From contig NZ_AP025739.1 of NCBI RefSeq assembly GCF_003574315.2, positions 2,294,001-2,358,000 on the forward strand: a DNA stretch of 64,000 nucleotides. The letters are read 5' to 3'. Source of the DNA: Capsulimonas corticalis. Lineage in GTDB: Bacteria; Armatimonadota; Armatimonadia; Armatimonadales; Capsulimonadaceae. The notes below the pieces were generated by a model that worked only from the letters and a program-made list of their open reading frames with translations, did not search any database and was not told where the DNA came from. The position numbers and the translations under genes are program-made. Below, piece after piece: positions 1 to 64,000 of the stretch (its first letter is position 1; the number at the start of each line of letters is the position of its first letter).

Positions 1-555
1 TTTGGACAGAAGCGCCCCGGTCGCCCACGCCAGCGCGCTCACCGTCAGGGAAACGACTCCGGTCAGACTGAGACGTATCTCGCCGCCCGATGGCGCCACC
101 AGCAGCGCCATCCCGCCAAACCCGGCGAACAAACCCAATATGGCGCGAGGGCTGAGGCGCTCACGAAAGAACACAGTCCCCAGCAAAGCGACCCAGAGCG
201 GCGCCGACGCCGAAAGCAGCGCCGCCGCGCTCGACGACACAAACTGCGACCCCCAAACCACCATCGCGCGCCCTAAGAAGAACATCAGCGCGCCCAGCAG
301 CAGCGCGGACCGCCATTCCCCCCACGAGAGCTTCTCCCGAACTTGCGTCCGCCGCCACGCCAGCAGCGCCGCTCCCGCCCCAACCAGATTAACACTGGCG
401 ATCATCAGCGGCGGAACTTCCCGCAGCGCGATCTTGATCGCAAAGTACGTTGAGCCGAACGCCAGCCACGTCACCAAAAGCGCGACGATAATTCGCAGCC
501 GCGACGCCTGCGTATCCGGTGGATGGGCTTCCGGCGTCATCACGCGAATCTCCAT
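1..555 (-). CDS. EamA/DMT-family transporter, truncated by window edge
   Basis: The frame is open from an ATG at 555 leftwards to the window edge, about 185 codons, so the C-terminus is missing. The translation is a run of hydrophobic helices. The first carries TWLAFGSTYFAIK followed by REVPP, the usual first-helix pattern of drug/metabolite (EamA) transporters, which export small metabolites across the inner membrane. An internal boundary with APLWVALLG and FFRERLSP matches the end of the first EamA repeat. The start overlaps the stop of the upstream gene by one base (TAATG), which suggests translational coupling. A second ATG at 540 is possible. The substrate cannot be inferred. Confidence 0.85.
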   Translation of the reverse strand, partial: MEIRVMTPEAHPPDTQASRLRIIVALLVTWLAFGSTYFAIKIALREVPPLMIASVNLVGAGAALLAWRRTQVREKLSWGEWRSALLLGALMFFLGRAMVVWGSQFVSSSAAALLSASAPLWVALLGTVFFRERLSPRAILGLFAGFGGMALLVAPSGGEIRLSLTGVVSLTVSALAWATGALLSK

Positions 556-1106
556 TACTGCTGGGGCGTCTGCACCGGCTCCCCGTTCATCGTCGTGGAG
601 CTATGCCCATCGAGAGTCCGAGTCTGCTTCAGCAAATATTGCGATCCCGAGCGCACCCAATAATCACGTGACCGGCCCAGACTATGGTAGAGAAGGACGT
701 TCCCATTGGATGAGACGAGGCGCCCGGTGAACTCTCCCTTATCGATAATCACGACTCCTCCAGCGACGACTTTCACGGAGACGACCGTGTCGCGCGCTTT
801 GAGCGTCGCTTTCAATCCATAGCTGTTTGCATCCGCCAGTTTCTTATAGAGATCCCTCATTTCCTCGCGGCCGCCAGGGTTGTAATCGCCATGACTATCG
901 ATTCCGATATAATCTGGATCGTAAAACGACGCCACCGTATTGAAATCAAGATGCGCCATGGCGTTATCCATCGTGCTGTAGTTATGCTGAATCGTCTTGT
1001 GCAACTGTGCGGGGGTGGGTGTGTTGGCAGTGTTGGGATTCGCGGACGTGATGATTGGGAGGGCGATCACGGTGAACGAAACCGTGAGGATCGAGGCGAA
1101 GCGCAT
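555..1106 (-). CDS. Secreted NTF2-like (SnoaL/DUF4440-type) protein, paralogue 1
   Basis: 183 residues. It begins with a signal peptide (SILTVSFTVIALPIITSA), then a small alpha+beta cone fold rich in SFYDPDYIGI and GGVVIIDKGEFTGRLV, resembling DUF4440/SnoaL-like proteins. Such folds usually bind a small ligand; here no function can be assigned. It is about half identical to the next protein upstream, sharing SxYDPDxxxIDxxGDYNP and the C-terminal STTMNGxPVQ. An AAGGAAACC sequence precedes the ATG. The stop overlaps the start of the EamA gene, so the two probably form an operon. Confidence 0.8.
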   Translation of the reverse strand: MRFASILTVSFTVIALPIITSANPNTANTPTPAQLHKTIQHNYSTMDNAMAHLDFNTVASFYDPDYIGIDSHGDYNPGGREEMRDLYKKLADANSYGLKATLKARDTVVSVKVVAGGVVIIDKGEFTGRLVSSNGNVLLYHSLGRSRDYWVRSGSQYLLKQTRTLDGHSSTTMNGEPVQTPQQ

Positions 1107-1245
1107 GAGGCCGGTTTCCTTGTCTGAGATACGAAGGCTGGGATGAGTTTACCTTATCGCGCGTTGCCGGCGGCCACAATACGCCATGGGATGAGGGGCT
1201 ATTTTGCGGCGCTCATCCGAGTGATTTCGTTTTCGTCTGCGTTTG

Positions 1246-1782
1246 TTACAATGGCTGAGGCGACTGCACGGGCTGCCCGTTCATTGTCGTGGAGGTGTGA
1301 TAGTCCAGAATCCGTGACTGTGTCAGGATATACTGCGACTCCTTTTTCGCCCAGTAATCGCGCGACCGGCCGGCGCTGCGGAATTGGAAGACGTTGCCGT
1401 TTTGCGCGACGAGTCGCGCGGTGAACTCGCCTTTGTCGATGACCACCACGCCGCCCGCGACGACCTTCAGCGAGAGCACGTTGTCGTGCCCGCTGAGCGA
1501 TCCCTTCAGGCCATAGCCCTCGGCGTCGGCCATCTGCTTGTAAAGATCGCGCAGTTCTTCGCGCCCGGACGGGTTATAATCTCCGCTCTTGTCGATCGTC
1601 ACGAAATCCGGGTCGTAGTACGACGCCAGCGTATCGAAATCCCGATGCGCCAGCGCAGTGTTCATGATGTTGTAATTGCGCTGAATCGTCTTGCGAAGCG
1701 CCGCGTTCGGATCCGCGTGCGCGGCGAGTGGCAGCGCGATGGCCGCGAGTGATAACGCCAATAAAGAAGGAGTAGTGCGCAT
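1246..1782 (-). CDS. Secreted NTF2-like (SnoaL/DUF4440-type) protein, paralogue 2
   Basis: 178 residues from the ATG at 1782, chosen because it gives a proper signal peptide (SLLALSLAAIALPLAAHA) and has AAGGAA upstream; an upstream in-frame extension to 1890 lacks these. It has the same fold and length as the downstream paralogue, with DPDFVTIDKSGDYNPSG and GGVVVIDKGEFTARLV. The pair is a tandem duplication that includes the promoter-proximal DNA: the block around 1137-1160 recurs at 1816-1836. The function is unknown; periplasmic or extracellular location is inferred from the signal peptide. Confidence 0.8.
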   Translation of the reverse strand: MRTTPSLLALSLAAIALPLAAHADPNAALRKTIQRNYNIMNTALAHRDFDTLASYYDPDFVTIDKSGDYNPSGREELRDLYKQMADAEGYGLKGSLSGHDNVLSLKVVAGGVVVIDKGEFTARLVAQNGNVFQFRSAGRSRDYWAKKESQYILTQSRILDYHTSTTMNGQPVQSPQPL

Positions 1783-1968
1783 GCGACCGAGGTTCCTTAT
1801 GTTAAGAATTGAACTGCTGGATGAGTTTACCTTACGAAACGAATAGCGCGACAGATGTTCATTGCAAATCATCGCCGATAAAACTGACAATTTTACGGGG
1901 CCAATTCACGCAGCGAAATGCCTTGGCCGGTGTCTTTATTACTACGATCGCTTAAGGGAGACCCGCCA

Positions 1969-2388
1969 ATGTATCGCATGACCGTACAATCGAAAGCGCA
2001 TGCTCTCACACTGCTTGCCGTTCTTTGGACCCCATTTGCTCTGTTCGGCGTCTATGACTACGTCGACTGCCGTCGCTGGCTAACCTTCGATGTCAATTCC
2101 GCTCCCGATTATGTTGTTTGGACGCTCTATGCGCTATTTATCGCGGGCGCGGCGCATTTCTTCCGGAAAGAAACTGCTCAACCGGTTCTCTGCATTGACC
2201 AAGCAGAAATCCAAAACATCGGCCGCCACATTTTTATTGGCGCCGCGCTCGCCAACATCCCCGTATTCGCCGTCCTCCAGAGCAGTCTTGCTTGCCATAT
2301 CGCCATACACATCCTTCTGATTGCCATCAGCGGCGTCGGATATTCGTTCGCTCGAAAACAAAAGCGCCGCCAGTCAAGCAAACACTGA
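1969..2388 (+). CDS. Small polytopic membrane protein, unknown function
   Basis: 139 residues from the ATG at 1969, chosen because GGGAGA lies 6-12 bases upstream; an in-frame ATG at 1918 has no such site. Four hydrophobic segments are visible (ALTLLAVLWTPFALFGVY; VVWTLYALFIAGAAHFF; HIFIGAALANIPVFAVL; IAIHILLIAISGVGYSF), ending in a basic tail (ARKQKRRQSSKH) that should be cytoplasmic. No family recognised. Its third codon positions are less GC-rich than those of its neighbours, a mild hint of recent acquisition. Confidence 0.6.
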   Translation: MYRMTVQSKAHALTLLAVLWTPFALFGVYDYVDCRRWLTFDVNSAPDYVVWTLYALFIAGAAHFFRKETAQPVLCIDQAEIQNIGRHIFIGAALANIPVFAVLQSSLACHIAIHILLIAISGVGYSFARKQKRRQSSKH

Positions 2389-2406
2389 TTGGGAGCGGCC
2401 CCAGCG

Positions 2407-2619
2407 TTAATACCGTTTCTTGAATTCGTGCCGTGACGGCCAGAACCCAAACGCCATGATTATCCCGCCGGCAAGGATCGCCAGCCAGTGGAAGCGCGCT
2501 GGGGCAAGTGTTGTCAATCCCACCCCCAAGATCATGGAGATAAATTCGCGCGTTTTGAAAGTACGAGCGTCCGGTTGTATTTTTGTTTCCTGAAACACAT
2601 CTTTGTCTTGAGATTTCAA
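2407..2619 (-). CDS. Small two-helix membrane protein (TTG start)
   Basis: 70 residues starting at TTG 2619, with AAGG about 9 bases upstream inside the end of the preceding broken ORF. A charged N-terminus (KSQDKDVFQETKIQ) is followed by two hydrophobic stretches (FISMILGVGLTTLAP and WLAILAGGIIMAFGFW) and a basic end (RHEFKKRY). No family recognised. It follows the interrupted ORF at 2622-2909 by two bases, so the two may once have been co-translated. Confidence 0.45.
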   Translation of the reverse strand: MKSQDKDVFQETKIQPDARTFKTREFISMILGVGLTTLAPARFHWLAILAGGIIMAFGFWPSRHEFKKRY

Positions 2620-2621
2620 TC

Positions 2622-2909
2622 TTACCTTGGTGGAGCTGGCCCGTAGTAGACAATATCAATTCGATCTCGGTCAAGCCAATAAGTGCGAGGCCTGAGATGA
2701 AACGTCTCATACTCAGTCGAGTAATGTTCTGGTGAGAGACAGACGATGCCGTTTTCGACAATCAGCAGTCCTGCTTTTCGCAAGACGTGATATCGGCCGC
2801 AGTCTTCTATGCCCAGTCAGTCCAGCAGCGTTTCGACCGTGGGGCGCTGGTCGCGGACGAATTGCAGCAGATCCATGGTGATTGCCGCGGCAACATGAGA
2901 GCCTTTCAT
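2622..2909 (-). pseudogene. Small ORF interrupted by in-frame TGA
   Basis: From an ATG at 2909 with a strong GGAGGA site just upstream, the frame reads 30 codons (ending TVETLLD), meets TGA at 2819-2817, and then continues open for 64 more codons (LGIEDCGRYHVLRKAGLLIV ... YYGPAPPR) to TAA at 2624-2622. A single TGG-to-TGA change would explain the break. The intact product would be 95 residues, with a helix-turn-helix-like first half. Alternatives are a genuine 30-residue peptide, a sequencing error or recoding of TGA. No selenocysteine hairpin was recognised after the TGA. Confidence 0.5.
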
Positions 2910-2941
2910 GGCGGGTCCTCCGGAATGCATAATAACGCGGT

Positions 2942-4087
2942 TTACTGTTTTGGCCGGCCTTTAGGTTCCCCTGTCTCCGGATACGGCGTCAGCAGCCAGA
3001 AGAGACGGGCAGCGGAGGCGTTTTCAATGAGCTTTTTGCGGTCGTCGGGTTTGTGGTCGGCTTCGCTCCAGTAACCGCCTTCGGGATCGCGGATGTATTT
3101 GTAGGCGAAGGCGGCTTCGCTGCGGACGGCGTTGAGGTATTTGATATCGTGCGTCACGTCGTAGAGACGCAGCAGGGACTCGGCGAAGAGATGAGTAAAG
3201 AGGGCGGACTTTTCCGTCTTGTGCAGCGACCCATTCGAGGGATCGGTCCAGGCGGCCAGGCCGGCGTCGGCCATGCGGCGCGCTTCGTCGAGGGCGGCCT
3301 TGTCGTGCTGGGTCTGGTAAAGCAGGATGTCGGTGCGGATCGCGAGCGCGGTATTGTATGTAAACTGGGTCTTCTCGATTTTGCCGTCCAAGTTGATGTT
3401 ATCCCAGTAGAGGCCGTTAGGAGCCTGGAGTTTGCTCTTCGCCCAATCGCGGATCTTGATGGCCCACGCCAATTGGTCTTTGTCGCCGCCGACCTGGTAG
3501 AGACGCATCGCCGCCGCCGAGGCGGGGGTATTGGAGCAGGAGTTTTTGGATTTATGGTCGAGCTTCCAAAAGACGCCGCCTCCCAATGTGTCATCCCAGC
3601 CGCTCAGAACGAACTTCTGGGTGGCGCGCGCCTTATTCAAAAAGCCGGGATTGTGCGTGCTTTGATAGGCTTCCACGAGACCGAGCACCAGCCACTCATT
3701 GTCGTCGTAGTATTTGTCCGTGCCGTTCGGCCCCGAGCAGTAGGCGTTATAACCGGGCACCGCAACGGCCGGGTCCCAGTAGCTCTCCAAACCATGCGTG
3801 AACTCATAAAGCACGCTCTTGTACTTCTTGGGATCTTCGCGCGCGGCGGCGGCGAGCACCGTGAACTGGACGCCGTTGGCCCACATGAAATCATAAGGCA
3901 GCGCCTTGGGATCGAGGGGGACCGAGGGATGGTACCGAAAGGTTTTGGCGTCGTAAAAATGGCTCTGGATGTAGTCGGTCTGCTCCTCCGCCTTTTGGCG
4001 ATAGTCGGCGCGCGCGGGCGACGCCGTCAGAAGAGGCGAAAGCATGGTCAGCGCGGCGAGCGCCACGGCGGAGTTCGAGATCGTCAT
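2942..4087 (-). CDS. Secreted GH76-like glycoside hydrolase (alpha-1,6-mannanase family)
   Basis: 381 residues from the ATG at 4087, chosen because it opens a signal peptide (SAVALAALTMLSPLLTASPARA). The mature part is an (alpha/alpha)6-type six-hairpin protein. YYDDNEWLVLGLVEAYQ contains the paired Asp that is the catalytic signature of GH76, and further repeats such as GGGVFWKLD, NGLYWDNI and GGYWSEAD are typical hairpin loops. GH76 enzymes cut alpha-1,6-mannan backbones outside the cytoplasm. The next gene downstream in the same direction, beyond an intergenic gap, is the pair of small ORFs. Its neighbour at 4216-5166 is an esterase of the type that deacetylates polysaccharides. Confidence 0.85.
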   Translation of the reverse strand: MTISNSAVALAALTMLSPLLTASPARADYRQKAEEQTDYIQSHFYDAKTFRYHPSVPLDPKALPYDFMWANGVQFTVLAAAAREDPKKYKSVLYEFTHGLESYWDPAVAVPGYNAYCSGPNGTDKYYDDNEWLVLGLVEAYQSTHNPGFLNKARATQKFVLSGWDDTLGGGVFWKLDHKSKNSCSNTPASAAAMRLYQVGGDKDQLAWAIKIRDWAKSKLQAPNGLYWDNINLDGKIEKTQFTYNTALAIRTDILLYQTQHDKAALDEARRMADAGLAAWTDPSNGSLHKTEKSALFTHLFAESLLRLYDVTHDIKYLNAVRSEAAFAYKYIRDPEGGYWSEADHKPDDRKKLIENASAARLFWLLTPYPETGEPKGRPKQ

Positions 4088-4215
4088 TGTCCTGAGAATT
4101 CTCCTTGAGCGAATGTTGTCACCGATAATGTTTCTATTGTGTCCAAAATGGTCCAAAATCGCAAGGGGTGAGTCCATCGTCACGGAACGTCGCTGCCTCT
4201 CCCGTGCTGCGGCCT

Positions 4216-5166
4216 TTATGCGAACCAGTTTTCCAGCGCCTGAAACAGCCGTCTGGCGTCATGCCGCTCTTCGCGATAGGGGAAGTGTCCGGCGGGATGG
4301 ACGAAGAGCTCCTTTGGCCCCGCCAGGCTATTGTAGACGCAAAACTGGCCCGGCGGCGGCACGGCGGGATCGAAGAGGGCGCAGCCGGCGAGGGTGGGGA
4401 TGCGCAGATGCGTCGCGGCGACGGCGGCGTCGAAGTAACGCAGGGTCTCCAGAATCTCGGGGCGCGTCGCGTACTGACGCCGTACGGATTCGCCGCTGCC
4501 GGCGCAGGGCAGCGTGACGCGCAAAGGATGGTTGCCGAAGCTGGGAACATCCAGAAACGCGCGCTGAAAACGATCGTCCCAGGGCAGCGCCAGCGCGCCC
4601 ATGCCGCCGCCGAAGCTCACGCCCAGATAGTGCAGATTTCCCTCGGCTGCGGGAAACAGCTCCAGCAGCACCGAAGCGGCTGTCCAAAGATCGGCGGCGC
4701 AGAAGCGGTGGAGGTACGTCTCGCGATGCTCGATCCCAAAGACGACATGCTCCTCCGCATTGTCCGGAATCCCTGGCGCCGCCGACCGATCGAAGCCGCG
4801 AGCGCAGGGGAAGATCGCGGCCGCCGGCGGGCCGGGGATTGGGAAATCCGGCCCGGATCGCCCGCCATAGCCGTGGCCCGCCACCACGCCGCGCGCAAAC
4901 CCGCCGTGCGGAACCGTGATCCAGGCGCCGACTCGCGCGCCGCCTAGCCCTGTGAACTCCGCCTCGAACACGTCATAGCCGCGCCTTGGCGAAGCGATGG
5001 AGCGCATCACCGTGTCCGTCGGAACGGCGCGCGCTTCGTCATAAGTCGCCCGCCAAAAGTCCGCGAAGTCCGAGACTTCCGGCGGCGCCGCGACTTTGAG
5101 CAGCGCGGCTTCGTCGTAGCCATAGGTCGGATCGAAAGGAAAAGGATGCTGCATTTTGTGTTTCAC
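4216..5166 (-). CDS. CE7-like acetyl xylan esterase / cephalosporin-C deacetylase family
   Basis: 316 residues from GTG 5166 (304 from ATG 5154; neither has a clear ribosome-binding site). It is an alpha/beta hydrolase. The N-terminal part (YDEAALLKVAAPPEVSDFADFW) resembles the CE7 cap-forming arm, GHGYGGRSG is the oxyanion-hole region, and GVSFGGG is the nucleophile elbow with Ser184. The catalytic Asp is probably in CALFDPAVPP and the His is in HPAGHFPY. CE7 enzymes remove acetyl groups from xylo-oligosaccharides in the cytoplasm; no signal peptide is seen here either. It starts 17 bases after the stop of the AraC regulator gene and is probably co-transcribed with it. Confidence 0.85.
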   Translation of the reverse strand: MKHKMQHPFPFDPTYGYDEAALLKVAAPPEVSDFADFWRATYDEARAVPTDTVMRSIASPRRGYDVFEAEFTGLGGARVGAWITVPHGGFARGVVAGHGYGGRSGPDFPIPGPPAAAIFPCARGFDRSAAPGIPDNAEEHVVFGIEHRETYLHRFCAADLWTAASVLLELFPAAEGNLHYLGVSFGGGMGALALPWDDRFQRAFLDVPSFGNHPLRVTLPCAGSGESVRRQYATRPEILETLRYFDAAVAATHLRIPTLAGCALFDPAVPPPGQFCVYNSLAGPKELFVHPAGHFPYREERHDARRLFQALENWFA

Positions 5167-5183
5167 ACTCTCGTGGCGAGATT

Positions 5184-6062
5184 TTATGGCGAATCCTGGC
5201 CGTCCGGCGCATACTGAACGCGGTACTGCGAGGGGCGGACGCCCATCTTTTGGCGGAATTTATTCGAAAGGTGGAATTCATCGCTGAATCCGAGGCTTTC
5301 GGCGATCTGCCGAATCGGCATCCGAGTGTATCGGAGCAGCGAGCAGGCGGCGTCGATTCGGCGGTTCATACGATAGCGCGCCGGGGCGACGCCTTCCCGC
5401 GCTTCAAACCGCTTGCGAAACGTCTCATACGACAGTCCGGCGCTCCGTGAAATCTCTTCCGGCGTCAGGGGAACGCTCAGGTTTGTGCTGAGCATTTGCC
5501 GGGCTGTTCGCAGCCAGGCCGGGTCTGAATTTTGCTCCTCTTCGATGGGAACCGTCGCCAGCATTTCCGTCAGCACGCTGAGAAAACGACTGGTCTGCAC
5601 GGTCCGGGCGGCGTGGGGCGGCGTCGCCGGCGTTTGAGTGACCGCCTCCAGCGCGCCGCGCCATGCAAGCCCGGCGCGGATCACCGGATGAGCCGAACTG
5701 AATAAGGCCGATTCCCGCAGCCGGTCAAACGCCGCTCCGTCGAAAACCACAAACAGCTCGCTCCAGCGCTCGCCCGCGCGCGGGCCGTACCCGTGGGCCA
5801 GCTCCGGGAAAAGCAGCAGCGCGTCGCCAGGCGTCACCTCCCGCGCCGTCCCGCCGATATCCTCATACACCCCGCTCCCTTCCAGCAGAAGGACGATCGC
5901 GTAGCGTCCGAGCACACGCTTGCGCCGGAGCGAGACGCCGGGGCTGTCTTTGATGTATCCCGCGCTCCGGATCTGGCCCAGCGGCGTTTCTCGCTCGTCG
6001 GCGATCAGCGTCTGCGTCACGACGGGACGCGCGACCTCATTTTGTTCGGAATACCAAAACAT
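5184..6062 (-). CDS. AraC-family transcriptional regulator
   Basis: 292 residues. The N-terminal half is a cupin-like sensor (GSGVYEDIGGTAREVTPGD, then LLLFPELAHGYGP), followed by a C-terminal double helix-turn-helix (LTPEEISRSAGLSYETFRKRF, and PIRQIAESLGFSDEFHLSNKF with the closing GVRPSQYR). This layout is standard for sugar-responsive activators. It lies upstream of the CE7-like esterase in one operon and is divergent from the PhyH-type gene with 136 bases between starts, so it probably controls both. The ligand is unknown. Confidence 0.9.
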   Translation of the reverse strand: MFWYSEQNEVARPVVTQTLIADERETPLGQIRSAGYIKDSPGVSLRRKRVLGRYAIVLLLEGSGVYEDIGGTAREVTPGDALLLFPELAHGYGPRAGERWSELFVVFDGAAFDRLRESALFSSAHPVIRAGLAWRGALEAVTQTPATPPHAARTVQTSRFLSVLTEMLATVPIEEEQNSDPAWLRTARQMLSTNLSVPLTPEEISRSAGLSYETFRKRFEAREGVAPARYRMNRRIDAACSLLRYTRMPIRQIAESLGFSDEFHLSNKFRQKMGVRPSQYRVQYAPDGQDSP

Positions 6063-6086
6063 ACATCGGATTTCCCAAAACGCCTA

Positions 6087-6115
6087 TTCCGAAAAACTCA
6101 TCCCTGGTCTAGAAT
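6087..6115 (+). promoter_or_regulatory. Candidate promoter for the PhyH-like gene
   Basis: TTCCGA (6087-6092) and TAGAAT (6110-6115) are separated by exactly 17 bases, with the ATG of the downstream gene at 6199. The -35 is a poor match. CCTATTCCG near the -35 and CCGGAATATG near 6154 form an inverted pair that could be a regulator site in this AraC/PhyH divergent region. Confidence 0.35.
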
Positions 6116-6198
6116 ATCCCCATTATACGCGAATACTCATTGCAAAATCCAACCGGAATATGCATGGTTTGACAGATGATTTTCGAGGAGACCGGAAC

Positions 6199-7119
6199 AT
6201 GACGATTCTATCACCGCCCGCGCTGTCCGCATGTGGCGTCGCTTTGGAAATGACGCCCGAGACGTTCGGTGAGCTGCGCGACGCCAACGATTCGCTCGGC
6301 GACGGCGCCGCCCTGCGCCGCCGCATGCAGGAAGACGGCTACCTGCTGCTGCGCGGCGTTCTGGATCCGTCCGAAATCCTGGCCGCCCGAAAGTATATCA
6401 CCGATAATCTCGCGGAGGAAGGCTTTCTCGATTCGGCCTTTCCCTCGATCGATTCCGTCGCGCGGCCCGGGGCCGACGTTATGTTTCGGCCCGACCTTGC
6501 GCTGAAAAACGCCGCATTGCATCAGGTCCTTTATTCCGGCGCGATGATGGAGATCTTCGCGCGGTATTTCGGCGAGCCGGTGCGCCACTACGACTTCACC
6601 TGGCTGCGCGCCACCCCGCCGGGGCGGAGCGTTCCCGCCCATTGCGACATCGTGTATATGGGGCGCGGAACGTTTGACGTCTTGACCGCCTGGACGCCGC
6701 TGGGCGACATCGCCATCGACGGCGGCGCGCTGATGATCCTGGAAGGCTCGCACCGGAAACGAGAACAGAACGAAGAGTATCTCCGGCGTGATGTCGATTC
6801 TTACTGCGCGAACGGTCCTCACGCGGCGCAAATCGAATCGGGCGAGATGGGGTGGGAATGGGACGGCGCGCTCGATCACGACGCCGCCGCCCTGCGCCGC
6901 CGCCTCGGCGGACGCTGGCTGAGCTCCCAATACCAGATCGGCGACGTCCTGATCTTCACCATGGCGACGGTGCACGGCAGTCTGGACAACTTCTCCAATA
7001 AGATCCGTCTCTCCTCCGATTCGCGCTATCAAAAAGCCTCCGAGCCTGCCGACGAACGGTGGATCGGCCCCAACCCCATCGGCCACGGCCTGGCGGGCAA
7101 ACGCGGCCGCATCTGCTAG
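6199..7119 (+). CDS. Phytanoyl-CoA dioxygenase (PhyH) family protein
   Basis: 306 residues from the ATG at 6199, which has GAGGAG 8 bases upstream; longer in-frame readings upstream are not supported. It is a non-haem Fe(II)/2-oxoglutarate dioxygenase. The facial triad is visible as His148 and Asp150 in AHCDIVYMG and His259 in TVHGSLDN, and RLSSDSRYQ (Arg270/Arg276) supplies the 2-oxoglutarate carboxylate ligand. The N-terminus (RMQEDGYLLLRGVLDPSEI) is typical. The substrate is not predictable. It is divergent from the AraC-esterase pair. Confidence 0.88.
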   Translation: MTILSPPALSACGVALEMTPETFGELRDANDSLGDGAALRRRMQEDGYLLLRGVLDPSEILAARKYITDNLAEEGFLDSAFPSIDSVARPGADVMFRPDLALKNAALHQVLYSGAMMEIFARYFGEPVRHYDFTWLRATPPGRSVPAHCDIVYMGRGTFDVLTAWTPLGDIAIDGGALMILEGSHRKREQNEEYLRRDVDSYCANGPHAAQIESGEMGWEWDGALDHDAAALRRRLGGRWLSSQYQIGDVLIFTMATVHGSLDNFSNKIRLSSDSRYQKASEPADERWIGPNPIGHGLAGKRGRIC

Positions 7120-7165
7120 CGAGCATGCGGCGCCGCCAGGATCGAAGGGAGAAGAACGCTGGCGT

Positions 7166-8080
7166 CTATATCGGAATTTCGCGCAGAAGGTGCGCGAGGT
7201 CAAAGGTGCTTTGCCAGTAATCGCCGCCGTCCTCCACGGTCCACCACGCCGACAGCACCGCCTGCGCCATCGCCCAGCCTTTGACGCGCGCCGGGTTCAG
7301 ACCAAGAGCGTCCGCCAATTGATGGGCGCGGCGCGACAGCAGCCTGCCGGGATCGGCGTGCGTGTGGCGGTCTTCCCACAGGTTGCGCAGCATCGCGCCG
7401 ACTTCATACGCCGGTTCGCCGACGAGTCCCTTGGGGTCGATCGCCAGCCACGTGTCGCCCGATGAGAGGATATTGTCGTGATGCAGGTCCCCATGCAGCA
7501 GAACGGGAGCGTCCGAGGTGGCCAGCAGATCGGCGAATAACGCCTCCGCTTCCTCCGTGATTGCCTGCGGAAACGGTCCGACGCCTCCGCCAAAGCGCGC
7601 GCGCATCTTCGTAAATCCCTCGCCCCACTCAGCAACCGTCGGGAAATCATGATCTGGTGGCGCCGGACGCCACAATCGCCGCATCACATCGGCGGCAATC
7701 GCCGTCGCCTCGGCGTCCCGCGCCTCGCTTGCCATCCCCGTCAGTGTTTCGCCTGGCGTCAGCCGCTCCAGCAGCATCACATTCCGCGCATCATCGCTTG
7801 CCAGCAGCCGCACGGCGCCGCGCCCATCATAGGCCCGCAGCGCCGCACGCTCATCGCGCATATCGCCCATCGGCGGCCCAATCTTCAGCACGACGCCCGT
7901 CCCGTCCGCGCGCACGGCGTTCGCGACATAGTTAAAAGAAAGATTTGGAAACGCCGGCAGCAGCGTCAAATCCCAGCGACGCGCGCAGTTGTCCAGCAGC
8001 GCGGGGAGCAATTCGAGCCATTGGGCGCCGGCCGGGCCGAACGCGGTGATATTGCGGACGAAGTTGGGTGGGAGGCTCAT
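7166..8080 (-). CDS. APH-type kinase, streptomycin/hydroxyurea phosphotransferase family
   Basis: 304 residues, matching the aminoglycoside/hydroxyurea kinase family (PF04655 type). The nucleotide-binding beta strand is GVVLKIGPP, the catalytic loop is LLHGDLHHDNIL, and the metal-binding Asp is in AIDPKGLVGEPAYEVG. Members phosphorylate streptomycin or hydroxyurea in the cytoplasm, but many soil homologues have unknown substrates, so a resistance role is only inference. It converges with the PhyH gene (46 bases between stops) and is followed upstream by a non-coding repeat at 8123-8282. Confidence 0.85.
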   Translation of the reverse strand: MSLPPNFVRNITAFGPAGAQWLELLPALLDNCARRWDLTLLPAFPNLSFNYVANAVRADGTGVVLKIGPPMGDMRDERAALRAYDGRGAVRLLASDDARNVMLLERLTPGETLTGMASEARDAEATAIAADVMRRLWRPAPPDHDFPTVAEWGEGFTKMRARFGGGVGPFPQAITEEAEALFADLLATSDAPVLLHGDLHHDNILSSGDTWLAIDPKGLVGEPAYEVGAMLRNLWEDRHTHADPGRLLSRRAHQLADALGLNPARVKGWAMAQAVLSAWWTVEDGGDYWQSTFDLAHLLREIPI

Positions 8081-8122
8081 TGCGATTTGGCGAGGCGATG
8101 GGATGAAATCCAGGCGTTTGCA

Positions 8123-8282
8123 TCCCGGTTATGAAACCCGGGCCTGGGAGCGGCCAGAGCCGCTAACCACCCAGGGGGTACCCGGTGCCGGACGCAAATG
8201 CCGACAATCGATCACAGATTCCTCCGTTCGGCACGGACGGTTAGCGCCTTGCGCTCCCAGGCCCGGGTTTCATAACCGGGAC
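8123..8282. repeat. Intergenic palindrome with 30-bp arms, relative of the 55.7-kb array
   Basis: The 30-bp arms 8123-8152 and 8253-8282 are perfect reverse complements around a 100-bp interior. Read from the right, the arm runs CCCGGTTATGAAACCCGGG then CCTGGGAGCG, and continues inward to CTAACCGTCCGTGCC. The same succession (CCCGGTTATGAAACCCG, TGCCTGGGAG, CTAACCGTCCG) opens the 24-copy array at 55655-55700. This fills the gap between the APH gene and the CbiX pair; no ORF is supported in 8081-8328. Confidence 0.85.
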
Positions 8283-8328
8283 ATGTGGCTTCTTACGTGG
8301 GCTTTGGCGTCGTTGATTATGTATGTCT

Positions 8329-8700
8329 TTACCCCCGCACGGCCGCCGCGCGGTCGGCGAGAACTTCGGTCACGACTTCGCTGGCGCCGAGGTAACGGCC
8401 CATGGAGAATTGGACCTTGGGGTGGCGGGCCTGGGCTTCGTCGAGCAGCGTGGGGAGGTCGTCGGCGACGTGGGTTCCCGTGTGCAGGAAGTAGGGGACG
8501 GCGGTGACATGGGTGGCGCCCTGGGCAATGCAGGAGTCGAGGGCGTCGGGGATGGTGGGTTCGTTGCATTCCATGAAGCCGACTTCGACGATGTCAAAGG
8601 CGTGGCGGGCTTTGACGGCGTCGACGACGCGGAACATCTCTTTGTTGGACGCCGGGCGGGGCGATCCATGGACCATCACCACAAGGGCGGTTTTCGGCAT
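8329..8700 (-). CDS. Short CbiX-like chelatase (sirohydrochlorin cobalto/ferrochelatase fold)
   Basis: 123 residues, the length of single-domain CbiXS proteins that insert Co or Fe into sirohydrochlorin. The metal-binding His of the first strand is in VMVHGSPRP and the second site is in PYFLHTGTHVADDLP, which keeps both expected His. It lies downstream of a second CbiX-like gene in the same direction, 49 bases away. No other tetrapyrrole gene is in the window, so the pathway (cobalamin or sirohaem) is undetermined. Confidence 0.85.
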   Translation of the reverse strand: MPKTALVVMVHGSPRPASNKEMFRVVDAVKARHAFDIVEVGFMECNEPTIPDALDSCIAQGATHVTAVPYFLHTGTHVADDLPTLLDEAQARHPKVQFSMGRYLGASEVVTEVLADRAAAVRG

Positions 8701-8749
8701 GGCGTTATGCTTTCTATTTATTCCACGGCGATGCGCACTGGCGCGCCGA

Positions 8750-9256
8750 TTATTCCACCGCGATGCGGGCGGGCGTGTTTAGTTCCGGGACGCGCGGGCA
8801 GCTGGGCGTGGCGTACAGCGGGCATTCGGGATTCGCGCGGCAGCCGCGCGCGGCGGCGGTCAGATCGTCGCGCCATGCGTCGGGGCCGAGAGGATTCTTC
8901 GCGCTTTCGATGAGGGCGTCCGCGAGGCGTTCGTCGAAGCCGATGGCGTCGGCGATCACGAATTCGATCTCCGGATAGTGGGGACGCACGGCGTCGACAT
9001 GCTCCGGCAGGCTTTTGGAGACGAAGTAGCCGGGGACCAGAAAGAAGGGGAGGATGACGATGCGCGTCGCTCCCGCTTCCTTGCAGTGCTGGACGGCTTC
9101 GGGGAACGCCGGGACCGAGTAGTTCATATATCCGATCTCGACAATCGGGTAATCGCCGCGTTTGCGCAGGCGGCCGGCGTGGGCTTCCAGAGCCTCGCCC
9201 GCGCCGCAAAGCAATGAGCCGTGTGAGAAAAGAATCAATGCATCCATAGTTCCCAT
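8750..9256 (-). CDS. CbiX-like protein with C-terminal Cys cluster and altered active site
   Basis: 168 residues from the ATG at 9256 (GAGGGGT upstream); a second ATG at 9247 is possible. The N-terminal strand keeps ILFSHGS, but where the adjacent paralogue has LHTGTHVADD this protein has LVPGYFVSKSLPEH, so the second conserved His is displaced or lost. A C-terminal extension carries RGCRANPECPLYATPSCP, three Cys that could ligate a metal or an iron-sulphur cluster. It could be a chelatase partner or a variant enzyme. The last codons (ARIAVE, stop) are duplicated just downstream at 8719-8742. Confidence 0.8.
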   Translation of the reverse strand: MGTMDALILFSHGSLLCGAGEALEAHAGRLRKRGDYPIVEIGYMNYSVPAFPEAVQHCKEAGATRIVILPFFLVPGYFVSKSLPEHVDAVRPHYPEIEFVIADAIGFDERLADALIESAKNPLGPDAWRDDLTAAARGCRANPECPLYATPSCPRVPELNTPARIAVE

Positions 9257-9291
9257 GATACCCCTCGGGTAACATTGTTGCGCGCCGCGTG

Positions 9292-9308
9292 GTTTCCTTT
9301 ATGGAAAC
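9292..9308. promoter_or_regulatory. Inverted repeat GTTTCC-TTTAT-GGAAAC in a divergent promoter region
   Basis: A perfect 6-bp inverted repeat with a 5-base spacer sits in the 77-base space between the divergent CbiX-like and MFS genes. It is a candidate operator serving either direction; no regulator gene lies beside it. Confidence 0.35.
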
Positions 9309-9333
9309 GGTGTGACGGCAAGGGGGATTGAGG

Positions 9334-10542
9334 ATGACGTTGGCGAGCGAAACGCGAGGCGGTAAGGTGGCGGAGCGTGAAGGCAAGCGCTGGCGGGACC
9401 GGATTGCGGTGGCGGCGGTTTTCTTTTTGAACGGTCTGGCGATGGCGAGCTGGGTGTCGCGCATCCCGGCGGTGCAGGAGCGATTGGCGGCGAGCACGGG
9501 GGTGCTCGGGCTGGCGCTGCTGGCGATCGCGGTGGGCGCGCTGATCGCGATGCCCGTGACGGGATGGCTGGCGGCGCGCTGGGGAAACCAGCGGATGGCG
9601 ATGGCCGGCTTGATCCTGCTCTGCGCGGCGCTGCCGCTCGCGGCGCTTGCGCCCAGCGCGCTCCTGCTGGGATTGGCGCTGCTGCTGCTGGGAATGGGCA
9701 ATGGAACGACGGATGTTTCCCAGAACGCCGAGGCGGTGCTGGTGGAGCGCGGGTGGGGACGGCCCATCATGTCGTCGTTCCATGCGCTCTGGAGCATCGG
9801 GGGAGTGTTTGGAGCGGCGCTGGGCGGCTGGGTCGCTCAGCGCGGAGTATCGCCGGTGATCCATCTCAGCATCACGGCGGCGCTGGTGCTTGCGGCGGGC
9901 GCGGTGGCGGTCAGCCGTATGCCGCGCCCGGAGCCGGGCGAACACGAGATGAGGGATACAGAGGCGCATCCGTTCGCGCTGCCCTCGCGCGCTCTGCTCG
10001 CCATCGGCGCGGTGGCGTTTTGCAGCATGCTTACCGAAGGGGCTATGTCGGACTGGAGCGGAATCTATCTGCACAAGAATTTGCATACAGGCGCGGGCGT
10101 CGCGGCGGCCGGCTACGCGCTGTTCGCGGCGGCGATGTCGGCGGGACGCATCGCGGGCGACTTCCTGACCCATCGATTGGGACCGGTGCGGATCGTGCGC
10201 TACGGCGGCCTGCTGGCGGCGGCGGGGCTGGGTGTCGCCTTGATTGTCGGGCAGACCTGGGCGGCGCTGGCGGGCTTTGCATTGATCGGCCTCGGCGTCG
10301 CGATCATCGTCCCACTCGCCTTCAGCGCGGCGGGCAATACTCAGGGGATGGCGCCCTCGGCGGGGATCGCCGCAGTTTCGACCACGGGATACTTTGGCTT
10401 TCTGGCCGGTCCGCCACTGATCGGATTTATCGCCGAAGGCATCACCCTGCGCGGCGCGCTCGGCGTCGTCGCGCTGCTCTGCCTGCTCGTCAGCGGCCTT
10501 GCCCGCAGCGTTTCGCACGCGTCTGGCGAACCGAATCCCTAG
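9334..10542 (+). CDS. MFS transporter (YbjJ/FucP-like)
   Basis: 402 residues from ATG 9334, preceded by AAGGGGG at 8-base spacing. About 12 hydrophobic helices are visible. The opening helix FFLNGLAMASWVSRIPAVQE, the GWLAARWGNQRM loop between helices 2 and 3, and DVSQNAEAVLVERGWGRPIMS resemble the YbjJ subgroup of major facilitator proteins. Substrates of this subgroup are poorly defined. It is divergent from the CbiX pair. Confidence 0.88.
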   Translation: MTLASETRGGKVAEREGKRWRDRIAVAAVFFLNGLAMASWVSRIPAVQERLAASTGVLGLALLAIAVGALIAMPVTGWLAARWGNQRMAMAGLILLCAALPLAALAPSALLLGLALLLLGMGNGTTDVSQNAEAVLVERGWGRPIMSSFHALWSIGGVFGAALGGWVAQRGVSPVIHLSITAALVLAAGAVAVSRMPRPEPGEHEMRDTEAHPFALPSRALLAIGAVAFCSMLTEGAMSDWSGIYLHKNLHTGAGVAAAGYALFAAAMSAGRIAGDFLTHRLGPVRIVRYGGLLAAAGLGVALIVGQTWAALAGFALIGLGVAIIVPLAFSAAGNTQGMAPSAGIAAVSTTGYFGFLAGPPLIGFIAEGITLRGALGVVALLCLLVSGLARSVSHASGEPNP

Positions 10543-10578
10543 CGCGGAATTTGCGGATTCCCTCTCCCAATATTTTGA

Positions 10579-10689
10579 TTCTCCTTTGACAATGGCTTGA
10601 TGTGGGACTGTTATTCTTGGGCGCGTGATTGCGCATACGAATAATAGCCTCTCACGCAGCGCCGTCCGTTTCGAATTGTCAAAGGAGAA
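10579..10689. repeat. 14-bp inverted repeat flanking 83 bases upstream of the sedolisin gene
   Basis: TTCTCCTTTGACAA (10579-10592) is exactly the reverse complement of TTGTCAAAGGAGAA (10676-10689). The left copy contains the -35 box of the promoter described next. The region 10543-10844 otherwise holds a GC-rich leader with CCGCGGCGCGCCGCGG near 10803-10818 and no supported ORF. Confidence 0.6.
10586..10614 (+). promoter_or_regulatory. Sigma-70-type promoter, probably of the sedolisin gene
   Basis: A perfect TTGACA (10586-10591) and TGTTAT (10609-10614) are separated by 17 bases. The predicted start near 10621 would give a leader of about 220 bases before the ATG at 10845. The -35 lies in the left arm of a 14-bp inverted repeat, so a dimeric regulator could occlude it. 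Confidence 0.6.
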
Positions 10690-10844
10690 AGGACCCCACA
10701 TTCTCTCGTGTCATGACTCCATGCAGGCCATCCCAATCCCGGAGCCTGCCGGGGGCGGCCCGCGTTTGACGCCGGCCTCCCACCATTCGTCTTAATTGGA
10801 GCCCGCGGCGCGCCGCGGCCCAGCGACCGAATCAGGAACCCATC

Positions 10845-12881
10845 ATGAGATTAATTGCTAGAATTGCCAGTCAGGCGTCGTTTCTGAAGTTTGCGCTCCC
10901 CGTGGCCGCCGGCCTGGGGCTGGCGACGCCCGGATTCGCCGCGCACCGTCTGCTCAGCCAGAGCTCGGGCCATCTGGTCAAAGCGCTGACGGATGCGGCG
11001 CCGGCGAGCGCCCTGGCGCCGGACCGTACGATGACGCTTTCGCTGGCGCTTCCCGTGCGCGACAAGGCCGAGTTAGACGCCTTTGTCAAGGATGTGTACG
11101 ATCCTCTCAGCCCGAATTTCCGCCGCTTCCTGAAGCCGGGCGAGTTCGCCGGGCGGTTTGGGCCGACCGAGGCGGACTATCAGAAGCTCGTGCAATTCGC
11201 GCAGTCGCACGGTTTCAGCGTGACGCAGACGTTCAGCAACCGAATGGTCGTCGATGTCGCCGGGCCGGTCTCCGCCGTGCAGACGACGTTCCATGTGAAT
11301 GAGCTGGTTTATCGGCGGGCGAACGGAAGCCAGTTCTTCGCGCCGGACCGCGAACCGACCGTCGATGACGCCGTGCAGGTTCCGCTGCTCGCCGTCGGCG
11401 GGCTGGACAACGCCGATCCCCCGCACCAGAAGTATGCGTTCAAGCCCTTCAAGCTCAAGGCGGCGACGGGGATTGGCGGCTACTCGCCCAGCGATTTCAA
11501 AACCGCGTATAGCTTTCCGACGAGTCTCAACGGCTCCGGGATCACCCTCGGCGTCTTTCAGAACACGGGATATCTGGCGAGCGACATCACCACCTTCGAG
11601 GACCATTACGGTCTGGCCCAAGTGCCGCTGACCAATGTCTACCTCGACGGCAAGAACAGCGGGAACCAGGGACAGTCGGGCGAGACGACTCTGGACATCG
11701 AGATGCAGGTCGCCATGGCGCCGGGAGCGACGAAGGAAGTCGTTTATATCGGCGGCAGCGGTCTCGATATCGCCACGAAGATCGCCTCGGACGATGTCGC
11801 CAACGTCGTCAGCAGTTCGATCGGTTATAACGACGGCACGCAGGCGGCGGAAAATCTCCAGTATGAGCAGATGGCCGCGCAGGGCCAGTCGTATTTCGTG
11901 GCCTCCGGCGACAGCGGCGGCTGGACCTCGACGGCGTCCGGCTCGGACAACCCGGCGGATCAGCCCTATGTCACCTCCGTCGGCGGTACGCATCTGAACA
12001 CAAACAGCAATGGATCCTACGCGTCCGAACAAGCCTGGGTCGGCAGCGGCGGCGGAAGCAGCGTGAACTGGGGACTCCCAAGCTACCAATCGAACATCAG
12101 CATGTCCTCGAACGGCGGGTCGACAAGCGCGCGCAACTGCCCGGATGTCTCGTTCTGCGCGGACACCAGCCCCGGCATTTCGTTCTATAACAACGGCGCA
12201 TGGGGCTCGGGCACCGGCGGCACCAGCTTCGCCGCGCCGCTCTGGGCCGGAATCACCGCGCTCGTGGACCAGCAGCGCGCGATCAATGGCCTGAAGCCCA
12301 TCGGCTTCATCAACCCCGCGATCTACTCCCTCGGCAAAAGCACGCGGTATTCCTCAGACTTCCACGACATCACGTCGGGCAGCACCGGCCGATATTCGGC
12401 CGTCACCGGCTACGATCTCGCGACGGGGTGGGGAACGCCGATCGTCAGCAACCTGGTGACCGATCTTTCCAAGGCGTATGAGCCGGGAACCTACAGCATC
12501 ATCAGCGTCCAATCCGGCCTCGCGCTGGACGGCGCCGCCAACACGCAGGGAACGAAGACGCAGCTATACGGCTCAAACAACACGTTCGACCAGAAGTGGA
12601 CGATCAGCGCCTACGGGACCGGCTTCACGATCGTCAGCGTCCAGACAGGTCTGGCGCTCGACGCCGGCGCCGCGACGCAGGGAACAAATACGCAGATGTG
12701 GAGTCTCAACAACAGCAACGTCCAGGTCTGGAGCATCGCGCCCTCCGGCGGCGGCTACAGCATCATCTGCCAGAAAACCGGCCTCGCGCTCGACGGCGGT
12801 CCCAACGTGCAGGGAACCAATCCCTGGCTCTACGGCGCCAACGGCACGGTCGATCAGCAATGGAAGTTCGTGCAGCATTAG
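10845..12881 (+). CDS. Secreted sedolisin (S53) protease with ricin-type lectin repeats
   Basis: 678 residues. A signal peptide is followed by a pro-kumamolisin activation domain (about 40-190: YDPLSPNFRRFLKPGEFAG). The S53 catalytic domain runs about 200-540, with the Glu280/Asp284 pair in GETTLDIEMQ, oxyanion Asp356 in ASGDSGGW and nucleophile Ser461 in GGTSFAAPLWAG. The last 135 residues contain three beta-trefoil (RICIN/QxW) repeats: SGLALDGAANTQGTKTQLY, TGLALDAGAATQGTNTQMW and TGLALDGGPNVQGTNPWLY, each ending in a W motif. Sedolisins are acid-active secreted endopeptidases; the lectin module probably binds the enzyme to polysaccharide. Confidence 0.93.
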   Translation: MRLIARIASQASFLKFALPVAAGLGLATPGFAAHRLLSQSSGHLVKALTDAAPASALAPDRTMTLSLALPVRDKAELDAFVKDVYDPLSPNFRRFLKPGEFAGRFGPTEADYQKLVQFAQSHGFSVTQTFSNRMVVDVAGPVSAVQTTFHVNELVYRRANGSQFFAPDREPTVDDAVQVPLLAVGGLDNADPPHQKYAFKPFKLKAATGIGGYSPSDFKTAYSFPTSLNGSGITLGVFQNTGYLASDITTFEDHYGLAQVPLTNVYLDGKNSGNQGQSGETTLDIEMQVAMAPGATKEVVYIGGSGLDIATKIASDDVANVVSSSIGYNDGTQAAENLQYEQMAAQGQSYFVASGDSGGWTSTASGSDNPADQPYVTSVGGTHLNTNSNGSYASEQAWVGSGGGSSVNWGLPSYQSNISMSSNGGSTSARNCPDVSFCADTSPGISFYNNGAWGSGTGGTSFAAPLWAGITALVDQQRAINGLKPIGFINPAIYSLGKSTRYSSDFHDITSGSTGRYSAVTGYDLATGWGTPIVSNLVTDLSKAYEPGTYSIISVQSGLALDGAANTQGTKTQLYGSNNTFDQKWTISAYGTGFTIVSVQTGLALDAGAATQGTNTQMWSLNNSNVQVWSIAPSGGGYSIICQKTGLALDGGPNVQGTNPWLYGANGTVDQQWKFVQH

Positions 12882-12966
12882 GAAAGGCGGGCCGCAAAGT
12901 CGTATCGCCCCGGGCGCCGGCGTAGGTTTGCCCGGATCTTTAAGAACCCCAGGAGGAAATCGCCCC

Positions 12967-13002
12967 GCGCCGACGAATTGAATAAGCGTCAATCGTCGGC
13001 GC
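12967..13002 (+). terminator. Stem-loop after the sedolisin gene
   Basis: GCGCCGACGAATTG (12967-12980) pairs with CAATCGTCGGCGC (12990-13002) with one bulged base and a 9-base loop. There is no U-tract after it, and it ends 8 bases before the AAAGGA site of the next gene. It could be a weak terminator or a translation-modulating hairpin. Confidence 0.4.
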
Positions 13003-13023
13003 CTGGCGCGAAAGGATTTGGGG

Positions 13024-13557
13024 ATGAAAAGTGAGACGCGGTTCTGTCCCGTGGGATGTGGGCCGCTCAAGTCGCTGAAGTTTCGAGGAGTGCTGCTGGA
13101 CCGCTGCCCGCAGTGCGCCGGCGTCTGGTTTGACGCGCTTGAATATGAGACGCTCGGCGCGCTTCCGGAGGCCGTGCTGCATACGCTGGAGGTGGCGGTG
13201 AACCTGGAAAGCGCGCCGCAGGTCGTTTCGCCCCATGTGGCCGCGCCCAAAGTGCTTTCCTGCCCTGCCTGCCACGGGCGTCTCGAGCCCGTTCAGGTGA
13301 CAAATCGTGTTGACGCGACCCTGGATCAATGCGTCCGCTGCTTCGGCTACTGGGCGGACGACTCCGAACTCGCGCTTCTGAGCAGCGTGCTGGAGGCCGA
13401 TAAGCCCTACTTTGCGCCGATGCTCGGGGACGGAACGCGGCGGGAAGTGGCCTCGGCGCTGTCGGAAGCGCTGGCCCCTCATCACGAAGTCCGCATCACG
13501 CTCTTCCAATCCATTTGTGTCTGGCTGAACCGCCCGATCGGGCCGAGCGCCTCGTAA
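13024..13557 (+). CDS. Double TFIIB-type zinc-ribbon protein
   Basis: 177 residues from ATG 13024, with AAAGGA 7 bases upstream. It has two zf-TFIIB motifs: FCPVGCG with LDRCPQCAGVWFDALEYE, and CPACHGR with LDQCVRCFGYWADDSEL. Each ribbon has the CxxC...CxxC-G-W-F/Y-D-E pattern of the bacterial PF13453 family. The C-terminal 50 residues are of unknown fold. No signal peptide. The molecular role of this family is not established. Confidence 0.8.
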   Translation: MKSETRFCPVGCGPLKSLKFRGVLLDRCPQCAGVWFDALEYETLGALPEAVLHTLEVAVNLESAPQVVSPHVAAPKVLSCPACHGRLEPVQVTNRVDATLDQCVRCFGYWADDSELALLSSVLEADKPYFAPMLGDGTRREVASALSEALAPHHEVRITLFQSICVWLNRPIGPSAS

Positions 13558-13581
13558 CCTTCGGCTGTCACAGGAGACTTT

Positions 13582-14568
13582 ATGCCGCGCCGCATTTCCA
13601 TCGCCGTCCTTTTTCTCATGCTCGCCGCCCCCGCCGCCCATGCGTGGGACGCCAATGGACACAAACAGATCGCCGATATCGCCTGGACGAAGATGGACAA
13701 GGCGACCAAAGCCAAGGTCCGCCAAATTCTGATCGCGGGAGATCCCGCCTACCGGCCGGCGGGGACCGACGACGAATCCGTGCGGGACGCCTTTCGGCGC
13801 GCCGCCATCTTCGCCGACGACATCAAGCGCAGCCACGACACGCAGTATGAGCCGATCATCGATCCGATGAATCGGACCTGGCTCCCAACGCCGGACCCCG
13901 CCGACCGCGAGCAGGAGCGCTGCAAGACGTGGCACTACTACGATACGCCGATCCGGGGCGGCGCCAACGCGCCGCAGCCGCGCGCCTCCAACGCATTGAA
14001 CGCGCTGACGCGCGCGCAAAGTGAGCTGACCGCGCAGCAGAAATCGGATCACCCCGATTTGCAGGCGCAGTGCTGGTGGCTCTACTGGACCGAGCACATC
14101 GTCGGCGATCTGCACCAGCCGCTGCACTGCTCCAGCGATTTCGAGCATTCCCCCACCGGCGACGCTGGCGGCAATGGATTTCTCCTGGGCGTCTCCGATC
14201 CCGGCCGTCCCGGCAGAAACGAAAACCTGCACTTTTACTGGGATTCCGGCATCGACCACGCCGTCGCCGCCGACCCCTCAACGGCGCCGGATTACCCCGG
14301 CCCGGATGGTCGTCCAAACTATGAAGACGTCACGCGCCGATGGAGCGCCGATCGATCCGCGCGTCCCTCCAAGGCCGATTCGCGCCGCCTGGATGTCGCG
14401 GCGTGGATCTCGGACGGCGCGCGCCTCGCCGACACCCAGGTTTACACCGTTGCGGAAGGCGCCGTTCCTTCCCCCGAATACGACGCCGCCCAGGTAAAGC
14501 TCTGCAAGCGCCTTGCGCTGCTTGCCGGAGCGCGTCTGGCGGAAATGCTCAAGCAGGCGCTTCGGTAA
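13582..14568 (+). CDS. Secreted S1/P1-type nuclease
   Basis: 328 residues. The signal peptide ends at AHA, which leaves Trp22 as the mature N-terminus (WDANGHKQIADIAW). In S1/P1 nucleases the terminal Trp amine and carbonyl bind zinc, so this cleavage site supports the call. Other zinc ligands are visible in WHYYDTP, HIVGDLHQPLHC and NLHFYWDSG. These enzymes cut single-stranded DNA and RNA and have 3-prime nucleotidase activity, typically for extracellular nucleic acid use. AGGAGA precedes the ATG. Confidence 0.93.
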   Translation: MPRRISIAVLFLMLAAPAAHAWDANGHKQIADIAWTKMDKATKAKVRQILIAGDPAYRPAGTDDESVRDAFRRAAIFADDIKRSHDTQYEPIIDPMNRTWLPTPDPADREQERCKTWHYYDTPIRGGANAPQPRASNALNALTRAQSELTAQQKSDHPDLQAQCWWLYWTEHIVGDLHQPLHCSSDFEHSPTGDAGGNGFLLGVSDPGRPGRNENLHFYWDSGIDHAVAADPSTAPDYPGPDGRPNYEDVTRRWSADRSARPSKADSRRLDVAAWISDGARLADTQVYTVAEGAVPSPEYDAAQVKLCKRLALLAGARLAEMLKQALR

Positions 14569-14700
14569 CGAGAGACCTTTCCCCGGTTTGCCCCTGACGC
14601 GACAAAAGTAATTCCGCTTTTGATCGGCTTTCTTGGTATTTATACGGGCGGTATTTGATAGAGTGGCATGGTTTTTGCTGTCATAATAAATACTGCTACA

Positions 14701-14720
14701 AGCGCGGCGTCCGCCGCGCT
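14701..14720 (+). terminator. Hairpin AGCGCGGCG-TC-CGCCGCGCT
   Basis: A perfect 9-bp stem with a 2-base loop is followed by CTTGTTAAG, a weak U-rich tail. It lies 133 bases after the nuclease stop, in the 280-base gap 14569-14850, which contains no supported ORF. It may end nuclease transcription. Confidence 0.4.
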
Positions 14721-14850
14721 CTTGTTAAGCTTCCAATGTTGGAATAATCTTTTGTGCAGTATTCGAAGTCCACGCGCTGCGCCCTGACGCTGTTTCGCGT
14801 CGGCTGAGCCGCTTTTTGTAGGGACATGTCGTAAGAACAGAGGCACGTTA

Positions 14851-16059
14851 TTGAGTACTATCGCGCCCCGCCAAGCGCCCCGCATGCATTTTATCGATGG
14901 GCTGCGCGCCGTCGCCATGATCGCCGTTTTGCTGTGTCACGCAAACCTCTACGCCGGGATCTCTCATATCTGGGTCCATGTGGGCGGGCATGACGTCAAT
15001 CTCGCGAACGTGCTGCAGTCCGGCCATCTCGGCGTGAACCTTTTTCTGCTCCTGTCCGGGTTTTGTCTTTACTGGCCGTTCGTCAAAGGAGGAGGCCGCG
15101 CCGAGCCGACCCTGGCGCAGTACGCCTATCGCCGCTGCCGCCGGATCCTGCCGCCTTACTATGTGACGCTCGCGATCTTCGGCGGTCTTGGGCTGCTCCA
15201 GGCCGTGACGCACCATCAGATCTTTCACCGTCAGCTGACCATTCACTACATGGAGGCGTGGCTGGCCTGGCACGCCGTGATGGCGCATAACCTGTCACCC
15301 GCGCATGTTGTCGCCCTGGACGCGCCGCTCTGGTCGCTGGCGCTCGAATTCCAGCTGTACGTCCTGTTTCCCATCTTTGTCGAGGCGTATCGGCGCTGGA
15401 ACAAGCATGGCGTCCTGCTGCTGGTGCTGGCGCTTTCTTCCCTCTACCGCGCGGCCATTCCGCCGGCAGTCCTTGCCGTCGATCCGCTCAACGGGTTTGT
15501 ACTGATGTACAGCGTGTTCGGGCGCTGCTTTGAATTCGCGCTGGGGATGTATGTGGCCTACGTTCTGTCGCGCTGGCCGCAGGGAGAAAAGAGCCCGCTG
15601 CGCCCGGTCGATTACGTCCTTGGCGCGGCGGTCATCGCCGGGGGGATTTGGCGCGGCCACGTGTTTACCGACGCGGCGTGGGGGGTGGTGTTCGCCGCTC
15701 TGGTGCTTGCGGCCAGCCGCGCGTCGGGCCCGATCGGCCGCTTTCTCTCACAGCCGTTTCTTGTGCGGATGGGGATCTTTTCCTACAGCGTCTATCTGAT
15801 CCATCAGCCGATTATTATGGGAGTGGGCGGCAAGCTGGCCGGCCATCATTTGTCGAACGTCGCGCTCTGGGCGATCGTCATCGGCGTCCTTCTGCCGGCG
15901 CTGATCGGGATCGGATACGTTTATCATCTTCTGTTCGAGAAGCCGTTTATGTCGACGAAAAAACCGAACGTCGCCTCGACGACCGCTTCGGAGACGGCCG
16001 GCGCAAAGACGCCGGCCGTGTCCGAAGCGGAAACCGCCCCGGCGCTGAACTCGCGTTAG
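14851..16059 (+). CDS. Acyltransferase 3 (OafA/YrhL-like) membrane protein
   Basis: 402 residues from TTG 14851 (CAGAGG upstream); an ATG at 14884 is the alternative. About ten hydrophobic helices are visible. The family signature is at the N-terminus: MHFIDGLRAVAMIAVLLCH with its catalytic-type His, then GHLGVNLFLLLSGF and the YRRCRRILPPYY motif. Such proteins O-acylate lipopolysaccharide, exopolysaccharide or other cell-surface sugars using cytoplasmic acyl-CoA. The C-terminal tail is a low-complexity Ala/Thr/Glu stretch. It converges with the GH27 gene. Confidence 0.92.
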   Translation: MSTIAPRQAPRMHFIDGLRAVAMIAVLLCHANLYAGISHIWVHVGGHDVNLANVLQSGHLGVNLFLLLSGFCLYWPFVKGGGRAEPTLAQYAYRRCRRILPPYYVTLAIFGGLGLLQAVTHHQIFHRQLTIHYMEAWLAWHAVMAHNLSPAHVVALDAPLWSLALEFQLYVLFPIFVEAYRRWNKHGVLLLVLALSSLYRAAIPPAVLAVDPLNGFVLMYSVFGRCFEFALGMYVAYVLSRWPQGEKSPLRPVDYVLGAAVIAGGIWRGHVFTDAAWGVVFAALVLAASRASGPIGRFLSQPFLVRMGIFSYSVYLIHQPIIMGVGGKLAGHHLSNVALWAIVIGVLLPALIGIGYVYHLLFEKPFMSTKKPNVASTTASETAGAKTPAVSEAETAPALNSR

Positions 16060-16081
16060 CGCCGGCGGCTTTCCGAGACAA

Positions 16082-18175
16082 TCACCCCTTCTCCGCTGGA
16101 GATAACCGCAGCAGCGCCGCGCCGTGCGCGGGAATGGAGATCGTCAGCCCCTCGCCCACCGGCCCGAGGTCCGCGCGCTTCCACAGGTCGCGCGCGGTCC
16201 ATCGGCCGCTAAGATGCAGGTCGGCGGCGGTCACGACGGCGCCGGCGTCGAAATCCCCCCGGTTGAAGATCCCCACTGCTTGAGAACCATCGGCGAGCGG
16301 CCTCGCCCAGATGTCGATATCGTCGTGCTGGGCGGCGCGCGCCGCCGCGTGTCCAGCGGCGTCCTGATCGATCGCGAGGACTTCGGGGTTGGTCAGCAGA
16401 GCGAGCGTCCAGGCGTCGTTGTCCGGCAGGTTGGCGCCGACCATCAGCGGAGAGGGAAGCAGGGACCAGAGCGACATCAGCGTGATCTGCTCGGCGCGGC
16501 TGAAACGCGTTTGGCGGTCCGGATCGACGCTGCGGTTGTTGACGGATAGGCGCCCGAGCGGCAGCATGTCGGCGTCGGGCCAGTGGCCTTGGCCGACGGA
16601 GCCCCGCCAGCGCTCGGCGAGCGTGAACTCGTGGTCCAAAGTATCCCAGCGATCCCAGAAATCGTCCGAAACGCGCCAGAGGTTCGCGTGCGACCGCACG
16701 TGCGCGGCGCTGGCGATCGGCGTCTCGCCGGGCGAGAGGCTGTAGACGATGGCGCGGCCGCATTTGCGAATGGCGTCGTCAACGGCTTCGATCTCCGCCG
16801 TATGATAGGGGCGCGAGGTGTCGTCCATCTTGATATAGTCCACGCCCCACGACGCGTAGAGCCGAAAGATCGAATCGTAGTAGGCGCGTCCCGCCGGCGT
16901 GTCGCCCCGCACGCCGTACATGTCCGCGAGCCACGGGCAGTTATCCGCCGTGTTCGCGGCGTCCGCCGCATGGAACGGCGAGCCTTCGATTGGCAGGTTC
17001 GCCTTCACGGCGTTTCTGGGAATCCCGCGCATGATATGGATCCCGAACTTCAGGCCCATGGCGTGGATCTTGTCGCCGAGCGCCTGAAACCCCGCGCCGC
17101 CGGCGGACGACGGGAACCGGACGGCGTTGGGAATAAGCCGTCCAAAGGCGTCCATATCGAGCGCTTCTCCCTCATGGCCGTTCAGCGGCTGATGGATGGC
17201 GTCCGGTTCATACCACCGATAATCCACCACAACATACTCCCACCCGAACGGCTGCATCTCCTTGACGAGATACGCCGCATTGGACAGAACCTCGGCCTCG
17301 GTGACGCTCTGGCCGAAGCAGTCATAGCTGTTCCAGCCCATCGGCGGCGTTAGCGCGAGCGACTGGCCGGCAATGATGCGAACCGTCTGATCGTCATGTC
17401 CATGGGAGTTCGCGGCGCGCACCCGCACGGAATAAGCCCCGGCTTTCGCGACGCGGCCCGTGACGGTTCCGGTCGCCGCGTTCAGCGTGAGCCCCTGCGG
17501 CAGTCCCTTCATGGAGAACGACAGCGGCCGCGCGCCGGTCGCCGCGACCGTCCAGACCATCGGCGCGCCGGGGTGTGTTCCGATCACGAACGGCGGCCGG
17601 ATCTTTGGCCCGGCGGGCATGCCCTCCATGGAGACGACGGGCGTGGCTGCCGCGAGCGTCGCCGTTTGCGGCGGCGCGCCCTGATAGGTAAACTGCGCGT
17701 CGGCCCAATCGGCGTGATCGTAATAGAGAGCGTCGCCGCCGGTGGTGACGCGCAGCACGATCTGTTTGAGCCCCGTCACATCGACATCGGCTTTCGCGGG
17801 CGGCATCCCCTTGCGCATCACGCCGCTGCGCCATAAGATCTGATGCTTGTTTCCGAGCACCTGAAACTCCACGCTTCCGATATCGTTGGGAATCTCATCA
17901 TCCACCCCCACCGTCGCCGCGAAGCGCGTGGCGCCGTTCACATCCACCGCCAGCAGCCCCGGCGCATGCGTCCCGAACCCATGCGCGTACGCCTGTCCGG
18001 CGAGGGTGATCGGCTTCCCATCCACCGCTTTATCGATCTGCGGCGCTCCATAGCCCTGAGTCGCTTTGGAGAGGTCCAGCGCCGAGAGCAAGACCGTGTC
18101 GGCTCGCGCTCCGGCGGCAAAGAGGACAATGGCCGCCGTGGCCATTGCGGCGTGCGGAATCTGTCGAGATTTCAT
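16082..18175 (-). CDS. Secreted GH27 alpha-galactosidase with NPCBM and Ig-like domains
   Basis: 697 residues. A signal peptide (ends GARA) precedes an NPCBM carbohydrate-binding domain at about 27-170 (AHGFGTHAPGLLAVDVNG, FAATVGVDDE, VEFQVLGN). A putative Ig domain follows at about 195-275 (LPQGLTLNAATGTVTGR). The GH27 barrel starts at PPMGWNSYDCFG, with nucleophile Asp451 in YIKMDD and the acid/base in RVSDDFWDRW (Asp504/505). GH27 enzymes release terminal alpha-galactose. It lies 93 bases downstream of a prepilin gene in the same direction and probably shares regulation with it. Confidence 0.93.
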   Translation of the reverse strand: MKSRQIPHAAMATAAIVLFAAGARADTVLLSALDLSKATQGYGAPQIDKAVDGKPITLAGQAYAHGFGTHAPGLLAVDVNGATRFAATVGVDDEIPNDIGSVEFQVLGNKHQILWRSGVMRKGMPPAKADVDVTGLKQIVLRVTTGGDALYYDHADWADAQFTYQGAPPQTATLAAATPVVSMEGMPAGPKIRPPFVIGTHPGAPMVWTVAATGARPLSFSMKGLPQGLTLNAATGTVTGRVAKAGAYSVRVRAANSHGHDDQTVRIIAGQSLALTPPMGWNSYDCFGQSVTEAEVLSNAAYLVKEMQPFGWEYVVVDYRWYEPDAIHQPLNGHEGEALDMDAFGRLIPNAVRFPSSAGGAGFQALGDKIHAMGLKFGIHIMRGIPRNAVKANLPIEGSPFHAADAANTADNCPWLADMYGVRGDTPAGRAYYDSIFRLYASWGVDYIKMDDTSRPYHTAEIEAVDDAIRKCGRAIVYSLSPGETPIASAAHVRSHANLWRVSDDFWDRWDTLDHEFTLAERWRGSVGQGHWPDADMLPLGRLSVNNRSVDPDRQTRFSRAEQITLMSLWSLLPSPLMVGANLPDNDAWTLALLTNPEVLAIDQDAAGHAAARAAQHDDIDIWARPLADGSQAVGIFNRGDFDAGAVVTAADLHLSGRWTARDLWKRADLGPVGEGLTISIPAHGAALLRLSPAEKG

Positions 18176-18268
18176 GGTTTACGAGTTCGCCTTAAACACA
18201 CAAGAAACCTCCGACCGCGATGGCGATCGGAGGCTGGGAGAGAAACGATAACCGGGACGCCGCCCGGT

Positions 18269-19048
18269 TTAATCGGGGAACTTGCGGCCCGCTCCAAGCT
18301 GCGGGGCGCCGTCGGCGGAGTATTCGTAGCCGGGGAACGTCGCGCTTGGGAACTGCTTATTCGCCGAAGTGCTCTTCGATTGATCCCACAGCGCCGCCTT
18401 GACGTGCCCGTCGGCGTACAGGAAGTTCGCGAGGTGGTCGAAGTGCGGCCAACCGGCGGCAAAACCGACCGTGTCCAGCGATTGGACATCCGAGCAATAG
18501 CCCCAGTCCTGATAGATGTGGCCGCCGCCGAAGGCGCACCAGCCTCGCTCGACCAGTTCAATGGTTTTGCTTGGCGAGGGAACGGCCGCGAGGGAAGCGC
18601 CGACGCTCGATTGCTGGTAGTCGATCAAGTGCGTCGCCACGGCGTAAGATCGCTTGACGTTGCCGCCAACGCCGGGAAGGAGCGTCAAAGGCGGCAGCGC
18701 GTCGTCGGGGCATCCCAGGACGGCGGTGCTTTTCACATATGGCTGGATCGCGACATCCCAGGTGACCGGTGTTCCCGCCGAATTGAGGTAGGGAGGATTC
18801 GCCCATGCGTCGACGCTGGTGAAGGCGTTGTTGCCGCTGGGCCACAGCTCGTCGTTATCCTGAATGTACTGCATAAAGCCGATGCCGAGCTGCTTCATAT
18901 TGGACGAACAGCTGGTCTGGCGCGCTTTTTCGCGGGCCTGGGCGAAGACGGGGAAGAGAATGGCGGCGAGGATCGCGATGATAGCGATGACTACGAGTAG
19001 TTCGATCAGTGTGAAGCCGCGCAGCTTCCGTGAGTTTAACAATTTCAT
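18269..19048 (-). CDS. DUF1559-type prepilin (pseudopilin)
   Basis: 259 residues. The N-terminus has the type IV prepilin signal ([18 protein letters not shown]), with cleavage predicted after Gly and methylation of Phe. [18 protein letters not shown] follows, the hallmark of the DUF1559 family, and near the C-terminus the family H-x-G-x-[11 protein letters not shown] motif. CAGGAGA is placed well before the ATG. Homologues are highly multicopy in Planctomycetota and Armatimonadota and are thought to be displayed on the cell surface. It is divergent from an AraC regulator and followed by the GH27 gene. Confidence 0.93.
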
Positions 19049-19060
19049 GACGCTTCTCCT

Positions 19061-19076
19061 GTGGCGAATTCGCCAC
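19061..19076. promoter_or_regulatory. 16-bp perfect palindrome GTGGCGAATTCGCCAC
   Basis: A perfect palindrome lies immediately upstream of the ribosome-binding site of the prepilin gene (minus strand) and within the divergent region shared with the AraC gene. It could be an operator or, in the prepilin mRNA leader, a hairpin masking the AGGAG. Confidence 0.45.
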
Positions 19077-19099
19077 GCTTGCCAATAAGGGACGATGCT

Positions 19100-19148
19100 T
19101 GCAAATCTGCAAATAAGACTTGATAATTCTACTACGGCGTGCTACGAT
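19100..19148 (+). promoter_or_regulatory. Promoter and direct repeats upstream of the AraC regulator
   Basis: TTGATA (19120-19125) and TACGAT (19143-19148) have a 17-base spacer, placing transcription start at about the ATG (19154), so the mRNA may be leaderless; no ribosome-binding site is visible. TGCAAAT occurs twice at 19100-19106 and 19108-19114, an 8-base direct repeat that could be a regulator half-site pair. Confidence 0.4.
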
Positions 19149-19153
19149 ACGCA

Positions 19154-19921
19154 ATGCACGCAAATGGAAGTTTATTGCACCAGGCTCCAAGCCCTTTTCG
19201 AAACGCCGGCGTCGCCATCGCGGCGATCGGGCAGGATTTCCCGTTTCACCAGGATCAATTCTGGGAGGTCATGTACCTGCGCAGCGGCCATATCACCTGC
19301 CAGCAGGGAGCGGAGCGCTTCGCGATGCACCCCGGCATGATCATTATTCACCCGCCGCGCGTGACGCATGCGGACTTCGCGACGACGGCGTATCTCACCT
19401 ACTATCTCTGGGTGGACTCCGATATGGCCGCCACGTGGCCGCGCTTGTGCTATGACGACGAGCATAAGAGCCTGGAGCGCGTCTGCCAGTCCGTTCTCCA
19501 GGAATGGGGCGCCCGAAACCCTGACCGAAACCGGATGCTGAGCTTGCTCTACGACCAGATGAATCTGCTGCTGACGCGGGAAAACAGCGTCAAATCCTCC
19601 GCCGGAGAAGCCGTCGTGGCGGCGGCGGAACAGGTAATGGAGGCCAACTACCGGGAAAAGCTGACCGTGGGGGAGGTCGCCCGGCGGATCGGGGCGTCTG
19701 CGTCCTCGCTGCACGCGCACTTCGCGCGTCTGCGCGGGCAGACGCCGATGGAGCGCCTCCAGGAGATCCGGCTCCGTCACGCCCTCGCCCAGTTGCACCA
19801 CACTACGCTGACCCTCGATTCCATCGCCACTCTCTGCGGCTACCATTCGGCCAGCCATCTCAGCCGCCATGTCAAGTCGGTCACCGGGGAAAGTCCGGGG
19901 CGGCTGCGCGTGCGCGAGTAA
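19154..19921 (+). CDS. AraC-family transcriptional regulator
   Basis: 255 residues from ATG 19154; an upstream GTG at 19139 is less likely because it overlaps the -10 box. The N-terminal cupin (FWEVMYLRSGHITCQQGAERF, HPGMIIIHPPRVTHAD) is followed by two helix-turn-helices (LTVGEVARRIGASASSLHAHF; TLDSIATLCGYHSASHLSRHF-like with TGESPGRLR). Its position, divergent from the prepilin and GH27 genes, suggests it activates them in response to a sugar. The architecture repeats at 61.2-64 kb. Confidence 0.9.
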   Translation: MHANGSLLHQAPSPFRNAGVAIAAIGQDFPFHQDQFWEVMYLRSGHITCQQGAERFAMHPGMIIIHPPRVTHADFATTAYLTYYLWVDSDMAATWPRLCYDDEHKSLERVCQSVLQEWGARNPDRNRMLSLLYDQMNLLLTRENSVKSSAGEAVVAAAEQVMEANYREKLTVGEVARRIGASASSLHAHFARLRGQTPMERLQEIRLRHALAQLHHTTLTLDSIATLCGYHSASHLSRHVKSVTGESPGRLRVRE

Positions 19922-19970
19922 CTTCATCCGTGGGTATATCCATACTGCACGACGGATGAAGGAGCAGCCC

Positions 19971-20288
19971 ATGGGTTTTGACCAATATCACGAGCCGGCC
20001 GATGAATTGCCGGATGAAGTACGGACCTTCGCGCGGATGATCGCGTCGCTGGGAGAAGAAGCGGAGGCGATCAACTGGTACGAACAGCGCATTTCCGTGG
20101 AGAAAGACAAAGACGCCGCCGCGATTATGCGCAATGCTCAGCTGGAGGAGTTCAAACACTTCGGCATGGATCTTGAATTTTTGCTGCGCCGCAAGCCGCA
20201 GTGGCGCAAGACCTTGCAGGGCATTCTGTTCCAGGACGGCGATATCGTCGAGAATGGCGAGCACGCCGAAGAAGACGCCGACAAGTAA
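19971..20288 (+). CDS. Encapsulated-ferritin-like protein (EncFtn family), orphan
   Basis: 105 residues from ATG 19971 (GAAGGAG upstream). Two helices carry EEAEAINWYEQR and NAQLEEFKHFGMDLEFLLRR. Aligned by eye with the Rhodospirillum rubrum EncFtn, Glu30, Glu60 and His63 match the ferroxidase ligands Glu32, Glu62 and His65; Glu29, Glu32 and Trp36 also match. EncFtn proteins form annular decamers that oxidise Fe(II) inside encapsulin shells. Here the tail is acidic (GEHAEEDADK) and shows no encapsulin-targeting peptide, and no shell gene is adjacent. Ferroxidase activity is inferred; iron storage is not. Confidence 0.85.
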   Translation: MGFDQYHEPADELPDEVRTFARMIASLGEEAEAINWYEQRISVEKDKDAAAIMRNAQLEEFKHFGMDLEFLLRRKPQWRKTLQGILFQDGDIVENGEHAEEDADK

Positions 20289-20478
20289 TATCGATGACCA
20301 TCGATCTCCGCGACGTCCTCGGGACCCAGCTCCCGGGGGCGTTTCTTTTCGCCCTCATGTTTTCACCGCGTAACCACTATCCACTTTCCCCGCAAACGTG
20401 CCGATAATAGACCGTCGTACAAAATTTGCACGCTGCTTTTCCCGTCGAATGAGGGAAGGGCGATTAACAGGCGGTTCC

Positions 20479-22677
20479 ATGCAGCCACTCGGCTTTCACA
20501 ATCTGACTGCGCGTCGCAGCGCGCGCTGGGAACTTTGGCGGGGATTGCCCTGTCTTGTTTTCCTTGGATCCCTGGTCGTTGCGGCCAGCATTTGGATAGT
20601 CGTGGCGCATCTCAATCGCCGGGATTTTGACGCCTACAACCGCCAGACGGTTGTCAGCGTTCAGCGGGAGATCGCGACGCGGCTGCAAGCGCGTCTGCGG
20701 AACCTGACGGGGTTCTCCGACCAGTGGAGCGTGTGGGGGGAGCCGCCGGCGGACCGCTGGCGCTTCGATGTCCAGCTGTTCGAAAAGGCTTACCCGGAAT
20801 GCCGATCCATCGCTTTGACCGACGCGAATGCGCGGATCCAGCGCTCCGTCGAGACGACGCCGGGGAGCGATCCGCAGAGCGCGCCCGGAAGAGTTCTCTT
20901 TTCGAATCTTTCGGATTCGGATCGCACGGCGCTCGCCATCGCGACGAAGACGGGAACACCGGTCGTCCTGACCTGCCGGAACCACGGCCAGGACAATCCG
21001 TCGCTGCAAGTCGTTTTGCCCTTGTCTCACCAGAGCCGGCGTGATGGATATTTTGTCGCCTGCTTCGACACGATGCGGGAAATCCAGACAGTCTCGAAGC
21101 ACCTCGCGCCGGGGTATGACATTGCCGTATACGCGGGAGACCAGCGGATTTTTCACCGCGCGAAGCTGGAGCCGACGCCGGCGCAGTCGGTTTGGGTGCA
21201 GGAAGCTGCGGCGCCCTACGGCGGGCAGACCCTGAGGACGCGTCTTTGGCCCAGCCCCAGTATGGCCGATACGGTCACCACCAGCTATGTCGGCCTGGCC
21301 TTTGTCGCCGGCGTCAGCGTGTCTCTCCTGCTGGCCTGGCTGGTCGCGCTGACGATTGCGAACCGCCGCCGCGCCGATGAGAGCGCGGAGATCAATCACG
21401 CCCTGGAGATGCAGATCGCCGAGCGCTTGATCGCGGAGCAGGAGCTCCAGCGGATCTCGGCTGAGACGGAGGTGATCTTCGCCTCCATTCCCTCGATCTT
21501 GATCGGGGCGGATGCGGACGGCGTCGTCACGACGTGGAACGCTGCGGCTCGTCTCGCCTTTGGAGTGGCGTCCTCGGACGCCCTGGGTGAACCGCTGGAG
21601 CGCTGCGCCGTGGCCTGGCGCTGGGAGCAGATCTCGGAAGCGGTGGCGGAGTGCCGTGAGAGCGGCGCGATGGTCACGCTGGAGCACGTGCATTTTCAGC
21701 GCACCGACAAAAGCGAAGGCGTTTTGCAGCTGCGGATAACCCCGATCCGTCTGCCCGGAGGCGGCGACAACGAGGGGCTGTTGATCCTGGGAACGGACAT
21801 CACCGAGCAGCAGATCTTAGAGACCCAGCTGGCGCAGTCGCAAAAGCTGGAATCCATCGGGCAGCTCGCGGCGGGAATCGCGCATGAGATCAACACTCCG
21901 ATCCAGTATGTCGGAGACAACACGCGGTTTCTCGGCGATGCGTTTCAAGACTTGAAGGGGATGATCGACTGCTACGAGCAGCTGATCGATATCGCGGCGT
22001 TAGCCGGAGCGCCCGCGGCGCAGCTGGAGCGCGCGAAGGAAGCGCTCGCCGACGCGGACGCGCCCTATCTGATGGAGGAGATCCCCAAGGCGATCTCCCA
22101 GTCGCTCGAAGGCGTGGAGCGCGTGGCCCATCTGGTGCGCGCGATGAAGGATTTCTCTCACCCGAGCTCCGGCGAAAAGACGCTGGTCGATATCAACCGC
22201 GCGATCGACAGCACGATCACCGTCGCCCGCAACGAGTGGAAGTATGTCGCCGAAATGGCGCTTGACCTCGATCCGGCTCTGCCGATGATTCCGTGCCTCC
22301 CGGGCGAAATGAACCAGGTCATTCTCAATATGGTCGTCAACGCCGCGCATGCGATCGGCGATGTCGTCGGCTCCGATGGGGGCGATAAAGGAGAGATACG
22401 CATTCGCACTCGCCAGGACGGCGATTGGATTGAAATCCGTATTTCGGACACCGGAAGCGGCATGAGCGAAGAGGTGAAAAATCGCATCTTCGATCCGTTC
22501 TTCACGACCAAGGAGGTCGGACGAGGCACGGGACAGGGCCTTTCCATTTCCCGCGCCGTGATCATCGAGCGTCACGGCGGCGCCATCGCGGTAGAAACGG
22601 CGATTGGCTCGGGCACAACCTTTTCCATTCGGCTGCCGATCAGCGGCGGTCAGAATCTTCAATCGGAGGCGGCATGA
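20479..22677 (+). CDS. Membrane sensor histidine kinase (CHASE4-like, PAS, HisKA, HATPase)
   Basis: 732 residues from ATG 20479 (AGGCGG upstream). One helix (CLVFLGSLVVAASIWIVVAH) precedes a periplasmic domain of about 230 residues resembling CHASE4 (NLTGFSDQWSVWGEP, and GYDIAVYAGDQRIF). A second helix (YVGLAFVAGVSVSLLLAWLV) is followed by a PAS domain (SILIGADADGVVTTWNAAA), the H-box with His469 in GIAHEINTPIQYVGDN, and an ATPase domain with N (VVNAAHAIGD), G1 (DTGSGM) and G2 (GRGTGQGLSIS) boxes. Its stop overlaps the start of the next receiver gene by ATGA, so the proteins are translationally coupled. Confidence 0.92.
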   Translation: MQPLGFHNLTARRSARWELWRGLPCLVFLGSLVVAASIWIVVAHLNRRDFDAYNRQTVVSVQREIATRLQARLRNLTGFSDQWSVWGEPPADRWRFDVQLFEKAYPECRSIALTDANARIQRSVETTPGSDPQSAPGRVLFSNLSDSDRTALAIATKTGTPVVLTCRNHGQDNPSLQVVLPLSHQSRRDGYFVACFDTMREIQTVSKHLAPGYDIAVYAGDQRIFHRAKLEPTPAQSVWVQEAAAPYGGQTLRTRLWPSPSMADTVTTSYVGLAFVAGVSVSLLLAWLVALTIANRRRADESAEINHALEMQIAERLIAEQELQRISAETEVIFASIPSILIGADADGVVTTWNAAARLAFGVASSDALGEPLERCAVAWRWEQISEAVAECRESGAMVTLEHVHFQRTDKSEGVLQLRITPIRLPGGGDNEGLLILGTDITEQQILETQLAQSQKLESIGQLAAGIAHEINTPIQYVGDNTRFLGDAFQDLKGMIDCYEQLIDIAALAGAPAAQLERAKEALADADAPYLMEEIPKAISQSLEGVERVAHLVRAMKDFSHPSSGEKTLVDINRAIDSTITVARNEWKYVAEMALDLDPALPMIPCLPGEMNQVILNMVVNAAHAIGDVVGSDGGDKGEIRIRTRQDGDWIEIRISDTGSGMSEEVKNRIFDPFFTTKEVGRGTGQGLSISRAVIIERHGGAIAVETAIGSGTTFSIRLPISGGQNLQSEAA

Positions 22678-23705
22678 AACGCGAGATCCTATTTGTTGAC
22701 GATGAGCCCAATGTGCTCCAAGGGCTGCAGCGGATGCTGCGACCGCTGCGTGACGTTTGGAATGTCAAATTTGCCGAGGGCGGCGCGCAGGCGCTCCAGA
22801 TGCTGGCCGAAGCCCCCTTCGATGTGGTTGTCTCCGATATGCGGATGCCCGGCATGAGCGGCTCGCAGCTGCTCAGCGCCGTGCGTGACCGGCATCCTCA
22901 GATCATTCGAGTGATTCTTTCCGGGCAGTCCGAGAAGGAGTTTATTCTGGAAGCCGTGACCGCCGCGCACCAATTTCTTTCGAAGCCGTGCGAGGCTGAG
23001 GTGCTGAAGGCGACGATTACGCGAGCCTGCCTGCTTCGGGACGGCGTCAGCAATCCGGAGACTCAGGCGCTCGTCTCCAGCCTGAAAGCGTTGCCGGTCA
23101 GCCCCAGCATTCACGCGGAGCTGTGCGATCTGCTGGCGACCGAGGGAACTTCCCTGCAAAAGGTCGGTCAGACGGTTGCCGGCTGCCTTGGCATGAGCGC
23201 GAAGGTGCTGCAGCTGGTCAACTCCGCCTTCTTCGGACTGCCGCGCGTCGTCGCGAGCCCGGCGGAAGCGGTCGTGCTGCTCGGCGCCGACACCATGAAA
23301 TCGCTGACGCTGAGCTGCCAGATCTTTCAGCCGTACGCCGGCCCGCCCAGCGAGATCGCCTGGCGCGAGGAGCTCTGGTCGAGCAGCCGCGCCGGCGCGG
23401 AGCGCAACGAAGCGCGCGCGCAGTCTCAGGGACTGGACGCGCGCGCGTCTCAGGCGTCCGCCACCGTTGGCCTGCTCCGGGACTGCGGCAAGCTCGTCCT
23501 CGCGGCGCAGCGCCCGGAGGCCTACGCGCAGGTGCTGGATCTGGCCGCCTCGATGGGATGGAGCGCCGCCGAGCGTGAAGTCTTCGGCGCCACCCACGGA
23601 GAAGTGGGCGGCTATCTGCTGGGGCTGTGGGGTCTGCCGTCGGTCGTCGTCGACGCCGTGATCGATCACCACGCGCAGGACGCCCCCCTCGCGCGCGCCG
23701 CTTAG
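22674..23705 (+). CDS. Response regulator with HDOD output domain
   Basis: 343 residues. The receiver domain occupies about 1-120, with phosphoacceptor Asp55 in VVVSDMRMPGMSG, acidic pair DDE near the N-terminus and Lys in LSKPCE. An HDOD domain (about 130-330) follows: LPVSPSIHAELCDLL, SAKVLQLVNSAFFGLPR, SPAEAVVLLGADTMKSL and DCGKLVLA. HDOD proteins are non-enzymatic relatives of HD phosphohydrolases used in signalling and motility control. Overlap with the kinase stop (ATGA) suggests it is the cognate partner. Confidence 0.92.
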   Translation: MKREILFVDDEPNVLQGLQRMLRPLRDVWNVKFAEGGAQALQMLAEAPFDVVVSDMRMPGMSGSQLLSAVRDRHPQIIRVILSGQSEKEFILEAVTAAHQFLSKPCEAEVLKATITRACLLRDGVSNPETQALVSSLKALPVSPSIHAELCDLLATEGTSLQKVGQTVAGCLGMSAKVLQLVNSAFFGLPRVVASPAEAVVLLGADTMKSLTLSCQIFQPYAGPPSEIAWREELWSSSRAGAERNEARAQSQGLDARASQASATVGLLRDCGKLVLAAQRPEAYAQVLDLAASMGWSAAEREVFGATHGEVGGYLLGLWGLPSVVVDAVIDHHAQDAPLARAA

Positions 23706-23760
23706 ACCGCCTTGTTTCGTTTCGCCGGCAGAGACGGCGACGATCCGGAAGTGACCGAAT

Positions 23761-24915
23761 ATGCCAGACAAAATCTTATTTGTTGACGACGATCCGAGTA
23801 TCCTTGACGCCTACCAGCGCACGCTGCACAAGCATCTGCCGATCGAGATCGCTTCCGGCGGCGCCGAGGCGCTGGAGAAGATCCGCACGTCCGGGCCGTA
23901 CAGCGTCGTCGTGACCGATATCCAGATGCCGGTGATGGACGGCATTGAGCTGCTGACGCGCACCAGCGAAATCGCGCCGGACACCGTCCGCATGGTGCTG
24001 ACCGGAAACGGCGGACTGAAAAGCGTCATGGACGCCCTGGAGCACGGCGGCATCTTCCGATATCTGACAAAGCCCGTGCCGCCGGAGAACATGCTCGCGT
24101 CGCTGGAGGCGGGCGTCAAACAGTATCAGCTTCAAGTGGCCGAACGGGACCTGCTGGAAAAGACGCTTCAGGGCAGTATCCGCGTGATGCTGGAGATCTT
24201 ATCGACGGTCAATCCGGAAGTCTTTGGCCGCGCGCAGGCGCTCAAGGGCAGCATGCGCCGGCTGGCGATCTCGCTGAAGCAGGATCAGCTCTGGCGTTTT
24301 GAACTGGGCGCGATGCTCGCGCCGCTGGGCATGGTGACTATCCCGCCCTCCACGCTTTACAAGCTGCGAAAAGGCCAGCCGCTCGGTCCGGTCGAGGAGG
24401 CGCTGCTGCTGCGCTCGCCGGAGATCAGTCACAACTTAATCTCCAATATTCCCCGGCTGGAGGCGGTCGCCAAGATCGTCCTCTACCAGAAGAAGAACTT
24501 CGATGGAACGGGATTTCCGGAGAACAAGGTCGCAGGGGAGGATATTCCACTCGGCGCGCGCATGCTGCGCGTGCTGACGGATCTGACGGAGCTGGAATCG
24601 GGGAGTTTGTCGCGCGCCGGCGCGTTTGTCATGCTGCGCAAGCGGGCAGGGTGGTACGATCCCAAGATGATCGACGCCGTGGCCAACATGGAAGCGGGTT
24701 CACCCGTGGCCGCCCCGGTGGTCGTCACGCTGCCGGTGGCCGTCAAAGATCTGCGCATGGGACAGAAGTTGGCCGGGGATGTCGTCTCGACCGACGGCGC
24801 CGTGCTCGCATCCGCCGGGACGCGATTGACGGCGATGGCGCTGGAGAAGATCCGCAACGCCGTCGAATTGACGGGCGTCCAGGAGCCGATCAGTATCGAA
24901 CGCGAAGCCCGCTAA
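23761..24915 (+). CDS. Response regulator with degenerate HD-GYP domain
   Basis: 384 residues. The receiver has Asp53 in VVVTDIQMPVMDG. The following region aligns with HD-GYP c-di-GMP phosphodiesterases but lacks the metal ligands: the HDxGK position reads APLGMV, and the HHExxDGxGYP position reads YQKKNFDGTGFP, although GEDIPLGARMLRVLTD is intact. It is therefore probably catalytically dead and acts by binding or dimerisation. The C-terminal 70 residues (LRMGQKLAGDVVSTDGAVL, GTRLTAMALEKIR) form a small domain common in such proteins. It is the third gene of the kinase operon, 55 bases after the HDOD gene. Confidence 0.88.
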   Translation: MPDKILFVDDDPSILDAYQRTLHKHLPIEIASGGAEALEKIRTSGPYSVVVTDIQMPVMDGIELLTRTSEIAPDTVRMVLTGNGGLKSVMDALEHGGIFRYLTKPVPPENMLASLEAGVKQYQLQVAERDLLEKTLQGSIRVMLEILSTVNPEVFGRAQALKGSMRRLAISLKQDQLWRFELGAMLAPLGMVTIPPSTLYKLRKGQPLGPVEEALLLRSPEISHNLISNIPRLEAVAKIVLYQKKNFDGTGFPENKVAGEDIPLGARMLRVLTDLTELESGSLSRAGAFVMLRKRAGWYDPKMIDAVANMEAGSPVAAPVVVTLPVAVKDLRMGQKLAGDVVSTDGAVLASAGTRLTAMALEKIRNAVELTGVQEPISIEREAR

Positions 24916-24923
24916 TCGCCAAA

Positions 24924-24944
24924 ATTGATCGGGGATCGATCAAT
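24924..24944. terminator. Hairpin between convergent genes
   Basis: ATTGATCG-GGGAT-CGATCAAT, a perfect 8-bp stem, lies between the response regulator stop (24915) and the kptA stop (24940-24942), overlapping the latter. It could serve both directions. No strong U-tract is present. Confidence 0.4.
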
Positions 24945-25491
24945 CGCCGAAATCGATAAACTCCGGCGTCACTAAGTCCGCCAGATACAGACGCGGCTCG
25001 GGGTTGTAAAACCTGACGCCCTGCGCGTGCGCCTCCCCGGCGCGCACGGTCAGGATCACCGGCCGCGCATCGTGGCGCGCGCCGACGATCCGCGCCTGCT
25101 CGATCTCGCTCGACAGATGCACGTACTGCCGGTTCATCGGCCGCAGTCCCTCCGCCCGAATCGCGTCCACGACCCGGCGCGCCGTTCCATGATACAAAAT
25201 CTCCGGCGGCGCGATCGGCTCATACGAAACCGCCTCCGCGACCGAGTGCCCATACCGGGCCCGGATCTTCTCACCCACGATTTCATATCGCTGCTTATCC
25301 GAATCCCGCACGACCTCCCGAACCTGTTCCTCCGTCACCCGCGACCACTTGCCAAGCGTCCGCATGCCGGCGATGAGATTGGCTAGCAGTACGAAGCCTT
25401 CCGAGTCGAGCTGGAGATGGTATTTTTCGGGGCGATGGCGGAGGACAAGAGAGAGGTGCTTACTGAGTTCTTTTTGCTGTTGTGGAGTCAT
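24940..25491 (-). CDS. kptA: RNA 2-prime-phosphotransferase KptA/Tpt1
   Basis: 183 residues, the normal bacterial length. Conserved motifs are SKHLSLVLRHRPE (first Arg/His motif), YEIVGEKIRARYGHS, LYHGTARR and MNRQYVHLSSE, the four regions that bind NAD+ and the RNA 2-prime-phosphate. The enzyme transfers an internal 2-prime-phosphate from RNA to NAD+, forming ADP-ribose 1,2-cyclic phosphate. In bacteria without eukaryote-type tRNA splicing its natural substrate is unclear. It is upstream of a palindromic repeat and transcribed in the same direction as the Mrr-like gene. Confidence 0.92.
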   Translation of the reverse strand: MTPQQQKELSKHLSLVLRHRPEKYHLQLDSEGFVLLANLIAGMRTLGKWSRVTEEQVREVVRDSDKQRYEIVGEKIRARYGHSVAEAVSYEPIAPPEILYHGTARRVVDAIRAEGLRPMNRQYVHLSSEIEQARIVGARHDARPVILTVRAGEAHAQGVRFYNPEPRLYLADLVTPEFIDFGD

Positions 25492-25553
25492 ATATCGACA
25501 ATATCGATTTTAGGGCGGGGGATGGTAAAGAGGGGCGGCGGCAAACCTGGCGC

Positions 25554-25741
25554 TTGCAAACCCACCCCGCGCTTCGCGTGCTCCCTGGCAAACCCACCCC
25601 GGCCCTTCGGGCCACCCCTCCCGCAACGGGAAGGGTTTGTAGGATTGCCTCTTACAGAAGCCGCCTGCGATATCGAACTCTGAAATAACCCTTCCCGTCG
25701 CGGGAGGGGTGGCCCGAAGGGCCGGGGTGGGTTTGCCAGGG
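25554..25741. repeat. Palindromic intergenic element, family A copy 1
   Basis: The arms 25583-25637 and 25687-25741 (55 bp each) are reverse complements with one mismatch. Each arm contains a tip hairpin GGCCCTTCGGGCC and ends in CGGGAAGGGTT. The 49-bp core (25638-25686) includes GATTGCCTCTTAC and GCCTGCGATATCGA. A partial extra arm, GCAAACCCACCCCGCGC, lies at 25554-25570. The core recurs inverted in the copy at 34018-34165. Confidence 0.88.
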
Positions 25742-25774
25742 AGAGGGGGCCGGGGTGTGAGGGCCATCTTACTC

Positions 25775-26953
25775 CTACGCCTTCAGCTCATACAGCGTAC
25801 ACGGAATCTGCCGCACGCCTACTTCGTACTGCATCAGCAGCGACACCAGGCGCTCGCCTTCCAGCAGGCCGACCGGGACGGCGTTGGGGCGCTGTGCCTC
25901 CTGGGTGGCGGCGGCGCTGAAGCCTCCGGTGGTGATGACGAGGCCCTGTTCGTGGGTGCCGAGGGAGCCGCGCAGGCTCTGGACGATCGCGGCGCTGAGA
26001 TCGACTTTGTCGCGCACGACGCGCACCAGCATGCCGATCCGCACGGAGCCGGCGATAACGAGCGTGCCGCGCAGGTCCAGGTGCTCCTCGGAGAGACGCT
26101 TGTCGAGGGCGACGTTTTCGAAACCCATCTCCACGAGCAGGGCGGCGATGAGGTTTTCGAAGTCCGGGCGCGGCATTTCGTCCAGACGCGTCTGCAATTG
26201 CTGCGAGACGAGAAAGTTATGCTCGGTGATCTGTGATTGCAGCCCCGCGCCTTCCCAACTGCTCAGGCCGACCATGCCCCGTCCATGCTTGCTGAAGCGC
26301 GGCGGCTCGCCCTGCAAATGCTGGCGGTCGATCTCGGTGAGGATCTGCGCGTACATCGTCGCTTCCGGCGTCTGGTCCTGCGTGTTGATCAGGCCCAGGC
26401 GGCGCGCTTCGGCGGTGATCGTCTGGTAGTGCATCGCCGTCTTGCCCGGCGACTGCTCCAGCACGCGCTCGGCGGCGTCCGTGAACGCGAGGAACGGCGA
26501 CGGCGGCGCGGCGCTCGTTTCGTCCAGATCCTCATCGCCGAAGATCGAATCTTCCACGATCGGCTTGCGGCGTGTGGAGCGGCGCTTCTGGGGCGTTTTG
26601 GCGACATCGGCCAGATAGAGCACAGGCGCGACGGTCTGCGCCGTCTCCGTCCGCGCGCTCTCGTGTGAATACTCCGGCAGTCCCCACTTGCGCAGCGCAA
26701 AGATCCCGCGTCCGGTGCGCTGGAAGCGCGACGTCTGCGGGTTCTTCTTGATATCCACGGCGATCCGCGCATGCAGCGTCTGATCCGGCGTCTTGCCCGG
26801 ACTATCCCACAGCTTCGCGGCGACCACGCGCCGATGGATCTCAAAAATATGCAGCGGCTCACCCGCCTCGCCGAGCACCTGCTCCACGGCGTCCAATACT
26901 TTCACGTTCGGTCCGTTCTCCAATGATATTTCCAGGGGAATATAGCTCGACAC
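25775..26953 (-). CDS. Two HARE-HTH domains plus Mrr-like restriction-endonuclease fold
   Basis: 392 residues. A first HARE-HTH domain (about 15-95: KVLDAVEQVLGEAGEPLHIF, TPDQTLHARIAVDIKKN, GRGIFAL) is followed by a linker and a second copy (about 155-240: FTDAAERVLEQSPGKTAMHY, TPEATMYAQILTEI, GRGMVGL). The C-terminal domain (about 265-385: PRPDFENLIAALLVEMGFENV, LDLRGTLVIAG, GLVITTGGFSAAATQEA) matches the Mrr catalytic fold. The Glu/Gln-x-Lys strand reads RIGMLVRVVRDK, so the usual active-site residues are not evident. It may sense DNA rather than cut it; a defence role is possible but unsupported by neighbours. Confidence 0.8.
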   Translation of the reverse strand: MSSYIPLEISLENGPNVKVLDAVEQVLGEAGEPLHIFEIHRRVVAAKLWDSPGKTPDQTLHARIAVDIKKNPQTSRFQRTGRGIFALRKWGLPEYSHESARTETAQTVAPVLYLADVAKTPQKRRSTRRKPIVEDSIFGDEDLDETSAAPPSPFLAFTDAAERVLEQSPGKTAMHYQTITAEARRLGLINTQDQTPEATMYAQILTEIDRQHLQGEPPRFSKHGRGMVGLSSWEGAGLQSQITEHNFLVSQQLQTRLDEMPRPDFENLIAALLVEMGFENVALDKRLSEEHLDLRGTLVIAGSVRIGMLVRVVRDKVDLSAAIVQSLRGSLGTHEQGLVITTGGFSAAATQEAQRPNAVPVGLLEGERLVSLLMQYEVGVRQIPCTLYELKA

Positions 26954-26967
26954 CTGGCGCTTCGCGT

Positions 26968-27110
26968 GGCCCTCACCCCCCCAACCCCCTCTCCCAATTC
27001 TGGGAGAGGAGGTTGGGTGGTGAGATTGGGTCTTATCGTTTTAATGCATTAACAAAAATTCTGGCTCCCCTTCTCCCAATTTTGGGAGAAGGGGTTGGGG
27101 GATGAGGGCC
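26968..27110. repeat. Palindromic intergenic element with two nested hairpins
   Basis: GGCCCTCACC at 26968 pairs with GATGAGGGCC ending at 27110, and the C-rich arm with GGGGTTGGGG. Inside are two hairpins with CTCTCCCA-ATTC-TGGGAGAG at 26990-27008 and CTTCTCCCAATTTTGGGAGAAG near 27069-27091. An AT-rich middle separates them. The element fills the gap between the Mrr-like gene and the methyltransferase gene; no ORF is supported. Confidence 0.75.
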
Positions 27111-27116
27111 TCCCTC

Positions 27117-28307
27117 TCAATCCACCGCCAATATCAAACACTTCAAGTACTCACTCTCCGGCGCCGACAGCAGCACCGGGTGGTCCGGGGGCTGGCCGCG
27201 CTGGGCGATGAGGCGCAGGCTGCGGCCGGCGTCGGCGGCGGCGCTTTCGACGATCTCGCGGAACTCCGCCGTGCTCAGGTGGTGCGAACACGAGCACGTC
27301 ACCAGGACGCCGTTGGGGCGCAGGCAGTGCAGCGCGGTGCGGTTGATCTCGTTGTAGCCTCGGACGGCGCCCTCGCGGCTGGCGCGGTTTTTGGTGAAGG
27401 CGGGCGGGTCCAGCACGATCATGTCGAACTTGTCGGCGAATCGGTCCCGGGCGCGGAGATAGTCGAAGACATTCTCCGAGACGATCTCATGCGGGACGTC
27501 CAGGCCGTTGCGCTCCCACTGCTTGGCGTTCACGGCGTTGAAGGCGACGCTGCTTTCGACGTCGATGACGCTCTTGGCGCCTAAGCGCGCGGCGCGCAGG
27601 CTGAATAGTCCGGTGTAGGAAAAGCAGTTGAGGACGGTGCGGCCCACGGCTTCGCGCGCGGCGGCGCGCTGGTTGTCGATCTGATCGAGGAACAAGCCCG
27701 TCTTGCCGCCGGTTTTGACGTCCGCCAGAAGAATAGAGCCGTCGTGTTCAAATTCGACGATCTCCGGGGGCTCTTCGCCCCAGAGCACGCCGGTCTGTTC
27801 TTCCAGACCTTCCAGCTTTCGCACGGTGCTGTCCGAGCGCTCGTAGACGCCGCGCACGCCCGTGATCTCGGCGATCGATTGCACGAGCACGTCGCGCCAG
27901 GGCTCCAGGCCGAGCGCGAGGAACTGCGCGACGGCGAAGTCTTGGTAGATATCGACCACCAGGCCCGGAATGCCGTCGGATTCGCCGTGGATCAGCCGAT
28001 AGGCGGGCGGCGCGCCGCCATCGGCGGCGTAGCGCGCGGCGCGGTAGTCGAACGCGGCCTGAACGCGGGCGCGCCAGAAGGCGTCGTCCACCGGGACATT
28101 CTTGCGCGTGAGGTATCGGACGGCGATCTTGCTGCGGCTGTTGAGATAACCCACGCCGAGCGTCTTCCCGCGCGCATCGAGCACGCGCACGAGGCCGCCG
28201 TTGGTGAAGTCCGCTCCCGGGCCGGCGCCGATTTCGTTGTCGTAGATCCAGGGATGGGTGAGACGCTCCGGCCGCTGGGGTTTAAGCTTGATCGTGGGAA
28301 TTGCCAT
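27117..28307 (-). CDS. rlmI: RlmI-like 23S rRNA (cytosine-5) methyltransferase
   Basis: 396 residues. An N-terminal PUA domain (LTHPWIYDNEIG, GLVRVLDARGKTLGVGYLN) is followed by an EEHEE-type linker and a Rossmann SAM domain (CFSYTGLFSLRAARLGAKSV, DPPAFTKN, CSCSHHLS). The Cys in CSCSHH and the DPPAF motif are those of the RlmI/RlmK family, which methylates 23S rRNA C1962. The proteins are cytoplasmic. It ends 4 bases after the GNAT stop region boundary (28312) and is co-directional with that gene. Confidence 0.88.
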   Translation of the reverse strand: MAIPTIKLKPQRPERLTHPWIYDNEIGAGPGADFTNGGLVRVLDARGKTLGVGYLNSRSKIAVRYLTRKNVPVDDAFWRARVQAAFDYRAARYAADGGAPPAYRLIHGESDGIPGLVVDIYQDFAVAQFLALGLEPWRDVLVQSIAEITGVRGVYERSDSTVRKLEGLEEQTGVLWGEEPPEIVEFEHDGSILLADVKTGGKTGLFLDQIDNQRAAAREAVGRTVLNCFSYTGLFSLRAARLGAKSVIDVESSVAFNAVNAKQWERNGLDVPHEIVSENVFDYLRARDRFADKFDMIVLDPPAFTKNRASREGAVRGYNEINRTALHCLRPNGVLVTCSCSHHLSTAEFREIVESAAADAGRSLRLIAQRGQPPDHPVLLSAPESEYLKCLILAVD

Positions 28308-28311
28308 TTCC

Positions 28312-28914
28312 CTATTGTACCTGATCGGGCAGCGGCTTCCCGGAATTGGACAGAAGCGCGCCGGACGGCTTCCAGCGCCCCCGATCCAGCGCGTAGATCA
28401 GCATGGGGCGCAGATCGCCGTAGCGCAGCCCGGCGGCGTACTCGGCCCAGAGCGATCGCGGCCGCAGCGTCAGTCCCGCCTTCTCCATCACGCGGCGCGA
28501 TCCGATGTTGCCGGTGAAACATTCGCCGTAGATCTGGGTCACGCCGAGCGTCTCAAAGGCGAAGTCCACCAGCGCCCGCGCGGTCTCCGTTCCATAGCCC
28601 TGCCGCCAGTACGCCTTGCCCAGCGTCCATCCGACGCGCGCCCCCTGGCGCCGCATGCCGATGGCGCCCAGCACGCAGGTTCCAATCAGCACGCCGTCGT
28701 CCCGGCGCACGAGCGCCAGTCCATAGAACGTGCGCGTCGCCTGCGCCGCATGCTCGATGGAGATCTGGACAAAGCGCCGCGTATACCGCTCCGACCCCTG
28801 GCCCGGCAGCATATATCGCTGAACATCCGGGTCGGCGTGCAGGCGGTGCACCGCCTCCCAATCGTCCGCGCGCAGGTCGCGCAGGAGAAGTCGCGGGGTC
28901 GTGAGAGTGAACAT
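28312..28914 (-). CDS. GNAT acetyltransferase (RimJ/RimL-like)
   Basis: 200 residues from ATG 28914; an in-frame ATG at 28938 would add 8 residues and neither has a clear ribosome-binding site. The opening TLTTPRLLLRDLRADDWEAV, the pyrophosphate-binding loop RQGYGTETARAL and the NIGSRRVMEKAGL segment are those of the N-acetyltransferase 3 family, which acetylates ribosomal proteins, antibiotics or other amines. The substrate is unknown. Its stop is 5 bases from the methyltransferase start. Confidence 0.85.
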   Translation of the reverse strand: MFTLTTPRLLLRDLRADDWEAVHRLHADPDVQRYMLPGQGSERYTRRFVQISIEHAAQATRTFYGLALVRRDDGVLIGTCVLGAIGMRRQGARVGWTLGKAYWRQGYGTETARALVDFAFETLGVTQIYGECFTGNIGSRRVMEKAGLTLRPRSLWAEYAAGLRYGDLRPMLIYALDRGRWKPSGALLSNSGKPLPDQVQ

Positions 28915-29040
28915 ACGTAGTCGTGACGGCTCGATCATGATTGTGCGTACGCGTGTCGCCCTGGATCGGGGCGATCGATTCGAATTCCCTGTTGAGCTTT
29001 CATTGTCTCACAAAATTCATCGAAGTACAAGGGTGTATCC

Positions 29041-29056
29041 GAGGGTATAATTTACC
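29041..29056 (+). promoter_or_regulatory. -10 box inside inverted repeat GGGTATAATTTACCC
   Basis: TATAAT (29046-29051) lies in a perfect GGGTA-5-TACCC inverted repeat, 23 bases before the ATG of the HTH-TOBE gene. No good -35 is seen. The repeat could be an autoregulatory operator for the molybdate-responsive regulator. Confidence 0.45.
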
Positions 29057-29073
29057 CAGGTTGTCTATTCCCC

Positions 29074-29493
29074 ATGAGCGTCAAACTTACTCGCGCGCAG
29101 GTCGCGCAAATGCTGCAGATTACTCCCAAGACTCTCGCCCAGTGGGAGAAGTCCGGGCGGATCCCCACCGCCGAGCGCGATTGGCGCGGCTGGCGGCTCT
29201 ACGATGAGGCGGCGGTCGCCAAAATCCGTCAGGTGCTGGGAAACACGCCGCCGGAGAGCGCGCCGAGCGCGGAGCCGCTGCCGGAAGTGCGCATCAGCGC
29301 GCGGAACCAGCTGCACGGCGTCGTGACGCGGATCGACGGCGACGGGGTGCTCTGCGAGGTGACCCTGGAGCTTCCCGGAGGCCAGGAAATCGTCTCCGTC
29401 ATCACGCGGTCTTCCGTGGAGCGTCTGGAGCTGAGGGTTGGAGCGACGGCGTTTGCATTGATCAAATCGACGGAGGTGTTACTTGCGCGTTAA
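29074..29493 (+). CDS. MerR-like HTH plus TOBE (molybdate-binding) regulator
   Basis: 139 residues. The N-terminal winged helix (LTRAQVAQMLQITPKTLAQW, DWRGWRLYDEAAVAKI) is MerR-like. The C-terminal Mop/TOBE domain (ISARNQLHGVVTRIDGDGVL, ITRSSVERLELRVGATAFAL, IKSTEVLLAR) binds molybdate or tungstate. It is analogous to ModE but with a different DNA-binding domain. The gene overlaps modA by 11 bases, so it very likely senses oxyanion supply and controls the operon. Confidence 0.88.
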   Translation: MSVKLTRAQVAQMLQITPKTLAQWEKSGRIPTAERDWRGWRLYDEAAVAKIRQVLGNTPPESAPSAEPLPEVRISARNQLHGVVTRIDGDGVLCEVTLELPGGQEIVSVITRSSVERLELRVGATAFALIKSTEVLLAR

Positions 29494-30271
29494 ATTATTG
29501 GATGGGAAGTTACTGGGTGCGTCGGCGGTTCTGGCGCTGATGATGACGGCGGGAGCCGCGCGCGCGCAGGACCTGCACGTGGCGGCGGCGGCGAATTTGC
29601 AGAAGGTGTTCTCGCAGGCGATCGTGCCGGCGTTTGAAAAGCAGCAGAAAATCAAGGTTGTCACGACCTTCGGTTCGACCAAGCTGCTGGCGACTCAGAT
29701 CGAGCAGGGCCTTCCCGCCGATGTCTTCGTCGCCGCCGACACCGTGACGGTCAGCTCGCTCGTGGCGAAGGGAACGCTGGTCGCCGGCACGCAGGAAACG
29801 TACGCCGTCGGCCGCCTCGCCCTCTGGTCGCGCGCGGACGCGCCGAACCATCCCGTCAAGATTCAGGATCTTCAGGATCCCAAGTACGCCAAGATCGCGA
29901 TCGCGAACCCCAAGCTCGCTCCCTACGGCCTCGCGGCGGCGCAGTCGTTCGCCAACGCCAATCTGACGGCGAGCGTCACTCCGCGCCTGGTCCAGGCTGA
30001 GAACATCGGCCAGACACTGCAATACGCGCAAAGCGGCAACGCCGATGTCGCCCTCACCGCCCTTTCCCTGGTGATCGACGACAAAAAAGACCCTTACGTC
30101 ATCGTCCCCGACTACCTGCACGCCCCCATCGCCCAGGGCGCCGCGCTGGTGAAGCGCGACACGGTCAACCCAAAAGCCGCCGCCTTCCTGGCGTTTTTGG
30201 TGTCGCCGGCGGCAAAGCCGATCTGGAAGCAGTACGGGTATCTGGCGCCGGTGGGTGTGAAGGCGAAGTAG
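29483..30271 (+). CDS. modA: Molybdate ABC transporter substrate-binding protein
   Basis: 262 residues. Signal peptide ends at ARA(Q), and the mature start is DLHVAAAANLQKVF, the ModA opening motif. Further ModA features are FEKQQKIKVVTTFGSTKLLATQIEQG with the oxyanion-binding Ser, APYGLAAAQSF, and GNADVALTALSLV. The protein captures molybdate or tungstate in the periplasm. It starts inside the regulator gene. A palindromic element separates it from modB. Confidence 0.93.
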   Translation: MRVKLLDGKLLGASAVLALMMTAGAARAQDLHVAAAANLQKVFSQAIVPAFEKQQKIKVVTTFGSTKLLATQIEQGLPADVFVAADTVTVSSLVAKGTLVAGTQETYAVGRLALWSRADAPNHPVKIQDLQDPKYAKIAIANPKLAPYGLAAAQSFANANLTASVTPRLVQAENIGQTLQYAQSGNADVALTALSLVIDDKKDPYVIVPDYLHAPIAQGAALVKRDTVNPKAAAFLAFLVSPAAKPIWKQYGYLAPVGVKAK

Positions 30272-30333
30272 GATCGGTTTCTCACCACGACGCCGAAGAA
30301 GTAATAGTTATCCGCCACGATGCCAATAAAGAA

Positions 30334-30466
30334 GCCGGCGAATGAATTCGCGCCCAGAAATGCACGATGTGTCCCTTCAGACACTCCAGAAACGCAATCG
30401 ACCGCGTTCTCTGGAGTCGGCGGAGGCCGACATCGTGCATTTCTAGGCGCGAATTCATTCGCCGGC
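30334..30466. repeat. Palindromic intergenic element between modA and modB
   Basis: The 37-bp arms 30334-30370 and 30430-30466 are reverse complements with one mismatch, ending in GCCGGCGAATGAATTCGCGC on the outer side. A nested hairpin (ACTCCAGA ... TCTGGAGT) lies within. No ORF is supported in 30272-30519. The right-hand end CATTCGCCGGCC also appears alone at 53747-53758. Confidence 0.85.
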
Positions 30467-30519
30467 CTTTCTTTGTCTTTGAGATACGCGCTCGCCCCAC
30501 CATTCCGAGGCGACGCCTA

Positions 30520-31170
30520 ATGGACTGGTTCCCCTTCTGGCTCTCCCTGCGCGTCGCCGGTCTCGCCACCGTCCTTACGGTCCTCCTGGGCTCCCTGATC
30601 GCCTGGCCGCTCGCGCGGGCGCGGTTCTGGGGGCGGGACCTCGCCATCGGCGTGGTCAATCTCCCTCTCGTGCTGCCGCCGACGGTTCTGGGATATGCGC
30701 TGCTGGTCGGCCTGGGGCGGCGGAGCGTGTTTGGGGCGTGGTATGAGCACCTGACGGGACACTCGCTGGTCTTCACCTGGGAGGGCGCGGCAGTCGCGGC
30801 GTGCGTGGCGAGTCTGCCGCTGTTCATCAGCCAGGCGCGTGTGGCGATTGCGGCGGTGGAGCCCGATGTCATCGGCGCCGCGCGCACCGACGGCGCATCC
30901 GGCTGGCCGCTGGTCCGATCGATCTTCCTGCCGCTCGCCTGGCCCGGTCTGCTCGCCGGAACCGCCCTCGCCTTCGCCCGCGCCCTCGGCGACTTCGGCG
31001 CGACATTGATGGTGGCGGGGGACACGCCGGGCGTCACCCAGACTATGCCCCTCGCCATCTACGACGCCGTCCTGAGCGGCGACGCCGGAACCGTGCGCGC
31101 CTTTGTGCTGCTGAGTACGGGATTATGCCTGGGAGTGAGCCTGCTGGCGGCGCGGCTGGGGCGGAATTAG
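30520..31170 (+). CDS. modB: Molybdate ABC transporter permease
   Basis: 216 residues from ATG 30520 (CGAGGCG upstream). Five to six helices are visible, and the ATPase-contact loop is EPDVIGAARTDGASGWPLVRSIFLPLAWPG with the EAA-type AARTDGAS motif. ALGDFGATLMVAGDTPGVTQTMPLAIYD is characteristic of ModB. It transports the oxyanion delivered by ModA. No ModC ATPase gene follows: the next gene is convergent. The ATPase must be supplied from elsewhere. Confidence 0.92.
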   Translation: MDWFPFWLSLRVAGLATVLTVLLGSLIAWPLARARFWGRDLAIGVVNLPLVLPPTVLGYALLVGLGRRSVFGAWYEHLTGHSLVFTWEGAAVAACVASLPLFISQARVAIAAVEPDVIGAARTDGASGWPLVRSIFLPLAWPGLLAGTALAFARALGDFGATLMVAGDTPGVTQTMPLAIYDAVLSGDAGTVRAFVLLSTGLCLGVSLLAARLGRN

Positions 31171-31171
31171 T

Positions 31172-31199
31172 CCTCTCCCGCGCTTTAGCGCAGGAGAGG
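31172..31199. terminator. Bidirectional hairpin between modB and the SGNH hydrolase
   Basis: CCTCTCC-CGCGCT-TTA-AGCGC-type stem closing with GGAGAGG lies directly after the modB stop (31170) and before the convergent stop at 31217. It is a compact GC-rich hairpin suited to ending transcription from both sides. Confidence 0.6.
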
Positions 31200-31216
31200 T
31201 CTTGGTGAAGAACGCC

Positions 31217-31864
31217 TTACCACTCGAAATCGAGCGCGTTCAAAAATGCGCGCGCGATCGCCATGTGTCCGGTTTTGCTGGGGTGGACGCGGTCCCAGCA
31301 GAGCGTCGCGGAGTAGATGTGGCTGAGGATGCTGTCGAAGCCGGCCTGGGTATCGACCAGAATGCTGTCGTGCGTGAGCGCGAGGCGCTTGACGACTTCG
31401 CCGTAGCGGTCCATCTGCGCGCGCATGGCGTCGTCGCGGTTGGATTCGATGTAGAACGGCGTCATCAGAATCACAGTCGCGCCGGCGGACTTGGTGCGGG
31501 CGATCAGGTCATTGAGCGTGGCTTCGTACTCTTCGATGTAGACGTGCGAGTCGACTTGCTTGGGCGAATCGAACTGGCGCCAGACATCGTTGATGCCGAT
31601 CATAATCGAGACGAAGTCCGGCTTCAGGTCGATCACGTCGGCCTGCCAGCGACGCTTGAGGTCGCGGACGGTATTGCCGCCCGTGCCTTTGTTGATAATT
31701 CGGATGGGGTGGTAAGGGTAGGTCGCGCCAAGGAGCGCGTCCACCAGGGCGACATATCCATGTCCCAGGGCATCGCCCAATCCTTCGCCATCCGGCTGTG
31801 CGCGGCCGGCGTCCGTGATGGAATCGCCGATCATGACCAGCTTACTGTTCTTTGTCAAACGCAT
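31217..31864 (-). CDS. SGNH/GDSL hydrolase
   Basis: 215 residues from ATG 31864; an earlier in-frame start at 31888 is possible. Block I is VMIGDSITDAGR, block III is MIGINDVW and block V is DRVHPSKTGH, giving the Ser-His-Asp triad with oxyanion Gly and Asn. The group resembles acyl-esterases and rhamnogalacturonan-acetylesterase-like proteins. No signal peptide is seen, so it is probably cytoplasmic. It is convergent with modB. Confidence 0.88.
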   Translation of the reverse strand: MRLTKNSKLVMIGDSITDAGRAQPDGEGLGDALGHGYVALVDALLGATYPYHPIRIINKGTGGNTVRDLKRRWQADVIDLKPDFVSIMIGINDVWRQFDSPKQVDSHVYIEEYEATLNDLIARTKSAGATVILMTPFYIESNRDDAMRAQMDRYGEVVKRLALTHDSILVDTQAGFDSILSHIYSATLCWDRVHPSKTGHMAIARAFLNALDFEW

Positions 31865-31988
31865 CGTGTTGTTGCTCTCGCTTCGCATGTTGGCAAGGCG
31901 CTCGCCTGCTCCCTTGCATTAATGCTGGGATTCGACGCGCGCCCGCGAATTCCTGCTTAACGGGAGGTTACAACTTCATCGCGCGATT

Positions 31989-32900
31989 TCATTCCACCTC
32001 GAATTCGAAGCGGAAGAGCTGCGTGCTGTGGACCGGAGCCCCATTTTGCAGGGCCGGCTTCCAGCGCCAGCGTTGCAGGGCGGCCAGAACCCGCCGATCG
32101 ATCTCGGCGTTGCCCGATGACGTGCGCAGAGTCGGGGTGAAGCTGCCGTCCGCCTCGATCTCTACTTTCACGCGGACGAAGGATTTGAACGTATCCTGCT
32201 TGAGCTCGTCCGGAATCTCCGGCTTTTCCTGATTGGACGGCTCGGCGTCCTGCGTTGGCCCGGCGGGAGCGGGCGGCGGCGCCGGTTTAGGCGGTTCGGG
32301 TTTGGCCGCTTCCACGGGCGCTTGCGGCGCGGGCCTTGGCGGCTCCGGCGCGGGAGCCGGCGGCGCGACGGGCGCGGGCTGCGGGGGCGCTTCCGTGTGC
32401 GCGCCGCCGGCGTTCTGGTGGCCCAGAGGCGCTCCAAGGTTCGCGCCGCCGCCCGCGAGCGCCGTATGATCCTGAGGAGCCGGCGCCGCATGGTCGGGAC
32501 GCGCGGTCAGCACATGGCTGTGCGCCCCCGCCGGCGGGGCGTGACGCGGCACGGGTCTCAGCGGCTGCGGGATGGGACGCGCCGTGACTCGGGGCGGAGT
32601 GTGAACCGCGCGCGGGAGCGGCGGGGGAGGAACGATCGGCTTTGGCTTCGGCGGGACCACGCGCGGCTTGGGCTCAGGGCGACGATGCTCGGGCTTCGGC
32701 GGGACGACGCGCGTGACTTCGATGACTGTCGGCGACGGCGTCGTATGGGGCAGGATGCGCGCCGCCTGCCACCAGAGCAGGGCGTTCGCGGCGAGCGACG
32801 CCGTCACGGCCCAGGCAAGGCGTCGGCTCGGCCGGTCTTCCGCAAGGCCGCCATGGGCGCTTGAGTTTTGCGTGGGCGGAGGCAGCGTGCTAGGAGCCAT
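31989..32900 (-). CDS. tonB: TonB-like energy transducer
   Basis: 303 residues from ATG 32900 with GGAGG upstream. One N-terminal transmembrane helix (AWAVTASLAANALLWWQA) is followed by a long Pro/Lys/Ala-rich spacer (about 55-205) and a C-terminal TonB domain (FVRVKVEIEADGSFTPTL, NAEIDRRVLAALQRWRWKPA). TonB transmits proton-motive force from ExbBD to outer-membrane receptors. The start overlaps exbD by 11 bases. Confidence 0.9.
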   Translation of the reverse strand: MAPSTLPPPTQNSSAHGGLAEDRPSRRLAWAVTASLAANALLWWQAARILPHTTPSPTVIEVTRVVPPKPEHRRPEPKPRVVPPKPKPIVPPPPLPRAVHTPPRVTARPIPQPLRPVPRHAPPAGAHSHVLTARPDHAAPAPQDHTALAGGGANLGAPLGHQNAGGAHTEAPPQPAPVAPPAPAPEPPRPAPQAPVEAAKPEPPKPAPPPAPAGPTQDAEPSNQEKPEIPDELKQDTFKSFVRVKVEIEADGSFTPTLRTSSGNAEIDRRVLAALQRWRWKPALQNGAPVHSTQLFRFEFEVE

Positions 32901-33318
32901 TGCCGGCCTCCGGATCCGTGGCGATCGAGAAGCGGCTGATCCCGACCTTGCGCGCCTCATCAATGCTGCCGACGACCAGGCCATGAGGGACGGTCAGATC
33001 GGCGTTGATCACCACCGACGCCGTGTTCAGGTCCGCCTGCGGGCCGGCCGCCGCGAGCAGCGCCGCGCCGAGCGTCGCCATCGTCACCGGCGTTTTGTTC
33101 ACATAGATCTGCTTGCTCTTGTCGATCGTCACGGTCAGATCGTTCGCCTGCTGCTTGGTCGCGGTCGCGGCTTTGGGCAGGTTGACGGGCAGGCCGTCCA
33201 GGCGCGTGAGCGCCAGCGACGAAAGCATGAAAAAGACGAGCAGAAAGAAGATCGTATCGATCATCGGAATGATCTCGATCTTGGTGCGCTTAAGCTCGCG
33301 GCGCCGTTTGAATTCCAC
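32890..33318 (-). CDS. exbD: Biopolymer transport protein ExbD/TolR family
   Basis: 142 residues. A short cytoplasmic N-terminus (KRRRELKRTKIEIIPMID) leads into one helix carrying the proton-conducting Asp (MIDTIFFLLVFFMLSSLAL). The periplasmic domain contains LTVTIDKSKQIYVNKTPV and VVINADLTVPHGLVVGSID. It works with ExbB and TonB. It overlaps the exbB end by 29 bases and tonB by 11, so the three are translationally linked. Confidence 0.93.
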   Translation of the reverse strand: MEFKRRRELKRTKIEIIPMIDTIFFLLVFFMLSSLALTRLDGLPVNLPKAATATKQQANDLTVTIDKSKQIYVNKTPVTMATLGAALLAAAGPQADLNTASVVINADLTVPHGLVVGSIDEARKVGISRFSIATDPEAGNGS

Positions 33319-33994
33319 GGTTGTCCTCTTTCATGTTTCCATCAACGTTCAGGCTGCCGTGATCGGCGTGCTGCTGATGGCGCCGCTCGACCAGAACGTT
33401 GATCAATTTCGTCGCGGCCTGCTCGGTCTCGGCGGTGACCGTGCGCAGGCGCGCGGCGAAGTAGTTGTAGGCGACAAAGCAGACGACGGCGATCACCAAC
33501 CCCGTCGCGGTCGCGTAGAGCGCCTCGCTGACGCCGCCCAGCACCGCGTCGCTGTTGCCGTGATGCTGCTGCGCGGCGATGGCGTTGAACGCCCCGATCA
33601 TGCCCAGAATGGTGCCCAGCAGACCCATCAGCGGCGCGATCGTCGTGGCGGTGTCCAGCACCGGCAGAAATCGCTCCAATCGAATAAAGTGATCCTGCCC
33701 GGTCTCCTCCACCAAACGCTCCACTTCCCGCACCGGCTGATGGGCGTGCCGCAGCACAACGCTCAAACACGCCGCCACCGGCCCGCGCTTTGCCTCGCAG
33801 GCTTGCAGCGCCTCCGTATCCTTGCCCGCGCGGCAAAGCGCGATGGCTTTGTCGAGCAGCCCCGGCGCGGTATCCCCAAACTGACTAAACGCCGCGATCC
33901 GCTCCGCGATCACCGCCACTGCGGCGATGGAGAGCAGCAGCAGCGGGATCATGATAAACCCGCCGGCGTGAATAAAGTGCAATATCTTTTCCAT
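33290..33994 (-). CDS. exbB: MotA/TolQ/ExbB proton channel protein
   Basis: 234 residues. Three helices are visible: IMIPLLLLSIAAVAVIAERI at the N-terminus, TTIAPLMGLLGTILGMIGAF and ATATGLVIAVVCFVAYNYF, with the conserved Thr/Gly-rich MotA_ExbB signature in the second. The C-terminus is cytoplasmic and polar. It is the first gene of the exbB-exbD-tonB operon, downstream of the palindromic element at 34018-34165. Confidence 0.93.
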   Translation of the reverse strand: MEKILHFIHAGGFIMIPLLLLSIAAVAVIAERIAAFSQFGDTAPGLLDKAIALCRAGKDTEALQACEAKRGPVAACLSVVLRHAHQPVREVERLVEETGQDHFIRLERFLPVLDTATTIAPLMGLLGTILGMIGAFNAIAAQQHHGNSDAVLGGVSEALYATATGLVIAVVCFVAYNYFAARLRTVTAETEQAATKLINVLVERRHQQHADHGSLNVDGNMKEDNRGIQTAPRA

Positions 33995-34017
33995 GGTTCA
34001 TGCTTTCTTGCAAATGA

Positions 34018-34165
34018 GCAAACCCACCCCCGCGCTTCGCGCGACCCCTCCCGCCGACGGGAAGGGTGCTTCGGATCGATGTCGCAGGCGTCTCTCGTAA
34101 GAGGCAATCTTACCAACCCTTCCCGTCGGCGGGAGGGGTCGCGCGAAGCGCGGGGGTGGGTTTGC
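34018..34165. repeat. Palindromic intergenic element, family A copy 2
   Basis: The 50-bp arms 34018-34067 and 34116-34165 are perfect reverse complements (start GCAAACCCACCCCCGCGC, tip hairpin GCGCTTCGCGC, end CGGGAAGGGT). The 48-bp core, read on the minus strand, carries TAAGATTGCCTCTTACG and GCCTGCGACATCGA, closely matching the core at 25638-25686. The element lies between exbB and the TonB receptor gene. Confidence 0.9.
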
Positions 34166-34188
34166 AAGGGAGCCCAGCGCAGGTTTAT

Positions 34189-36825
34189 CTAGAACTTCCC
34201 GCCGATCGACACCAGTACCCGTCGCCCCTGCTCGAATCGCGTGCCGCTGAACCCTGAGTTGAAGTTCAGCACGTCTCGATTATCAAAGATGTTCTCGACG
34301 TCCAGCTTGAGGCCGACCGCGCCGGCGATCAGGGTGGGACTGCTGGCGAGCCGCAGGTTGACCCGGGTGTGGTCGTGCCGGTCGCCGTTGTCCAGAACCG
34401 TGCTGTTGGTCGGGACGATGGAGCCGAGCGTGCTTGACGCTTCGCCGCTGCCGTAGTAGATATCGAGACCGGCGGACGCCTGCGACGGCAGCGTGTAACT
34501 GATCCCGGCGCTGACGGTGTTGCGCTGGTCGTGATCGTTGACTTCGGGCGCCGGAGCGCCGGACTGGTCCAGGCCGCCGGCTTTCGCCATGCTGTTCGCA
34601 TATGCGAGATACCCGCCGAGGCCGACGTTATTTTTCGGCGCCAGGTCGTAGGACAGCTCGAAGCCGTGGACGCTGGCGAATTGATAGTTGAGCGTCGTAT
34701 ACGCGCCGATCTGCGTGTCAGGAATCAATATTCCCGTATCGTCCTGGTTGCGGATGTTTTTGTAGTAATACGCCATCTTGACCGTCTGGTTAGCCCCGAT
34801 CTGATGTTCGACGCTGGCGTCGTACTGGTCGAGCGTTTCGGGCTTGATCGATGTTCCGACGATGGCGCCCTGGGCCAGCGGCGGCTGCGTGAACAGGTGA
34901 TTGAAGGAAAGACGGCCGACCGTTCCCTTCGCAAGCAAGTAGGACGCATTGATGCGGGGGGAAAGTTCCGTCTTCGTCAGGCTCGTGTCTTCTTCGTCAT
35001 CGCGGCCGTTGCTCGCCTCCTGCGATTGATGGTAGCTGTCCAGACGCAGGCCGTAGTTCAGGGTGAAGCGCCGGGTGACGGTCCAGGTGTCCTGAATGTA
35101 TCCGGCGCGATAGTATCCGGACCGGTGGACGTGGAGTGTCGGCGTCTTGGCGCCCGGAGTCGCCAGGTACACCTGGTTTCCCAGCACATCCAGCACGGGA
35201 TTTCCGCTGCCGTCCACCTCACCCGCGCCTGCGGGCGCGAGGCGGCCGTCGACGCCGGCGAGCGCGTCGAGCGCCAGCTGGCTTTGCGGGTCGAACTGAT
35301 ACGATTCGTTTCCGCGCTGCTCCTGAAGCTCGAAGCCGGCTTTGTAGGTGTGCGATTTGGCCGACGCCGTCACGCTGCCCTGAAGCTCCGTCTGATCGTA
35401 AACACGGTTGAGCGTGGGGTTGAACTCGATGGAGTTGTCCGTCTGCGTCAGCGTCCCATCGGGGTTGAAGCTATTCGGGTCGATAGAGGGGCTGTTGTTG
35501 TGCAGATTTAACCCGGAATGGGAGCCGCCGATCCCGAAGAGGCCGGTCACGGTGTCGCTGAAGGTGTGCCGCAGGTTGACCATTCCGAAGTTATTGGTGT
35601 CGGTCTGGACGATATCCTGGCCCGCCGCCTGCTGCGAGGGCAGGACGAGCGTCCCGCTTCCGAGCGCGTCCGGGCTGCCGGCGTCCTGAGCGATCGTTCC
35701 GTCGGCGTTGCGTGCGCCGCCGTAGCCGAAGCCCTGGCCGATCGGGGCGTATTTGCCGGGAAGCCCCGTGCGGTTGGCGATCTGGGTCTCCGCCGGCGCG
35801 GCGTTCAAGGTCAGGCCGAAGGTGTCGCGGTCACCCGCGATATAGTCGAACTTGCCGAATAACGTCGAGCTTCGTCCGAAGTTGTGCGCCGTTTGATCGT
35901 TGGGCTGCGGCGGCTCCAGCGCGTTGCCGGTCGAGCGGGTGTTGAGATCGACGAGGTAGCGGAATCGCCTCGGCGCCGGTCCTTCGACGCCCGGCGTCAG
36001 AGTTTTTCCGCCCTGGCCGCCGAAGGTCAGTCCGCCGTCGAACGTGCCGAACTCTCCGCCTTGCAGGCTGAACGACCGCAGGGGGGCGATCGTGCCGGCG
36101 CGCAGGGTGAGGTTCAGGATCGCCGCCGTCTCGCTGCCGTACTCCGGCGCATAGCCGCCGGTGAGGATATCGGCGCTTTGCACGGTCTCCGGGCTGAGCA
36201 ACTGGCCCGCGCGCCCTTGCAGGGCGCCCGGCAGCGCGACGCCGTCGAGGTAGATCGAGGTCGAGGCGTGCTCGCCGCGCGGGTGGACGACGTTCACGGA
36301 CGATTCGACGAAGCCTGGATTGGTGATGAGCAGTTTGGGCAGGCTTTGCGGATTGCCGGCCGTCGCGGGATATTTGTTCAGGAAGTCCCGGCTGCGCTCG
36401 GTGGCGTCCGAGGTCTGGGAAGAACGAAGAAGATTGCGGGAATCCTTGATCTTGATGACTTTCTCGGTCTTTGGCTCCAGAAGAACTTCAACCTCGGTGG
36501 TGTTGTCCGCCGCGACATTGATGGTCCGATGGTCCGCCTCGAAGGCGTCGGCGCGGGTGGTCACGTCCCAGGCGTGGTTTTCCAGCGGCGGGCTGACGGC
36601 GCCGCCGGCGGCGTCCGTTTTGAGAGTGATGTCCGGGCGCACATTCGCGGTGTCGTGCAGGACGACATCGGCGCCGGCGGCCGGCTTTTCGGTATCGGCG
36701 TCCTTGACGACGATATGGAGGCGCCCAACGACGTCTCCGTACGCCGCGCCTCCGGTCAAGAGGCACAGCGCGGCGCCGATCATCCAGGCGCGGGTCGCGT
36801 GGATCGGGGTGTTCCGATCGTTCAT
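34189..36825 (-). CDS. TonB-dependent outer-membrane receptor with N-terminal regulatory-like domain
   Basis: 878 residues. A signal peptide precedes a carboxypeptidase-regulatory-like domain (about 32-120: GRLHIVVKDADTEKPAAGAD). The plug domain contains STSIYLDGVALPGALQGRAG and DILTGGYAPEYGSETAAIL, and the rest is a beta-barrel ending in EQGRRVLVSIGGKF with a terminal Phe, as for BAM substrates. Such receptors import siderophores, cobalamin or glycans; the ligand is not predictable. AAGGAGAT precedes the ATG. It lies directly upstream of exbB-exbD-tonB, which should power it. Confidence 0.92.
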   Translation of the reverse strand: MNDRNTPIHATRAWMIGAALCLLTGGAAYGDVVGRLHIVVKDADTEKPAAGADVVLHDTANVRPDITLKTDAAGGAVSPPLENHAWDVTTRADAFEADHRTINVAADNTTEVEVLLEPKTEKVIKIKDSRNLLRSSQTSDATERSRDFLNKYPATAGNPQSLPKLLITNPGFVESSVNVVHPRGEHASTSIYLDGVALPGALQGRAGQLLSPETVQSADILTGGYAPEYGSETAAILNLTLRAGTIAPLRSFSLQGGEFGTFDGGLTFGGQGGKTLTPGVEGPAPRRFRYLVDLNTRSTGNALEPPQPNDQTAHNFGRSSTLFGKFDYIAGDRDTFGLTLNAAPAETQIANRTGLPGKYAPIGQGFGYGGARNADGTIAQDAGSPDALGSGTLVLPSQQAAGQDIVQTDTNNFGMVNLRHTFSDTVTGLFGIGGSHSGLNLHNNSPSIDPNSFNPDGTLTQTDNSIEFNPTLNRVYDQTELQGSVTASAKSHTYKAGFELQEQRGNESYQFDPQSQLALDALAGVDGRLAPAGAGEVDGSGNPVLDVLGNQVYLATPGAKTPTLHVHRSGYYRAGYIQDTWTVTRRFTLNYGLRLDSYHQSQEASNGRDDEEDTSLTKTELSPRINASYLLAKGTVGRLSFNHLFTQPPLAQGAIVGTSIKPETLDQYDASVEHQIGANQTVKMAYYYKNIRNQDDTGILIPDTQIGAYTTLNYQFASVHGFELSYDLAPKNNVGLGGYLAYANSMAKAGGLDQSGAPAPEVNDHDQRNTVSAGISYTLPSQASAGLDIYYGSGEASSTLGSIVPTNSTVLDNGDRHDHTRVNLRLASSPTLIAGAVGLKLDVENIFDNRDVLNFNSGFSGTRFEQGRRVLVSIGGKF

Positions 36826-37209
36826 TGTGAGTATCTCCTTGGTCCCTTACGGCGCAATCTTGTGATTGCGATGGATGGCGAGAGCCGTCGCGGCCGACTC
36901 GGCCAGGCGCGCCAAAGGCGCTGCCTGGCGCGGACGGCCGCGCTCGGGTTGTGGGTTTGGGGTAGACGAAAGGGCGGAGACGTGTCACAATTCCGTTGGC
37001 GACGGGCGTGTTACAGCGCTTGCCAGGCGTGCGAGTATTACCAGTACTTGCGCGCCTTTTTTCGTGTCCCAGTTGTCAGGGCGCTCCTCAAATCCCGCCG
37101 AAGCGCGATCGTCGAGAGACGTCCAGTGACATTCATGAAATCGGTGTGAGGTCTGAGGAATCCGGCCGCGCGGACGCAGCATCGCCGCGTGAGAGCAGGG
37201 ATTCGTTGT
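36826..37209 (-). other. Non-coding leader region of the TonB receptor gene
   Basis: No ORF is supported across 384 bases. Two hairpins are visible: CGCAATC-TTGT-GATTGCG (36853-36870), close to the ribosome-binding site, and a larger one pairing GCCAGGC with GCCTGGC (36902-36929). A long leader before an outer-membrane receptor could hold a regulatory RNA. I looked for the cobalamin B12-box pattern and did not find it. Confidence 0.45.
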
Positions 37210-37566
37210 TTAGGAAAGGGTGGCTGGCGGCGCTCGCAGGGAGGCGTACTGAATGTGTATCTGATGGAGAAGCGGGGTGGGGTGAACGGCGAGGATGACG
37301 CAGACGATGGGCTGCATGGCGACGGTCAATCCGCCCCCATGCAGCGTATGCCAGGCGTCCATCCACTGGTGCGCGACACAGGGCGTGTCGAGCGCGTGGG
37401 CCGTCGCCCCATGGATCGTATCCTGCGCGACGGCGAAGGTGGCGTCGCCGTCGAACTTATCGGTGTGATGCAGAGTCGCGACCGCGCTCATCCAGAAGCA
37501 AACAAATGCCAGGACGAGAGCAATTCTCCGGAGGATCGGTTGTGCCGGGCGACTGAGCGATAACAT
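37210..37566 (-). CDS. Small secreted or membrane-anchored His/Cys protein
   Basis: 118 residues. An N-terminal hydrophobic segment (IALVLAFVCFWMSAVATLHH) resembles a signal peptide or anchor. The exported part contains scattered His and one Cys (HHTDK, HGATAHALDTPCVAHQWMDAWHTLHGG) and ends in a second hydrophobic stretch (IVCVILAVHPTPLL). No family recognised with confidence; similar short proteins accompany metal genes. It lies between a prepilin and the TonB receptor, all on the minus strand. Confidence 0.5.
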   Translation of the reverse strand: MLSLSRPAQPILRRIALVLAFVCFWMSAVATLHHTDKFDGDATFAVAQDTIHGATAHALDTPCVAHQWMDAWHTLHGGGLTVAMQPIVCVILAVHPTPLLHQIHIQYASLRAPPATLS

Positions 37567-37632
37567 TACTCGTCCATTCTACCCCAGGATTCTCAATTTG
37601 ACAAACGGGTATTTCTTCGGATGCTACTGAGG

Positions 37633-38424
37633 CTAAAACGCCTGATACTGCCCGAAGCAGGGCTGCTCATTCGTTGGCGCGATCGTCGCATTGTACTTCT
37701 CCCATTTCGCGTGTCCGTCGGCGAAGCCGTAGTTCGCCCCCTGCTGGTGCCGCTCGCTGGCGACGGCGAACTGGCTGTCCGGGTTCGCGACGCAGGCCGC
37801 GCCTGGCGCAGGCGTCGCCCCATGAACCTGCCCCGCGTAACCGCTCACATCGTAAATCTCTCCGAGCCAGGGATGGATGTGGACATCGCAGAACTGGCTG
37901 TTTCGCTCCACGAGGTAAATCGTGGAGGCCGGCTGCTGCACCTGCGCGAGCGTCGCGCCGAACAGAAAGTACGCGTTGATCACGTACGAGGTCAGGCCCG
38001 GCTTCGGCGCGGCGTCCGTGCACGCCGCGCCCAGCGTCAGTCCGTGTGGGTCGGAGTCGTCCGGGCATATGAAGAGCTGCTGCGTTAGACTGGCGGTGTC
38101 GGTCGAATTACCCCGGCTGACATAGGGCATGATCTTCTCGAACGGCGAACCATAGTCCGGCGATTCCAGTTGTCCATTGTCGTCGTCTACGACCGGATTG
38201 GTCGCGCCGGGGTGCTCCTGAGGATATGTCTCGTCGTAATCCTGCACGTACTGAACCAGCGAAAGGCCGATCTGTTTCTGATTGGACAGACACGAAATCG
38301 ACCGCGCCTTCTCCCGCGCCTGGGCGAATACCGGAAACAGGATCGCGGCGAGAATCGAGATGATGGCGATGACGACGAGCAGCTCGATCAGCGTGAAGCC
38401 ACGCCGATGGGGGATGGGATGCAT
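37633..38424 (-). CDS. DUF1559-type prepilin (pseudopilin)
   Basis: 263 residues from ATG 38424, with AAGGAG upstream. The prepilin signal [20 protein letters not shown] and the [19 protein letters not shown] segment identify a DUF1559 family member, and the family C-terminal motif appears as [12 protein letters not shown]. The exported domain is therefore presumably anchored and displayed. The first 37 bases overlap the end of the Cys/Met-rich gene at 38388-38969. Unlike the other two prepilins here, no AraC gene or glycosidase is adjacent. Confidence 0.92.
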
Positions 38425-38969
38425 GAGAAAAAACTCCTTGTGATATCGAAGATAACGACGGCGTGCGGGATGAATCCCAGCAACGCGGCCAAGCAAGGAG
38501 GCTTCTCAAAGGGGGAGACGGAACGGGTCAGAACCGCGTCGCCGCGCCGGGACGCGGGGAGCGAGGTTGAAGAAAATCGGGGCGCATACACATGCGCCGG
38601 CAGTATCATCGGCGGCCAGAATTCCTGAGATGTGATTAGGGCCGCGATATTGCTGGGCGGCGCCGACGACATGCACATGCATTTCATCACGGCGCCCCCA
38701 GGACGCCGCCCCGCCATCATCGGGCAGCACTTCATCGACATACCGCCCATTTTGCCATGGCACATCGGACAATTCGCCGGCATCGCTCCCATGGGGGGCG
38801 CGCCGCCGCCGCTGTTCGCGCGCCCGGAGCCGCTCGCGCACACCGCTCGGGCGTGCGTTTGGGCGGGACCATGCGAGAAACAAAATCCGCTGGAGGCGCT
38901 CAGAACGACCAGGCTCCAGAGGAGCCCCCAAACCAGGCAGAGCTGGCGATGCGCGCGGAAGAAGGACAT
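38388..38969 (-). CDS. Cys/Met-rich secreted protein, putative metal binding
   Basis: 193 residues. A signal peptide ([19 protein letters not shown]) precedes a Met/Cys-rich segment ([28 protein letters not shown]) that could bind copper or another soft metal. The C-terminal half is hydrophobic and lies over the start of the prepilin gene for 37 bases, so translational coupling is possible. No family recognised. A protein of similar design is encoded at 58897-59388. The assignment to metal handling is from composition only. Confidence 0.55.
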
Positions 38970-39006
38970 GAGTTCTGAGGGTATTTTACCAGGGATTTGC
39001 GGCGTT

Positions 39007-39261
39007 AGTCCCTATTCCCCCGGCGCTAAAGCGCTTCCCCCTTTTTCCCAGCATGCGGCTTCGCCGGGGAAAAGGGGAGCCACTCATTAAGTTCCATTCA
39101 CTCGTTTCGCTGCCGTGAAGAGATCGTTTGCGAAGGCTACAGGTTCTGCACTGCTACTTGTCGAGCGAGCAAGGACGATAATTATTGGCTCCCCTTTTCC
39201 CCTGCGGAGCAGCTTGTTGGGAAAAAGGGGGAAGCGCTTTAGCGCCGGGGGAATAGGGACT
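39007..39261. repeat. Palindromic intergenic element with 75-bp arms
   Basis: The arms 39007-39081 and 39187-39261 are reverse complements except for about 20 positions in the middle. Each has an outer part starting AGTCCCTATTCCCCCGG, an internal hairpin GGCGCTAAAGCGC and an inner end AAAAGGGGAGCC. The right arm runs through the stop codon (39260-39262) of the glucan synthase gene. It fills the gap 38970-39259. Confidence 0.88.
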
Positions 39262-42200
39262 ACCCCATCACCACCCGCACCTCATGCGTCTGACCGTCGT
39301 CGCCCAGCGGAATGCGGCCGTCGATCTGGACCTGGCCGTCCACCTCCACCGTCTTCACGCCGGTGCTGACGCCGGCGGAGTTGTCGATGGTGATCGCGTA
39401 GGTGCTGCTCTTGTGCCGGTAGGTCAGCTTGAACTCTTTCCAGTCCTTCGGGATAACCGGGTTCATGGTCAGCGCGTCCGGACGCAGGTGGAAGCCGAGG
39501 ACTTCCTCCAGCCACACGCGGTACATCCAGCCGGCGGAGCCGGTGTACCAGGTCCAGCCGCCGCGGCCGGCTTTGCCGGCGAGGGAGTAGACGTCGGCGG
39601 CGACCACGTAGGGCTCGACTTTGTAGTGCTGGACGTCCTCGGGCGTTCGGGCGTGCTCCACCGGGTTCATCAGGCGCAGGATTTCCACGGCGCGGTCGCC
39701 GTCGCCAAGGCGGGCGAAGGCGAGCGGGACCCACAGGGAGCCGTGGGTGTACTGGCCGCCGTTTTCGCGGACGCCGGGGAGGTACCCCTTGATGTAGCCG
39801 GGGTCTTTGGGCGACTTGTCGAAGGGCGGCGTGAAGAGCAGCACCATCTTGTCGTCGCGTTTGACCAGATTGTCCAGCACGCTCTGCATCGCCTGCCGGG
39901 CGCGCGCGGGATCGCCGGCGCCGGAGATGACGGCCCAGGACTGCGGGAGCGAGTCGATGCGCGCTTCCTTGTCCTGCGCCGATCCGAGCGGTGAGCCGTC
40001 GTCGAAGTAGGCGCGGCGGTACCAGGCGCCGTCCCACGCGCTTTCGTCGATCGCGGCGGCGATCTTGAGGGCGGCGGCGGCGTGCTCGTCGGCTTCCGTC
40101 GCGGCGCCTTGAGCGCGCAGCATGGCGGCGAACTCGTTCAGCACCACGATCAGGAACCAGGCGAGCCAGACGCTTTCGCCCTTGCCGCCGATGCCGACGC
40201 GGTTCATGCCGTCGTTCCAGTCACCCGCGCCGATCAGCGGCAGGTCATGCGGCCCGTGCGTCAGACCCTTCTGGATCGCGCGCCGGCAATGTTCGAGAAC
40301 CGTCGCGGTCTGCGAGGAGACGCCGGGCTGGAAGAACGCCTCGTGCTCGTCCGGCCCGAGGAGTCGGCCGTCCAGGAACGGCGCGACTTCATCCAGCACG
40401 CTCGTGTCGCCGGTGATCTTGACGTAATGCGCGGCGACCAGAGGCAGCCAGAGCAGGTCGTCCGTGATCTGCGTGCGGACGCCCGCGCCGCCCGGCGGAT
40501 GCCACCAGTGCTGGACGTCGCCCTCCGGGAACTGGCGCGACGCGGAGCGCACGATCTGCGCGCGCGTCATCGCCGGATCGGAGTAGACCAGCGCCATCGC
40601 GTCCTGAAGCTGATCGCGGAAGCCGAACGCGCCGCCGCTCTGGTAGAACGCCGACCGTCCCCAGATGCGGCAGCTCAGGTCCTGGTAGACCAGCCAGCGG
40701 TTGAGCAGGAAATTGACCGCGAGGTCCGGCGTCTCCACCTGGATCGTTCCGAGGTAGTTATCCCAGAGCTGCCGTGTGGCTTGCAGCAGCGATTCCGCCT
40801 GCGCCGATGACCGGAGCCGCTGGACGAGCGTGCGGGCTTCGCCGAGGCTGTCGGTCTGGCCGACCGTAAAGATGACTTCGACCATCTGGCCGGGCTCCAG
40901 CTCAATCGCCGTCTGGAGCGCCGCGCAGGGGTCAAGACCGGCGCCGGCGCGGCCTGAGAGCGGGCCGCCGCGCATCGCGGCCGGGCTGGAAACCGAGCCG
41001 TTGCGGCCGAGGAACTCCCCGCGGTCCCCGGTGTACGAAGAAGCCGCCGGAGAGATCGCCGCGAAAGCGATCCGCGAGCCGAAGTCCGGATGGTAGTGGT
41101 TGCGCGCCGTGATCATGCGCCCTTCCGTGTCCCAGTCCGTCACCACATGCAGCTGCGTCTCCTCGCGCTCCACGCCCAGATCCCATTCCACATAGCCCGT
41201 GACCGTCAGGCGCCGCCGGTGCGAGGACCGATTGGTGAGCTTCAGACGATGGACAAGGACCGGGAGGCCGTCGTTGTCGTGCGCGGGTACGAACAGCGTC
41301 AGCTCCTGGACGATCGCGTGGCTGTTGTGCTCGAAGATCGTGTAGCCCTGGCCGTGACGTGTTCGATAAGGATCGCGCTCGCGGACCGGCGCCGCCGTGG
41401 GCGTCCAGAAGATGCCCAGGTCTTCGTCGCGAATATACAGCGCCATCGAGACCGGGTCCGAGACCGGATCGTTGGACCAGGGCGTCAGCTTGTTGCTCTG
41501 GCTGTTGCCGCCCCAGCAGTAACCGCCGCCCGATTCCGTGACGAGCGCGCCGAAGTTCGGGTTGGCCATGACGTTGGACCATGGCGCGGGCGTCACATCG
41601 TCGGGGCCGAGATAGATCGCGTATTCATGGCCGTCCTGCGTGAAGCCGCCCAGCCCGTTGAAGTACGGCAGCTCCATGAACGGCAGCGCCTCCGACGGCT
41701 CCTCCGAAGCGGGGCGTCCGGCGGGGCCGGTGGGCGCGGGCAGGGCGGGGCGGATCGGGACGCTGAGCTGCTGGCTGAGCGATCCGCGCGCCGCCACCAG
41801 CACCACGCGGGCCACCGTCAGGATCAGCGTCAGGTCTTCCTCGCCGATCGCGGCCGCCGGGCGCAGGAACACGCCGCCGGGCTGGTCGATCCCCGTGTAC
41901 TCGGTGTGTCCCTGGATCATGCGGCGCAGCTGCTCTTGCAGCGGCTGCTCGTAGCTCGACGATTCCTGATTGAGGATCACCAGATCGCACTTGAAGCCGT
42001 GGACGCGCCAGTAGGTGTGCGCCTGAAGCGCTTCGCGCACCATCTCCAGATCGTTGGTGTCCGCGATGGTCACCACCATCGTCGGCAGGTCGCCGGAAAT
42101 GCCCTGCGCCCAGAGCCGCGATTGGCCCAGGATGTTGCGGCGCAGGCGCTCGGCCGGCGGCCGCAGGGCCTTGTTGGGATAGAGCATATGGCCGGCGAGC

Positions 42201-45200
42201 TGCTGGAAGCGCAGGACATCGGTCCCCTGCAATCGCAGGTGGCGCAGCTCCAGCTGCGCGTGAGTCCAGGCCATCTCCATGGCGCGCGCGGTCGCGCCGA
42301 TGTTGCGATACTTCTCGACCAGGGCGACGGCTTCGTCGTGCCGCGTGGCCGCGATGGTCACGAATGACACATGCGCGCGTTCGCCGGGCTCCAGCAGGAT
42401 GTGCTTGCGCAGGGCGAACACGGGGTCCAGGACCGGTCCTTGGCTGCCGGTCAGCGCGCCGTGCAGCGCAGCCGGATCGGCGGGCGTGCGCCCGCGTCCC
42501 AGGAAGATCGAACGGTCGGTCTCGAACTCGGTGGGCTTGGTCGCGTCGCGATTCGCCGCGACGACGTGCGCCGCCCACACGGGCGCCTCATTGGCGGAGC
42601 GGGGACGCCGCCACGCCAGCATGCCGTCCAGGTCCTTCAAGACTTCCGTCTGAATGAACAGCTTGTTGAACGCCGGGTGCGCCCGGTCGGCGGCGTGCGG
42701 GGCCAGCGCCAGCTCGGCGTAGCTGGTCAGCTCGATCTGTCTTGGCCGGAGGGACTTGTTGATGACGGTAATGCGTCGGATCTCGGCGTTGTCCTCGGGA
42801 GAGACGACGATCTCCGTGACGGTCTCGATGCCGTACTCACGCCGCCGGAACTCAGCCTTGTCCGGCGAGAAGAGCGCGCTGAAGCGCTGCGCGCTGCCCG
42901 TGGTCGGCTGATAGGTCGTGGACCAGAAGGCGCCGCTTTCGGTGTCTCGCACATAGCAGAACTGGCCGTAGGAGTCCCGGGTGGCGTCGGCGCGCCAGCG
43001 GCTGATCTCGGTGTCGTCGATCTTGCTGTAGCCGCCGCCGGCGTTGGTCACCATGACCGAGTAGTGGCCGTTGGACAGCAGGCTGACCTGAGGCGTGGCC
43101 GTATCCGGCGTATCGATGGTGCCGGTCGCGTGCTGCGTGGCGATCGGCTCCAGGCGCGGCTGCGGGATCGCCTCCCGGGCGCTGGAGACGGGGATGGAGG
43201 CCGCGGGGATGCGCTCGAACAGCAGCGATTCGACGGCGCGGACACGCGGGTCTGAGTGGAACCGCTCCTGCATGATGTTGCCGTTCAGCGCGTTATCGAT
43301 CGCGGTGAACATCATGCCTTGATGGTGCGCCATGTAACAGGCGACCACGACGCCGCGTTCGCCCTTGGGACCGCGCTGGCGGGTGAAGTCGATGGATTCA
43401 TAGAACCCATAGTCGCCGCGCAGGCTGGTCTGCGCCAGCGCCGCCATGCGCCGCAGGTTGCGCACGGCGCCCGGCGGATCCACCGCGAGGGCCAGGCCGG
43501 TGGCGTAAGGCGCCACGACCAGATCGTCCTCCAGGCCGCGCTTCAGGCCCATGCCCGGCACGCCGAAGGCGTAGTATTGATAGATCTGGCGGGCGTCGAG
43601 CGCGCTGTACGCCGCTTCGGAGATGCCCCATGGGATGCCGCGCCGGCGCGCGTAGTCCCGCTGCGTCGCGACGGCGTCCTTGCAGGCGCTGTCGAGAAGC
43701 GAGTTCTGGTAGGTGCGCGTGACGAGCGTCGGCATCAGATATTCGAACATGGTGCCGCTCCACGATTGGAGCACGCGCCGGCCGTGCACATTCTTGAAGC
43801 TGCGGCCCAGCGCCCACCAGTGCTCCACGGGGACGTCGCCGCGCGCGATGGCGGTGAAGCTTCCCAGGCGCGCTTCGCTGGCGAGCAGGTCGTAGTAGGA
43901 GTTGTCCAGTCGGCGCTCGCCGACGCTGTAGCCGATCGAGAAGACGCGGCGGTCGGGGACATACAGGAAGCGCATGTTCATGCCGTCGGCCAGCGCGCGC
44001 ATCGAATCGATGGCGGCCTGCGCCTTGCCCATCTGCTCGCCGGCCAGCCACTGCGCCTGCGCGGCGGACTCATGCAGTCGGTCCAGCCACTCGGACACTT
44101 GCGGCGAGAGCCTCAACTCGGCTTTGCGCGCGTGCAGGGAGACCAGCACGGACAGTCCCGGCACGGCGCCGGTGGCGATCATATGCAGCGACGGCGTGGA
44201 CGCCAGCGCCTGCCGGCGCCACTCATGGGCGTCGGGGCTCAGCGTGATCAGCCCTTCCAGCGGCGGCTGCGCCAGCACCTCGACCCAGCGCAGATAGCGG
44301 TCGACGGTTTCGTTCCAGGCGCAGATCTGCTCGCGGACCTGGACGCCCCAGTAGCGGGCGCTTTCACTGACGGTCGGCAGGCGCTCGGCGTTGCGGGCGA
44401 TCTCTTCGCCCAGCGGATGCAGGGCGCGCAGGCGCTCCACCTGTTCCTGGATTCCGCCATAGCGCGCGGCCAGATGCCCCTCGACCTTGGCGGTCTGCAC
44501 GGCCCAGCGTTCGGCGCTCTTTTCCTGGGTCTCCACGCCTTCGCGCATCAGGCCGAGGCTGTCCGCGATTCCCAGAAGACCTTCGGGGCGCAGCAGCGGG
44601 CCGTTCAGCAGGTCCGGTACCGCGCGGTCCATCGCCCAGAGGTGGCCGAGCAGGTTGCCGCTGTCCACCATGGAGACATACTCCGGCTTGAGCGTATCGA
44701 GCGTCGTGGTGTCGTACCAGTTGAGCAGATGGCCTTCGTACTTCTCCATCTTCTCGATCGTCGCCATGGTCGCCCCAATGCGGTCAATCAGGCTGTCGAT
44801 CGTGATATAGCCGAAGTCGTGCGCGGCGACATCGGCGAGCAGCAGCAGGCCGATGTTGGTCGGCGAAGTCCGGTTGGCGACTTCATGGCGCACGAACTCC
44901 TGATAGTTGTCCGGCGGCAGCCAGTGGGTCTGCGGCCCGACGAACTCATCGAAGAAGCGCCATGTCTGGCGCGCGACCCGGCGCAGATACGTCCGGTCGG
45001 CGGCGACCAGCGGGCGCGTTTCCTGGGTCGGCGTTCGCAGGTTGAGAAGGGCGACGATCAGCGGGAAGATCGTCCAGAGCAGCAGGAAGATCGGCGCGGA
45101 ATTCGCGTGCTTGATATGCCACTCGGCGATCAGCGCGGCGATGGCGAGCGACGCGAGGGAGTATCCCGTGAGGCGCATCACGAAGCGCGACTGATTGTCC

Positions 45201-48200
45201 TTGGCGTTCTTCTGCGCTTCCTGCGCCGTTGTCCACTCCAGCAGATGCTTGTGGGTGATGGCGCGCCGCCACCCGACCCGCACGATGGCGTCGGCGGCGA
45301 GCACCGCCTGATGCGGCGTGAAGGAGGCGTTGACCAGCGTGCGCTGCCCGGTCAACTCCAGATCCGCCCACGGGATATACGCCTTGCCGATGGGCGTGGT
45401 GATCAGCGTGAGGATCTGAAACGCGAAGGGCATAAGGAAGACGGCGAGCACCGGCAGAACCCAGATCGTGGACATGGGCGAGAAGAGCCAGGCCAGCACC
45501 AGAAGCAGCGTGATTCCAATCGGCATCACGCTGCGCCGCAGGTTGTCGAAGATCTTCCAGCGGTTCATCACGGGGAGCGGGTTGCGCACGCGCGTCCCAT
45601 CGCCGTACGGGACGGTCCCGAAGATCCAATCGGTGATCTGCCAGTCGCCGCGCACCCAGCGGTGCTGGCGATTGGCGTAAGTGTGGTAATCCTCCGGGAA
45701 CAGATCGAACAGCTCGATATCCGACGCCAGGCCGACTCGCACGTGACTGCCTTCGATCAGGTCGTGGCTGAGCAGGTGGTTCTCGGGGAAGCGTCCCGTC
45801 AGCACGGTATGGAAGGCGTGCAGATCGTAGATGCCCTTGCCGTGATAACTCGCTTCGCCCGTCAGGTCTTGATAGACATCGGAGATCGCGTGCGTGTACG
45901 GGTCGGTCCCGGTCGGATCGGTGAAGACCTGCGAGAACAAGGTCGCCGTCGCGCTGGGCAGGCTGGTGCTGACGCGCGGCTGCAAAATGCCGTAGCCGCG
46001 CACGACATGGCTGCAATCCTGCGCGATCACCGGCCGGTTCAGCGGGTGCGCGAGCGTCTCCACCATGCGCCGCGCGGTGCTCGCGGGGAGCTGCGTGTCG
46101 GCGTCGAGCGTGATGACGAACTTGATCCCTTCCAGCAGCGCGGGCTCGCCCACGCGCAGGAAGCCCTCTTGGCGCTCTTCGGGCCTGGCCGTCAGATACG
46201 TGTTCAGCTCTTCGAGCTTGCCGCGCTTGCGCTCCCAGCCGATCCATTTGTCCTCGCTGTCGTTCCACTTGCGTTCGCGGGCAAACAGAAAGAAGCGGCC
46301 GTCGCCATAGCGCTCGTCCAATTGGCGAATGCCGTTGGCGGCGACATCGAGCCGCTCGGCGTCTTCGGGCATGTGCTGCTGCGGGGCGTCGGCGTAGTCC
46401 GCCACCAGCGCGTAGCGAAGGTTTTCGTCCGTGTTCGCCAAATACCGGATCTCCAGGCGCTCGACTTCCTTGCGGATGGAGTCGGGCGTGAGGAGCATCA
46501 TCGGGACGACGACCAGGGTGCGGTATTCGTCCGGAATGCCCGTATCCTCGAAGGACAGCTTGGGCAGCGGCTGCGGGGCGATCAGGCGCGTGACCAGATA
46601 GTTGACGACCTGCACGGCCACTTCACTCGCCGGCAGCACGGCCAGCAGGGTGAGGACGATGAGAAACAGCGCGTCCTGACCGCCTTCGCGCGCCACATCG
46701 GCGGCGCGCCACAAGATGAGCAGCGTCAGCAAACCGATCGAGCCTAAATACACAAAGGCCGGCTGCCGCCGCACGGATCGCAGGAGGCGCTGGGAAGGAT
46801 GCGGCGTGGCGTTCAGACTCGCTTCCAGCTGCGGCCGTCCCTGGTCCACGAGCCAGTAACCGACATGCCGCTCCAGGCCGCCCGGCGCCTGCGCCGCGAG
46901 GGAGATCGCCTTGGCGGCGACATCGAATTCGGAAAATGTGCTGCACTTATGGATCGTCTCAACGCCGTGGCGATAGGAGTCGCGGGTTGTGAAGTCCATG
47001 CCGGCGTAAACGCCCGCCGGATCCTCGCTCAGAGTCTTGTGGATCGCGCTGCACCGCTCGAAGATATCGCGCCAATCGAGATGCGAAAGCGCGCGCAGCG
47101 TGGTGATTGCGTTGCCCAGGGAAACCTGCTCGGCGGTCTGCTCGCGCTGATCCTGCTGGATGGCCTCGGTGACGCTGGTTTTGAGCTTGCGCTCCAGCCA
47201 TCCGTGGACCGGGGCCAGCGCGGCCTCTTCATCGTAGAGATGCCCCAGCAGCTGATCGGCGAAGTGCGCGCTGGGGTTGGGGATCCTGTCCGAAAGGTCT
47301 GAGACCATGCTCAGCAGCCGGTCGGCGTCGTTGCGCGCGGCGGTGCGCAGGCGGTTCGCCCAGAAGTCTGCGAGAATGCGCTCGCGCTGCCGGCGGCGCA
47401 CATGCACGGTCAGCGCGCGCAGCGCCTCGATCAGACGCAGGCGCATCAGCAGGGGCAGCGCCCAGAGCTCGGCCATCGTGAGCGGCGTAACCGTTTGGTA
47501 GGATTCCAGGAAATTGAGGATATCGCCCTGATCGACATGGGCGTCGGCTTCGGCGATCAGTTCGGCGGCGATGCCGTAGGCGCGCGGCAGGCCGGACTGC
47601 GGGCCGCTGGCGAGGATCGGCAGCTCCCGATGGAACTTCGGGCTGAAGTTGCGTCGGATATCGTCGATATGCTCCTGAATGATATAGGCGTTGTCCAGCA
47701 GCCACTCGGCGGACAGCGAGACCGACTCGTGCTGTTTGACGGCCTCGTTGAGCTCGGCCTGCACGCCGTTGAGATACGCCTCGCTCTCATTGAGACGCTG
47801 ATAAAGCGGCTTGGCGGAGGTGGATTTGCCCGTGACCTGATGGACGGCGGCGGTGACCAGGCCGACTTCGACCCCGAGACGCTCCGACGCCGGCCGGGCG
47901 GGGCGCAGCAGGATCTCGGCGCGCTCCTTTGTGGGGCGGGGCGGGGGCGGGAAGGCGAAGGTGACGGGCTGGCCGCTGGTGACCTGACGCAGCAGCAGCA
48001 TCGCCTGCGCGATATCCGCCGCCGTGGTTTGCACCAGGATCGCCGATTCGCCGCGCGTGATGATGCGCCGCCCGTGCGCGAGCAGCGCCGGGTCGACGCC
48101 CAGCCGCACGAATCGGGCAATGATCCATCCGAGAACGCCCCCGGCGAGCACGAAGCTCAGCAGGAGCGCGAACGGTCCGTAATGGCCGGGCGCGACAAAT

Positions 48201-48430
48201 CGGATGGACGACTGTGTCAAAAGGATCAGCGTGGCGATCAGGCCGCTCAGCACTCCGAGCGCGACGCCGCGCCGGGGCGAGATATCGCCGTTGTTGATCG
48301 AGACTTTGCCGTCTTTGTTGCAGGAAATCAGCGCCACGCGGCCGCTGCACTTGCGCCGGATCTCCGCGAAAACCGATGCGGCTGCGTCCGGATCCTGATA
48401 GAAGCCCGCGGCGGTCACTTTGTCTGGCAT
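39260..48430 (-). CDS. ndvB: Cyclic beta-1,2-glucan synthase (NdvB/Cgs family, GT84-GH94)
   Basis: 3056 residues, slightly longer than rhizobial NdvB. N-terminal helices (about 55-110) and further pairs near 560-600 are followed by a GT84 glycosyltransferase domain with VITLDADTQLP at about 775 and QHRWVRGDWQ at about 923. More helices follow (about 965-1015, 1085-1135). A glycoamylase-type domain starts near 1490 (DRRVFSIGYSVGERRLDNSY). Two GH94 N-terminal beta-sandwiches lie near 1780 and 2280, and the GH94 phosphorylase core carries GAGDWNDGMNRVG at about 2738. The enzyme polymerises, trims and cyclises beta-1,2-glucan from UDP-glucose at the inner membrane. No NdvA-type exporter gene is nearby. 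Confidence 0.95.
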   Translation of the reverse strand: MPDKVTAAGFYQDPDAAASVFAEIRRKCSGRVALISCNKDGKVSINNGDISPRRGVALGVLSGLIATLILLTQSSIRFVAPGHYGPFALLLSFVLAGGVLGWIIARFVRLGVDPALLAHGRRIITRGESAILVQTTAADIAQAMLLLRQVTSGQPVTFAFPPPPRPTKERAEILLRPARPASERLGVEVGLVTAAVHQVTGKSTSAKPLYQRLNESEAYLNGVQAELNEAVKQHESVSLSAEWLLDNAYIIQEHIDDIRRNFSPKFHRELPILASGPQSGLPRAYGIAAELIAEADAHVDQGDILNFLESYQTVTPLTMAELWALPLLMRLRLIEALRALTVHVRRRQRERILADFWANRLRTAARNDADRLLSMVSDLSDRIPNPSAHFADQLLGHLYDEEAALAPVHGWLERKLKTSVTEAIQQDQREQTAEQVSLGNAITTLRALSHLDWRDIFERCSAIHKTLSEDPAGVYAGMDFTTRDSYRHGVETIHKCSTFSEFDVAAKAISLAAQAPGGLERHVGYWLVDQGRPQLEASLNATPHPSQRLLRSVRRQPAFVYLGSIGLLTLLILWRAADVAREGGQDALFLIVLTLLAVLPASEVAVQVVNYLVTRLIAPQPLPKLSFEDTGIPDEYRTLVVVPMMLLTPDSIRKEVERLEIRYLANTDENLRYALVADYADAPQQHMPEDAERLDVAANGIRQLDERYGDGRFFLFARERKWNDSEDKWIGWERKRGKLEELNTYLTARPEERQEGFLRVGEPALLEGIKFVITLDADTQLPASTARRMVETLAHPLNRPVIAQDCSHVVRGYGILQPRVSTSLPSATATLFSQVFTDPTGTDPYTHAISDVYQDLTGEASYHGKGIYDLHAFHTVLTGRFPENHLLSHDLIEGSHVRVGLASDIELFDLFPEDYHTYANRQHRWVRGDWQITDWIFGTVPYGDGTRVRNPLPVMNRWKIFDNLRRSVMPIGITLLLVLAWLFSPMSTIWVLPVLAVFLMPFAFQILTLITTPIGKAYIPWADLELTGQRTLVNASFTPHQAVLAADAIVRVGWRRAITHKHLLEWTTAQEAQKNAKDNQSRFVMRLTGYSLASLAIAALIAEWHIKHANSAPIFLLLWTIFPLIVALLNLRTPTQETRPLVAADRTYLRRVARQTWRFFDEFVGPQTHWLPPDNYQEFVRHEVANRTSPTNIGLLLLADVAAHDFGYITIDSLIDRIGATMATIEKMEKYEGHLLNWYDTTTLDTLKPEYVSMVDSGNLLGHLWAMDRAVPDLLNGPLLRPEGLLGIADSLGLMREGVETQEKSAERWAVQTAKVEGHLAARYGGIQEQVERLRALHPLGEEIARNAERLPTVSESARYWGVQVREQICAWNETVDRYLRWVEVLAQPPLEGLITLSPDAHEWRRQALASTPSLHMIATGAVPGLSVLVSLHARKAELRLSPQVSEWLDRLHESAAQAQWLAGEQMGKAQAAIDSMRALADGMNMRFLYVPDRRVFSIGYSVGERRLDNSYYDLLASEARLGSFTAIARGDVPVEHWWALGRSFKNVHGRRVLQSWSGTMFEYLMPTLVTRTYQNSLLDSACKDAVATQRDYARRRGIPWGISEAAYSALDARQIYQYYAFGVPGMGLKRGLEDDLVVAPYATGLALAVDPPGAVRNLRRMAALAQTSLRGDYGFYESIDFTRQRGPKGERGVVVACYMAHHQGMMFTAIDNALNGNIMQERFHSDPRVRAVESLLFERIPAASIPVSSAREAIPQPRLEPIATQHATGTIDTPDTATPQVSLLSNGHYSVMVTNAGGGYSKIDDTEISRWRADATRDSYGQFCYVRDTESGAFWSTTYQPTTGSAQRFSALFSPDKAEFRRREYGIETVTEIVVSPEDNAEIRRITVINKSLRPRQIELTSYAELALAPHAADRAHPAFNKLFIQTEVLKDLDGMLAWRRPRSANEAPVWAAHVVAANRDATKPTEFETDRSIFLGRGRTPADPAALHGALTGSQGPVLDPVFALRKHILLEPGERAHVSFVTIAATRHDEAVALVEKYRNIGATARAMEMAWTHAQLELRHLRLQGTDVLRFQQLAGHMLYPNKALRPPAERLRRNILGQSRLWAQGISGDLPTMVVTIADTNDLEMVREALQAHTYWRVHGFKCDLVILNQESSSYEQPLQEQLRRMIQGHTEYTGIDQPGGVFLRPAAAIGEEDLTLILTVARVVLVAARGSLSQQLSVPIRPALPAPTGPAGRPASEEPSEALPFMELPYFNGLGGFTQDGHEYAIYLGPDDVTPAPWSNVMANPNFGALVTESGGGYCWGGNSQSNKLTPWSNDPVSDPVSMALYIRDEDLGIFWTPTAAPVRERDPYRTRHGQGYTIFEHNSHAIVQELTLFVPAHDNDGLPVLVHRLKLTNRSSHRRRLTVTGYVEWDLGVEREETQLHVVTDWDTEGRMITARNHYHPDFGSRIAFAAISPAASSYTGDRGEFLGRNGSVSSPAAMRGGPLSGRAGAGLDPCAALQTAIELEPGQMVEVIFTVGQTDSLGEARTLVQRLRSSAQAESLLQATRQLWDNYLGTIQVETPDLAVNFLLNRWLVYQDLSCRIWGRSAFYQSGGAFGFRDQLQDAMALVYSDPAMTRAQIVRSASRQFPEGDVQHWWHPPGGAGVRTQITDDLLWLPLVAAHYVKITGDTSVLDEVAPFLDGRLLGPDEHEAFFQPGVSSQTATVLEHCRRAIQKGLTHGPHDLPLIGAGDWNDGMNRVGIGGKGESVWLAWFLIVVLNEFAAMLRAQGAATEADEHAAAALKIAAAIDESAWDGAWYRRAYFDDGSPLGSAQDKEARIDSLPQSWAVISGAGDPARARQAMQSVLDNLVKRDDKMVLLFTPPFDKSPKDPGYIKGYLPGVRENGGQYTHGSLWVPLAFARLGDGDRAVEILRLMNPVEHARTPEDVQHYKVEPYVVAADVYSLAGKAGRGGWTWYTGSAGWMYRVWLEEVLGFHLRPDALTMNPVIPKDWKEFKLTYRHKSSTYAITIDNSAGVSTGVKTVEVDGQVQIDGRIPLGDDGQTHEVRVVMG

Positions 48431-48477
48431 GCGAATGTGTCGATTCCTTTTAATTTTTTGGAAGGGATAGACCCTGT

Positions 48478-48640
48478 TTTTCCCACGCTTGGGTAAGGTT
48501 TTCCCCTTTTTACCCGGAGGGAAAAGAGGCGCTCATAATTATTTTCCTTGAACCCTCGCCGCGAACCGTGGAATATTTCTCTTCAACGGCGTGACGAGAG
48601 TGAACGGACAATCATTACGAGGCGGGGGAATAGGGCTGTC
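48478..48640. repeat. Degenerate copy of the 39-kb palindromic element
   Basis: The gap 48431-48767 holds TTTTTCCC, GGGAAAAGAGGCGCTC, ATAATTATT and GGGGGAATAGGG, all parts of the element at 39007-39261, but the arms no longer pair well. No ORF is supported. Together with the intact copy it brackets the glucan synthase gene. Confidence 0.5.
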
Positions 48641-48710
48641 CTCGCTCTCATAGCTCTGTGTTACCCAAAGAACGGCCTGGAACCATCTTCCCGAGTCGTC
48701 TCGTTTATGT

Positions 48711-48716
48711 TACAAT
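48711..48716 (+). promoter_or_regulatory. -10 box TACAAT upstream of the M16C protease gene
   Basis: TACAAT with an upstream TATG extension, 51 bases before the ATG at 48768. The -35 region at 17-base spacing (TTCCCG) is weak, so this would be an extended -10 promoter. Confidence 0.4.
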
Positions 48717-48767
48717 ACGCCTCGGGGCGCTTCCCCGCGCGATTTGTATGGATTCAGAGGAGATCTC

Positions 48768-51686
48768 ATGACGACTACCCATGGATTTGAACTGCTGCGT
48801 GAAGCAGAGGCGCCGGAGCTGAAGAGCAAGGTGCGCTTGTATCGCCATGTCAAGACAGGCGCCGAGTTGCTCTCGATCATAAATGAGGATGATAACAAGG
48901 CGTTTGCGATCACCTTTCGGACTCCGCCGGCGGACTCCACCGGAGTCGCCCATATCCTGGAGCACTCCGTGCTGTGCGGCTCGCGGAAGTATCCGCTGAA
49001 GGAGCCGTTCATCGAACTCGTCAAGGGCTCGCTGAAAACTTTTTTGAATGCGTTCACGGGATCTGCTGAGACATACTACCCAGTCGCAAGCGTCAATACA
49101 CGTGATTTCTACAATCTGGTGGATGTCTACTTCGACGCCGTCTTCTATCCCAAGCTGACCGAGCACATCTTTCAGCAGGAGGGATGGCACTACGAACTGA
49201 CGGATCCGGCGGAGCCGCTGATCTACAAAGGCGTTGTTTTCAACGAGATGAAGGGCGCCTACGGCTCGCCGGACACCGTGCTTTACGACGCCGCCGAGCG
49301 CTCGCTGTTTCCCGATCACGTCTACGGCGTCTCCAGCGGCGGCGACCCGAAAGTGATCCCCGATCTCACCTACGAAGGGCTGAAAGCGTTCCACGAGAAG
49401 TACTATCACCCGTCGAACTCGCGGATCTGGTTCTGGGGCGATGACGATCCGGATGAGCGGCTGCGCCTTTCCAACGAATATCTGAGCGAGTTCGACGCGC
49501 GTCCCCTCGATTCGCTCGTTCCCACGCTGACGCGCTGGACCGAGCCGCGCCGGCTGTCCCAAACCTACGCCGTGGGCGCGGGCGGGGCCGAGCCGGGCCG
49601 GGGCATGCTCTCCATCAACTGGGTGCTCACCGACGACACCGTCGATTTCCAGACGGATCTGTCGCTGGACATCCTCAAGCACATTCTGGTCGGCACGCCG
49701 GCGGCGCCGCTGCGCAAAGCGCTGCTGGAATCGCGGCTGATCGAGGATATGGGCGCGGGCGTTTCCGACGGCCGACAGCGCGCCTGGCGAACGGGGTTCA
49801 AGGGCGTCGATCCCGCGAACGCCGATCAGGTCGAGACCCTCATGCTGGACACGCTGCGCAAGCTCGCCGACGAAGGCATCGATCCGGACGCCGTCGAAGC
49901 GGCGATGAATACGGCGGAGTTCAGCCTGCGCGAGCTTAACACCGGCGGCTTCCCGCGCGGCCTGATGGTGCTGTTCTACGCAATGAGCAGCTGGCTCTAC
50001 GGCCGCGACCCGATCGAGCCGCTTCAGTTCGAAACGCCGCTGACGGCGATCAAAGAGGGCGTGGCGAAGGGCGGATACTTCGAGAGCATGATTCGGGAGT
50101 ACTTCCTGGACAACGCGCATCGCACGACGATCGTCTACACGCCCGACCCCGGCCTCGCCGAGCGCGAAGCCGCCGCCGAACGCGCCAAATTGGAGACGAT
50201 CAAGGCGTCGCTGTCCACCGAGGAGCTCGCCGCGATCGTCGACGAGACGAACTATCTCCAGCAGCTTCAGCAGACGCCCGATACGGAAGAGCAGCTTGCA
50301 ACCCTGCCGCGTTTGACCATCGCCGACCTGGACCCGAAGGTGAAGATCGTCCCGACCGAGGTGAAGACCGAGGCGGGCGTCCCGGTCTACCATCACGATC
50401 TGTTCACCAACGGCATTGTCTATCTGGATCTGGGATTTGACCTGAAGGTCCTGCCGCAGGAACTGCTTTCTTACCTGCCGCTCTTCGGCCGCTCGCTTCT
50501 GGAGATGGGTACGGAGAAGGAAGACTTCGTCCAATTGACCCAGCGCATCGGCCGTAAGACCGGCGGCGTTTCGCAGCAGCTCTTCACGAGCTCCCTGCGC
50601 GCCGCCGAAGGCTCCGCCGCGCGTCTCTGGATCCGGGCAAAGGCCACGCCAGCGCAGGTTCCGGACCTGACGGCGATTGTTGGGGATATTTTGCTGCACG
50701 TGAAGCTGGACAGCCAGGATCGGTTCCGGCAGATGGCGACGGAGGAGAAGGTCCGGCTGGAAGCGGCGGTCGCCTCCAGCGGTCATGGCTTCGCGGGACG
50801 GCGTCTCGCAGCGCGCTTCACGGAATCCGGCTGGCTGGGCGAGCAGATCTCCGGCATCACCTATCTGTTCTTCATCCGGCAGCTTCTGGGCAAGATCGAC
50901 AGCGATTGGCCGTCGGTGCTGGCGGCGCTGGAGGAGGTGCGCAGCACGATCCTGCGGCGCAGCCTCGCCGTGGCGAACGTCACGACCGACGCCGCGAACT
51001 ACGCCGCGCTTCAGCCGCATCTCCAGGAGCTCGCCCAGGCCCTGCCGGACGGCGCCGCGCCTAAACCCGCCGAGTGGGACCGCGTGGCCGAGTGCCTTCC
51101 CGAAGCGTTCACCGTGCCCGGCCAGGTCAACTATGTCGCGAAGTCCGCGCGCCTGACCGAGTTCGGCTACGAGCCGTCGGGATCGGCGAACGTCATCACC
51201 AACTTCCTGCGCACCAGCTGGCTCTGGGAAAAGGTCCGCGTCGAAGGCGGCGCGTACGGCGGCATGTGCGGATTCGATTCACTCTCCGGCGTCTTCAGCT
51301 TCCTGTCGTATCGCGATCCGAACATCGTCAAGACCCTGGAAAACTACGACGGCAGCGCCGGTTTCCTGGAGAATCTGACGCTGAGCGACGCCGAGCTGAC
51401 CCGCAACATCATCGGGACGATCAGCGATCTGGACAGCTACCAGCTTCCCGACGCCAAGGGATTCAGCGCCACCCTGCGCGCCCTGATCGGCGAAACCGAC
51501 GACCTGCGCCAGAAGCGTCGTGACCAGGTCCTCGCGACCACTCTGGACGACTTCCACGCCTTCGGCAAAGTGCTGGAAACCATGAATGAGCAGGGCCAAG
51601 TCGCAATCGTCGGCGCTCCCGAAGCGATCGTCGCCGCCAACAACGAAATGGGCGGCTACTGGGTGCGCACGACGAAGGTGCTGTAA
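48768..51686 (+). CDS. M16C zinc metalloprotease (PreP / insulinase-like)
   Basis: 972 residues from ATG 48768, with GAGGAG upstream; the length matches the PreP (presequence protease) family. The inverted zinc motif HILEH (His62, Glu65, His66) with VLCGSRKYPLKEPFIEL and TFLNAFTGSAETYYPVAS is diagnostic, and VVFNEMKGAYG supplies the third ligand region. The protein has four M16 halves joined by a long linker. It degrades short unstructured peptides. No signal peptide is visible, so it is probably cytoplasmic. Confidence 0.95.
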   Translation: MTTTHGFELLREAEAPELKSKVRLYRHVKTGAELLSIINEDDNKAFAITFRTPPADSTGVAHILEHSVLCGSRKYPLKEPFIELVKGSLKTFLNAFTGSAETYYPVASVNTRDFYNLVDVYFDAVFYPKLTEHIFQQEGWHYELTDPAEPLIYKGVVFNEMKGAYGSPDTVLYDAAERSLFPDHVYGVSSGGDPKVIPDLTYEGLKAFHEKYYHPSNSRIWFWGDDDPDERLRLSNEYLSEFDARPLDSLVPTLTRWTEPRRLSQTYAVGAGGAEPGRGMLSINWVLTDDTVDFQTDLSLDILKHILVGTPAAPLRKALLESRLIEDMGAGVSDGRQRAWRTGFKGVDPANADQVETLMLDTLRKLADEGIDPDAVEAAMNTAEFSLRELNTGGFPRGLMVLFYAMSSWLYGRDPIEPLQFETPLTAIKEGVAKGGYFESMIREYFLDNAHRTTIVYTPDPGLAEREAAAERAKLETIKASLSTEELAAIVDETNYLQQLQQTPDTEEQLATLPRLTIADLDPKVKIVPTEVKTEAGVPVYHHDLFTNGIVYLDLGFDLKVLPQELLSYLPLFGRSLLEMGTEKEDFVQLTQRIGRKTGGVSQQLFTSSLRAAEGSAARLWIRAKATPAQVPDLTAIVGDILLHVKLDSQDRFRQMATEEKVRLEAAVASSGHGFAGRRLAARFTESGWLGEQISGITYLFFIRQLLGKIDSDWPSVLAALEEVRSTILRRSLAVANVTTDAANYAALQPHLQELAQALPDGAAPKPAEWDRVAECLPEAFTVPGQVNYVAKSARLTEFGYEPSGSANVITNFLRTSWLWEKVRVEGGAYGGMCGFDSLSGVFSFLSYRDPNIVKTLENYDGSAGFLENLTLSDAELTRNIIGTISDLDSYQLPDAKGFSATLRALIGETDDLRQKRRDQVLATTLDDFHAFGKVLETMNEQGQVAIVGAPEAIVAANNEMGGYWVRTTKVL

Positions 51687-51693
51687 GTGATGA

Positions 51694-51733
51694 AGCCATA
51701 GTGAGAGCTTGTTTACAAGCTCTCACCATGGCT
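51694..51733. terminator. Long bidirectional stem-loop between convergent genes
   Basis: AGCCAT and GTGAGAGCTTGT pair perfectly with ACAAGCTCTCAC and ATGGCT, interrupted by one mismatch, around a TT loop. It lies between the M16C stop (51686) and the convergent SDR stop (51759) and should terminate transcription from both sides. Confidence 0.65.
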
Positions 51734-51758
51734 CGGAATCGCAGTGTCGCCCCGCCCC

Positions 51759-52448
51759 TTAGCTCATTCGCGCGCGAACCTCGCCACGACCTTGGTAAAG
51801 CTCCCAGAACTTATCCGCGACCGTTGCGGGGTCGAGGGAATCCGCGCTTTCCCACGCCGTCCCCTTGATGGTGCCCGCGATCGTAATCTCGCCCACATAG
51901 ATTCCATCCCCCTTCAGCCGCTGCGACAGCAAACCGACGAGTTTGTGCTTCGCCGCGTTGGCGAGCGCGACGCCCATGATTTTCAGATTGGCGGCGAACT
52001 CGTCCATTTGCGGAGTCGTTTCGCCCAGGGCGCCGTTTGTGACGAGGATGGCGCCTTCGTGCGCGTCCTTCAGATCGGGGAGCGCTTCCTGGACGGCGCT
52101 CAGCAGACCGACGATGGCGACATCGAAGACATCTCGCACGGCTTCCGGGTCCGCAGTCACGACATCTCCCACTTCTGAGCCGCTGAAGGCGTTCCAATGA
52201 ATGACGGTAATGGGGCCAAGTTCGGCGCGCGCCCTGGCGATGGCGGCGCGAATGGCGGCGGCGTTTCCGGCGTCCGCCGGAAAGGCGGCGGCCTCAATAC
52301 CCACCGCCTTGAGTTCCGCGACGCCGGAGGCGAGGCGCTCTTCGCTGCGCGCGACAAGCGCGACGGAAAAGCCCTTCGTCCCAAACTTCCTGGCGACGGC
52401 GGCCGAGATTCCCGGACCGAACCCAACGACGACGATTGTCTTTGACAT
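51759..52448 (-). CDS. SDR-fold oxidoreductase lacking the usual catalytic Tyr
   Basis: 229 residues. The N-terminal Rossmann motif VVVGFGPGISAAVA and the VARSEERLASGV segment are those of short-chain dehydrogenases. Downstream, the catalytic Ser region reads VTNGALGETTPQ and the position of YxxxK reads ANAAKHKLVG, with no Tyr four residues before the Lys. It may be an NAD(P)-binding sensor, like NmrA-type relatives, rather than an enzyme. GAGGAGC precedes the ATG. It is separated from the upstream SDR gene by 81 bases. Confidence 0.8.
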   Translation of the reverse strand: MSKTIVVVGFGPGISAAVARKFGTKGFSVALVARSEERLASGVAELKAVGIEAAAFPADAGNAAAIRAAIARARAELGPITVIHWNAFSGSEVGDVVTADPEAVRDVFDVAIVGLLSAVQEALPDLKDAHEGAILVTNGALGETTPQMDEFAANLKIMGVALANAAKHKLVGLLSQRLKGDGIYVGEITIAGTIKGTAWESADSLDPATVADKFWELYQGRGEVRARMS

Positions 52449-52529
52449 GTCTGCTCCTCAATGATGCGATTCGTTTCGTGCATTTTACCAGCAACGCTGT
52501 ACAGCACAAGGCCGCGCCGCTGCTCCCGG

Positions 52530-53408
52530 TCAATAACCCACTTGATCGAGATCCTCGATCAGCCCAGGCCCGCTCGGCCGCCACCCCAGCCGCTCCTGTG
52601 TCAGCGCGCTCGAAGCCGGCATGTCGTGTCCCACGAACATTCCAAGCCAGCCAAAGTGTTCGCCTGCCTCCTCGGGAGACAGAGAGACCGCCGGGATCTT
52701 TAGCCCCCTCCCGAGAGACTCTGCGATTGCGCGCGCCGATACTCCCTCTTCCGCGACCGCGTTATAACGAGCTCCTGGGGTCCCCTTCTCCAGCGCCAGT
52801 TTGTAGACCTGGGCGGCGGCAAAGAGATGCACGGCGGGCCAGCGGTTGAGTCCTTCGCCCACATACGCCGCGACTCCCTTCTCACGCGCCACGGCGATCA
52901 GAGATGTGATCAGACCTTGCTTGCGTGTGTCGTGGACCTGCGGAAGGCGCACTACCGATACATGCACGCCCTGAGCCTCCACGGCCGCCGCCGCGAGTTC
53001 CGAAGCGACGCGGGGAACCGGGGAATTGGGCGCATCGTCCTCGGTCGTGGCCCGCCCCGGCGTGTGGGCGGCCGCAGTCCCGGAGGTGATCACCAAGGGC
53101 CGATTCGAGCCGACAAGCTCCCCGCCCATTGCCTCAATCGCGCGCCGATCAATTTCGCAATTCTCCTGGAATTTTGAGAAATCGTGGATAAACCCCAGGT
53201 GAATGACGCCGTCCGATTGGGCGGCGCCGCTGCGCAGGCTGTCCAAGTCTTCCAAATTGCCTCGGTGCGGCTGCGCGCCAGCGGCGGTCAGCGCCTCCGC
53301 GCCCGGGTCCGAGCGCGTGAGTCCAAGAACCTGATGCCCGGCGGCGATCAAGTCGCGTACGACAACGGAGCCGATAAATCCGGTTGCTCCGGTAACAAAA
53401 ACACGCAT
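52530..53408 (-). CDS. NAD-dependent epimerase/dehydratase-like SDR, paralogue 1
   Basis: 292 residues from ATG 53408. The N-terminus has the extended-SDR motif VTGATGFIGS, and the protein continues with LVITSGTAAAH and VRLPQVHD. It is closely similar to the product of 53796-54686, and the DNA around 53200-53270 is nearly identical to 54484-54555. Such proteins act on NDP-sugars, terpenoids or quinones. No YxxxK is evident in the usual place, so function is not predicted. A palindromic element lies between the two paralogues. Confidence 0.85.
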   Translation of the reverse strand: MRVFVTGATGFIGSVVVRDLIAAGHQVLGLTRSDPGAEALTAAGAQPHRGNLEDLDSLRSGAAQSDGVIHLGFIHDFSKFQENCEIDRRAIEAMGGELVGSNRPLVITSGTAAAHTPGRATTEDDAPNSPVPRVASELAAAAVEAQGVHVSVVRLPQVHDTRKQGLITSLIAVAREKGVAAYVGEGLNRWPAVHLFAAAQVYKLALEKGTPGARYNAVAEEGVSARAIAESLGRGLKIPAVSLSPEEAGEHFGWLGMFVGHDMPASSALTQERLGWRPSGPGLIEDLDQVGY

Positions 53409-53541
53409 GGTGAATTTTCTTTCTGTGGGGTGAGTGCGATTATGTACTTTGACAAGTTGCCGGCGGTTAATGCGGATTGCCGATTTAATAACGCAATCGA
53501 GGCAAAAGAACGTCGGCAAATCAGGAGCCGGCGATTGAAAT

Positions 53542-53682
53542 CGCGCCTGCAAGAGCGCAAAAGTCCCCCTGCGGGGACTACATGATCCATGACGGCGTCG
53601 ACGAGCATAGTCGCGTTATAAGGCGGTATCGGTTAGGACAATGTAACCCACGAAGGTGGGTTTCTGCGCTCTTGTAGGCGCG
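53542..53682. repeat. Palindromic intergenic element between SDR paralogues
   Basis: CGCGCCTGCAAGAGCGCAAA (53542-53561) pairs with TTTCTGCGCTCTTGTAGGCG (53661-53680) with few mismatches. Inside are two small hairpins, GTCCCCCTGCGGGGAC (53563-53578) and AACCCACGAAGGTGGGTT (53645-53662). The gap 53409-53795 holds this element and no supported ORF. Confidence 0.75.
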
Positions 53683-53795
53683 GTTTTAACCGCTGGCCTT
53701 AATGTTTGCGCCGCGCGAATGCGTCATCAAATCGTCAAAACGCATCATTCGCCGGCCTTCCTAAGCGCATTGCTCTCCGAGAGAATCAAACGCAT

Positions 53796-54686
53796 TCAGC
53801 CCCCAAAATAACTCGGCCGGTCAAGATCGGCGATCAGGCCGGGCTGCGTCGGCTCCCATCCCAGCTCTTCGCGTGTTCGCTCGCTCGAAGCAATGTTGTC
53901 GATCGCCGCGAAATGCGCGAACCATCCGAAGTATCCGGCGGCTTCCTCGGGGGATTTGCTGACGACGGGGATGCTCAGGCGGCGGCCGATCACGCCGGCG
54001 ATGTCCCGGAACGGCACGCCCTCTTCGGCGATCCCGTGATAGCGGGCGCCCGCGCGTCCCTTTTCAAGCACGAGTCGGTAGAGGCGCCCCGCGTCGAGGC
54101 GGTGGACGGCGGGCCAGTGGTTGAGACCTTCGCCCACATACACCGCTTCGCCCTTTTCACGGGCAAGACCGATCAGAATCGGTACGAAGCCGTGGTCGCC
54201 GTCGCCATGGACCGACGGAGGAAGGCGAATCGCCGACGCGCGCACGCCCTGCGAAACCAGCGCCAGGGCCGTTTGCTCCGATACGCGCGGGATCGCGGAG
54301 GTGGGGGGCGCTTCGGTTTCTTCGGTCACGCGGTTTCCCGGCGACAGGAGACCCGTTCCGGAGGTGACGATCAAGGGCCGGTCCGATCCGGCAAGCTCAG
54401 CGCCAAGCGCCTTGATGGCGCGCTCATCGATCTCGCAGTTTTCTTTGAACTTCGAGAAGTCGTGGATGAAACCGCAGTGGATAACGCCGTCCGATTGGGC
54501 CGCGCCGCTGCGCAGGCTGTCTAAGTCTTCCAAATTGCCTCGGTGCGGCTGCGCCCCGGCGGCGGTCAGCGCTTCGGCGCCGGCGTCCGAGCGCGTGAGG
54601 CCGATCACTTCATGGCCCGCGCCGATCAGTTCCTGAACGACGGCGGAGCCGACAAATCCTGTTGCTCCCGTAACGAATACACGCAT
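53796..54686 (-). CDS. NAD-dependent epimerase/dehydratase-like SDR, paralogue 2
   Basis: 296 residues. [20 protein letters not shown] is the cofactor motif, followed by [20 protein letters not shown] and [14 protein letters not shown], and the C-terminus contains [20 protein letters not shown]. It is a tandem duplicate of the gene at 52530-53408. It is divergent from an MmyB-type regulator with 123 bases between starts, the arrangement in which such regulators control adjacent oxidoreductases. Confidence 0.87.
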
Positions 54687-54749
54687 GGTGAAGCCTTTCT
54701 ATCAAAACAGAGGAGTTTCGCTGGCCCAGGGCCAATTTCTATTATGTCG

Positions 54750-54790
54750 CCGTGGCGTTTCCAGTAAAAGCCGTGGCGTTATACCGGTAT
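54750..54790. promoter_or_regulatory. Candidate operator: phased direct repeats plus palindrome
   Basis: CCGTGGCGTT occurs at 54750-54759 and 54771-54780, exactly 21 bases apart (two helical turns), followed immediately by the perfect palindrome ATACCGGTAT (54781-54790). All lie between the divergent SDR and XRE/MmyB genes and could be the regulator binding site. Confidence 0.5.
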
Positions 54791-54809
54791 GGGAACTAAC
54801 AGGCTAACC

Positions 54810-55637
54810 ATGGCGAACTCAAACGACAATCTGCTCGGCAACTATCTTAAGAACCGACGCGCGAAGCTGGACCCATCGGCGTTCGGCTTTACCTCGACGC
54901 GGCGACGAACGCCCGGATTGCGGCGCGAGGAAGTCGCCCAGCGCGCCAACGTCAGCGCGACCTGGTACACATGGCTCGAACAAGGACGGGGCGGGACGCC
55001 CTCGACCGATGTCCTGGACGGAATCGCAAGCGCTCTCGCGCTGACGGCCGACGAGCGCGAGCATCTCTTCCTCCTCGCGCAGCACCGGCCGCCCGAAGTG
55101 CGCTACCAGGAGGCCGAAGGCGTGACGCCGCAACTACAGCGCGTGCTCGATTCGATGGAGTTCAGCCCGGCTATTGTCAGAACGGTGGCGTGGGACGTTA
55201 TTGCCTGGAACCACGCCGCAATGGCGGTGCTGGCCGACTATGAGACAATCCCGCCGGAGCAGCGCAACATCCTGCGCCTCTTCTTCCGCAATCCGCGCGT
55301 CCGCAACAAGACGGTCGGCTGGGAAAAAGAAGCCCGCGCGGTCGTGGCGGCGTTCCGCGCGGACGCCGCCCGATCCGGAGTGTCAGAACGCATTGAGGCC
55401 CTGATCGACGAAATGATCCAGTCCAGCCCCGAATTCCAGGCGATCTGGAGCGAGCATGACGTTCAAGCTTACGGGGAGGGCGCCAAACACTTCCACCATT
55501 CGACGGCGGGCCCCCTCACACTCGAGTACTCAAACTTCAAGGTCGATGGACGCCCCGACCTCGGCCTCGTAATCTTCACTGCGGCGACTCCGGCGGATGC
55601 GGAGTGCATCCGGTCAATTATCCGAGGCCGAGTTTGA
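54810..55637 (+). CDS. XRE-family regulator with MmyB-like ligand-binding domain
   Basis: 275 residues from ATG 54810; an ATG at 54789 would add seven residues but overlaps the palindrome. The helix-turn-helix (LGNYLKNRRAKLDP, RRRTPGLRREEVAQRANVSA, TWYTWLEQGR) is the GLRREE type. The C-terminal domain (about 105-270: SPAIVRTVAWDVIAWNHAAM, NILRLFFRNPRVR) is the MmyB-like PAS-type fold found in regulators that sense small, often fatty or aromatic, ligands. The gene is divergent from the SDR pair and ends just before the 30-bp repeat array. Confidence 0.9.
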   Translation: MANSNDNLLGNYLKNRRAKLDPSAFGFTSTRRRTPGLRREEVAQRANVSATWYTWLEQGRGGTPSTDVLDGIASALALTADEREHLFLLAQHRPPEVRYQEAEGVTPQLQRVLDSMEFSPAIVRTVAWDVIAWNHAAMAVLADYETIPPEQRNILRLFFRNPRVRNKTVGWEKEARAVVAAFRADAARSGVSERIEALIDEMIQSSPEFQAIWSEHDVQAYGEGAKHFHHSTAGPLTLEYSNFKVDGRPDLGLVIFTAATPADAECIRSIIRGRV

Positions 55638-55670
55638 GTTGCGATCCAAAGCTCCCGGTTATGAAACCCG

Positions 55671-56390
55671 TGCCTGGGAGGGCTTCGCCCTAACCGTCCG
55701 TGCCTGGGAGGGCTTCGCCCTAACCGTCCGTGCCTGGGAGGGCTTCGCCCTAACCGTCCGTGCCTGGGAGGGCTTCGCCCTAACCGTCCGTGCCTGGGAG
55801 GGCTTCGCCCTAACCGTCCGTGCCTGGGAGGGCTTCGCCCTAACCGTCCGTGCCTGGGAGGGCTTCGCCCTAACCGTCCGTGCCTGGGAGGGCTTCGCCC
55901 TAACCGTCCGTGCCTGGGAGGGCTTCGCCCTAACCGTCCGTGCCTGGGAGGGCTTCGCCCTAACCGTCCGTGCCTGGGAGGGCTTCGCCCTAACCGTCCG
56001 TGCCTGGGAGGGCTTCGCCCTAACCGTCCGTGCCTGGGAGGGCTTCGCCCTAACCGTCCGTGCCTGGGAGGGCTTCGCCCTAACCGTCCGTGCCTGGGAG
56101 GGCTTCGCCCTAACCGTCCGTGCCTGGGAGGGCTTCGCCCTAACCGTCCGTGCCTGGGAGGGCTTCGCCCTAACCGTCCGTGCCTGGGAGGGCTTCGCCC
56201 TAACCGTCCGTGCCTGGGAGGGCTTCGCCCTAACCGTCCGTGCCTGGGAGGGCTTCGCCCTAACCGTCCGTGCCTGGGAGGGCTTCGCCCTAACCGTCCG
56301 TGCCTGGGAGGGCTTCGCCCTAACCGTCCGTGCCGGGGAGGGCTTCGCCCTAACCGTCCGTGCCGGGGAGGGCTTCGCCCTAACCGTCCG
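55671..56390. repeat. 24-copy tandem repeat of 30 bp (minisatellite)
   Basis: 24 units of exactly 30 bp lie in perfect register. Each unit begins TGCCTGGGAG, contains the hairpin AGGGCTTCGCCCT and ends TAACCGTCCG. Units 1-22 are identical; units 23 and 24 have GCCGGGG for GCCTGGG. Because 30 is a multiple of 3, frames on both strands stay open and encode decapeptide repeats, but there is no sign of a real gene. The array is preceded by CCCGGTTATGAAACCCG and followed by TGCCGGACGG, showing that it grew from the same element as 8123-8282. Confidence 0.95.
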
Positions 56391-56521
56391 TGCCGGACGG
56401 ACAAAATAGGCTATTGTCGACGGGTTTTCATTTGTTTGTCCAGCACGGACAATTAGCCGAAGGCTTCCCAGACGTGGATTTTACATCCGCGTTTCCTCTT
56501 TTCGAGGCCGCCTCCCAAACA

Positions 56522-56556
56522 AAAACACCGCCGGGGCAACTCCCCGGCGGTGTTTT
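56522..56556 (-). terminator. Strong rho-independent terminator of the 91-aa gene
   Basis: AAAACACCGCCGGGG (56522-56536) and CCCCGGCGGTGTTTT (56542-56556) form a perfect 15-bp stem with a 5-base loop. Read on the minus strand it is followed by TTTTTGTTT. It begins 18 bases after the stop of the gene at 56574-56849. The rest of 56391-56521 holds no ORF. Confidence 0.85.
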
Positions 56557-56573
56557 GGTCACTCTCGATCCCA

Positions 56574-56849
56574 CTAACTGTTGACATTTTCTTTGAGCGG
56601 CGGCTTTTCCTGGCCGTAAAACTGTGCGGCGTCAACATCCTCGGCGCGCAGGTCGTCGTGCGGCAAGGTGGAGCCGGGCTGCTGGCCGGGCGGCGTGTGC
56701 AGGACGAGGTCTTCTTCGACTTTCGAGACATTTGCGCTGTCAATTTGGTGCTCCGAGTCGTAACGCTCGGCGGCTTCGGTTTGACGCGCGCCGTCGTATT
56801 TACGATATGGGTCCTGCAAAACTTCCGGCTGCGTGGTTTCGTCCGTCAT
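56574..56849 (-). CDS. Small acidic hydrophilic protein, unknown function
   Basis: 91 residues, rich in Asp, Glu, Gln and Pro, with no hydrophobic segment or Cys (MTDETTQPEVLQDPYRKYDG, ERYDSEHQIDSANVSKVEED). It is probably disordered and cytoplasmic. GAGGAA lies upstream of the ATG, and a very clear terminator follows the stop, which supports a real gene. No family recognised. Confidence 0.65.
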   Translation of the reverse strand: MTDETTQPEVLQDPYRKYDGARQTEAAERYDSEHQIDSANVSKVEEDLVLHTPPGQQPGSTLPHDDLRAEDVDAAQFYGQEKPPLKENVNS

Positions 56850-56870
56850 GAATCCGTTTCCTCATTCTTC

Positions 56871-56910
56871 CGCAGGACCGGCAACCCCCGAAGCCGGCCC
56901 TGCGATTTTT
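56871..56910 (+). terminator. Terminator-like hairpin on the plus strand
   Basis: CGCAGGACCGGC (56871-56882) pairs with GCCGGCCCTGCG (56893-56904) at 11 of 12 positions and is followed by ATTTTT. No plus-strand gene precedes it closely, so it may end read-through from the 55.6-kb region, or it may be part of the leader of the minus-strand gene. Confidence 0.4.
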
Positions 56911-56975
56911 GCGCCCCCGCGCCTTACACCTTGAGTCTACCCTGGGAATTCGTGGGATAAACACAAGCGGCGCGA

Positions 56976-58799
56976 TTATCGCGCGACGCTGTAGGTGAAC
57001 GCTTTGGTGAGGGGTTTTGCGGCGCCGGGAGCGATGGCGCGCACGGTCACGCGCCATGGGCCGGCCATCGAGAACGTCGGCTGAGCGGTGTAAGTTCCGT
57101 CCCCATGTCTGGTGAAGGTGAGATGGCTGGTCCCCATATCCATGCTCATCATCTCCACATCCCCCGTGACGGTTGCGTCCGTGAACGGCGCGCCCGCGCT
57201 GTCTGTCAGCGTCACGGTCATGGCGTTCTTTTCGCGCGCTTTGGGCGGCGCCGGAGCGATCGTCGCGGTGATCTTTGCGATTGTCTCGGGCGCCGCGGCG
57301 GGCGCAGCCGGCGTCGGAGCTGGCGCGGCGGGCGGCGTTTCCGGCATGGGCGCTGCTGGGGTGGCGGGTGCGGCTGGTTCGGCGGCGGGGGGCGGCGTTG
57401 CCGGGTGGTTCATGTCCGGCATGGGCGCGGGGGCAGGCGGAGTCATTGCCGGCATGGAGGCGCCGTCCGTGTCCGATGGGGCGTCCGGCGCCATTTTGTC
57501 CATCTTATTCATCTGGATGCGCGAGGCGCGCAGGCGGAAGAAGATCTGGAACGAGACGGGAGAACCAGTCCCGTAGTATGGATCGAGCGCCGAGGGTTTG
57601 GTGTTGAGGGTGACGGCCGCGCCGAGGCCCGTATCGATACCCTTGCCGTGCGTCAGATCCCGGACATATCCCGCTGTGTATTCGCCCAGATGGAACTTGC
57701 GTTCATGAAGAGCTTCGTCGGGAATGACAAGTTCGTGGCCGGATTTTTCGATATTCTCGATGCGTGTGAAGAACGTATTCGCCTTGCGCTGATAATCCGC
57801 CTCGAAGAGATAGGAATTCGTTTTGCCCTCGCCCTCTAAGTCGTTGCGTCCCCAGACCAGCGCCGTGGTGAAGTTGGCGTCCTCGCCGAGCGGCTTGTTG
57901 TAAAGCCAGGAGGCCGTCGTGCGATGCTGATCCGAGCCGTCGCCCTCGGCGTTTTTGACGAACCCGTACGAGACCTGGTAGGCGTTGTTCTTGTCGGGGT
58001 TATAGGACACACGGCCGCTGTGCGAATCCATGCGCGGCCGGTCGAAGTTATAGCGGTCCTCGTTGGGCTCTCGCCCGGTGAAGACACTGCCTTCGACCTT
58101 CACTTTGCCGCCCAGATTTAGCCCTGCGGTTGCGACGCCGAAGGTGACATGGGTGGCGTCCTGCCAGTGGTGCCCGATCGGCGCGTCGCCGTAGTCGTAG
58201 GCGAGCAGCCGGTGCATGAAGGTCGGCGGGCCGAGGGCCGGCTCGCCGGGGTAGGCGAGGTAGAGATAAGCCGAGGCGCCGCCGCCGAGCAGGCGCGAAT
58301 AGGTGGCGGACAGCTCATCGAACAGGTCGTGCGGATGCTGGCGGTCGTGCAGCGGCTGTCCGCCCCAGGTCTCGCCCGTCTGAAAGAGCAAGGGATAGCC
58401 GTAGCCGCCTTCAGTGATCGGATCGAGGCTGACCATCGCATGCAGGCCGATCTGCGACTTCGCATCCAGCGGATGCGAGTACATGCCCATCAGCCAGTTC
58501 GGCGCGTCGAACTTCTCCGCGCCGCGTTTGGAGTTTGTGCGAATATAGCGCGGCATGATCGCGCCGTGGAGCATCACCATGTCGCCATTGGGCTTCATCC
58601 ACATCTTGCCGTACATCGGCGTGGAATCCGGAAGCCATGACGTCCCCGAGCCTTCGCGGCTCATGGGGTCGTTCAGATCGGTCGCCGAGGACATGGACAT
58701 CGCGCCCATGTCCATGCCGGGCATGTTCGTCGGCGCGGCGTGCGCGCCGGCCGCCGCGAGAATCGCGGCGAGAGTCGTAAGTGCGTATTGAGGTTTCAT
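56976..58799 (-). CDS. Outer-membrane beta-barrel-like protein with Met/His-rich N-terminus and C-terminal YtkA-like domain
   Basis: 607 residues from ATG 58799, chosen because it opens a signal peptide (LTTLAAILAAAGAHA). The mature N-terminus is NMPGMDMGAMSM, a Met-rich motif. The middle (about 60-440) contains many alternating aromatic/polar beta strands (GYGYPLLFQTGETWGG, LHDRQHPHDLFDELS) as in barrel proteins found with copper genes. A Pro/Ala-rich linker with DMNHP precedes a C-terminal Ig-like YtkA domain (KITATIAPAPPKAREKNAMT, SMAGPWRVTVRA). A role in copper handling is inference from composition. It is downstream of the Cys/Met-rich gene at 58897. Confidence 0.7.
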   Translation of the reverse strand: MKPQYALTTLAAILAAAGAHAAPTNMPGMDMGAMSMSSATDLNDPMSREGSGTSWLPDSTPMYGKMWMKPNGDMVMLHGAIMPRYIRTNSKRGAEKFDAPNWLMGMYSHPLDAKSQIGLHAMVSLDPITEGGYGYPLLFQTGETWGGQPLHDRQHPHDLFDELSATYSRLLGGGASAYLYLAYPGEPALGPPTFMHRLLAYDYGDAPIGHHWQDATHVTFGVATAGLNLGGKVKVEGSVFTGREPNEDRYNFDRPRMDSHSGRVSYNPDKNNAYQVSYGFVKNAEGDGSDQHRTTASWLYNKPLGEDANFTTALVWGRNDLEGEGKTNSYLFEADYQRKANTFFTRIENIEKSGHELVIPDEALHERKFHLGEYTAGYVRDLTHGKGIDTGLGAAVTLNTKPSALDPYYGTGSPVSFQIFFRLRASRIQMNKMDKMAPDAPSDTDGASMPAMTPPAPAPMPDMNHPATPPPAAEPAAPATPAAPMPETPPAAPAPTPAAPAAAPETIAKITATIAPAPPKAREKNAMTVTLTDSAGAPFTDATVTGDVEMMSMDMGTSHLTFTRHGDGTYTAQPTFSMAGPWRVTVRAIAPGAAKPLTKAFTYSVAR

Positions 58800-58896
58800 A
58801 ATAAGCTCGTAAAATAAGACAGATCGCTCCCTCCCTCCCGAGTTCTTGGGAAAGTGAGAGGGAATGAAGGCGGACAAATGGTGATTTGAGAGGATG

Positions 58897-59388
58897 TTAC
58901 GCGATCGGCGGCGCACGGAGCGAGGGCGTGGAAAGAATTGAGGAGAGGACAAATGGGCCGGCGCGCGGCGGACCGCGGCGCTGCTGGGTTTCGCTGAGAA
59001 TGTTGGCGTGCGCATGCGCGAAGGACGGCGGCGCGAGGATATCCAGCGCGGGCGGCGCGATCTGAGGCGCGCTCGCGTTTTGCCAGGCGGCGGGCAGGGT
59101 GGGGATGGAGTGCAGGCAGGCGCAGGGCGCCGCGCTGATTGCCGCGCCGGCTGACCGCGACACCCCGTTGCGCTTCTGGCAGCAGGGCATGGGCGAGGTC
59201 ATCTGGGCATGCGCGGACATCGGGCAGACGCCCGCCGACGGCGTGGATGCGGCCATGGCGGCGCAGGAGCCGCCGTGGGCCATCATGGCGCAGCGCGCGG
59301 CCCAGCCGGGCGTGAGGCCAGCGCCGCAGAAGAGCGCGGCGGCCAGCAGAAACGCAAATACCGTTGTCAGACGTCGATAAGCCCGCAT
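58897..59388 (-). CDS. Cys/Met-rich secreted protein, putative metal binding
   Basis: 163 residues. A signal peptide (LTTVFAFLLAAALFCGAGLTP) precedes Cys/Met clusters (RCAMMAHGGSCAAMA, GVCPMSAHAQ, MPCCQKRNGV, CACLHS). The C-terminal third is Pro/Ala/Ser-rich and low complexity. It resembles the 38388-38969 product in design, not in clear alignment. Being 97 bases upstream of the barrel/YtkA-like gene in the same direction, it may share its role, for example copper binding. No family recognised. Confidence 0.55.
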   Translation of the reverse strand: MRAYRRLTTVFAFLLAAALFCGAGLTPGWAARCAMMAHGGSCAAMAASTPSAGVCPMSAHAQMTSPMPCCQKRNGVSRSAGAAISAAPCACLHSIPTLPAAWQNASAPQIAPPALDILAPPSFAHAHANILSETQQRRGPPRAGPFVLSSILSTPSLRAPPIA

Positions 59389-59474
59389 ATATTCCTGTTA
59401 TACCACCTTTGCCCGGAAAACCGAGACGAGGAATATCAGAGGAAAATTCGCGTCTCTCAGGTAAAATAAGCGCG

Positions 59475-60899
59475 ATGCAAATGTTTGATGTCGGCGTCAT
59501 CGGGGCGGGATCGGCGGGTCCGAAGGCGGCCCGGACGGCGGCGCGCATGGGCGCGTCGGTGGTGATCTTTGAAGAATCGCGCATTGGCGGCGAGTGCCTC
59601 TACACGGGATGCGTCCCGTCCAAGGCCCTGCTCCACAGCGCGACCCTCTGGAACCGCATCCTGCGCGCCCCCGAATTCGGCCTGCCCCAGTACGAAGGCG
59701 CGGCGCTCGACTTCGGCGCGGTGATGGCGCACGCGCGGCGGACAATCGAGCGCGTTGGCGCGGGCGACGCCACGGAAAGCTTCACGCGGGCGGGCATCGT
59801 CACCGTTTGCGAGCGCGCGTCCTTTGTCGATCCCAATACCGTCATCGCCGGCGCTCACGGTGAGCGGTATCAGGCGAAGCAGTGGATCCTGTGTACCGGG
59901 TCTCGGCCGTCGATCCCCAATATCCCCGGATTGGAAGACGCGGGCTGCGACACCAACCGAACGGTCTTTGGCTGGACGGATCTGCCGCGCCGAATCGTCG
60001 TGATCGGCGGCGGTCCCATCGGCTGCGAGCTCGGCCAGGTCTTCGCGCGCTTTGGCGCGCAGGTGACGATCATCCTTTCGGGCTCCCGTATTTTAGAGCG
60101 TGACGACGCCGACGCCGCCTGTGTCGTGAGCGAAATGCTTGCGAAAGATCGGATCGAGCTGCGCCCCAAGACCACGATCGAACGTGTCGAGCGGCGCGGC
60201 GGCGAGAAGGTTTTGCATCTGCGGGGCGGCGGCGAGATCGTCTGCGACGCGATCTTAGTCGCGGCGGGGCGCCGCTCCAACACGGAAGGCGTAAACCTGG
60301 AAGCCGCCGGCGTGCGCCTCGCCGAGCATGGACGACTGAAGACGGATGGCGCGCTGCGCACGAATGTCCCGCACATCTGGGCGGCGGGCGATGTCGCCAC
60401 GGAGTACAAATTTACGCACGCCGTGTCGTACGAAGGCGCGGTCACCGCGACCAACGCCGTGAACGCGCTGCGCGGCGAGCCGCCGATCAAAGCCGATTAC
60501 CACGTCGTCCCGCGTGTCACCTATACCGACCCGGAGCTGGCGAGCGTCGGCCTGACGCCCGCCATGGCGCGTCAGACGCACGGCGCGGAGATGATCGATG
60601 TGTCGCGCTTTCCGTTCGACGCTTTGGACCGCGCCATCATCGACGGCGCCACGGAAGGCTTCGCGCAGATCGTTTCGCGCCATGAGGACGGCGCGATCAT
60701 CGGCGCGCAGATCGTGGGCGAGCATGCGGGCAGCCTGATCAGCGAGATCTGTCTGGCGATGCGCTCCGGCCTCTGCGCCGCCGACATTGCGCTCACAATG
60801 CACGCCTATCCGACGCTCCCCGAAGCCGTCGAGGCCGCCGCCGACGGCGCCGCGCACGCGCCGCTGTCGCCGAACATTCCGCGCGCGATGACGGATTGA
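59475..60899 (+). CDS. FAD-dependent pyridine nucleotide-disulfide oxidoreductase (MerA/Lpd-like)
   Basis: 474 residues from ATG 59475. FAD motif VGVIGAGSAGPKAARTAARM, redox-active disulfide GGECLYTGCVPSKALL (CxxxxC), NAD(P)H motif VVIGGGPIGCELGQVFARFG, second FAD motif HIWAAGDVA, and the interface catalytic pair HAYPTLPEAVE. This is the dihydrolipoamide dehydrogenase/mercuric reductase class. It lacks an N-terminal HMA domain and the C-terminal vicinal Cys of MerA, so mercury reduction is unlikely. The substrate is unknown. Confidence 0.9.
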   Translation: MQMFDVGVIGAGSAGPKAARTAARMGASVVIFEESRIGGECLYTGCVPSKALLHSATLWNRILRAPEFGLPQYEGAALDFGAVMAHARRTIERVGAGDATESFTRAGIVTVCERASFVDPNTVIAGAHGERYQAKQWILCTGSRPSIPNIPGLEDAGCDTNRTVFGWTDLPRRIVVIGGGPIGCELGQVFARFGAQVTIILSGSRILERDDADAACVVSEMLAKDRIELRPKTTIERVERRGGEKVLHLRGGGEIVCDAILVAAGRRSNTEGVNLEAAGVRLAEHGRLKTDGALRTNVPHIWAAGDVATEYKFTHAVSYEGAVTATNAVNALRGEPPIKADYHVVPRVTYTDPELASVGLTPAMARQTHGAEMIDVSRFPFDALDRAIIDGATEGFAQIVSRHEDGAIIGAQIVGEHAGSLISEICLAMRSGLCAADIALTMHAYPTLPEAVEAAADGAAHAPLSPNIPRAMTD

Positions 60900-60953
60900 T
60901 TTTTTGAGACGCCTTTACAGGAAATAGACCACGAGGGGATATCCGCAATCATT

Positions 60954-61244
60954 ATGGCAAGCCGAGTAACCATCTACGGACAGTCGTCCGACGCCGATAT
61001 CAAGCGCCTGAAGCGTGAGATGAACGCGATGTACGTCGAGTACGATTACGTCGACCCGACCAAGGACAAGCACGCCCAGAGCCGCTTCGCCGAATGGGGC
61101 GAAAGCATCAGCGGCAAACCCGTCGTCGAAGTCCTCCGCGAAGACGACGCCGGCAGCGTCTTCCTCAAGAACCCCGACGAACCCACCCTGCGCCAGTGTT
61201 TGATGGGCGAGGGGATTCTTTCGGTGACTTCCTACTGGCTGTAG
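60954..61244 (+). CDS. Glutaredoxin-like protein without CxxC
   Basis: 96 residues. The thioredoxin-fold start is RVTIYGQSSDADIKRLKREM, where the usual CPYC or CxxS is replaced by SSDA. YVEYDYVDPTKD and the loop SGKPVVEV with the cis-Pro are retained. One Cys only (TLRQCLMG) remains near the C-terminus. It cannot do dithiol chemistry and may bind a partner. It lies 54 bases downstream of the flavin disulfide oxidoreductase and is probably co-transcribed. Confidence 0.75.
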   Translation: MASRVTIYGQSSDADIKRLKREMNAMYVEYDYVDPTKDKHAQSRFAEWGESISGKPVVEVLREDDAGSVFLKNPDEPTLRQCLMGEGILSVTSYWL

Positions 61245-61248
61245 GGAC

Positions 61249-62052
61249 CTACTCCAGCAGCCCCACTTTCGGCCGCTCCTCTTCCCGTAGTTTGCGCGGT
61301 GACCGTCCTAGATAGTGCCGGACGAATTTATTGAAGATCTGCGTGTCGGTGATCCCGATGCTTGCGGCGACGGCTTTGATCGGCAGCGGGGAATAGATCA
61401 AGAGGTGCTTGGCCTGGGCCACGCGGCGGTGCTGGATGTACTCCAGGGGCGTGCAGCCCTGCGCGGCCCGAAAGAGTCGTGTGAAGTGGTTGTGGGAGAT
61501 CTCCTGGTCTTCGGCCAGGCGCTGGACGCTGAGCGGCTCGTGCAGGTTGGAGTCGATGTAGATCAAGGCGCGCTGGATGACGGCGGGCGTCACCTTCGGC
61601 GGCGCTTCGGAGCTGGAAACGTCCGCCATCCGCCATAGAATATCCCAGAGGCGGACGCCGGAGCGCAGGCGGTTGATCGGCCAGAATCGCACCGCCTCGC
61701 GGAAGCTTTCGACCATCGGCTGAAAATCGTCCTTCAAGTCCACCATCGCGGGAACCCGGTAGATCGAGCCGCCCGCCGCCATGGAGAAGTGGGCGTAGTA
61801 GTGCGGCGAGCGGCCGAAGAAGTGATAGAACGTCGCGGTTCCCGGCGGCGTAATCCCAACATACCCCGGGCGAATCGGGAGAACCTGCCCGCCCACTTCA
61901 AGCTCCGCTTCATAGGCGTAAAAGTGGATACACCAGAGGTCGGGAAGGATGAAGTTCTCTTCTTTCTCGCGGCCGTGCGTGCTCTCCCCGATCTGTACGA
62001 TGACGGGAGAAGACTCCAAAGACATATTCCAGCGCAGCTCTTGCCATTCCAT
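61249..62052 (-). CDS. AraC-family transcriptional regulator
   Basis: 267 residues from ATG 62052; a GTG at 62070 would add six. The cupin sensor (DLWCIHFYAYEAELEVGGQV, RPGYVGITPPGTATFYHFFG) is followed by the double helix-turn-helix (LSVQRLAEDQEISHNHFTRLF; PIKAVAASIGITDTQIFNKFV with LGRSPRKLRE). It is divergent from a prepilin gene, and its start codon region lies in the conserved element that also precedes the fucosidase promoter. It very likely controls both. Confidence 0.9.
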   Translation of the reverse strand: MEWQELRWNMSLESSPVIVQIGESTHGREKEENFILPDLWCIHFYAYEAELEVGGQVLPIRPGYVGITPPGTATFYHFFGRSPHYYAHFSMAAGGSIYRVPAMVDLKDDFQPMVESFREAVRFWPINRLRSGVRLWDILWRMADVSSSEAPPKVTPAVIQRALIYIDSNLHEPLSVQRLAEDQEISHNHFTRLFRAAQGCTPLEYIQHRRVAQAKHLLIYSPLPIKAVAASIGITDTQIFNKFVRHYLGRSPRKLREEERPKVGLLE

Positions 62053-62119
62053 GGTGAGAATTATCCACAAAAAATGGTTAATTCGGCCAATTGCCCCCGG
62101 ATCGGCAATGCCTTATAAT
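62053..62119 (+). promoter_or_regulatory. Prepilin promoter with conserved upstream element (copy 1)
   Basis: GGTGAGAATTATCCACAAAA begins at 62053; TTATCCACA (62061-62069) is identical to the 9-mer in copy 2 and to the DnaA-box consensus. -35 TTGCCC (62091-62096) and -10 TATAAT (62114-62119) have a 17-base spacer. The motif-to-(-35) distance is 30 bases. The prepilin ATG is at 62212, leaving a leader of about 85 bases with AAAGGAG upstream of the start. Confidence 0.75.
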
Positions 62120-62211
62120 GGAACTCAAGCAAACGTCGTCACGGTTTATGTAACCGGTTTCATTATTCGGCGACGCCATTTGCGTTCGAAGTCATCAAAG
62201 GAGTACTATCA

Positions 62212-63087
62212 ATGTCGCACCATTATTCCGTAAAGTCCACACATAAAGGCTTCACTCTGATCGAGCTGCTCGTTGTTATCGCTATCATTGCGATTCTCGC
62301 CGCTATTCTCTTCCCGGTGTTCGCCAAGGCGCGCGAGAAGGCGCGTCAGATCTCCTGTACGTCCAACGAGAAGCAGCTTGGCCTTGGCTTCCTTCAATAT
62401 CAGCAGGACAATGACGAGCAGATGCCCTATCCCCCGGCGTCCGCGGGCGGTTTCGGGCAGGGCTGGGCAGGATTGATCTACCCGTATGTCAAGAGCGCCG
62501 GCGTCTTCGCCTGCCCGGATGATCCCACGCAGCCCGTCGCCGGCCGCTATAAAGAGTCGTACGCCATGAACGCCAACATGTGGCCGAAGGGCTCTACGTA
62601 TCATGGGACCGGAACCAGCGCGATCGCTTCGCAGAGCAGCCCGGCGGCCACGGTTCTGCTGTTTGAAGTCCAGAATATCTCGTCCACGGGCGACGGCGCC
62701 TTTGGGGTCGATGTCACGAACCCAATCGAAGGGCAGTCGCCCGCCGGCACTGGCAGCATCAGCGGTTCGTCCGGCTCCACGGACGATGCGCGCCCGAACA
62801 GCAACTACAACCATGGCGTCTACGCCACCGGGAACATCGGCGGCTACACGCTGATCAACGCCACCGGCAATGGCCTGGGCATCCACACCGACGGCGCGAA
62901 CTACCTGGCGTCGGACGGCCATGTTAAGTGGCTGCGTCCAAGCGCGGTGAGCGGCGGCATGCCGGCGGCAAGCGAAAGCGCGGTGGAAGTCCACGACGCC
63001 GGGGACAATGTCGGTACGGCGGCCGGCACCGGAAGCTTGACCCAGCAGAGCGGCGCCAAGGTCGCGATGACCTTCAGCCCGATCTAG
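62212..63087 (+). CDS. DUF1559-type prepilin (pseudopilin)
   Basis: 291 residues. Prepilin signal [18 protein letters not shown] and [19 protein letters not shown] define the DUF1559 family, and the C-terminal motif reads [19 protein letters not shown] Gly/Ser/Thr-rich loop (about 165-190) interrupts the globular part. AAAGGAG is placed before the ATG. It shares its promoter architecture with the downstream fucosidase and is divergent from the AraC regulator, so its display is expected to be induced together with fucose-releasing activity. Confidence 0.93.
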
Positions 63088-63126
63088 CGCCGGGCAGGCG
63101 CGCTGAGCGCCGATGTTCGACGAAGG

Positions 63127-63161
63127 CCTTGCGAATCCGAGATGGCGTCTCATTCGCAAGG
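63127..63161 (+). terminator. Stem-loop after the prepilin gene
   Basis: CCTTGCGAAT (63127-63136) and ATTCGCAAGG (63152-63161) form a perfect 10-bp stem around an inner GAGA/TCTC pair, followed by TCTTTGG. It should reduce read-through into the fucosidase promoter. Confidence 0.55.
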
Positions 63162-63174
63162 TCTTTGGCGGGAC

Positions 63175-63240
63175 GGTGAGATTTATCCACAAAAACGGTG
63201 AGTCTCGTCAATTGCGGTTTTTCGTGGGCGCCCTTATAAT
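63175..63240 (+). promoter_or_regulatory. Fucosidase promoter with conserved upstream element (copy 2)
   Basis: GGTGAGATTTATCCACAAAA begins at 63175, the same block as at 62053 with one substitution. TTATCCACA is at 63183-63191. -35 TTGCGG (63212-63217) and -10 TATAAT (63235-63240) have a 17-base spacer, with a motif-to-(-35) distance of 29 bases. CAATTGC precedes the spacer in both copies. Confidence 0.75.
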
Positions 63241-63327
63241 AGAGACATCAAAACAGTACTGGCGGACAGTGTGATCGTCGTGTCTTTTGCGATCATTGCG
63301 ATTTTTCTGTCCCAGGCGAAAAGGCAA

Positions 63328-64000
63328 GTGGATCCATTGTTAACGAAGCATTTTTGGAATACGGCGGCGGCGAGCCTGCTGCTGATGGGCGCCGCGCTGG
63401 CTGGACCCGCGCAGGCGCAGGGACCGGCCCAGACCGATCCGCACATGCAGTGGTGGCGCGACGCCAGGTTCGGCATGTTCATCCATTGGGGGCCGATCAG
63501 CGTGATGGGGCAGGAGATCAGCTGGAGCCGGTCCCCAGGCCCTGGCGGCGCGAACCCTGGCGGTATTCCGGCGGCCACGTACGACAACCTCTACAAGCAG
63601 TTTAATCCGACGAAGTTTGACGCCAAGGCGATTGTCGCGATGGCGAAGGCGGCGGGGATGAAGTATATCGTCTTCACCTGCAAGCACCACGACGGCTTCT
63701 GCGAATTCGATAGCAAGCTCACGGATTACAAGATCACGAATCCCGAGTCGCCGTACGACAAAGACATCGTCAAGCAGCTCGCCGACGCCACTCACGCGGC
63801 CGGCCTGCACTGGTGCGTTTACTACTCGCAGCCGGACTATCACAATCCCGACTTTCATGTGAACCAGGCAGCGTACGACCAATACTTCCACCGCCAGGTT
63901 CACGAGCTTTTGACGGATTACGGCAAAGTCGACCTGATCTGGTTCGATGGTCTGGGCGGAACGGCGCAGGATTGGGACGCCGAGAATCTCTTCCGCGAGA
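63328..64000 (+). CDS. Secreted GH29 alpha-L-fucosidase, truncated by window edge
   Basis: At least 224 residues from GTG 63328; in-frame GTGs further upstream (63271, 63280) are possible because the frame is open there. A signal-like segment (ASLLLMGAALAGPAQAQ) precedes the GH29 barrel: WWRDARFGMFIHWG, MKYIVFTCKHHDGFCEFDS, HWCVYYSQPDYHNP and LIWFDGLGG with nucleophile Asp207. GH29 enzymes remove alpha-L-fucose from plant, algal or mucin glycans. The C-terminus continues past the window. It is regulated through the copy 2 element shared with the prepilin. Confidence 0.9.
   Translation, partial: MDPLLTKHFWNTAAASLLLMGAALAGPAQAQGPAQTDPHMQWWRDARFGMFIHWGPISVMGQEISWSRSPGPGGANPGGIPAATYDNLYKQFNPTKFDAKAIVAMAKAAGMKYIVFTCKHHDGFCEFDSKLTDYKITNPESPYDKDIVKQLADATHAAGLHWCVYYSQPDYHNPDFHVNQAAYDQYFHRQVHELLTDYGKVDLIWFDGLGGTAQDWDAENLFRE

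What the first reader, a model, noticed from the sequence alone, without database searches (positions are those of the whole stretch)
19971..20288. EncFtn-type ferritin without an encapsulin shell gene
The ferroxidase residues Glu30, Glu60 and His63 and the flanking EExE and WY match the EncFtn family, whose members normally sit beside an encapsulin gene and carry a C-terminal targeting peptide. Neither is present here; the tail is acidic and the next gene is a sensor kinase. It may be a free ferroxidase, or cargo of a shell encoded elsewhere.
Basis: partly seen in the sequence, partly recalled or inferred. Interest (0 to 1): 0.7.

Follow-up and report, generated by a model that had tools for sequence, protein, structure and literature searches.

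The report
Shell-less EncFtn-type iron oxidase
This small gene makes an iron-oxidising protein of a kind usually locked inside a bacterial protein shell (encapsulin); here, and in hundreds of other mostly soil bacteria, it is made without any such shell, and in a few Actinomycetota a close relative carries a shell address tag and sits next to a shell gene.

Summary
Confirmed. Window 19971-20288 (+) encodes a 105-aa EncFtn-fold protein (PF22277, 79 bits). The AlphaFold model (pLDDT 94.9) superposes on EncFtn crystal structures at about 1 A, and all ferroxidase residues are present. There is no targeting peptide (TP), and the complete 7.6-Mb genome has no encapsulin; its only HK97 hits are two phage-type capsids. 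It has one Dps-like gene. The protein belongs to a distinct, highly conserved 'HFxM' clade (393 loci in GTDB genomes, about ten phyla, 72-91% identity, also on conjugative plasmids), split from classical EncFtn by a long, well-supported branch. Over 115 EncFtn genes, TP and shell go together: 15/15 TP-bearing genes have a shell in the genome; 97/100 TP-less genes have none, and the other three shells sit beside a TP-bearing DyP peroxidase. One nested group of Actinomycetota HFxM proteins has a TP plus an adjacent shell. Most likely role: a free, probably ring-shaped, cytoplasmic ferroxidase that detoxifies Fe(II); on Bradyrhizobium plasmids it is divergent from the iron exporter gene mbfA. TP-less 's-FLPs' were already known, so this is a new variant of a known kind. 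Activity and oligomer are untested.

The parts
19971..20288 (+). EncFtn-fold ferroxidase gene of the HFxM clade, 105 aa, no targeting peptide
19959..19964 (+). Shine-Dalgarno AAGGAG, 6 nt before the ATG
19922..19961 (+). 10-bp perfect inverted repeat CTTCATCCGT-N20-ACGGATGAAG whose 3' arm overlaps the Shine-Dalgarno; may be a translational or operator element (function unknown)
   Evidence: fold z = -2.27
20312..20343 (+). terminator-like hairpin (13 pairs, then TCTTTTC) separating the gene from the sensor kinase
   Evidence: terminator-like sites are not in excess over shuffles in this region
19139..19921 (+). AraC-family regulator 49 bp upstream; same neighbour in a second Capsulimonas genome (L050), no conserved link elsewhere

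Best explanation
The gene encodes a stand-alone EncFtn-type ferroxidase. Two-helix subunits pair, and Glu30, Glu60 and His63 from both subunits build a di-iron centre at the interface, with Glu29/Glu32 feeding Fe(II) to it; pairs probably form the decameric ring known for the family. It works free in the cytoplasm as a ferrous-iron detoxifier: it oxidises excess Fe(II), limits Fenton chemistry, holds only a few Fe(III) ions, and passes the product to other sinks (this genome has a Dps-like protein) or works beside metal export, rather than mineralising iron in a shell. Shown: predicted fold, active-site residues, lack of shell and tag, conservation. Inferred: ring, activity, physiological role, hand-off.
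For: Fold and residues: PF22277 79 bits; model pLDDT 94.9; the 50 Foldseek rows shown are all EncFtn chains (3k6c, 5da5 and mutants, 5n5f; rmsd 0.9-1.1, TM to target 0.92-0.95), VIA Z 12.6. E31, E32, W38, Y39, E61, E62 and H65 (R. rubrum numbering) are invariant in all 88 clade members. Free: no encapsulin in the genome, only phage-type capsids; no TP in the window protein or in 79 of the 80 nearest relatives; a shell in 15/15 genomes with TP versus 3/100 without, the three exceptions being DyP-encapsulin operons. The isolated R. rubrum EncFtn decamer is an active ferroxidase without its shell, binding about 48 Fe at most (PMC5012862). Iron/metal context: divergent from mbfA (NF045676, 548 bits) on two Bradyrhizobium plasmids; 42-48 bp behind a heavy-metal P-type ATPase in Afipia and a Hyphomicrobiales MAG; in a metal-export island on a Rhodopseudomonas plasmid.
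Against: The putative iron-exit residues of R. rubrum (H57, E64) are N/D/S and K in this clade, so turnover may differ. R. rubrum EncFtn without its shell makes insoluble Fe(III), which would be awkward in a cell. In the window and in most phyla the gene has no recognisable iron-related neighbour, and the AraC association is limited to Capsulimonas.
Confidence: 0.72

Rival explanations
1. It is simply another member of the known s-FLP class (targeting-peptide-less EncFtn such as N. europaea NE0167), with nothing separate about it.
For: Short, TP-less, best structural match is 3k6c; s-FLPs are named in PMC11202242. TP-less classical EncFtns are common in Alphaproteobacteria and also lack shells.
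Against: NE0167 groups with classical EncFtns, separated from this clade by a long branch (99*; the same HFxM/classical split is 100* without PDB rows). The clade has fixed or nearly fixed changes (H57N/D, E64K, W72F, L33A) that NE0167-like proteins lack. PF22277 scores fall in separate bands (about 79-90 versus 119-153 bits).
Confidence: 0.2
2. Cargo of an unrecognised shell: a phage-type capsid or a divergent compartment elsewhere in the genome, addressed by the conserved acidic C-terminal helix.
For: The tail GDIVxxGxxAEEA is conserved and predicted helical. Two HK97-type capsid genes are in the genome. PMC11202242 leaves open that s-FLP tails hold an unknown binding sequence.
Against: Both capsids match phage major head proteins (phrog_10). 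The same tail is kept in TP-bearing relatives, where a linker and an ordinary TP follow it, so the tail is not itself the address there. No PF04454 hit in any TP-less genome except three whose shell adjoins a DyP with its own TP.
Confidence: 0.04
3. A metal-binding protein with another role in vivo (iron donor or chaperone, redox sensor, Zn/Cd stress protein) rather than a ferroxidase.
For: Metal contexts in Alphaproteobacteria include Zn/Cd-type P-ATPase and divalent-metal export, not only iron. Exit-site changes. A cytochrome b561-type gene follows it on two plasmids.
Against: Complete conservation of the di-iron ligands and of the entry-site glutamate E31 across about ten phyla; mbfA pairing on plasmids.
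Confidence: 0.15
4. A remnant left after loss of the encapsulin operon, drifting without function.
For: No shell, no tag.
Against: 72-91% identity across phyla, with more than half of the positions invariant in seven Armatimonadota members; carried on plasmids.
Confidence: 0.02

Closest known systems
EncFtn / FLP-TP (Rhodospirillum rubrum Rru_A0973, PDB 5da5; Haliangium ochraceum, 5n5f)
   Same: Two-helix EncFtn fold (rmsd about 1 A), E-E-H-Y ferroxidase ligands, entry-site glutamates, tryptophan-tyrosine pair
   Different: No targeting peptide, no shell gene; exit-site H57/E64 replaced by N/K; 33-38% identity; separate clade
s-FLP (Nitrosomonas europaea NE0167, PDB 3k6c)
   Same: TP-less, about 100 aa, closest solved structure (42% identity, Z 12.6)
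   Different: NE0167 keeps the classical HNRDEEKEH motif and groups with classical EncFtn; the window protein has NAQLEEFKHFGMD and a longer conserved, predicted-helical acidic tail
Encapsulated HFxM proteins of Actinomycetota (e.g. L104, L200-L203)
   Same: Same clade, same motif and tail
   Different: They add a linker and TP (such as SLGIGSLRE) and lie next to an encapsulin gene
MbfA / Bfr iron-export and storage pair of Bradyrhizobium
   Same: Same likely purpose, lowering free Fe(II); gene divergent from mbfA on plasmids
   Different: Unrelated architectures; Bfr stores iron in a 24-mer cage (established knowledge)

Membership tests
EncFtn-like family (PF22277) | profile score above the curated cut-off over the whole domain | tested here: met
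   79.1 bits, cut-off 27, profile 1-85/85
EncFtn-like family (PF22277) | two-helix fold matching solved EncFtn structures | tested here: met
   model pLDDT 94.9; 3k6c, 5da5, 5n5f at 0.9-1.1 A
EncFtn-like family (PF22277) | ferroxidase ligands E32, E62, H65, Y39 (R. rubrum numbering) | tested here: met
   invariant in 88 of 88 clade members including the window protein
EncFtn-like family (PF22277) | decameric ring with interface di-iron site | not testable with these tools
   only monomer prediction available
Encapsulated ferritin (FLP-TP, family-1 encapsulin cargo) | C-terminal targeting peptide | tested here: not met
   protein ends GEHAEEDADK
Encapsulated ferritin (FLP-TP, family-1 encapsulin cargo) | encapsulin gene adjacent or in the genome | tested here: not met
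   no PF04454 or PF19307 in the one-contig genome
Encapsulated ferritin (FLP-TP, family-1 encapsulin cargo) | TIGR04535 score above its cut-off | tested here: not met
   80.5 bits, cut-off 125; TP-bearing HFxM members L104 and L203 also fall short (80.1, 84.3), so this model does not cover the clade
s-FLP (NE0167-like) | EncFtn fold, about 95-105 aa, no TP | tested here: met
s-FLP (NE0167-like) | same clade as NE0167 | tested here: not met
   separated by a 99* split (quick tree with few columns and a long branch)
Classical ferritin / Bfr / Dps | four-helix subunit of the PF00210 family | tested here: not met
   two long helices plus two short ones; the own-genome PF00210 search hits only the Dps-like gene at 7453244, not this one

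The most novel reading that the evidence does not exclude
Encapsulation is a derived state in this family. Free EncFtn ferroxidases are widespread, and the HFxM type was recruited once into an actinobacterial ferritin-encapsulin operon by gaining a targeting peptide, replacing a classical EncFtn: its shells form one clade next to actinobacterial classical-EncFtn shells, while the cargo comes from the distant HFxM clade.
Probability: 0.45. Interest if true: 0.7.

Novelty: new variant of a known kind. Interest (0 to 1): 0.55.

Why it matters
A 2024 review leaves open whether targeting-peptide-less EncFtn proteins are encapsulated (PMC11202242). Here, across 100 TP-less genes, no shell could be paired with them, which makes 'free EncFtn' a real and common state. 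The clade also holds natural pairs (tag plus shell versus neither) among close homologues, so the question of what a shell adds to a ferroxidase becomes directly testable.

Tried and rejected
Exit-site change (H57N/D, E64K) as a mark of life without a shell: rejected, because TP-bearing Actinomycetota HFxM proteins carry it too (NAQ/DAQxEEFKHFxM). A conserved gene neighbourhood across phyla: not found; synteny is mostly within genera, apart from metal contexts in Alphaproteobacteria. Functional link to the downstream sensor kinase: not supported (terminator-like hairpin between, no recurrence). Fur or Irr boxes upstream: no general signal; a TTTAGAAtgaTTCTAAA palindrome appears only on the two mbfA plasmids, close to the mbfA start, and its reading as an Irr/ICE-type site is from memory. 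Family-2 encapsulin: none. Phylogenetically independent pairs for TP versus shell: only two to three, concordant where b differs, too few for significance. A literature search for earlier work on this clade (COG3461, non-encapsulated EncFtn) found only the review's s-FLP class.

Full report
WHAT IS THERE. The ORF at 19971-20288 (+) encodes 105 aa, with a Shine-Dalgarno AAGGAG six bases upstream. It is the only EncFtn-like gene in a one-contig genome of 7.65 Mb; a relative with 91% identity is in a Capsulimonas MAG (Armatimonadota). Pfam PF22277 gives 79 bits over the full profile. TIGR04535, the encapsulin-associated subfamily, gives 80.5 bits, under its cut-off of 125. Solved relatives are 3k6c, 5da5 and 5n5f. 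The AlphaFold2 model (62-sequence alignment) has mean pLDDT 94.9, with helices 15-43, 47-74, 76-83 and 92-104. It superposes on 3k6c, 5da5 and 5n5f at 0.9-1.1 A (Z about 12.6). For small helical hairpins such Z values alone are weak evidence, but the closest EncFtn rows (Z 12.1-12.6) stand well above unrelated rows (Z at most 8.6) and agree with the sequence match. The 'acidic tail' is predicted as an ordered helix rather than a loose linker.

ACTIVE SITE. Ferroxidase ligands E32, E62, H65 and Y39 of R. rubrum (PMC5012862) correspond to E30, E60, H63 and Y37. Entry-site E31 and E34 correspond to E29 and E32. All but E34 (E in 78 of 88) are invariant in 88 clade members. The putative exit site (H57, E61, E64) is N/D/S, E, K in the 88, against H, E, E in all 34 others.

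NO SHELL. The own genome has no Linocin_M18 (PF04454) and no SrpI-like (PF19307) gene (the PF04454 search rings in three control genomes). It has two PF05065 hits, both matching phage major head proteins (phrog_10). It has one PF00210 gene, read here as Dps-like from its sequence.

A LARGE CLADE. A scan of GTDB contigs with the seven Armatimonadota proteins found 393 encoding loci. The 80 kept are 72-91% identical and come from Bacteroidota, Acidobacteriota, Pseudomonadota, Gemmatimonadota, Chloroflexota, Dormibacterota, Verrucomicrobiota, Planctomycetota, Actinomycetota, Armatimonadota and one record labelled Patescibacteria. Seventy-nine of these 80 end without a targeting peptide (one of them, L093, is cut by its contig end). 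Trees separate this 'HFxM' clade from classical EncFtn, including NE0167 and R. rubrum, by a long branch (99*; 100* without the PDB rows). Phyla are interleaved inside the clade and the window protein sits near Bacteroidota sequences, which points to horizontal transfer. Copies lie on conjugative plasmids of Bradyrhizobium and Rhodopseudomonas, annotated only as 'hypothetical protein'. The gene's GC is 56% against 63.6% for the window.

TAG AND SHELL GO TOGETHER. In 291 genomes of the phylum, the seven HFxM genomes have no PF04454 hit. The one classical EncFtn with a TP (L002, RALTVGDLTRQG) is in a genome with a shell, on another contig of a fragmented assembly. In 38 genomes from other phyla, 34 have no shell. 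Three of the four with a shell (Afipia, Parafilimonas, a Hyphomicrobiales MAG) have it next to a DyP peroxidase with its own GSLxIGSLK tag. The fourth, Thermoleophilia L104, has an HFxM protein with SLGIGSLREEVA, and the shell gene follows it directly, overlapping by about four bases. In 73 further genomes, 13 have a shell and these are those with a TP-bearing EncFtn; no TP-less one was found with a shell (L195's tag is read; six Sphingobacteriales genomes of the 73 had no locus to read). One of the 13 tags, L197's SSLGIGGKRGAQ, is degenerate. Combined over 115 genes: TP with shell 15, TP without shell 0, no TP with shell 3 (all DyP), no TP and no shell 97. Fisher's p on a 69-gene subset is 1.5e-12 (there L199, which lies in L104's own genome, was counted as lacking a shell, so the table is slightly conservative). 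Genes are related, and only two to three independent pairs exist, so this is a strong pattern and not an independent-events test. Many genomes are drafts, so single absences are weak; the own genome is one contig (completeness estimate 95.7%).

DIRECTION. TP needs at least three changes on the tree. The six TP-bearing HFxM proteins, all Actinomycetota, form one nested group (support 93), next to TP-less Verrucomicrobiota. Their shells form one clade (100*) beside shells of actinobacterial classical EncFtn operons (support 91 for the join). Cargo and shell histories therefore disagree, which fits recruitment of a free HFxM enzyme into an existing operon. Loss of tags elsewhere is not excluded: the tree has few columns, is unrooted, and only the nearest 80 loci were kept.

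FUNCTION. R. rubrum EncFtn alone is an active ferroxidase that cannot store much iron and precipitates Fe(III); with its shell the product is kept soluble (PMC5012862). A free relative would thus be an Fe(II) detoxifier with little storage. Context supports a metal role only in Alphaproteobacteria. On two Bradyrhizobium plasmids the gene is divergent from mbfA (NF045676), whose product exports iron and which is functionally linked to bacterioferritin (PMC4902296). On other plasmids and in Afipia it follows or adjoins heavy-metal P-type ATPases, CzcA-type RND and IhpAB exporters. In the window the neighbours are an AraC regulator and a PAS kinase/response-regulator group; a terminator-like hairpin separates the latter.

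VERDICT. Lack of a targeting peptide in EncFtn proteins was already described as s-FLP (PMC11202242). What is added is a separate, widespread, highly conserved shell-less clade, the near-perfect tag-shell link, and a likely free-to-caged transition. Biochemistry is untested.

Noticed in passing
window 19922-19961: Perfect 10-bp inverted repeat between the AraC gene and the EncFtn start, its 3' arm covering part of the Shine-Dalgarno (fold z -2.27). A partly similar, altered arrangement is seen upstream of the gene in the Capsulimonas MAG L050.
   Followed up: partly
L011-L029 (Armatimonadota): A second, distant ferritin-like family scores weakly with PF22277. Several members carry TVGSL-type tags and some lie next to encapsulin genes, while others (L011-L015) lack both: the same tagged/untagged split as for EncFtn.
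   Followed up: no
L130, L131 (IMG/VR contigs): Two viral-collection contigs carry the HFxM EncFtn gene (78-82% identity); whether it is phage cargo or host flank was not examined.
   Followed up: no
L239, L240, L241, L242: Conjugative plasmids of Rhodopseudomonas and Bradyrhizobium carry the gene in or near metal-efflux genes, twice divergent from mbfA with a TTTAGAAtgaTTCTAAA palindrome between, as an unannotated hypothetical protein.
   Followed up: partly
G000:C1:6401661-6402509 and 1796971-1797753: Two phage-type major head proteins in the host genome, likely prophages.
   Followed up: partly

Follow-up and report, generated by a model that had tools for sequence, protein, structure and literature searches.

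The locus lies at the downstream end of the window, a 64,000-nucleotide stretch (G000:C1:2294001-2358000) of the one-contig, 7.65 Mb genome of Capsulimonas corticalis, and comprises genes for an AraC-family regulator, a DUF1559 prepilin and a GH29 alpha-L-fucosidase. The regulator (267 aa) is encoded divergently on the minus strand at 61249..62052, with matches to HTH_18 (1.2e-17) and HTH_AraC (1.5e-12). On the plus strand, the gene at 62212..63087 encodes a protein in which an N-terminal methylation motif is followed by DUF1559, placing it in the PF07596 (2.9e-10) and PF07963 (N_methyl; 2.3e-9) families; it also matches the TIGR02532 prepilin motif, and the specific pilin models listed in NCBIfam all scored below cut-off. 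The fucosidase frame, also on the plus strand, is cut by the window end (63271..64000; full ORF, L004:3271-5007). This putative enzyme carries the GH29 catalytic family domain (PF01120, 1.7e-82) and an F5/8 type C domain (PF00754, 1.4e-15), and it probably starts at the in-frame TTG at 63337, from which point onward it aligns with the corresponding protein of a second Capsulimonas species. A PhyH-family gene (PF05721, 3.7e-24) follows 25 bp past the fucosidase gene, and sugar ABC transporter genes of the arabinose/ribose type lie about 220 bp beyond it. These domain matches agree with the identities given to the regulator, prepilin and fucosidase in a first-pass annotation of the same DNA. A defence-family search of the AraC and prepilin proteins gave no match.

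Promoters with the same layout precede the prepilin and fucosidase genes. P1 (62091..62119, plus strand; TTGCCC at 62091, a 17-nt spacer and TATAAT at 62114-62119) was identified by a consensus scan and has 10 of 12 consensus matches, which alone is not significant because shuffles contain 0.8 such sites on average. P2 (63212..63240, plus strand; TTGCGG at 63212, 17 nt, TATAAT at 63235-63240) was absent from that scan's list. Between the prepilin gene and P2 lies a strong stem-loop and possible terminator (63121..63167, plus strand; -29 kcal/mol, z -4.9), as low as which 0 of 200 shuffles folded and which was not among the sites of a simple terminator scan. As it separates the prepilin gene from P2, the fucosidase gene probably needs its own copy of the upstream element.

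That element contains a 21-mer, GGTGAGAATTATCCACAAAAA at 62053-62073 and GGTGAGATTTATCCACAAAAA at 63175-63195, the copies being 1122 bp apart and one base different from each other. None of 100 dinucleotide shuffles of the window contained a 21-mer match at up to 3 mismatches. Across the genome, GGTGAGANTTATCCACAAAAA (62053, 63175) has two exact sites, those before the prepilin and GH29 genes beside the AraC gene. A third site with 3 mismatches (L005 4848) lies within an open frame without a promoter and is attributed to chance.

Comparison of five promoters from three genomes shows that the element is longer than the 21-mer and consists of two direct-repeat halves, with the consensus TTATCCA-N7/8-GGTKANT-N5-CAATTG preceded by GGTGA-like bases. 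The second half-site, GGTKANT-N5-CAATTG, overlaps a weak -35 through its CAATTG in all five. Copy 1 (62053..62093, plus strand) pairs half-site GGTGAGAATTATCCACA with half-site GGTTAATTCGGCCAATTG 23 bp on, and copy 2 (63175..63214, plus strand) pairs GGTGAGATTTATCCACA with GGTGAGTCTCGTCAATTG 22 bp on, the latter member of each pair overlapping the -35. Among the five promoters, TTG comprises the only common -35 bases, the spacer is invariably 17, and the -10 is TATAAT, or CATAAT in the third genome. The same-layout pair 1.1 kb apart was correctly placed in the annotation, and the 29-30 bases given there are counted from the initial T of TTATCC up to the -35. Its description of CAATTGC as a promoter part holds insofar as the motif overlaps the -35, with the refinement that it also belongs to the second half of the element; its claim that copy 1 overlaps the AraC start gives way to abutment on the ATG (62052).

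A matrix scan of 20 partly overlapping genome stretches (363,603 bases; matches below 9 bits left out) scored the two real sites at 60.6 and 56.7 bits and the best other site at 16.6. A relaxed composite search with a single fixed spacing returned 26 matches, against 17 for a reversed control. One of these, at 3448446 near a DUF1559 gene of the isomerase locus discussed below, lacks the CAATTG half and is attributed to chance.

Elsewhere in the window, a further divergent DUF1559-AraC pair occupies 18269-19048 (minus strand) and 19139-19921 (plus strand). A long repeat array at 55469-56409 has frames open on both strands, the plus-strand frame holding EGFALTV 24 times.

Conservation of the element beside a divergent AraC gene

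We compared the C. corticalis genome (G000) with those of a second Capsulimonas species (G001), another genus of the same family (G003) and more distant bacteria. At a threshold of E 1e-15, AraC homologues occur in 24 of 151 genomes, and close orthologues outside the own genome are confined to G001 (88% identity) and G003 (66%), the next relative standing near 44%. A composite pattern, built from the same five sites and searched with zero mismatches allowed, had exactly five matches in 41 genomes, all beside an orthologous divergent AraC gene (at least 66% identity). The exact pattern was absent from the other 38 genomes, 9 of which encode a less similar AraC homologue. A copy adjoins the AraC start codon in each of the three element-bearing genomes.

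G001 keeps both copies. Copy 1 (37/41 bases identical between G000 and G001) precedes an orthologous DUF1559 gene (62%), and copy 2 (37/40) lies before a second DUF1559 gene (49% over 249 aa), behind which comes an orthologous GH29 gene (76%). The element at P2 forms a conserved island between these two genomes, with only 17/60 bases identical to its left and 26/60 past the -10. The near identity of the 21-mers would fit copy 2 being a functionless duplicate of copy 1 that arose recently, by chance or with a duplicated segment, but the flanks of the two copies are unrelated (12/40 bases identical left of the element, 17/40 past the -10), copy 2 is the conserved island just described, and the half-site spacing (23 bp at P1, as also in G003, against 22 bp at P2) and the second half-site differ consistently between the copies in G000 and G001 alike. 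We consider such a duplication hardly credible.

The same comparison bears on TTATCCACA, which equals the DnaA-box consensus and has 40 genome occurrences, compared with 14 of its reversed control. Were it a DnaA box here, both promoters could answer to DnaA or the cell cycle. The conserved stretch, however, far exceeds 9 bases and reaches into GGTGA and the second half-site; the G003 site reads TTATCCATT, so that the DnaA box is lost while the rest is kept; and the composite pattern in its exact form accompanies a single AraC orthologue across the 41 genomes. Control by DnaA is very improbable, and we rejected TTATCCACA as a DnaA box on the ground that it is not kept across relatives.

The AraC protein has a C-terminal double HTH (PF12833 and PF00165 above cut-off), and by phmmer its DNA-binding domain matches the solved AraC-family domains of AdpA, MarA, SoxS and AraC. 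Its best NCBIfam match is to E. coli AraC over residues 141-260 (E 3e-15), far under cut-off. Residues 1-165 gave no Pfam match, and an AlphaFold model from a three-row alignment was poor (mean pLDDT 52.8, and below 50 over residues 1-154), with no usable N-terminal domain.

The site has the layout of a class II, araI-like operator in five of five promoters, with direct-repeat halves 22-23 bp apart and the downstream half overlapping the -35. Against araI1, taken from the araI stretch that separates araB from araC in MG1655, the upstream halves agree at 9-10 of 17 positions in a register that we chose ourselves (random values, 0.003 for at least 10 and 0.013 for at least 9). The downstream halves fit poorly (6-7 of 17), and the sites of two SHN-type relatives reach 7 and 4 of 17. 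Among 30 homologous AraC loci, scored with a leave-one-out matrix and with each region shuffled for significance, a GGTGA..ACCAC-like upstream site accompanies 12 of 15 homologues with an SHN-type first recognition helix and 2 of 15 others, in a set whose sites we selected by eye from these very sequences, whose members include several close relatives and are not all independent, and in which the best match at L031 differs from the selected site. The association supports, but does not prove, the pairing of AraC protein and element. Several non-SHN members carry, by eye, a (C/G)CGATTTTTTACCAC-like variant site, as if site and recognition helix changed together.

The genome encodes at least 73 AraC-type and at least 56 LacI-type matches, and a regulator other than the neighbouring AraC protein might bind the element. 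We judge this unlikely, given that each of the three genomes with a close orthologue also has the element, that the exact pattern is missing from the other 38, that the element abuts the AraC start in each of the three, and that related AraC genes have related sites nearby.

The probable inducing sugar and the proposed mechanism

In G003, the single element copy precedes no prepilin gene; it stands before a different GH29 gene, whose product is 33% identical to that of G000, followed by genes for an FGGY kinase, a distant L-fucose-isomerase relative and a LutA/HdrB-like iron-sulphur protein, the LutA label being our own reading. The link of the element to a fucosidase is more widespread than its link to a prepilin. 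Among solved structures, the closest relatives of the kinase are L-fuculose kinase (1.5e-83, the top match) and L-rhamnulose kinase (1.7e-82), which are about equal, and in NCBIfam it scores 412 bits as a rhamnulokinase against 136 as a fuculokinase, both under cut-off. The isomerase-like protein has two Pfam matches to L-fucose isomerase, both below cut-off (E 4e-6 and 7e-6), and gave no match in NCBIfam or among solved structures. We take the operon to be a 6-deoxyhexose operon with a fucosidase, most likely serving fucose.

The G000 orthologue of the isomerase-like protein (72%) is encoded 1.1 Mb from the locus, beside a different AraC gene of its own and a gene of the class II aldolase family; neither a genome search with the 21-mer nor the matrix scan found an element copy there. 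This counts against a simple fucose regulon. The three genes occupy L061 7964-11401, in what is apparently a separate deoxysugar locus.

The weak isomerase match, and a kinase as close to rhamnulose as to fuculose kinases, mean that a different 6-deoxyhexose could be the sugar; these two points slightly lower our confidence in the preferred explanation and raise that in another sugar. The regulator would then be correctly identified, and prepilin and fucosidase would belong to a regulon for another sugar, such as rhamnose, or for a glycan from which the fucosidase does no more than remove side chains. The placement of the isomerase-like gene outside the G000 regulon and the arabinose/ribose type of the downstream ABC transporter both lean this way, as do the more distant AraC relatives. 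At 27 such loci (L010-L036), 15 of the 20 divergent genes scanned encode PhyH dioxygenases, 2 encode GH29 enzymes (L016 and L021, from two further genomes, which speaks for the GH29 link) and 1 each a GH2 enzyme, a DUF1559 protein and a dockerin protein; with PhyH so frequent, the ancestral role of this AraC subfamily may not be fucose. Against a different inducer stand the GH29 partner in all three genomes with the element, even though the G003 enzyme is so divergent, and the L-fuculose kinase that heads the solved relatives of the G003 kinase. An inducer other than fucose is a serious possibility, roughly one chance in three by our estimate, and fucose remains our preferred reading.

From the element, promoters and genes as they stand in the sequence, and from their conservation and co-occurrence, we infer a mechanism of binding, activation and autoregulation that we regard as probable. 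The element would be the operator of the divergent AraC-family protein, whose ligand is most likely L-fucose or a fucoside. Bound to its ligand and seated on both half-sites, the protein would recruit RNA polymerase to P1, directing synthesis of the DUF1559 prepilin, and would likewise activate P2 and with it the GH29 fucosidase and probably the PhyH gene behind. Copy 1 lies directly against the AraC start codon, so the protein, when bound there, may also limit expression of the AraC gene itself. The prepilin would thereby be made whenever the fucosidase is made, possibly serving substrate handling at the cell surface through binding, uptake or holding of the enzyme.

The interpretation in the first-pass annotation is supported in part. 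The small regulon suggested there takes the shape of a two-site local regulon with AraC-type tandem half-sites overlapping the -35 and with the divergent AraC protein as likely binder (element and close AraC orthologue co-occurring in 3 of 41 genomes). Its regulatory reasoning is well supported by the comparative evidence. The fucose link that it drew gains from the G003 element lying before GH29, kinase and isomerase-relative genes and is weakened by the G000 isomerase-like locus without an element; surface display of the prepilin, as it envisaged, we put forward as a hypothesis.

DUF1559 genes and glycosidase operators across the genome

The genome has at least 152 DUF1559 matches, with 150 of 336 candidates scored. 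With the 149 DUF1559 genes listed, 21 of 56 LacI genes have one within 1.5 kb, whereas 2000 circular shifts averaged 3.0 such genes and reached 10 at most. For AraC genes the count is 13 of 73, compared with a mean of 4.0; the maximum of 1000 shifts equals the observed 13, so the association of AraC with DUF1559 is weaker than that of LacI.

Several of these loci contain operator-like sequences shared with glycosidase genes. A LacI-type palindrome, TGTTATCGATAACA, is present at three genome places (L056 (G000:C1:4845000-4859000) 6831 and 9425; L083 4834), preceding a DUF1559 gene behind a LacI gene, a GH38 gene and a GH92 gene, an apparent alpha-mannoside regulon with a prepilin. The palindrome AGGWAGACATGTCTWCCT, with up to 2 mismatches, occurs at four places, against one for its reversed control, and its sites precede a DUF1559 gene, two GH26-like genes and one resembling apiosidase genes; the second DUF1559 gene of the same locus has the 14-base core of the palindrome in front of it (sites or core at L076 5353, 9621 and 15348, and L082 5317 and 6723), and a divergent open frame that resembles a transposase stands 119 bp from one of the sites. 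By local comparison, CCCAAACGGTTGGG or a two-change variant precedes a DUF1559 gene and a GH13 gene by a LacI gene. Finally, TCACAATYGCACTCAAAAGAT occurs at exactly two genome places at up to 3 mismatches (L047 9599 and 16357), about 300 bp before a DUF1559 start and about 140 bp before the ATG of a GH130 gene. Each site adjoins one of two AraC paralogues that are mutually 74% identical, and duplication of an AraC gene together with its site could explain the pair. Also in L047, TCACAATYGC repeats about 22 bp apart stand directly before another -35 ahead of a DUF1559 gene.

A clear shared operator emerged in 3 of the 21 LacI loci with a DUF1559 gene and in 2 of the 13 corresponding AraC loci (L004 and L046-L057 scanned), and dispersed-repeat, 18-mer and palindrome searches revealed none in the remainder. 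The dispersed-repeat search of 17 loci (L004 and L046-L061; at most 9 rows per locus, with rows that had prepilin-coding seeds or less than 50% A+T dropped) placed repeats at promoter positions only in L004, L047 and L056. When 18-mers from upstream of 53 prepilin genes were searched for, 48 matches fell in the loci of origin and 15 in one random other locus each; repetitive DNA in L076 and the 64-kb length of the window inflate these counts, which served for candidate picking only. Palindromes recurred in the 21 LacI-DUF1559 loci for 3 of 28 prepilins as perfect 14-mers (0.05 expected), 3 as 16-mers (0.2), 6 under relaxed settings (2.0) and 12 under the loosest (4.65), and for 5 in a single-strand version (1.6 expected); L066 and L081 are weak cases.

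This pairing of prepilin and glycosidase hints that DUF1559 proteins help the cell feed on specific sugars. We tentatively suggest, at well under even odds, that many glycan regulons of Capsulimonas-like Armatimonadota hold their own DUF1559 prepilin under a glycosidase operator, governed by AraC proteins for GH29 and GH130 and by LacI proteins for GH38/GH92, GH26-like/apiosidase and GH13 enzymes, such that the family would comprise substrate-specific surface pseudopilins. If true, the DUF1559 set would be a feeding apparatus, the counterpart of the SusC/D pairs of Bacteroidota. Shared operators tying single DUF1559 genes to single glycosidases would provide a concrete, testable assignment, each such paralogue being induced by one glycan class and helping its use, together with sets of regulators, operators and candidate inducers for a phylum with little genetics.

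Comparison with known systems

AraC-type control of a sugar operon is already known; what is unusual here is a DUF1559 prepilin within the regulon, a combination that this genome repeats for other glycosidases under operators of unrelated sequence. We found no report of a DUF1559-glycosidase regulon in the portion of the open-licence literature covered, and one may be published all the same. The half-sites of E. coli araI are spaced 21 bp apart. Here the spacing is 22-23 bp, the half-site sequence is another, and there are two promoters 1.1 kb apart, one of them for a prepilin. Common to both systems, as far as excerpts of PMC7408454 describe araBAD and the araI1/I2 sites at P-BAD, are a divergent AraC-family gene, a sugar operon as target, and direct-repeat halves about two helical turns apart that partly overlap the -35. 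CdhR of Pseudomonas aeruginosa, in the parts of PMC5806209 that treat it, is an AraC-family regulator divergent from its target operon that has direct repeats and inhibits its own expression; it resembles our proposal in genomic layout and in autoregulation, which is only proposed here, and differs as a class I activator upstream of the promoter that serves carnitine catabolism and involves no prepilin.

DUF1559, also termed SBP_bac_10, is among the largest paralogous families of Planctomycetes, and there too it runs to dozens of copies (74 in Rhodopirellula baltica and 68 in Planctopirus limnophila), yet excerpts of that literature call it unknown or solute-binding, unlike the reading proposed here. 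In R. baltica, according to the same kind of excerpts, some DUF1559 genes go up in salt and cold shock and others down in heat shock, pointing to stress rather than glycans. A further parallel comes from Ruminococcus flavefaciens 007, a Firmicute with a type IV pilin, for which excerpts of PMC3672088 report proteomics and describe no common operator; as in our model, a pilin-domain protein and a glycoside hydrolase belong to the same polysaccharide response, the type IV pilin-like protein and GH48 both being raised on Avicel.
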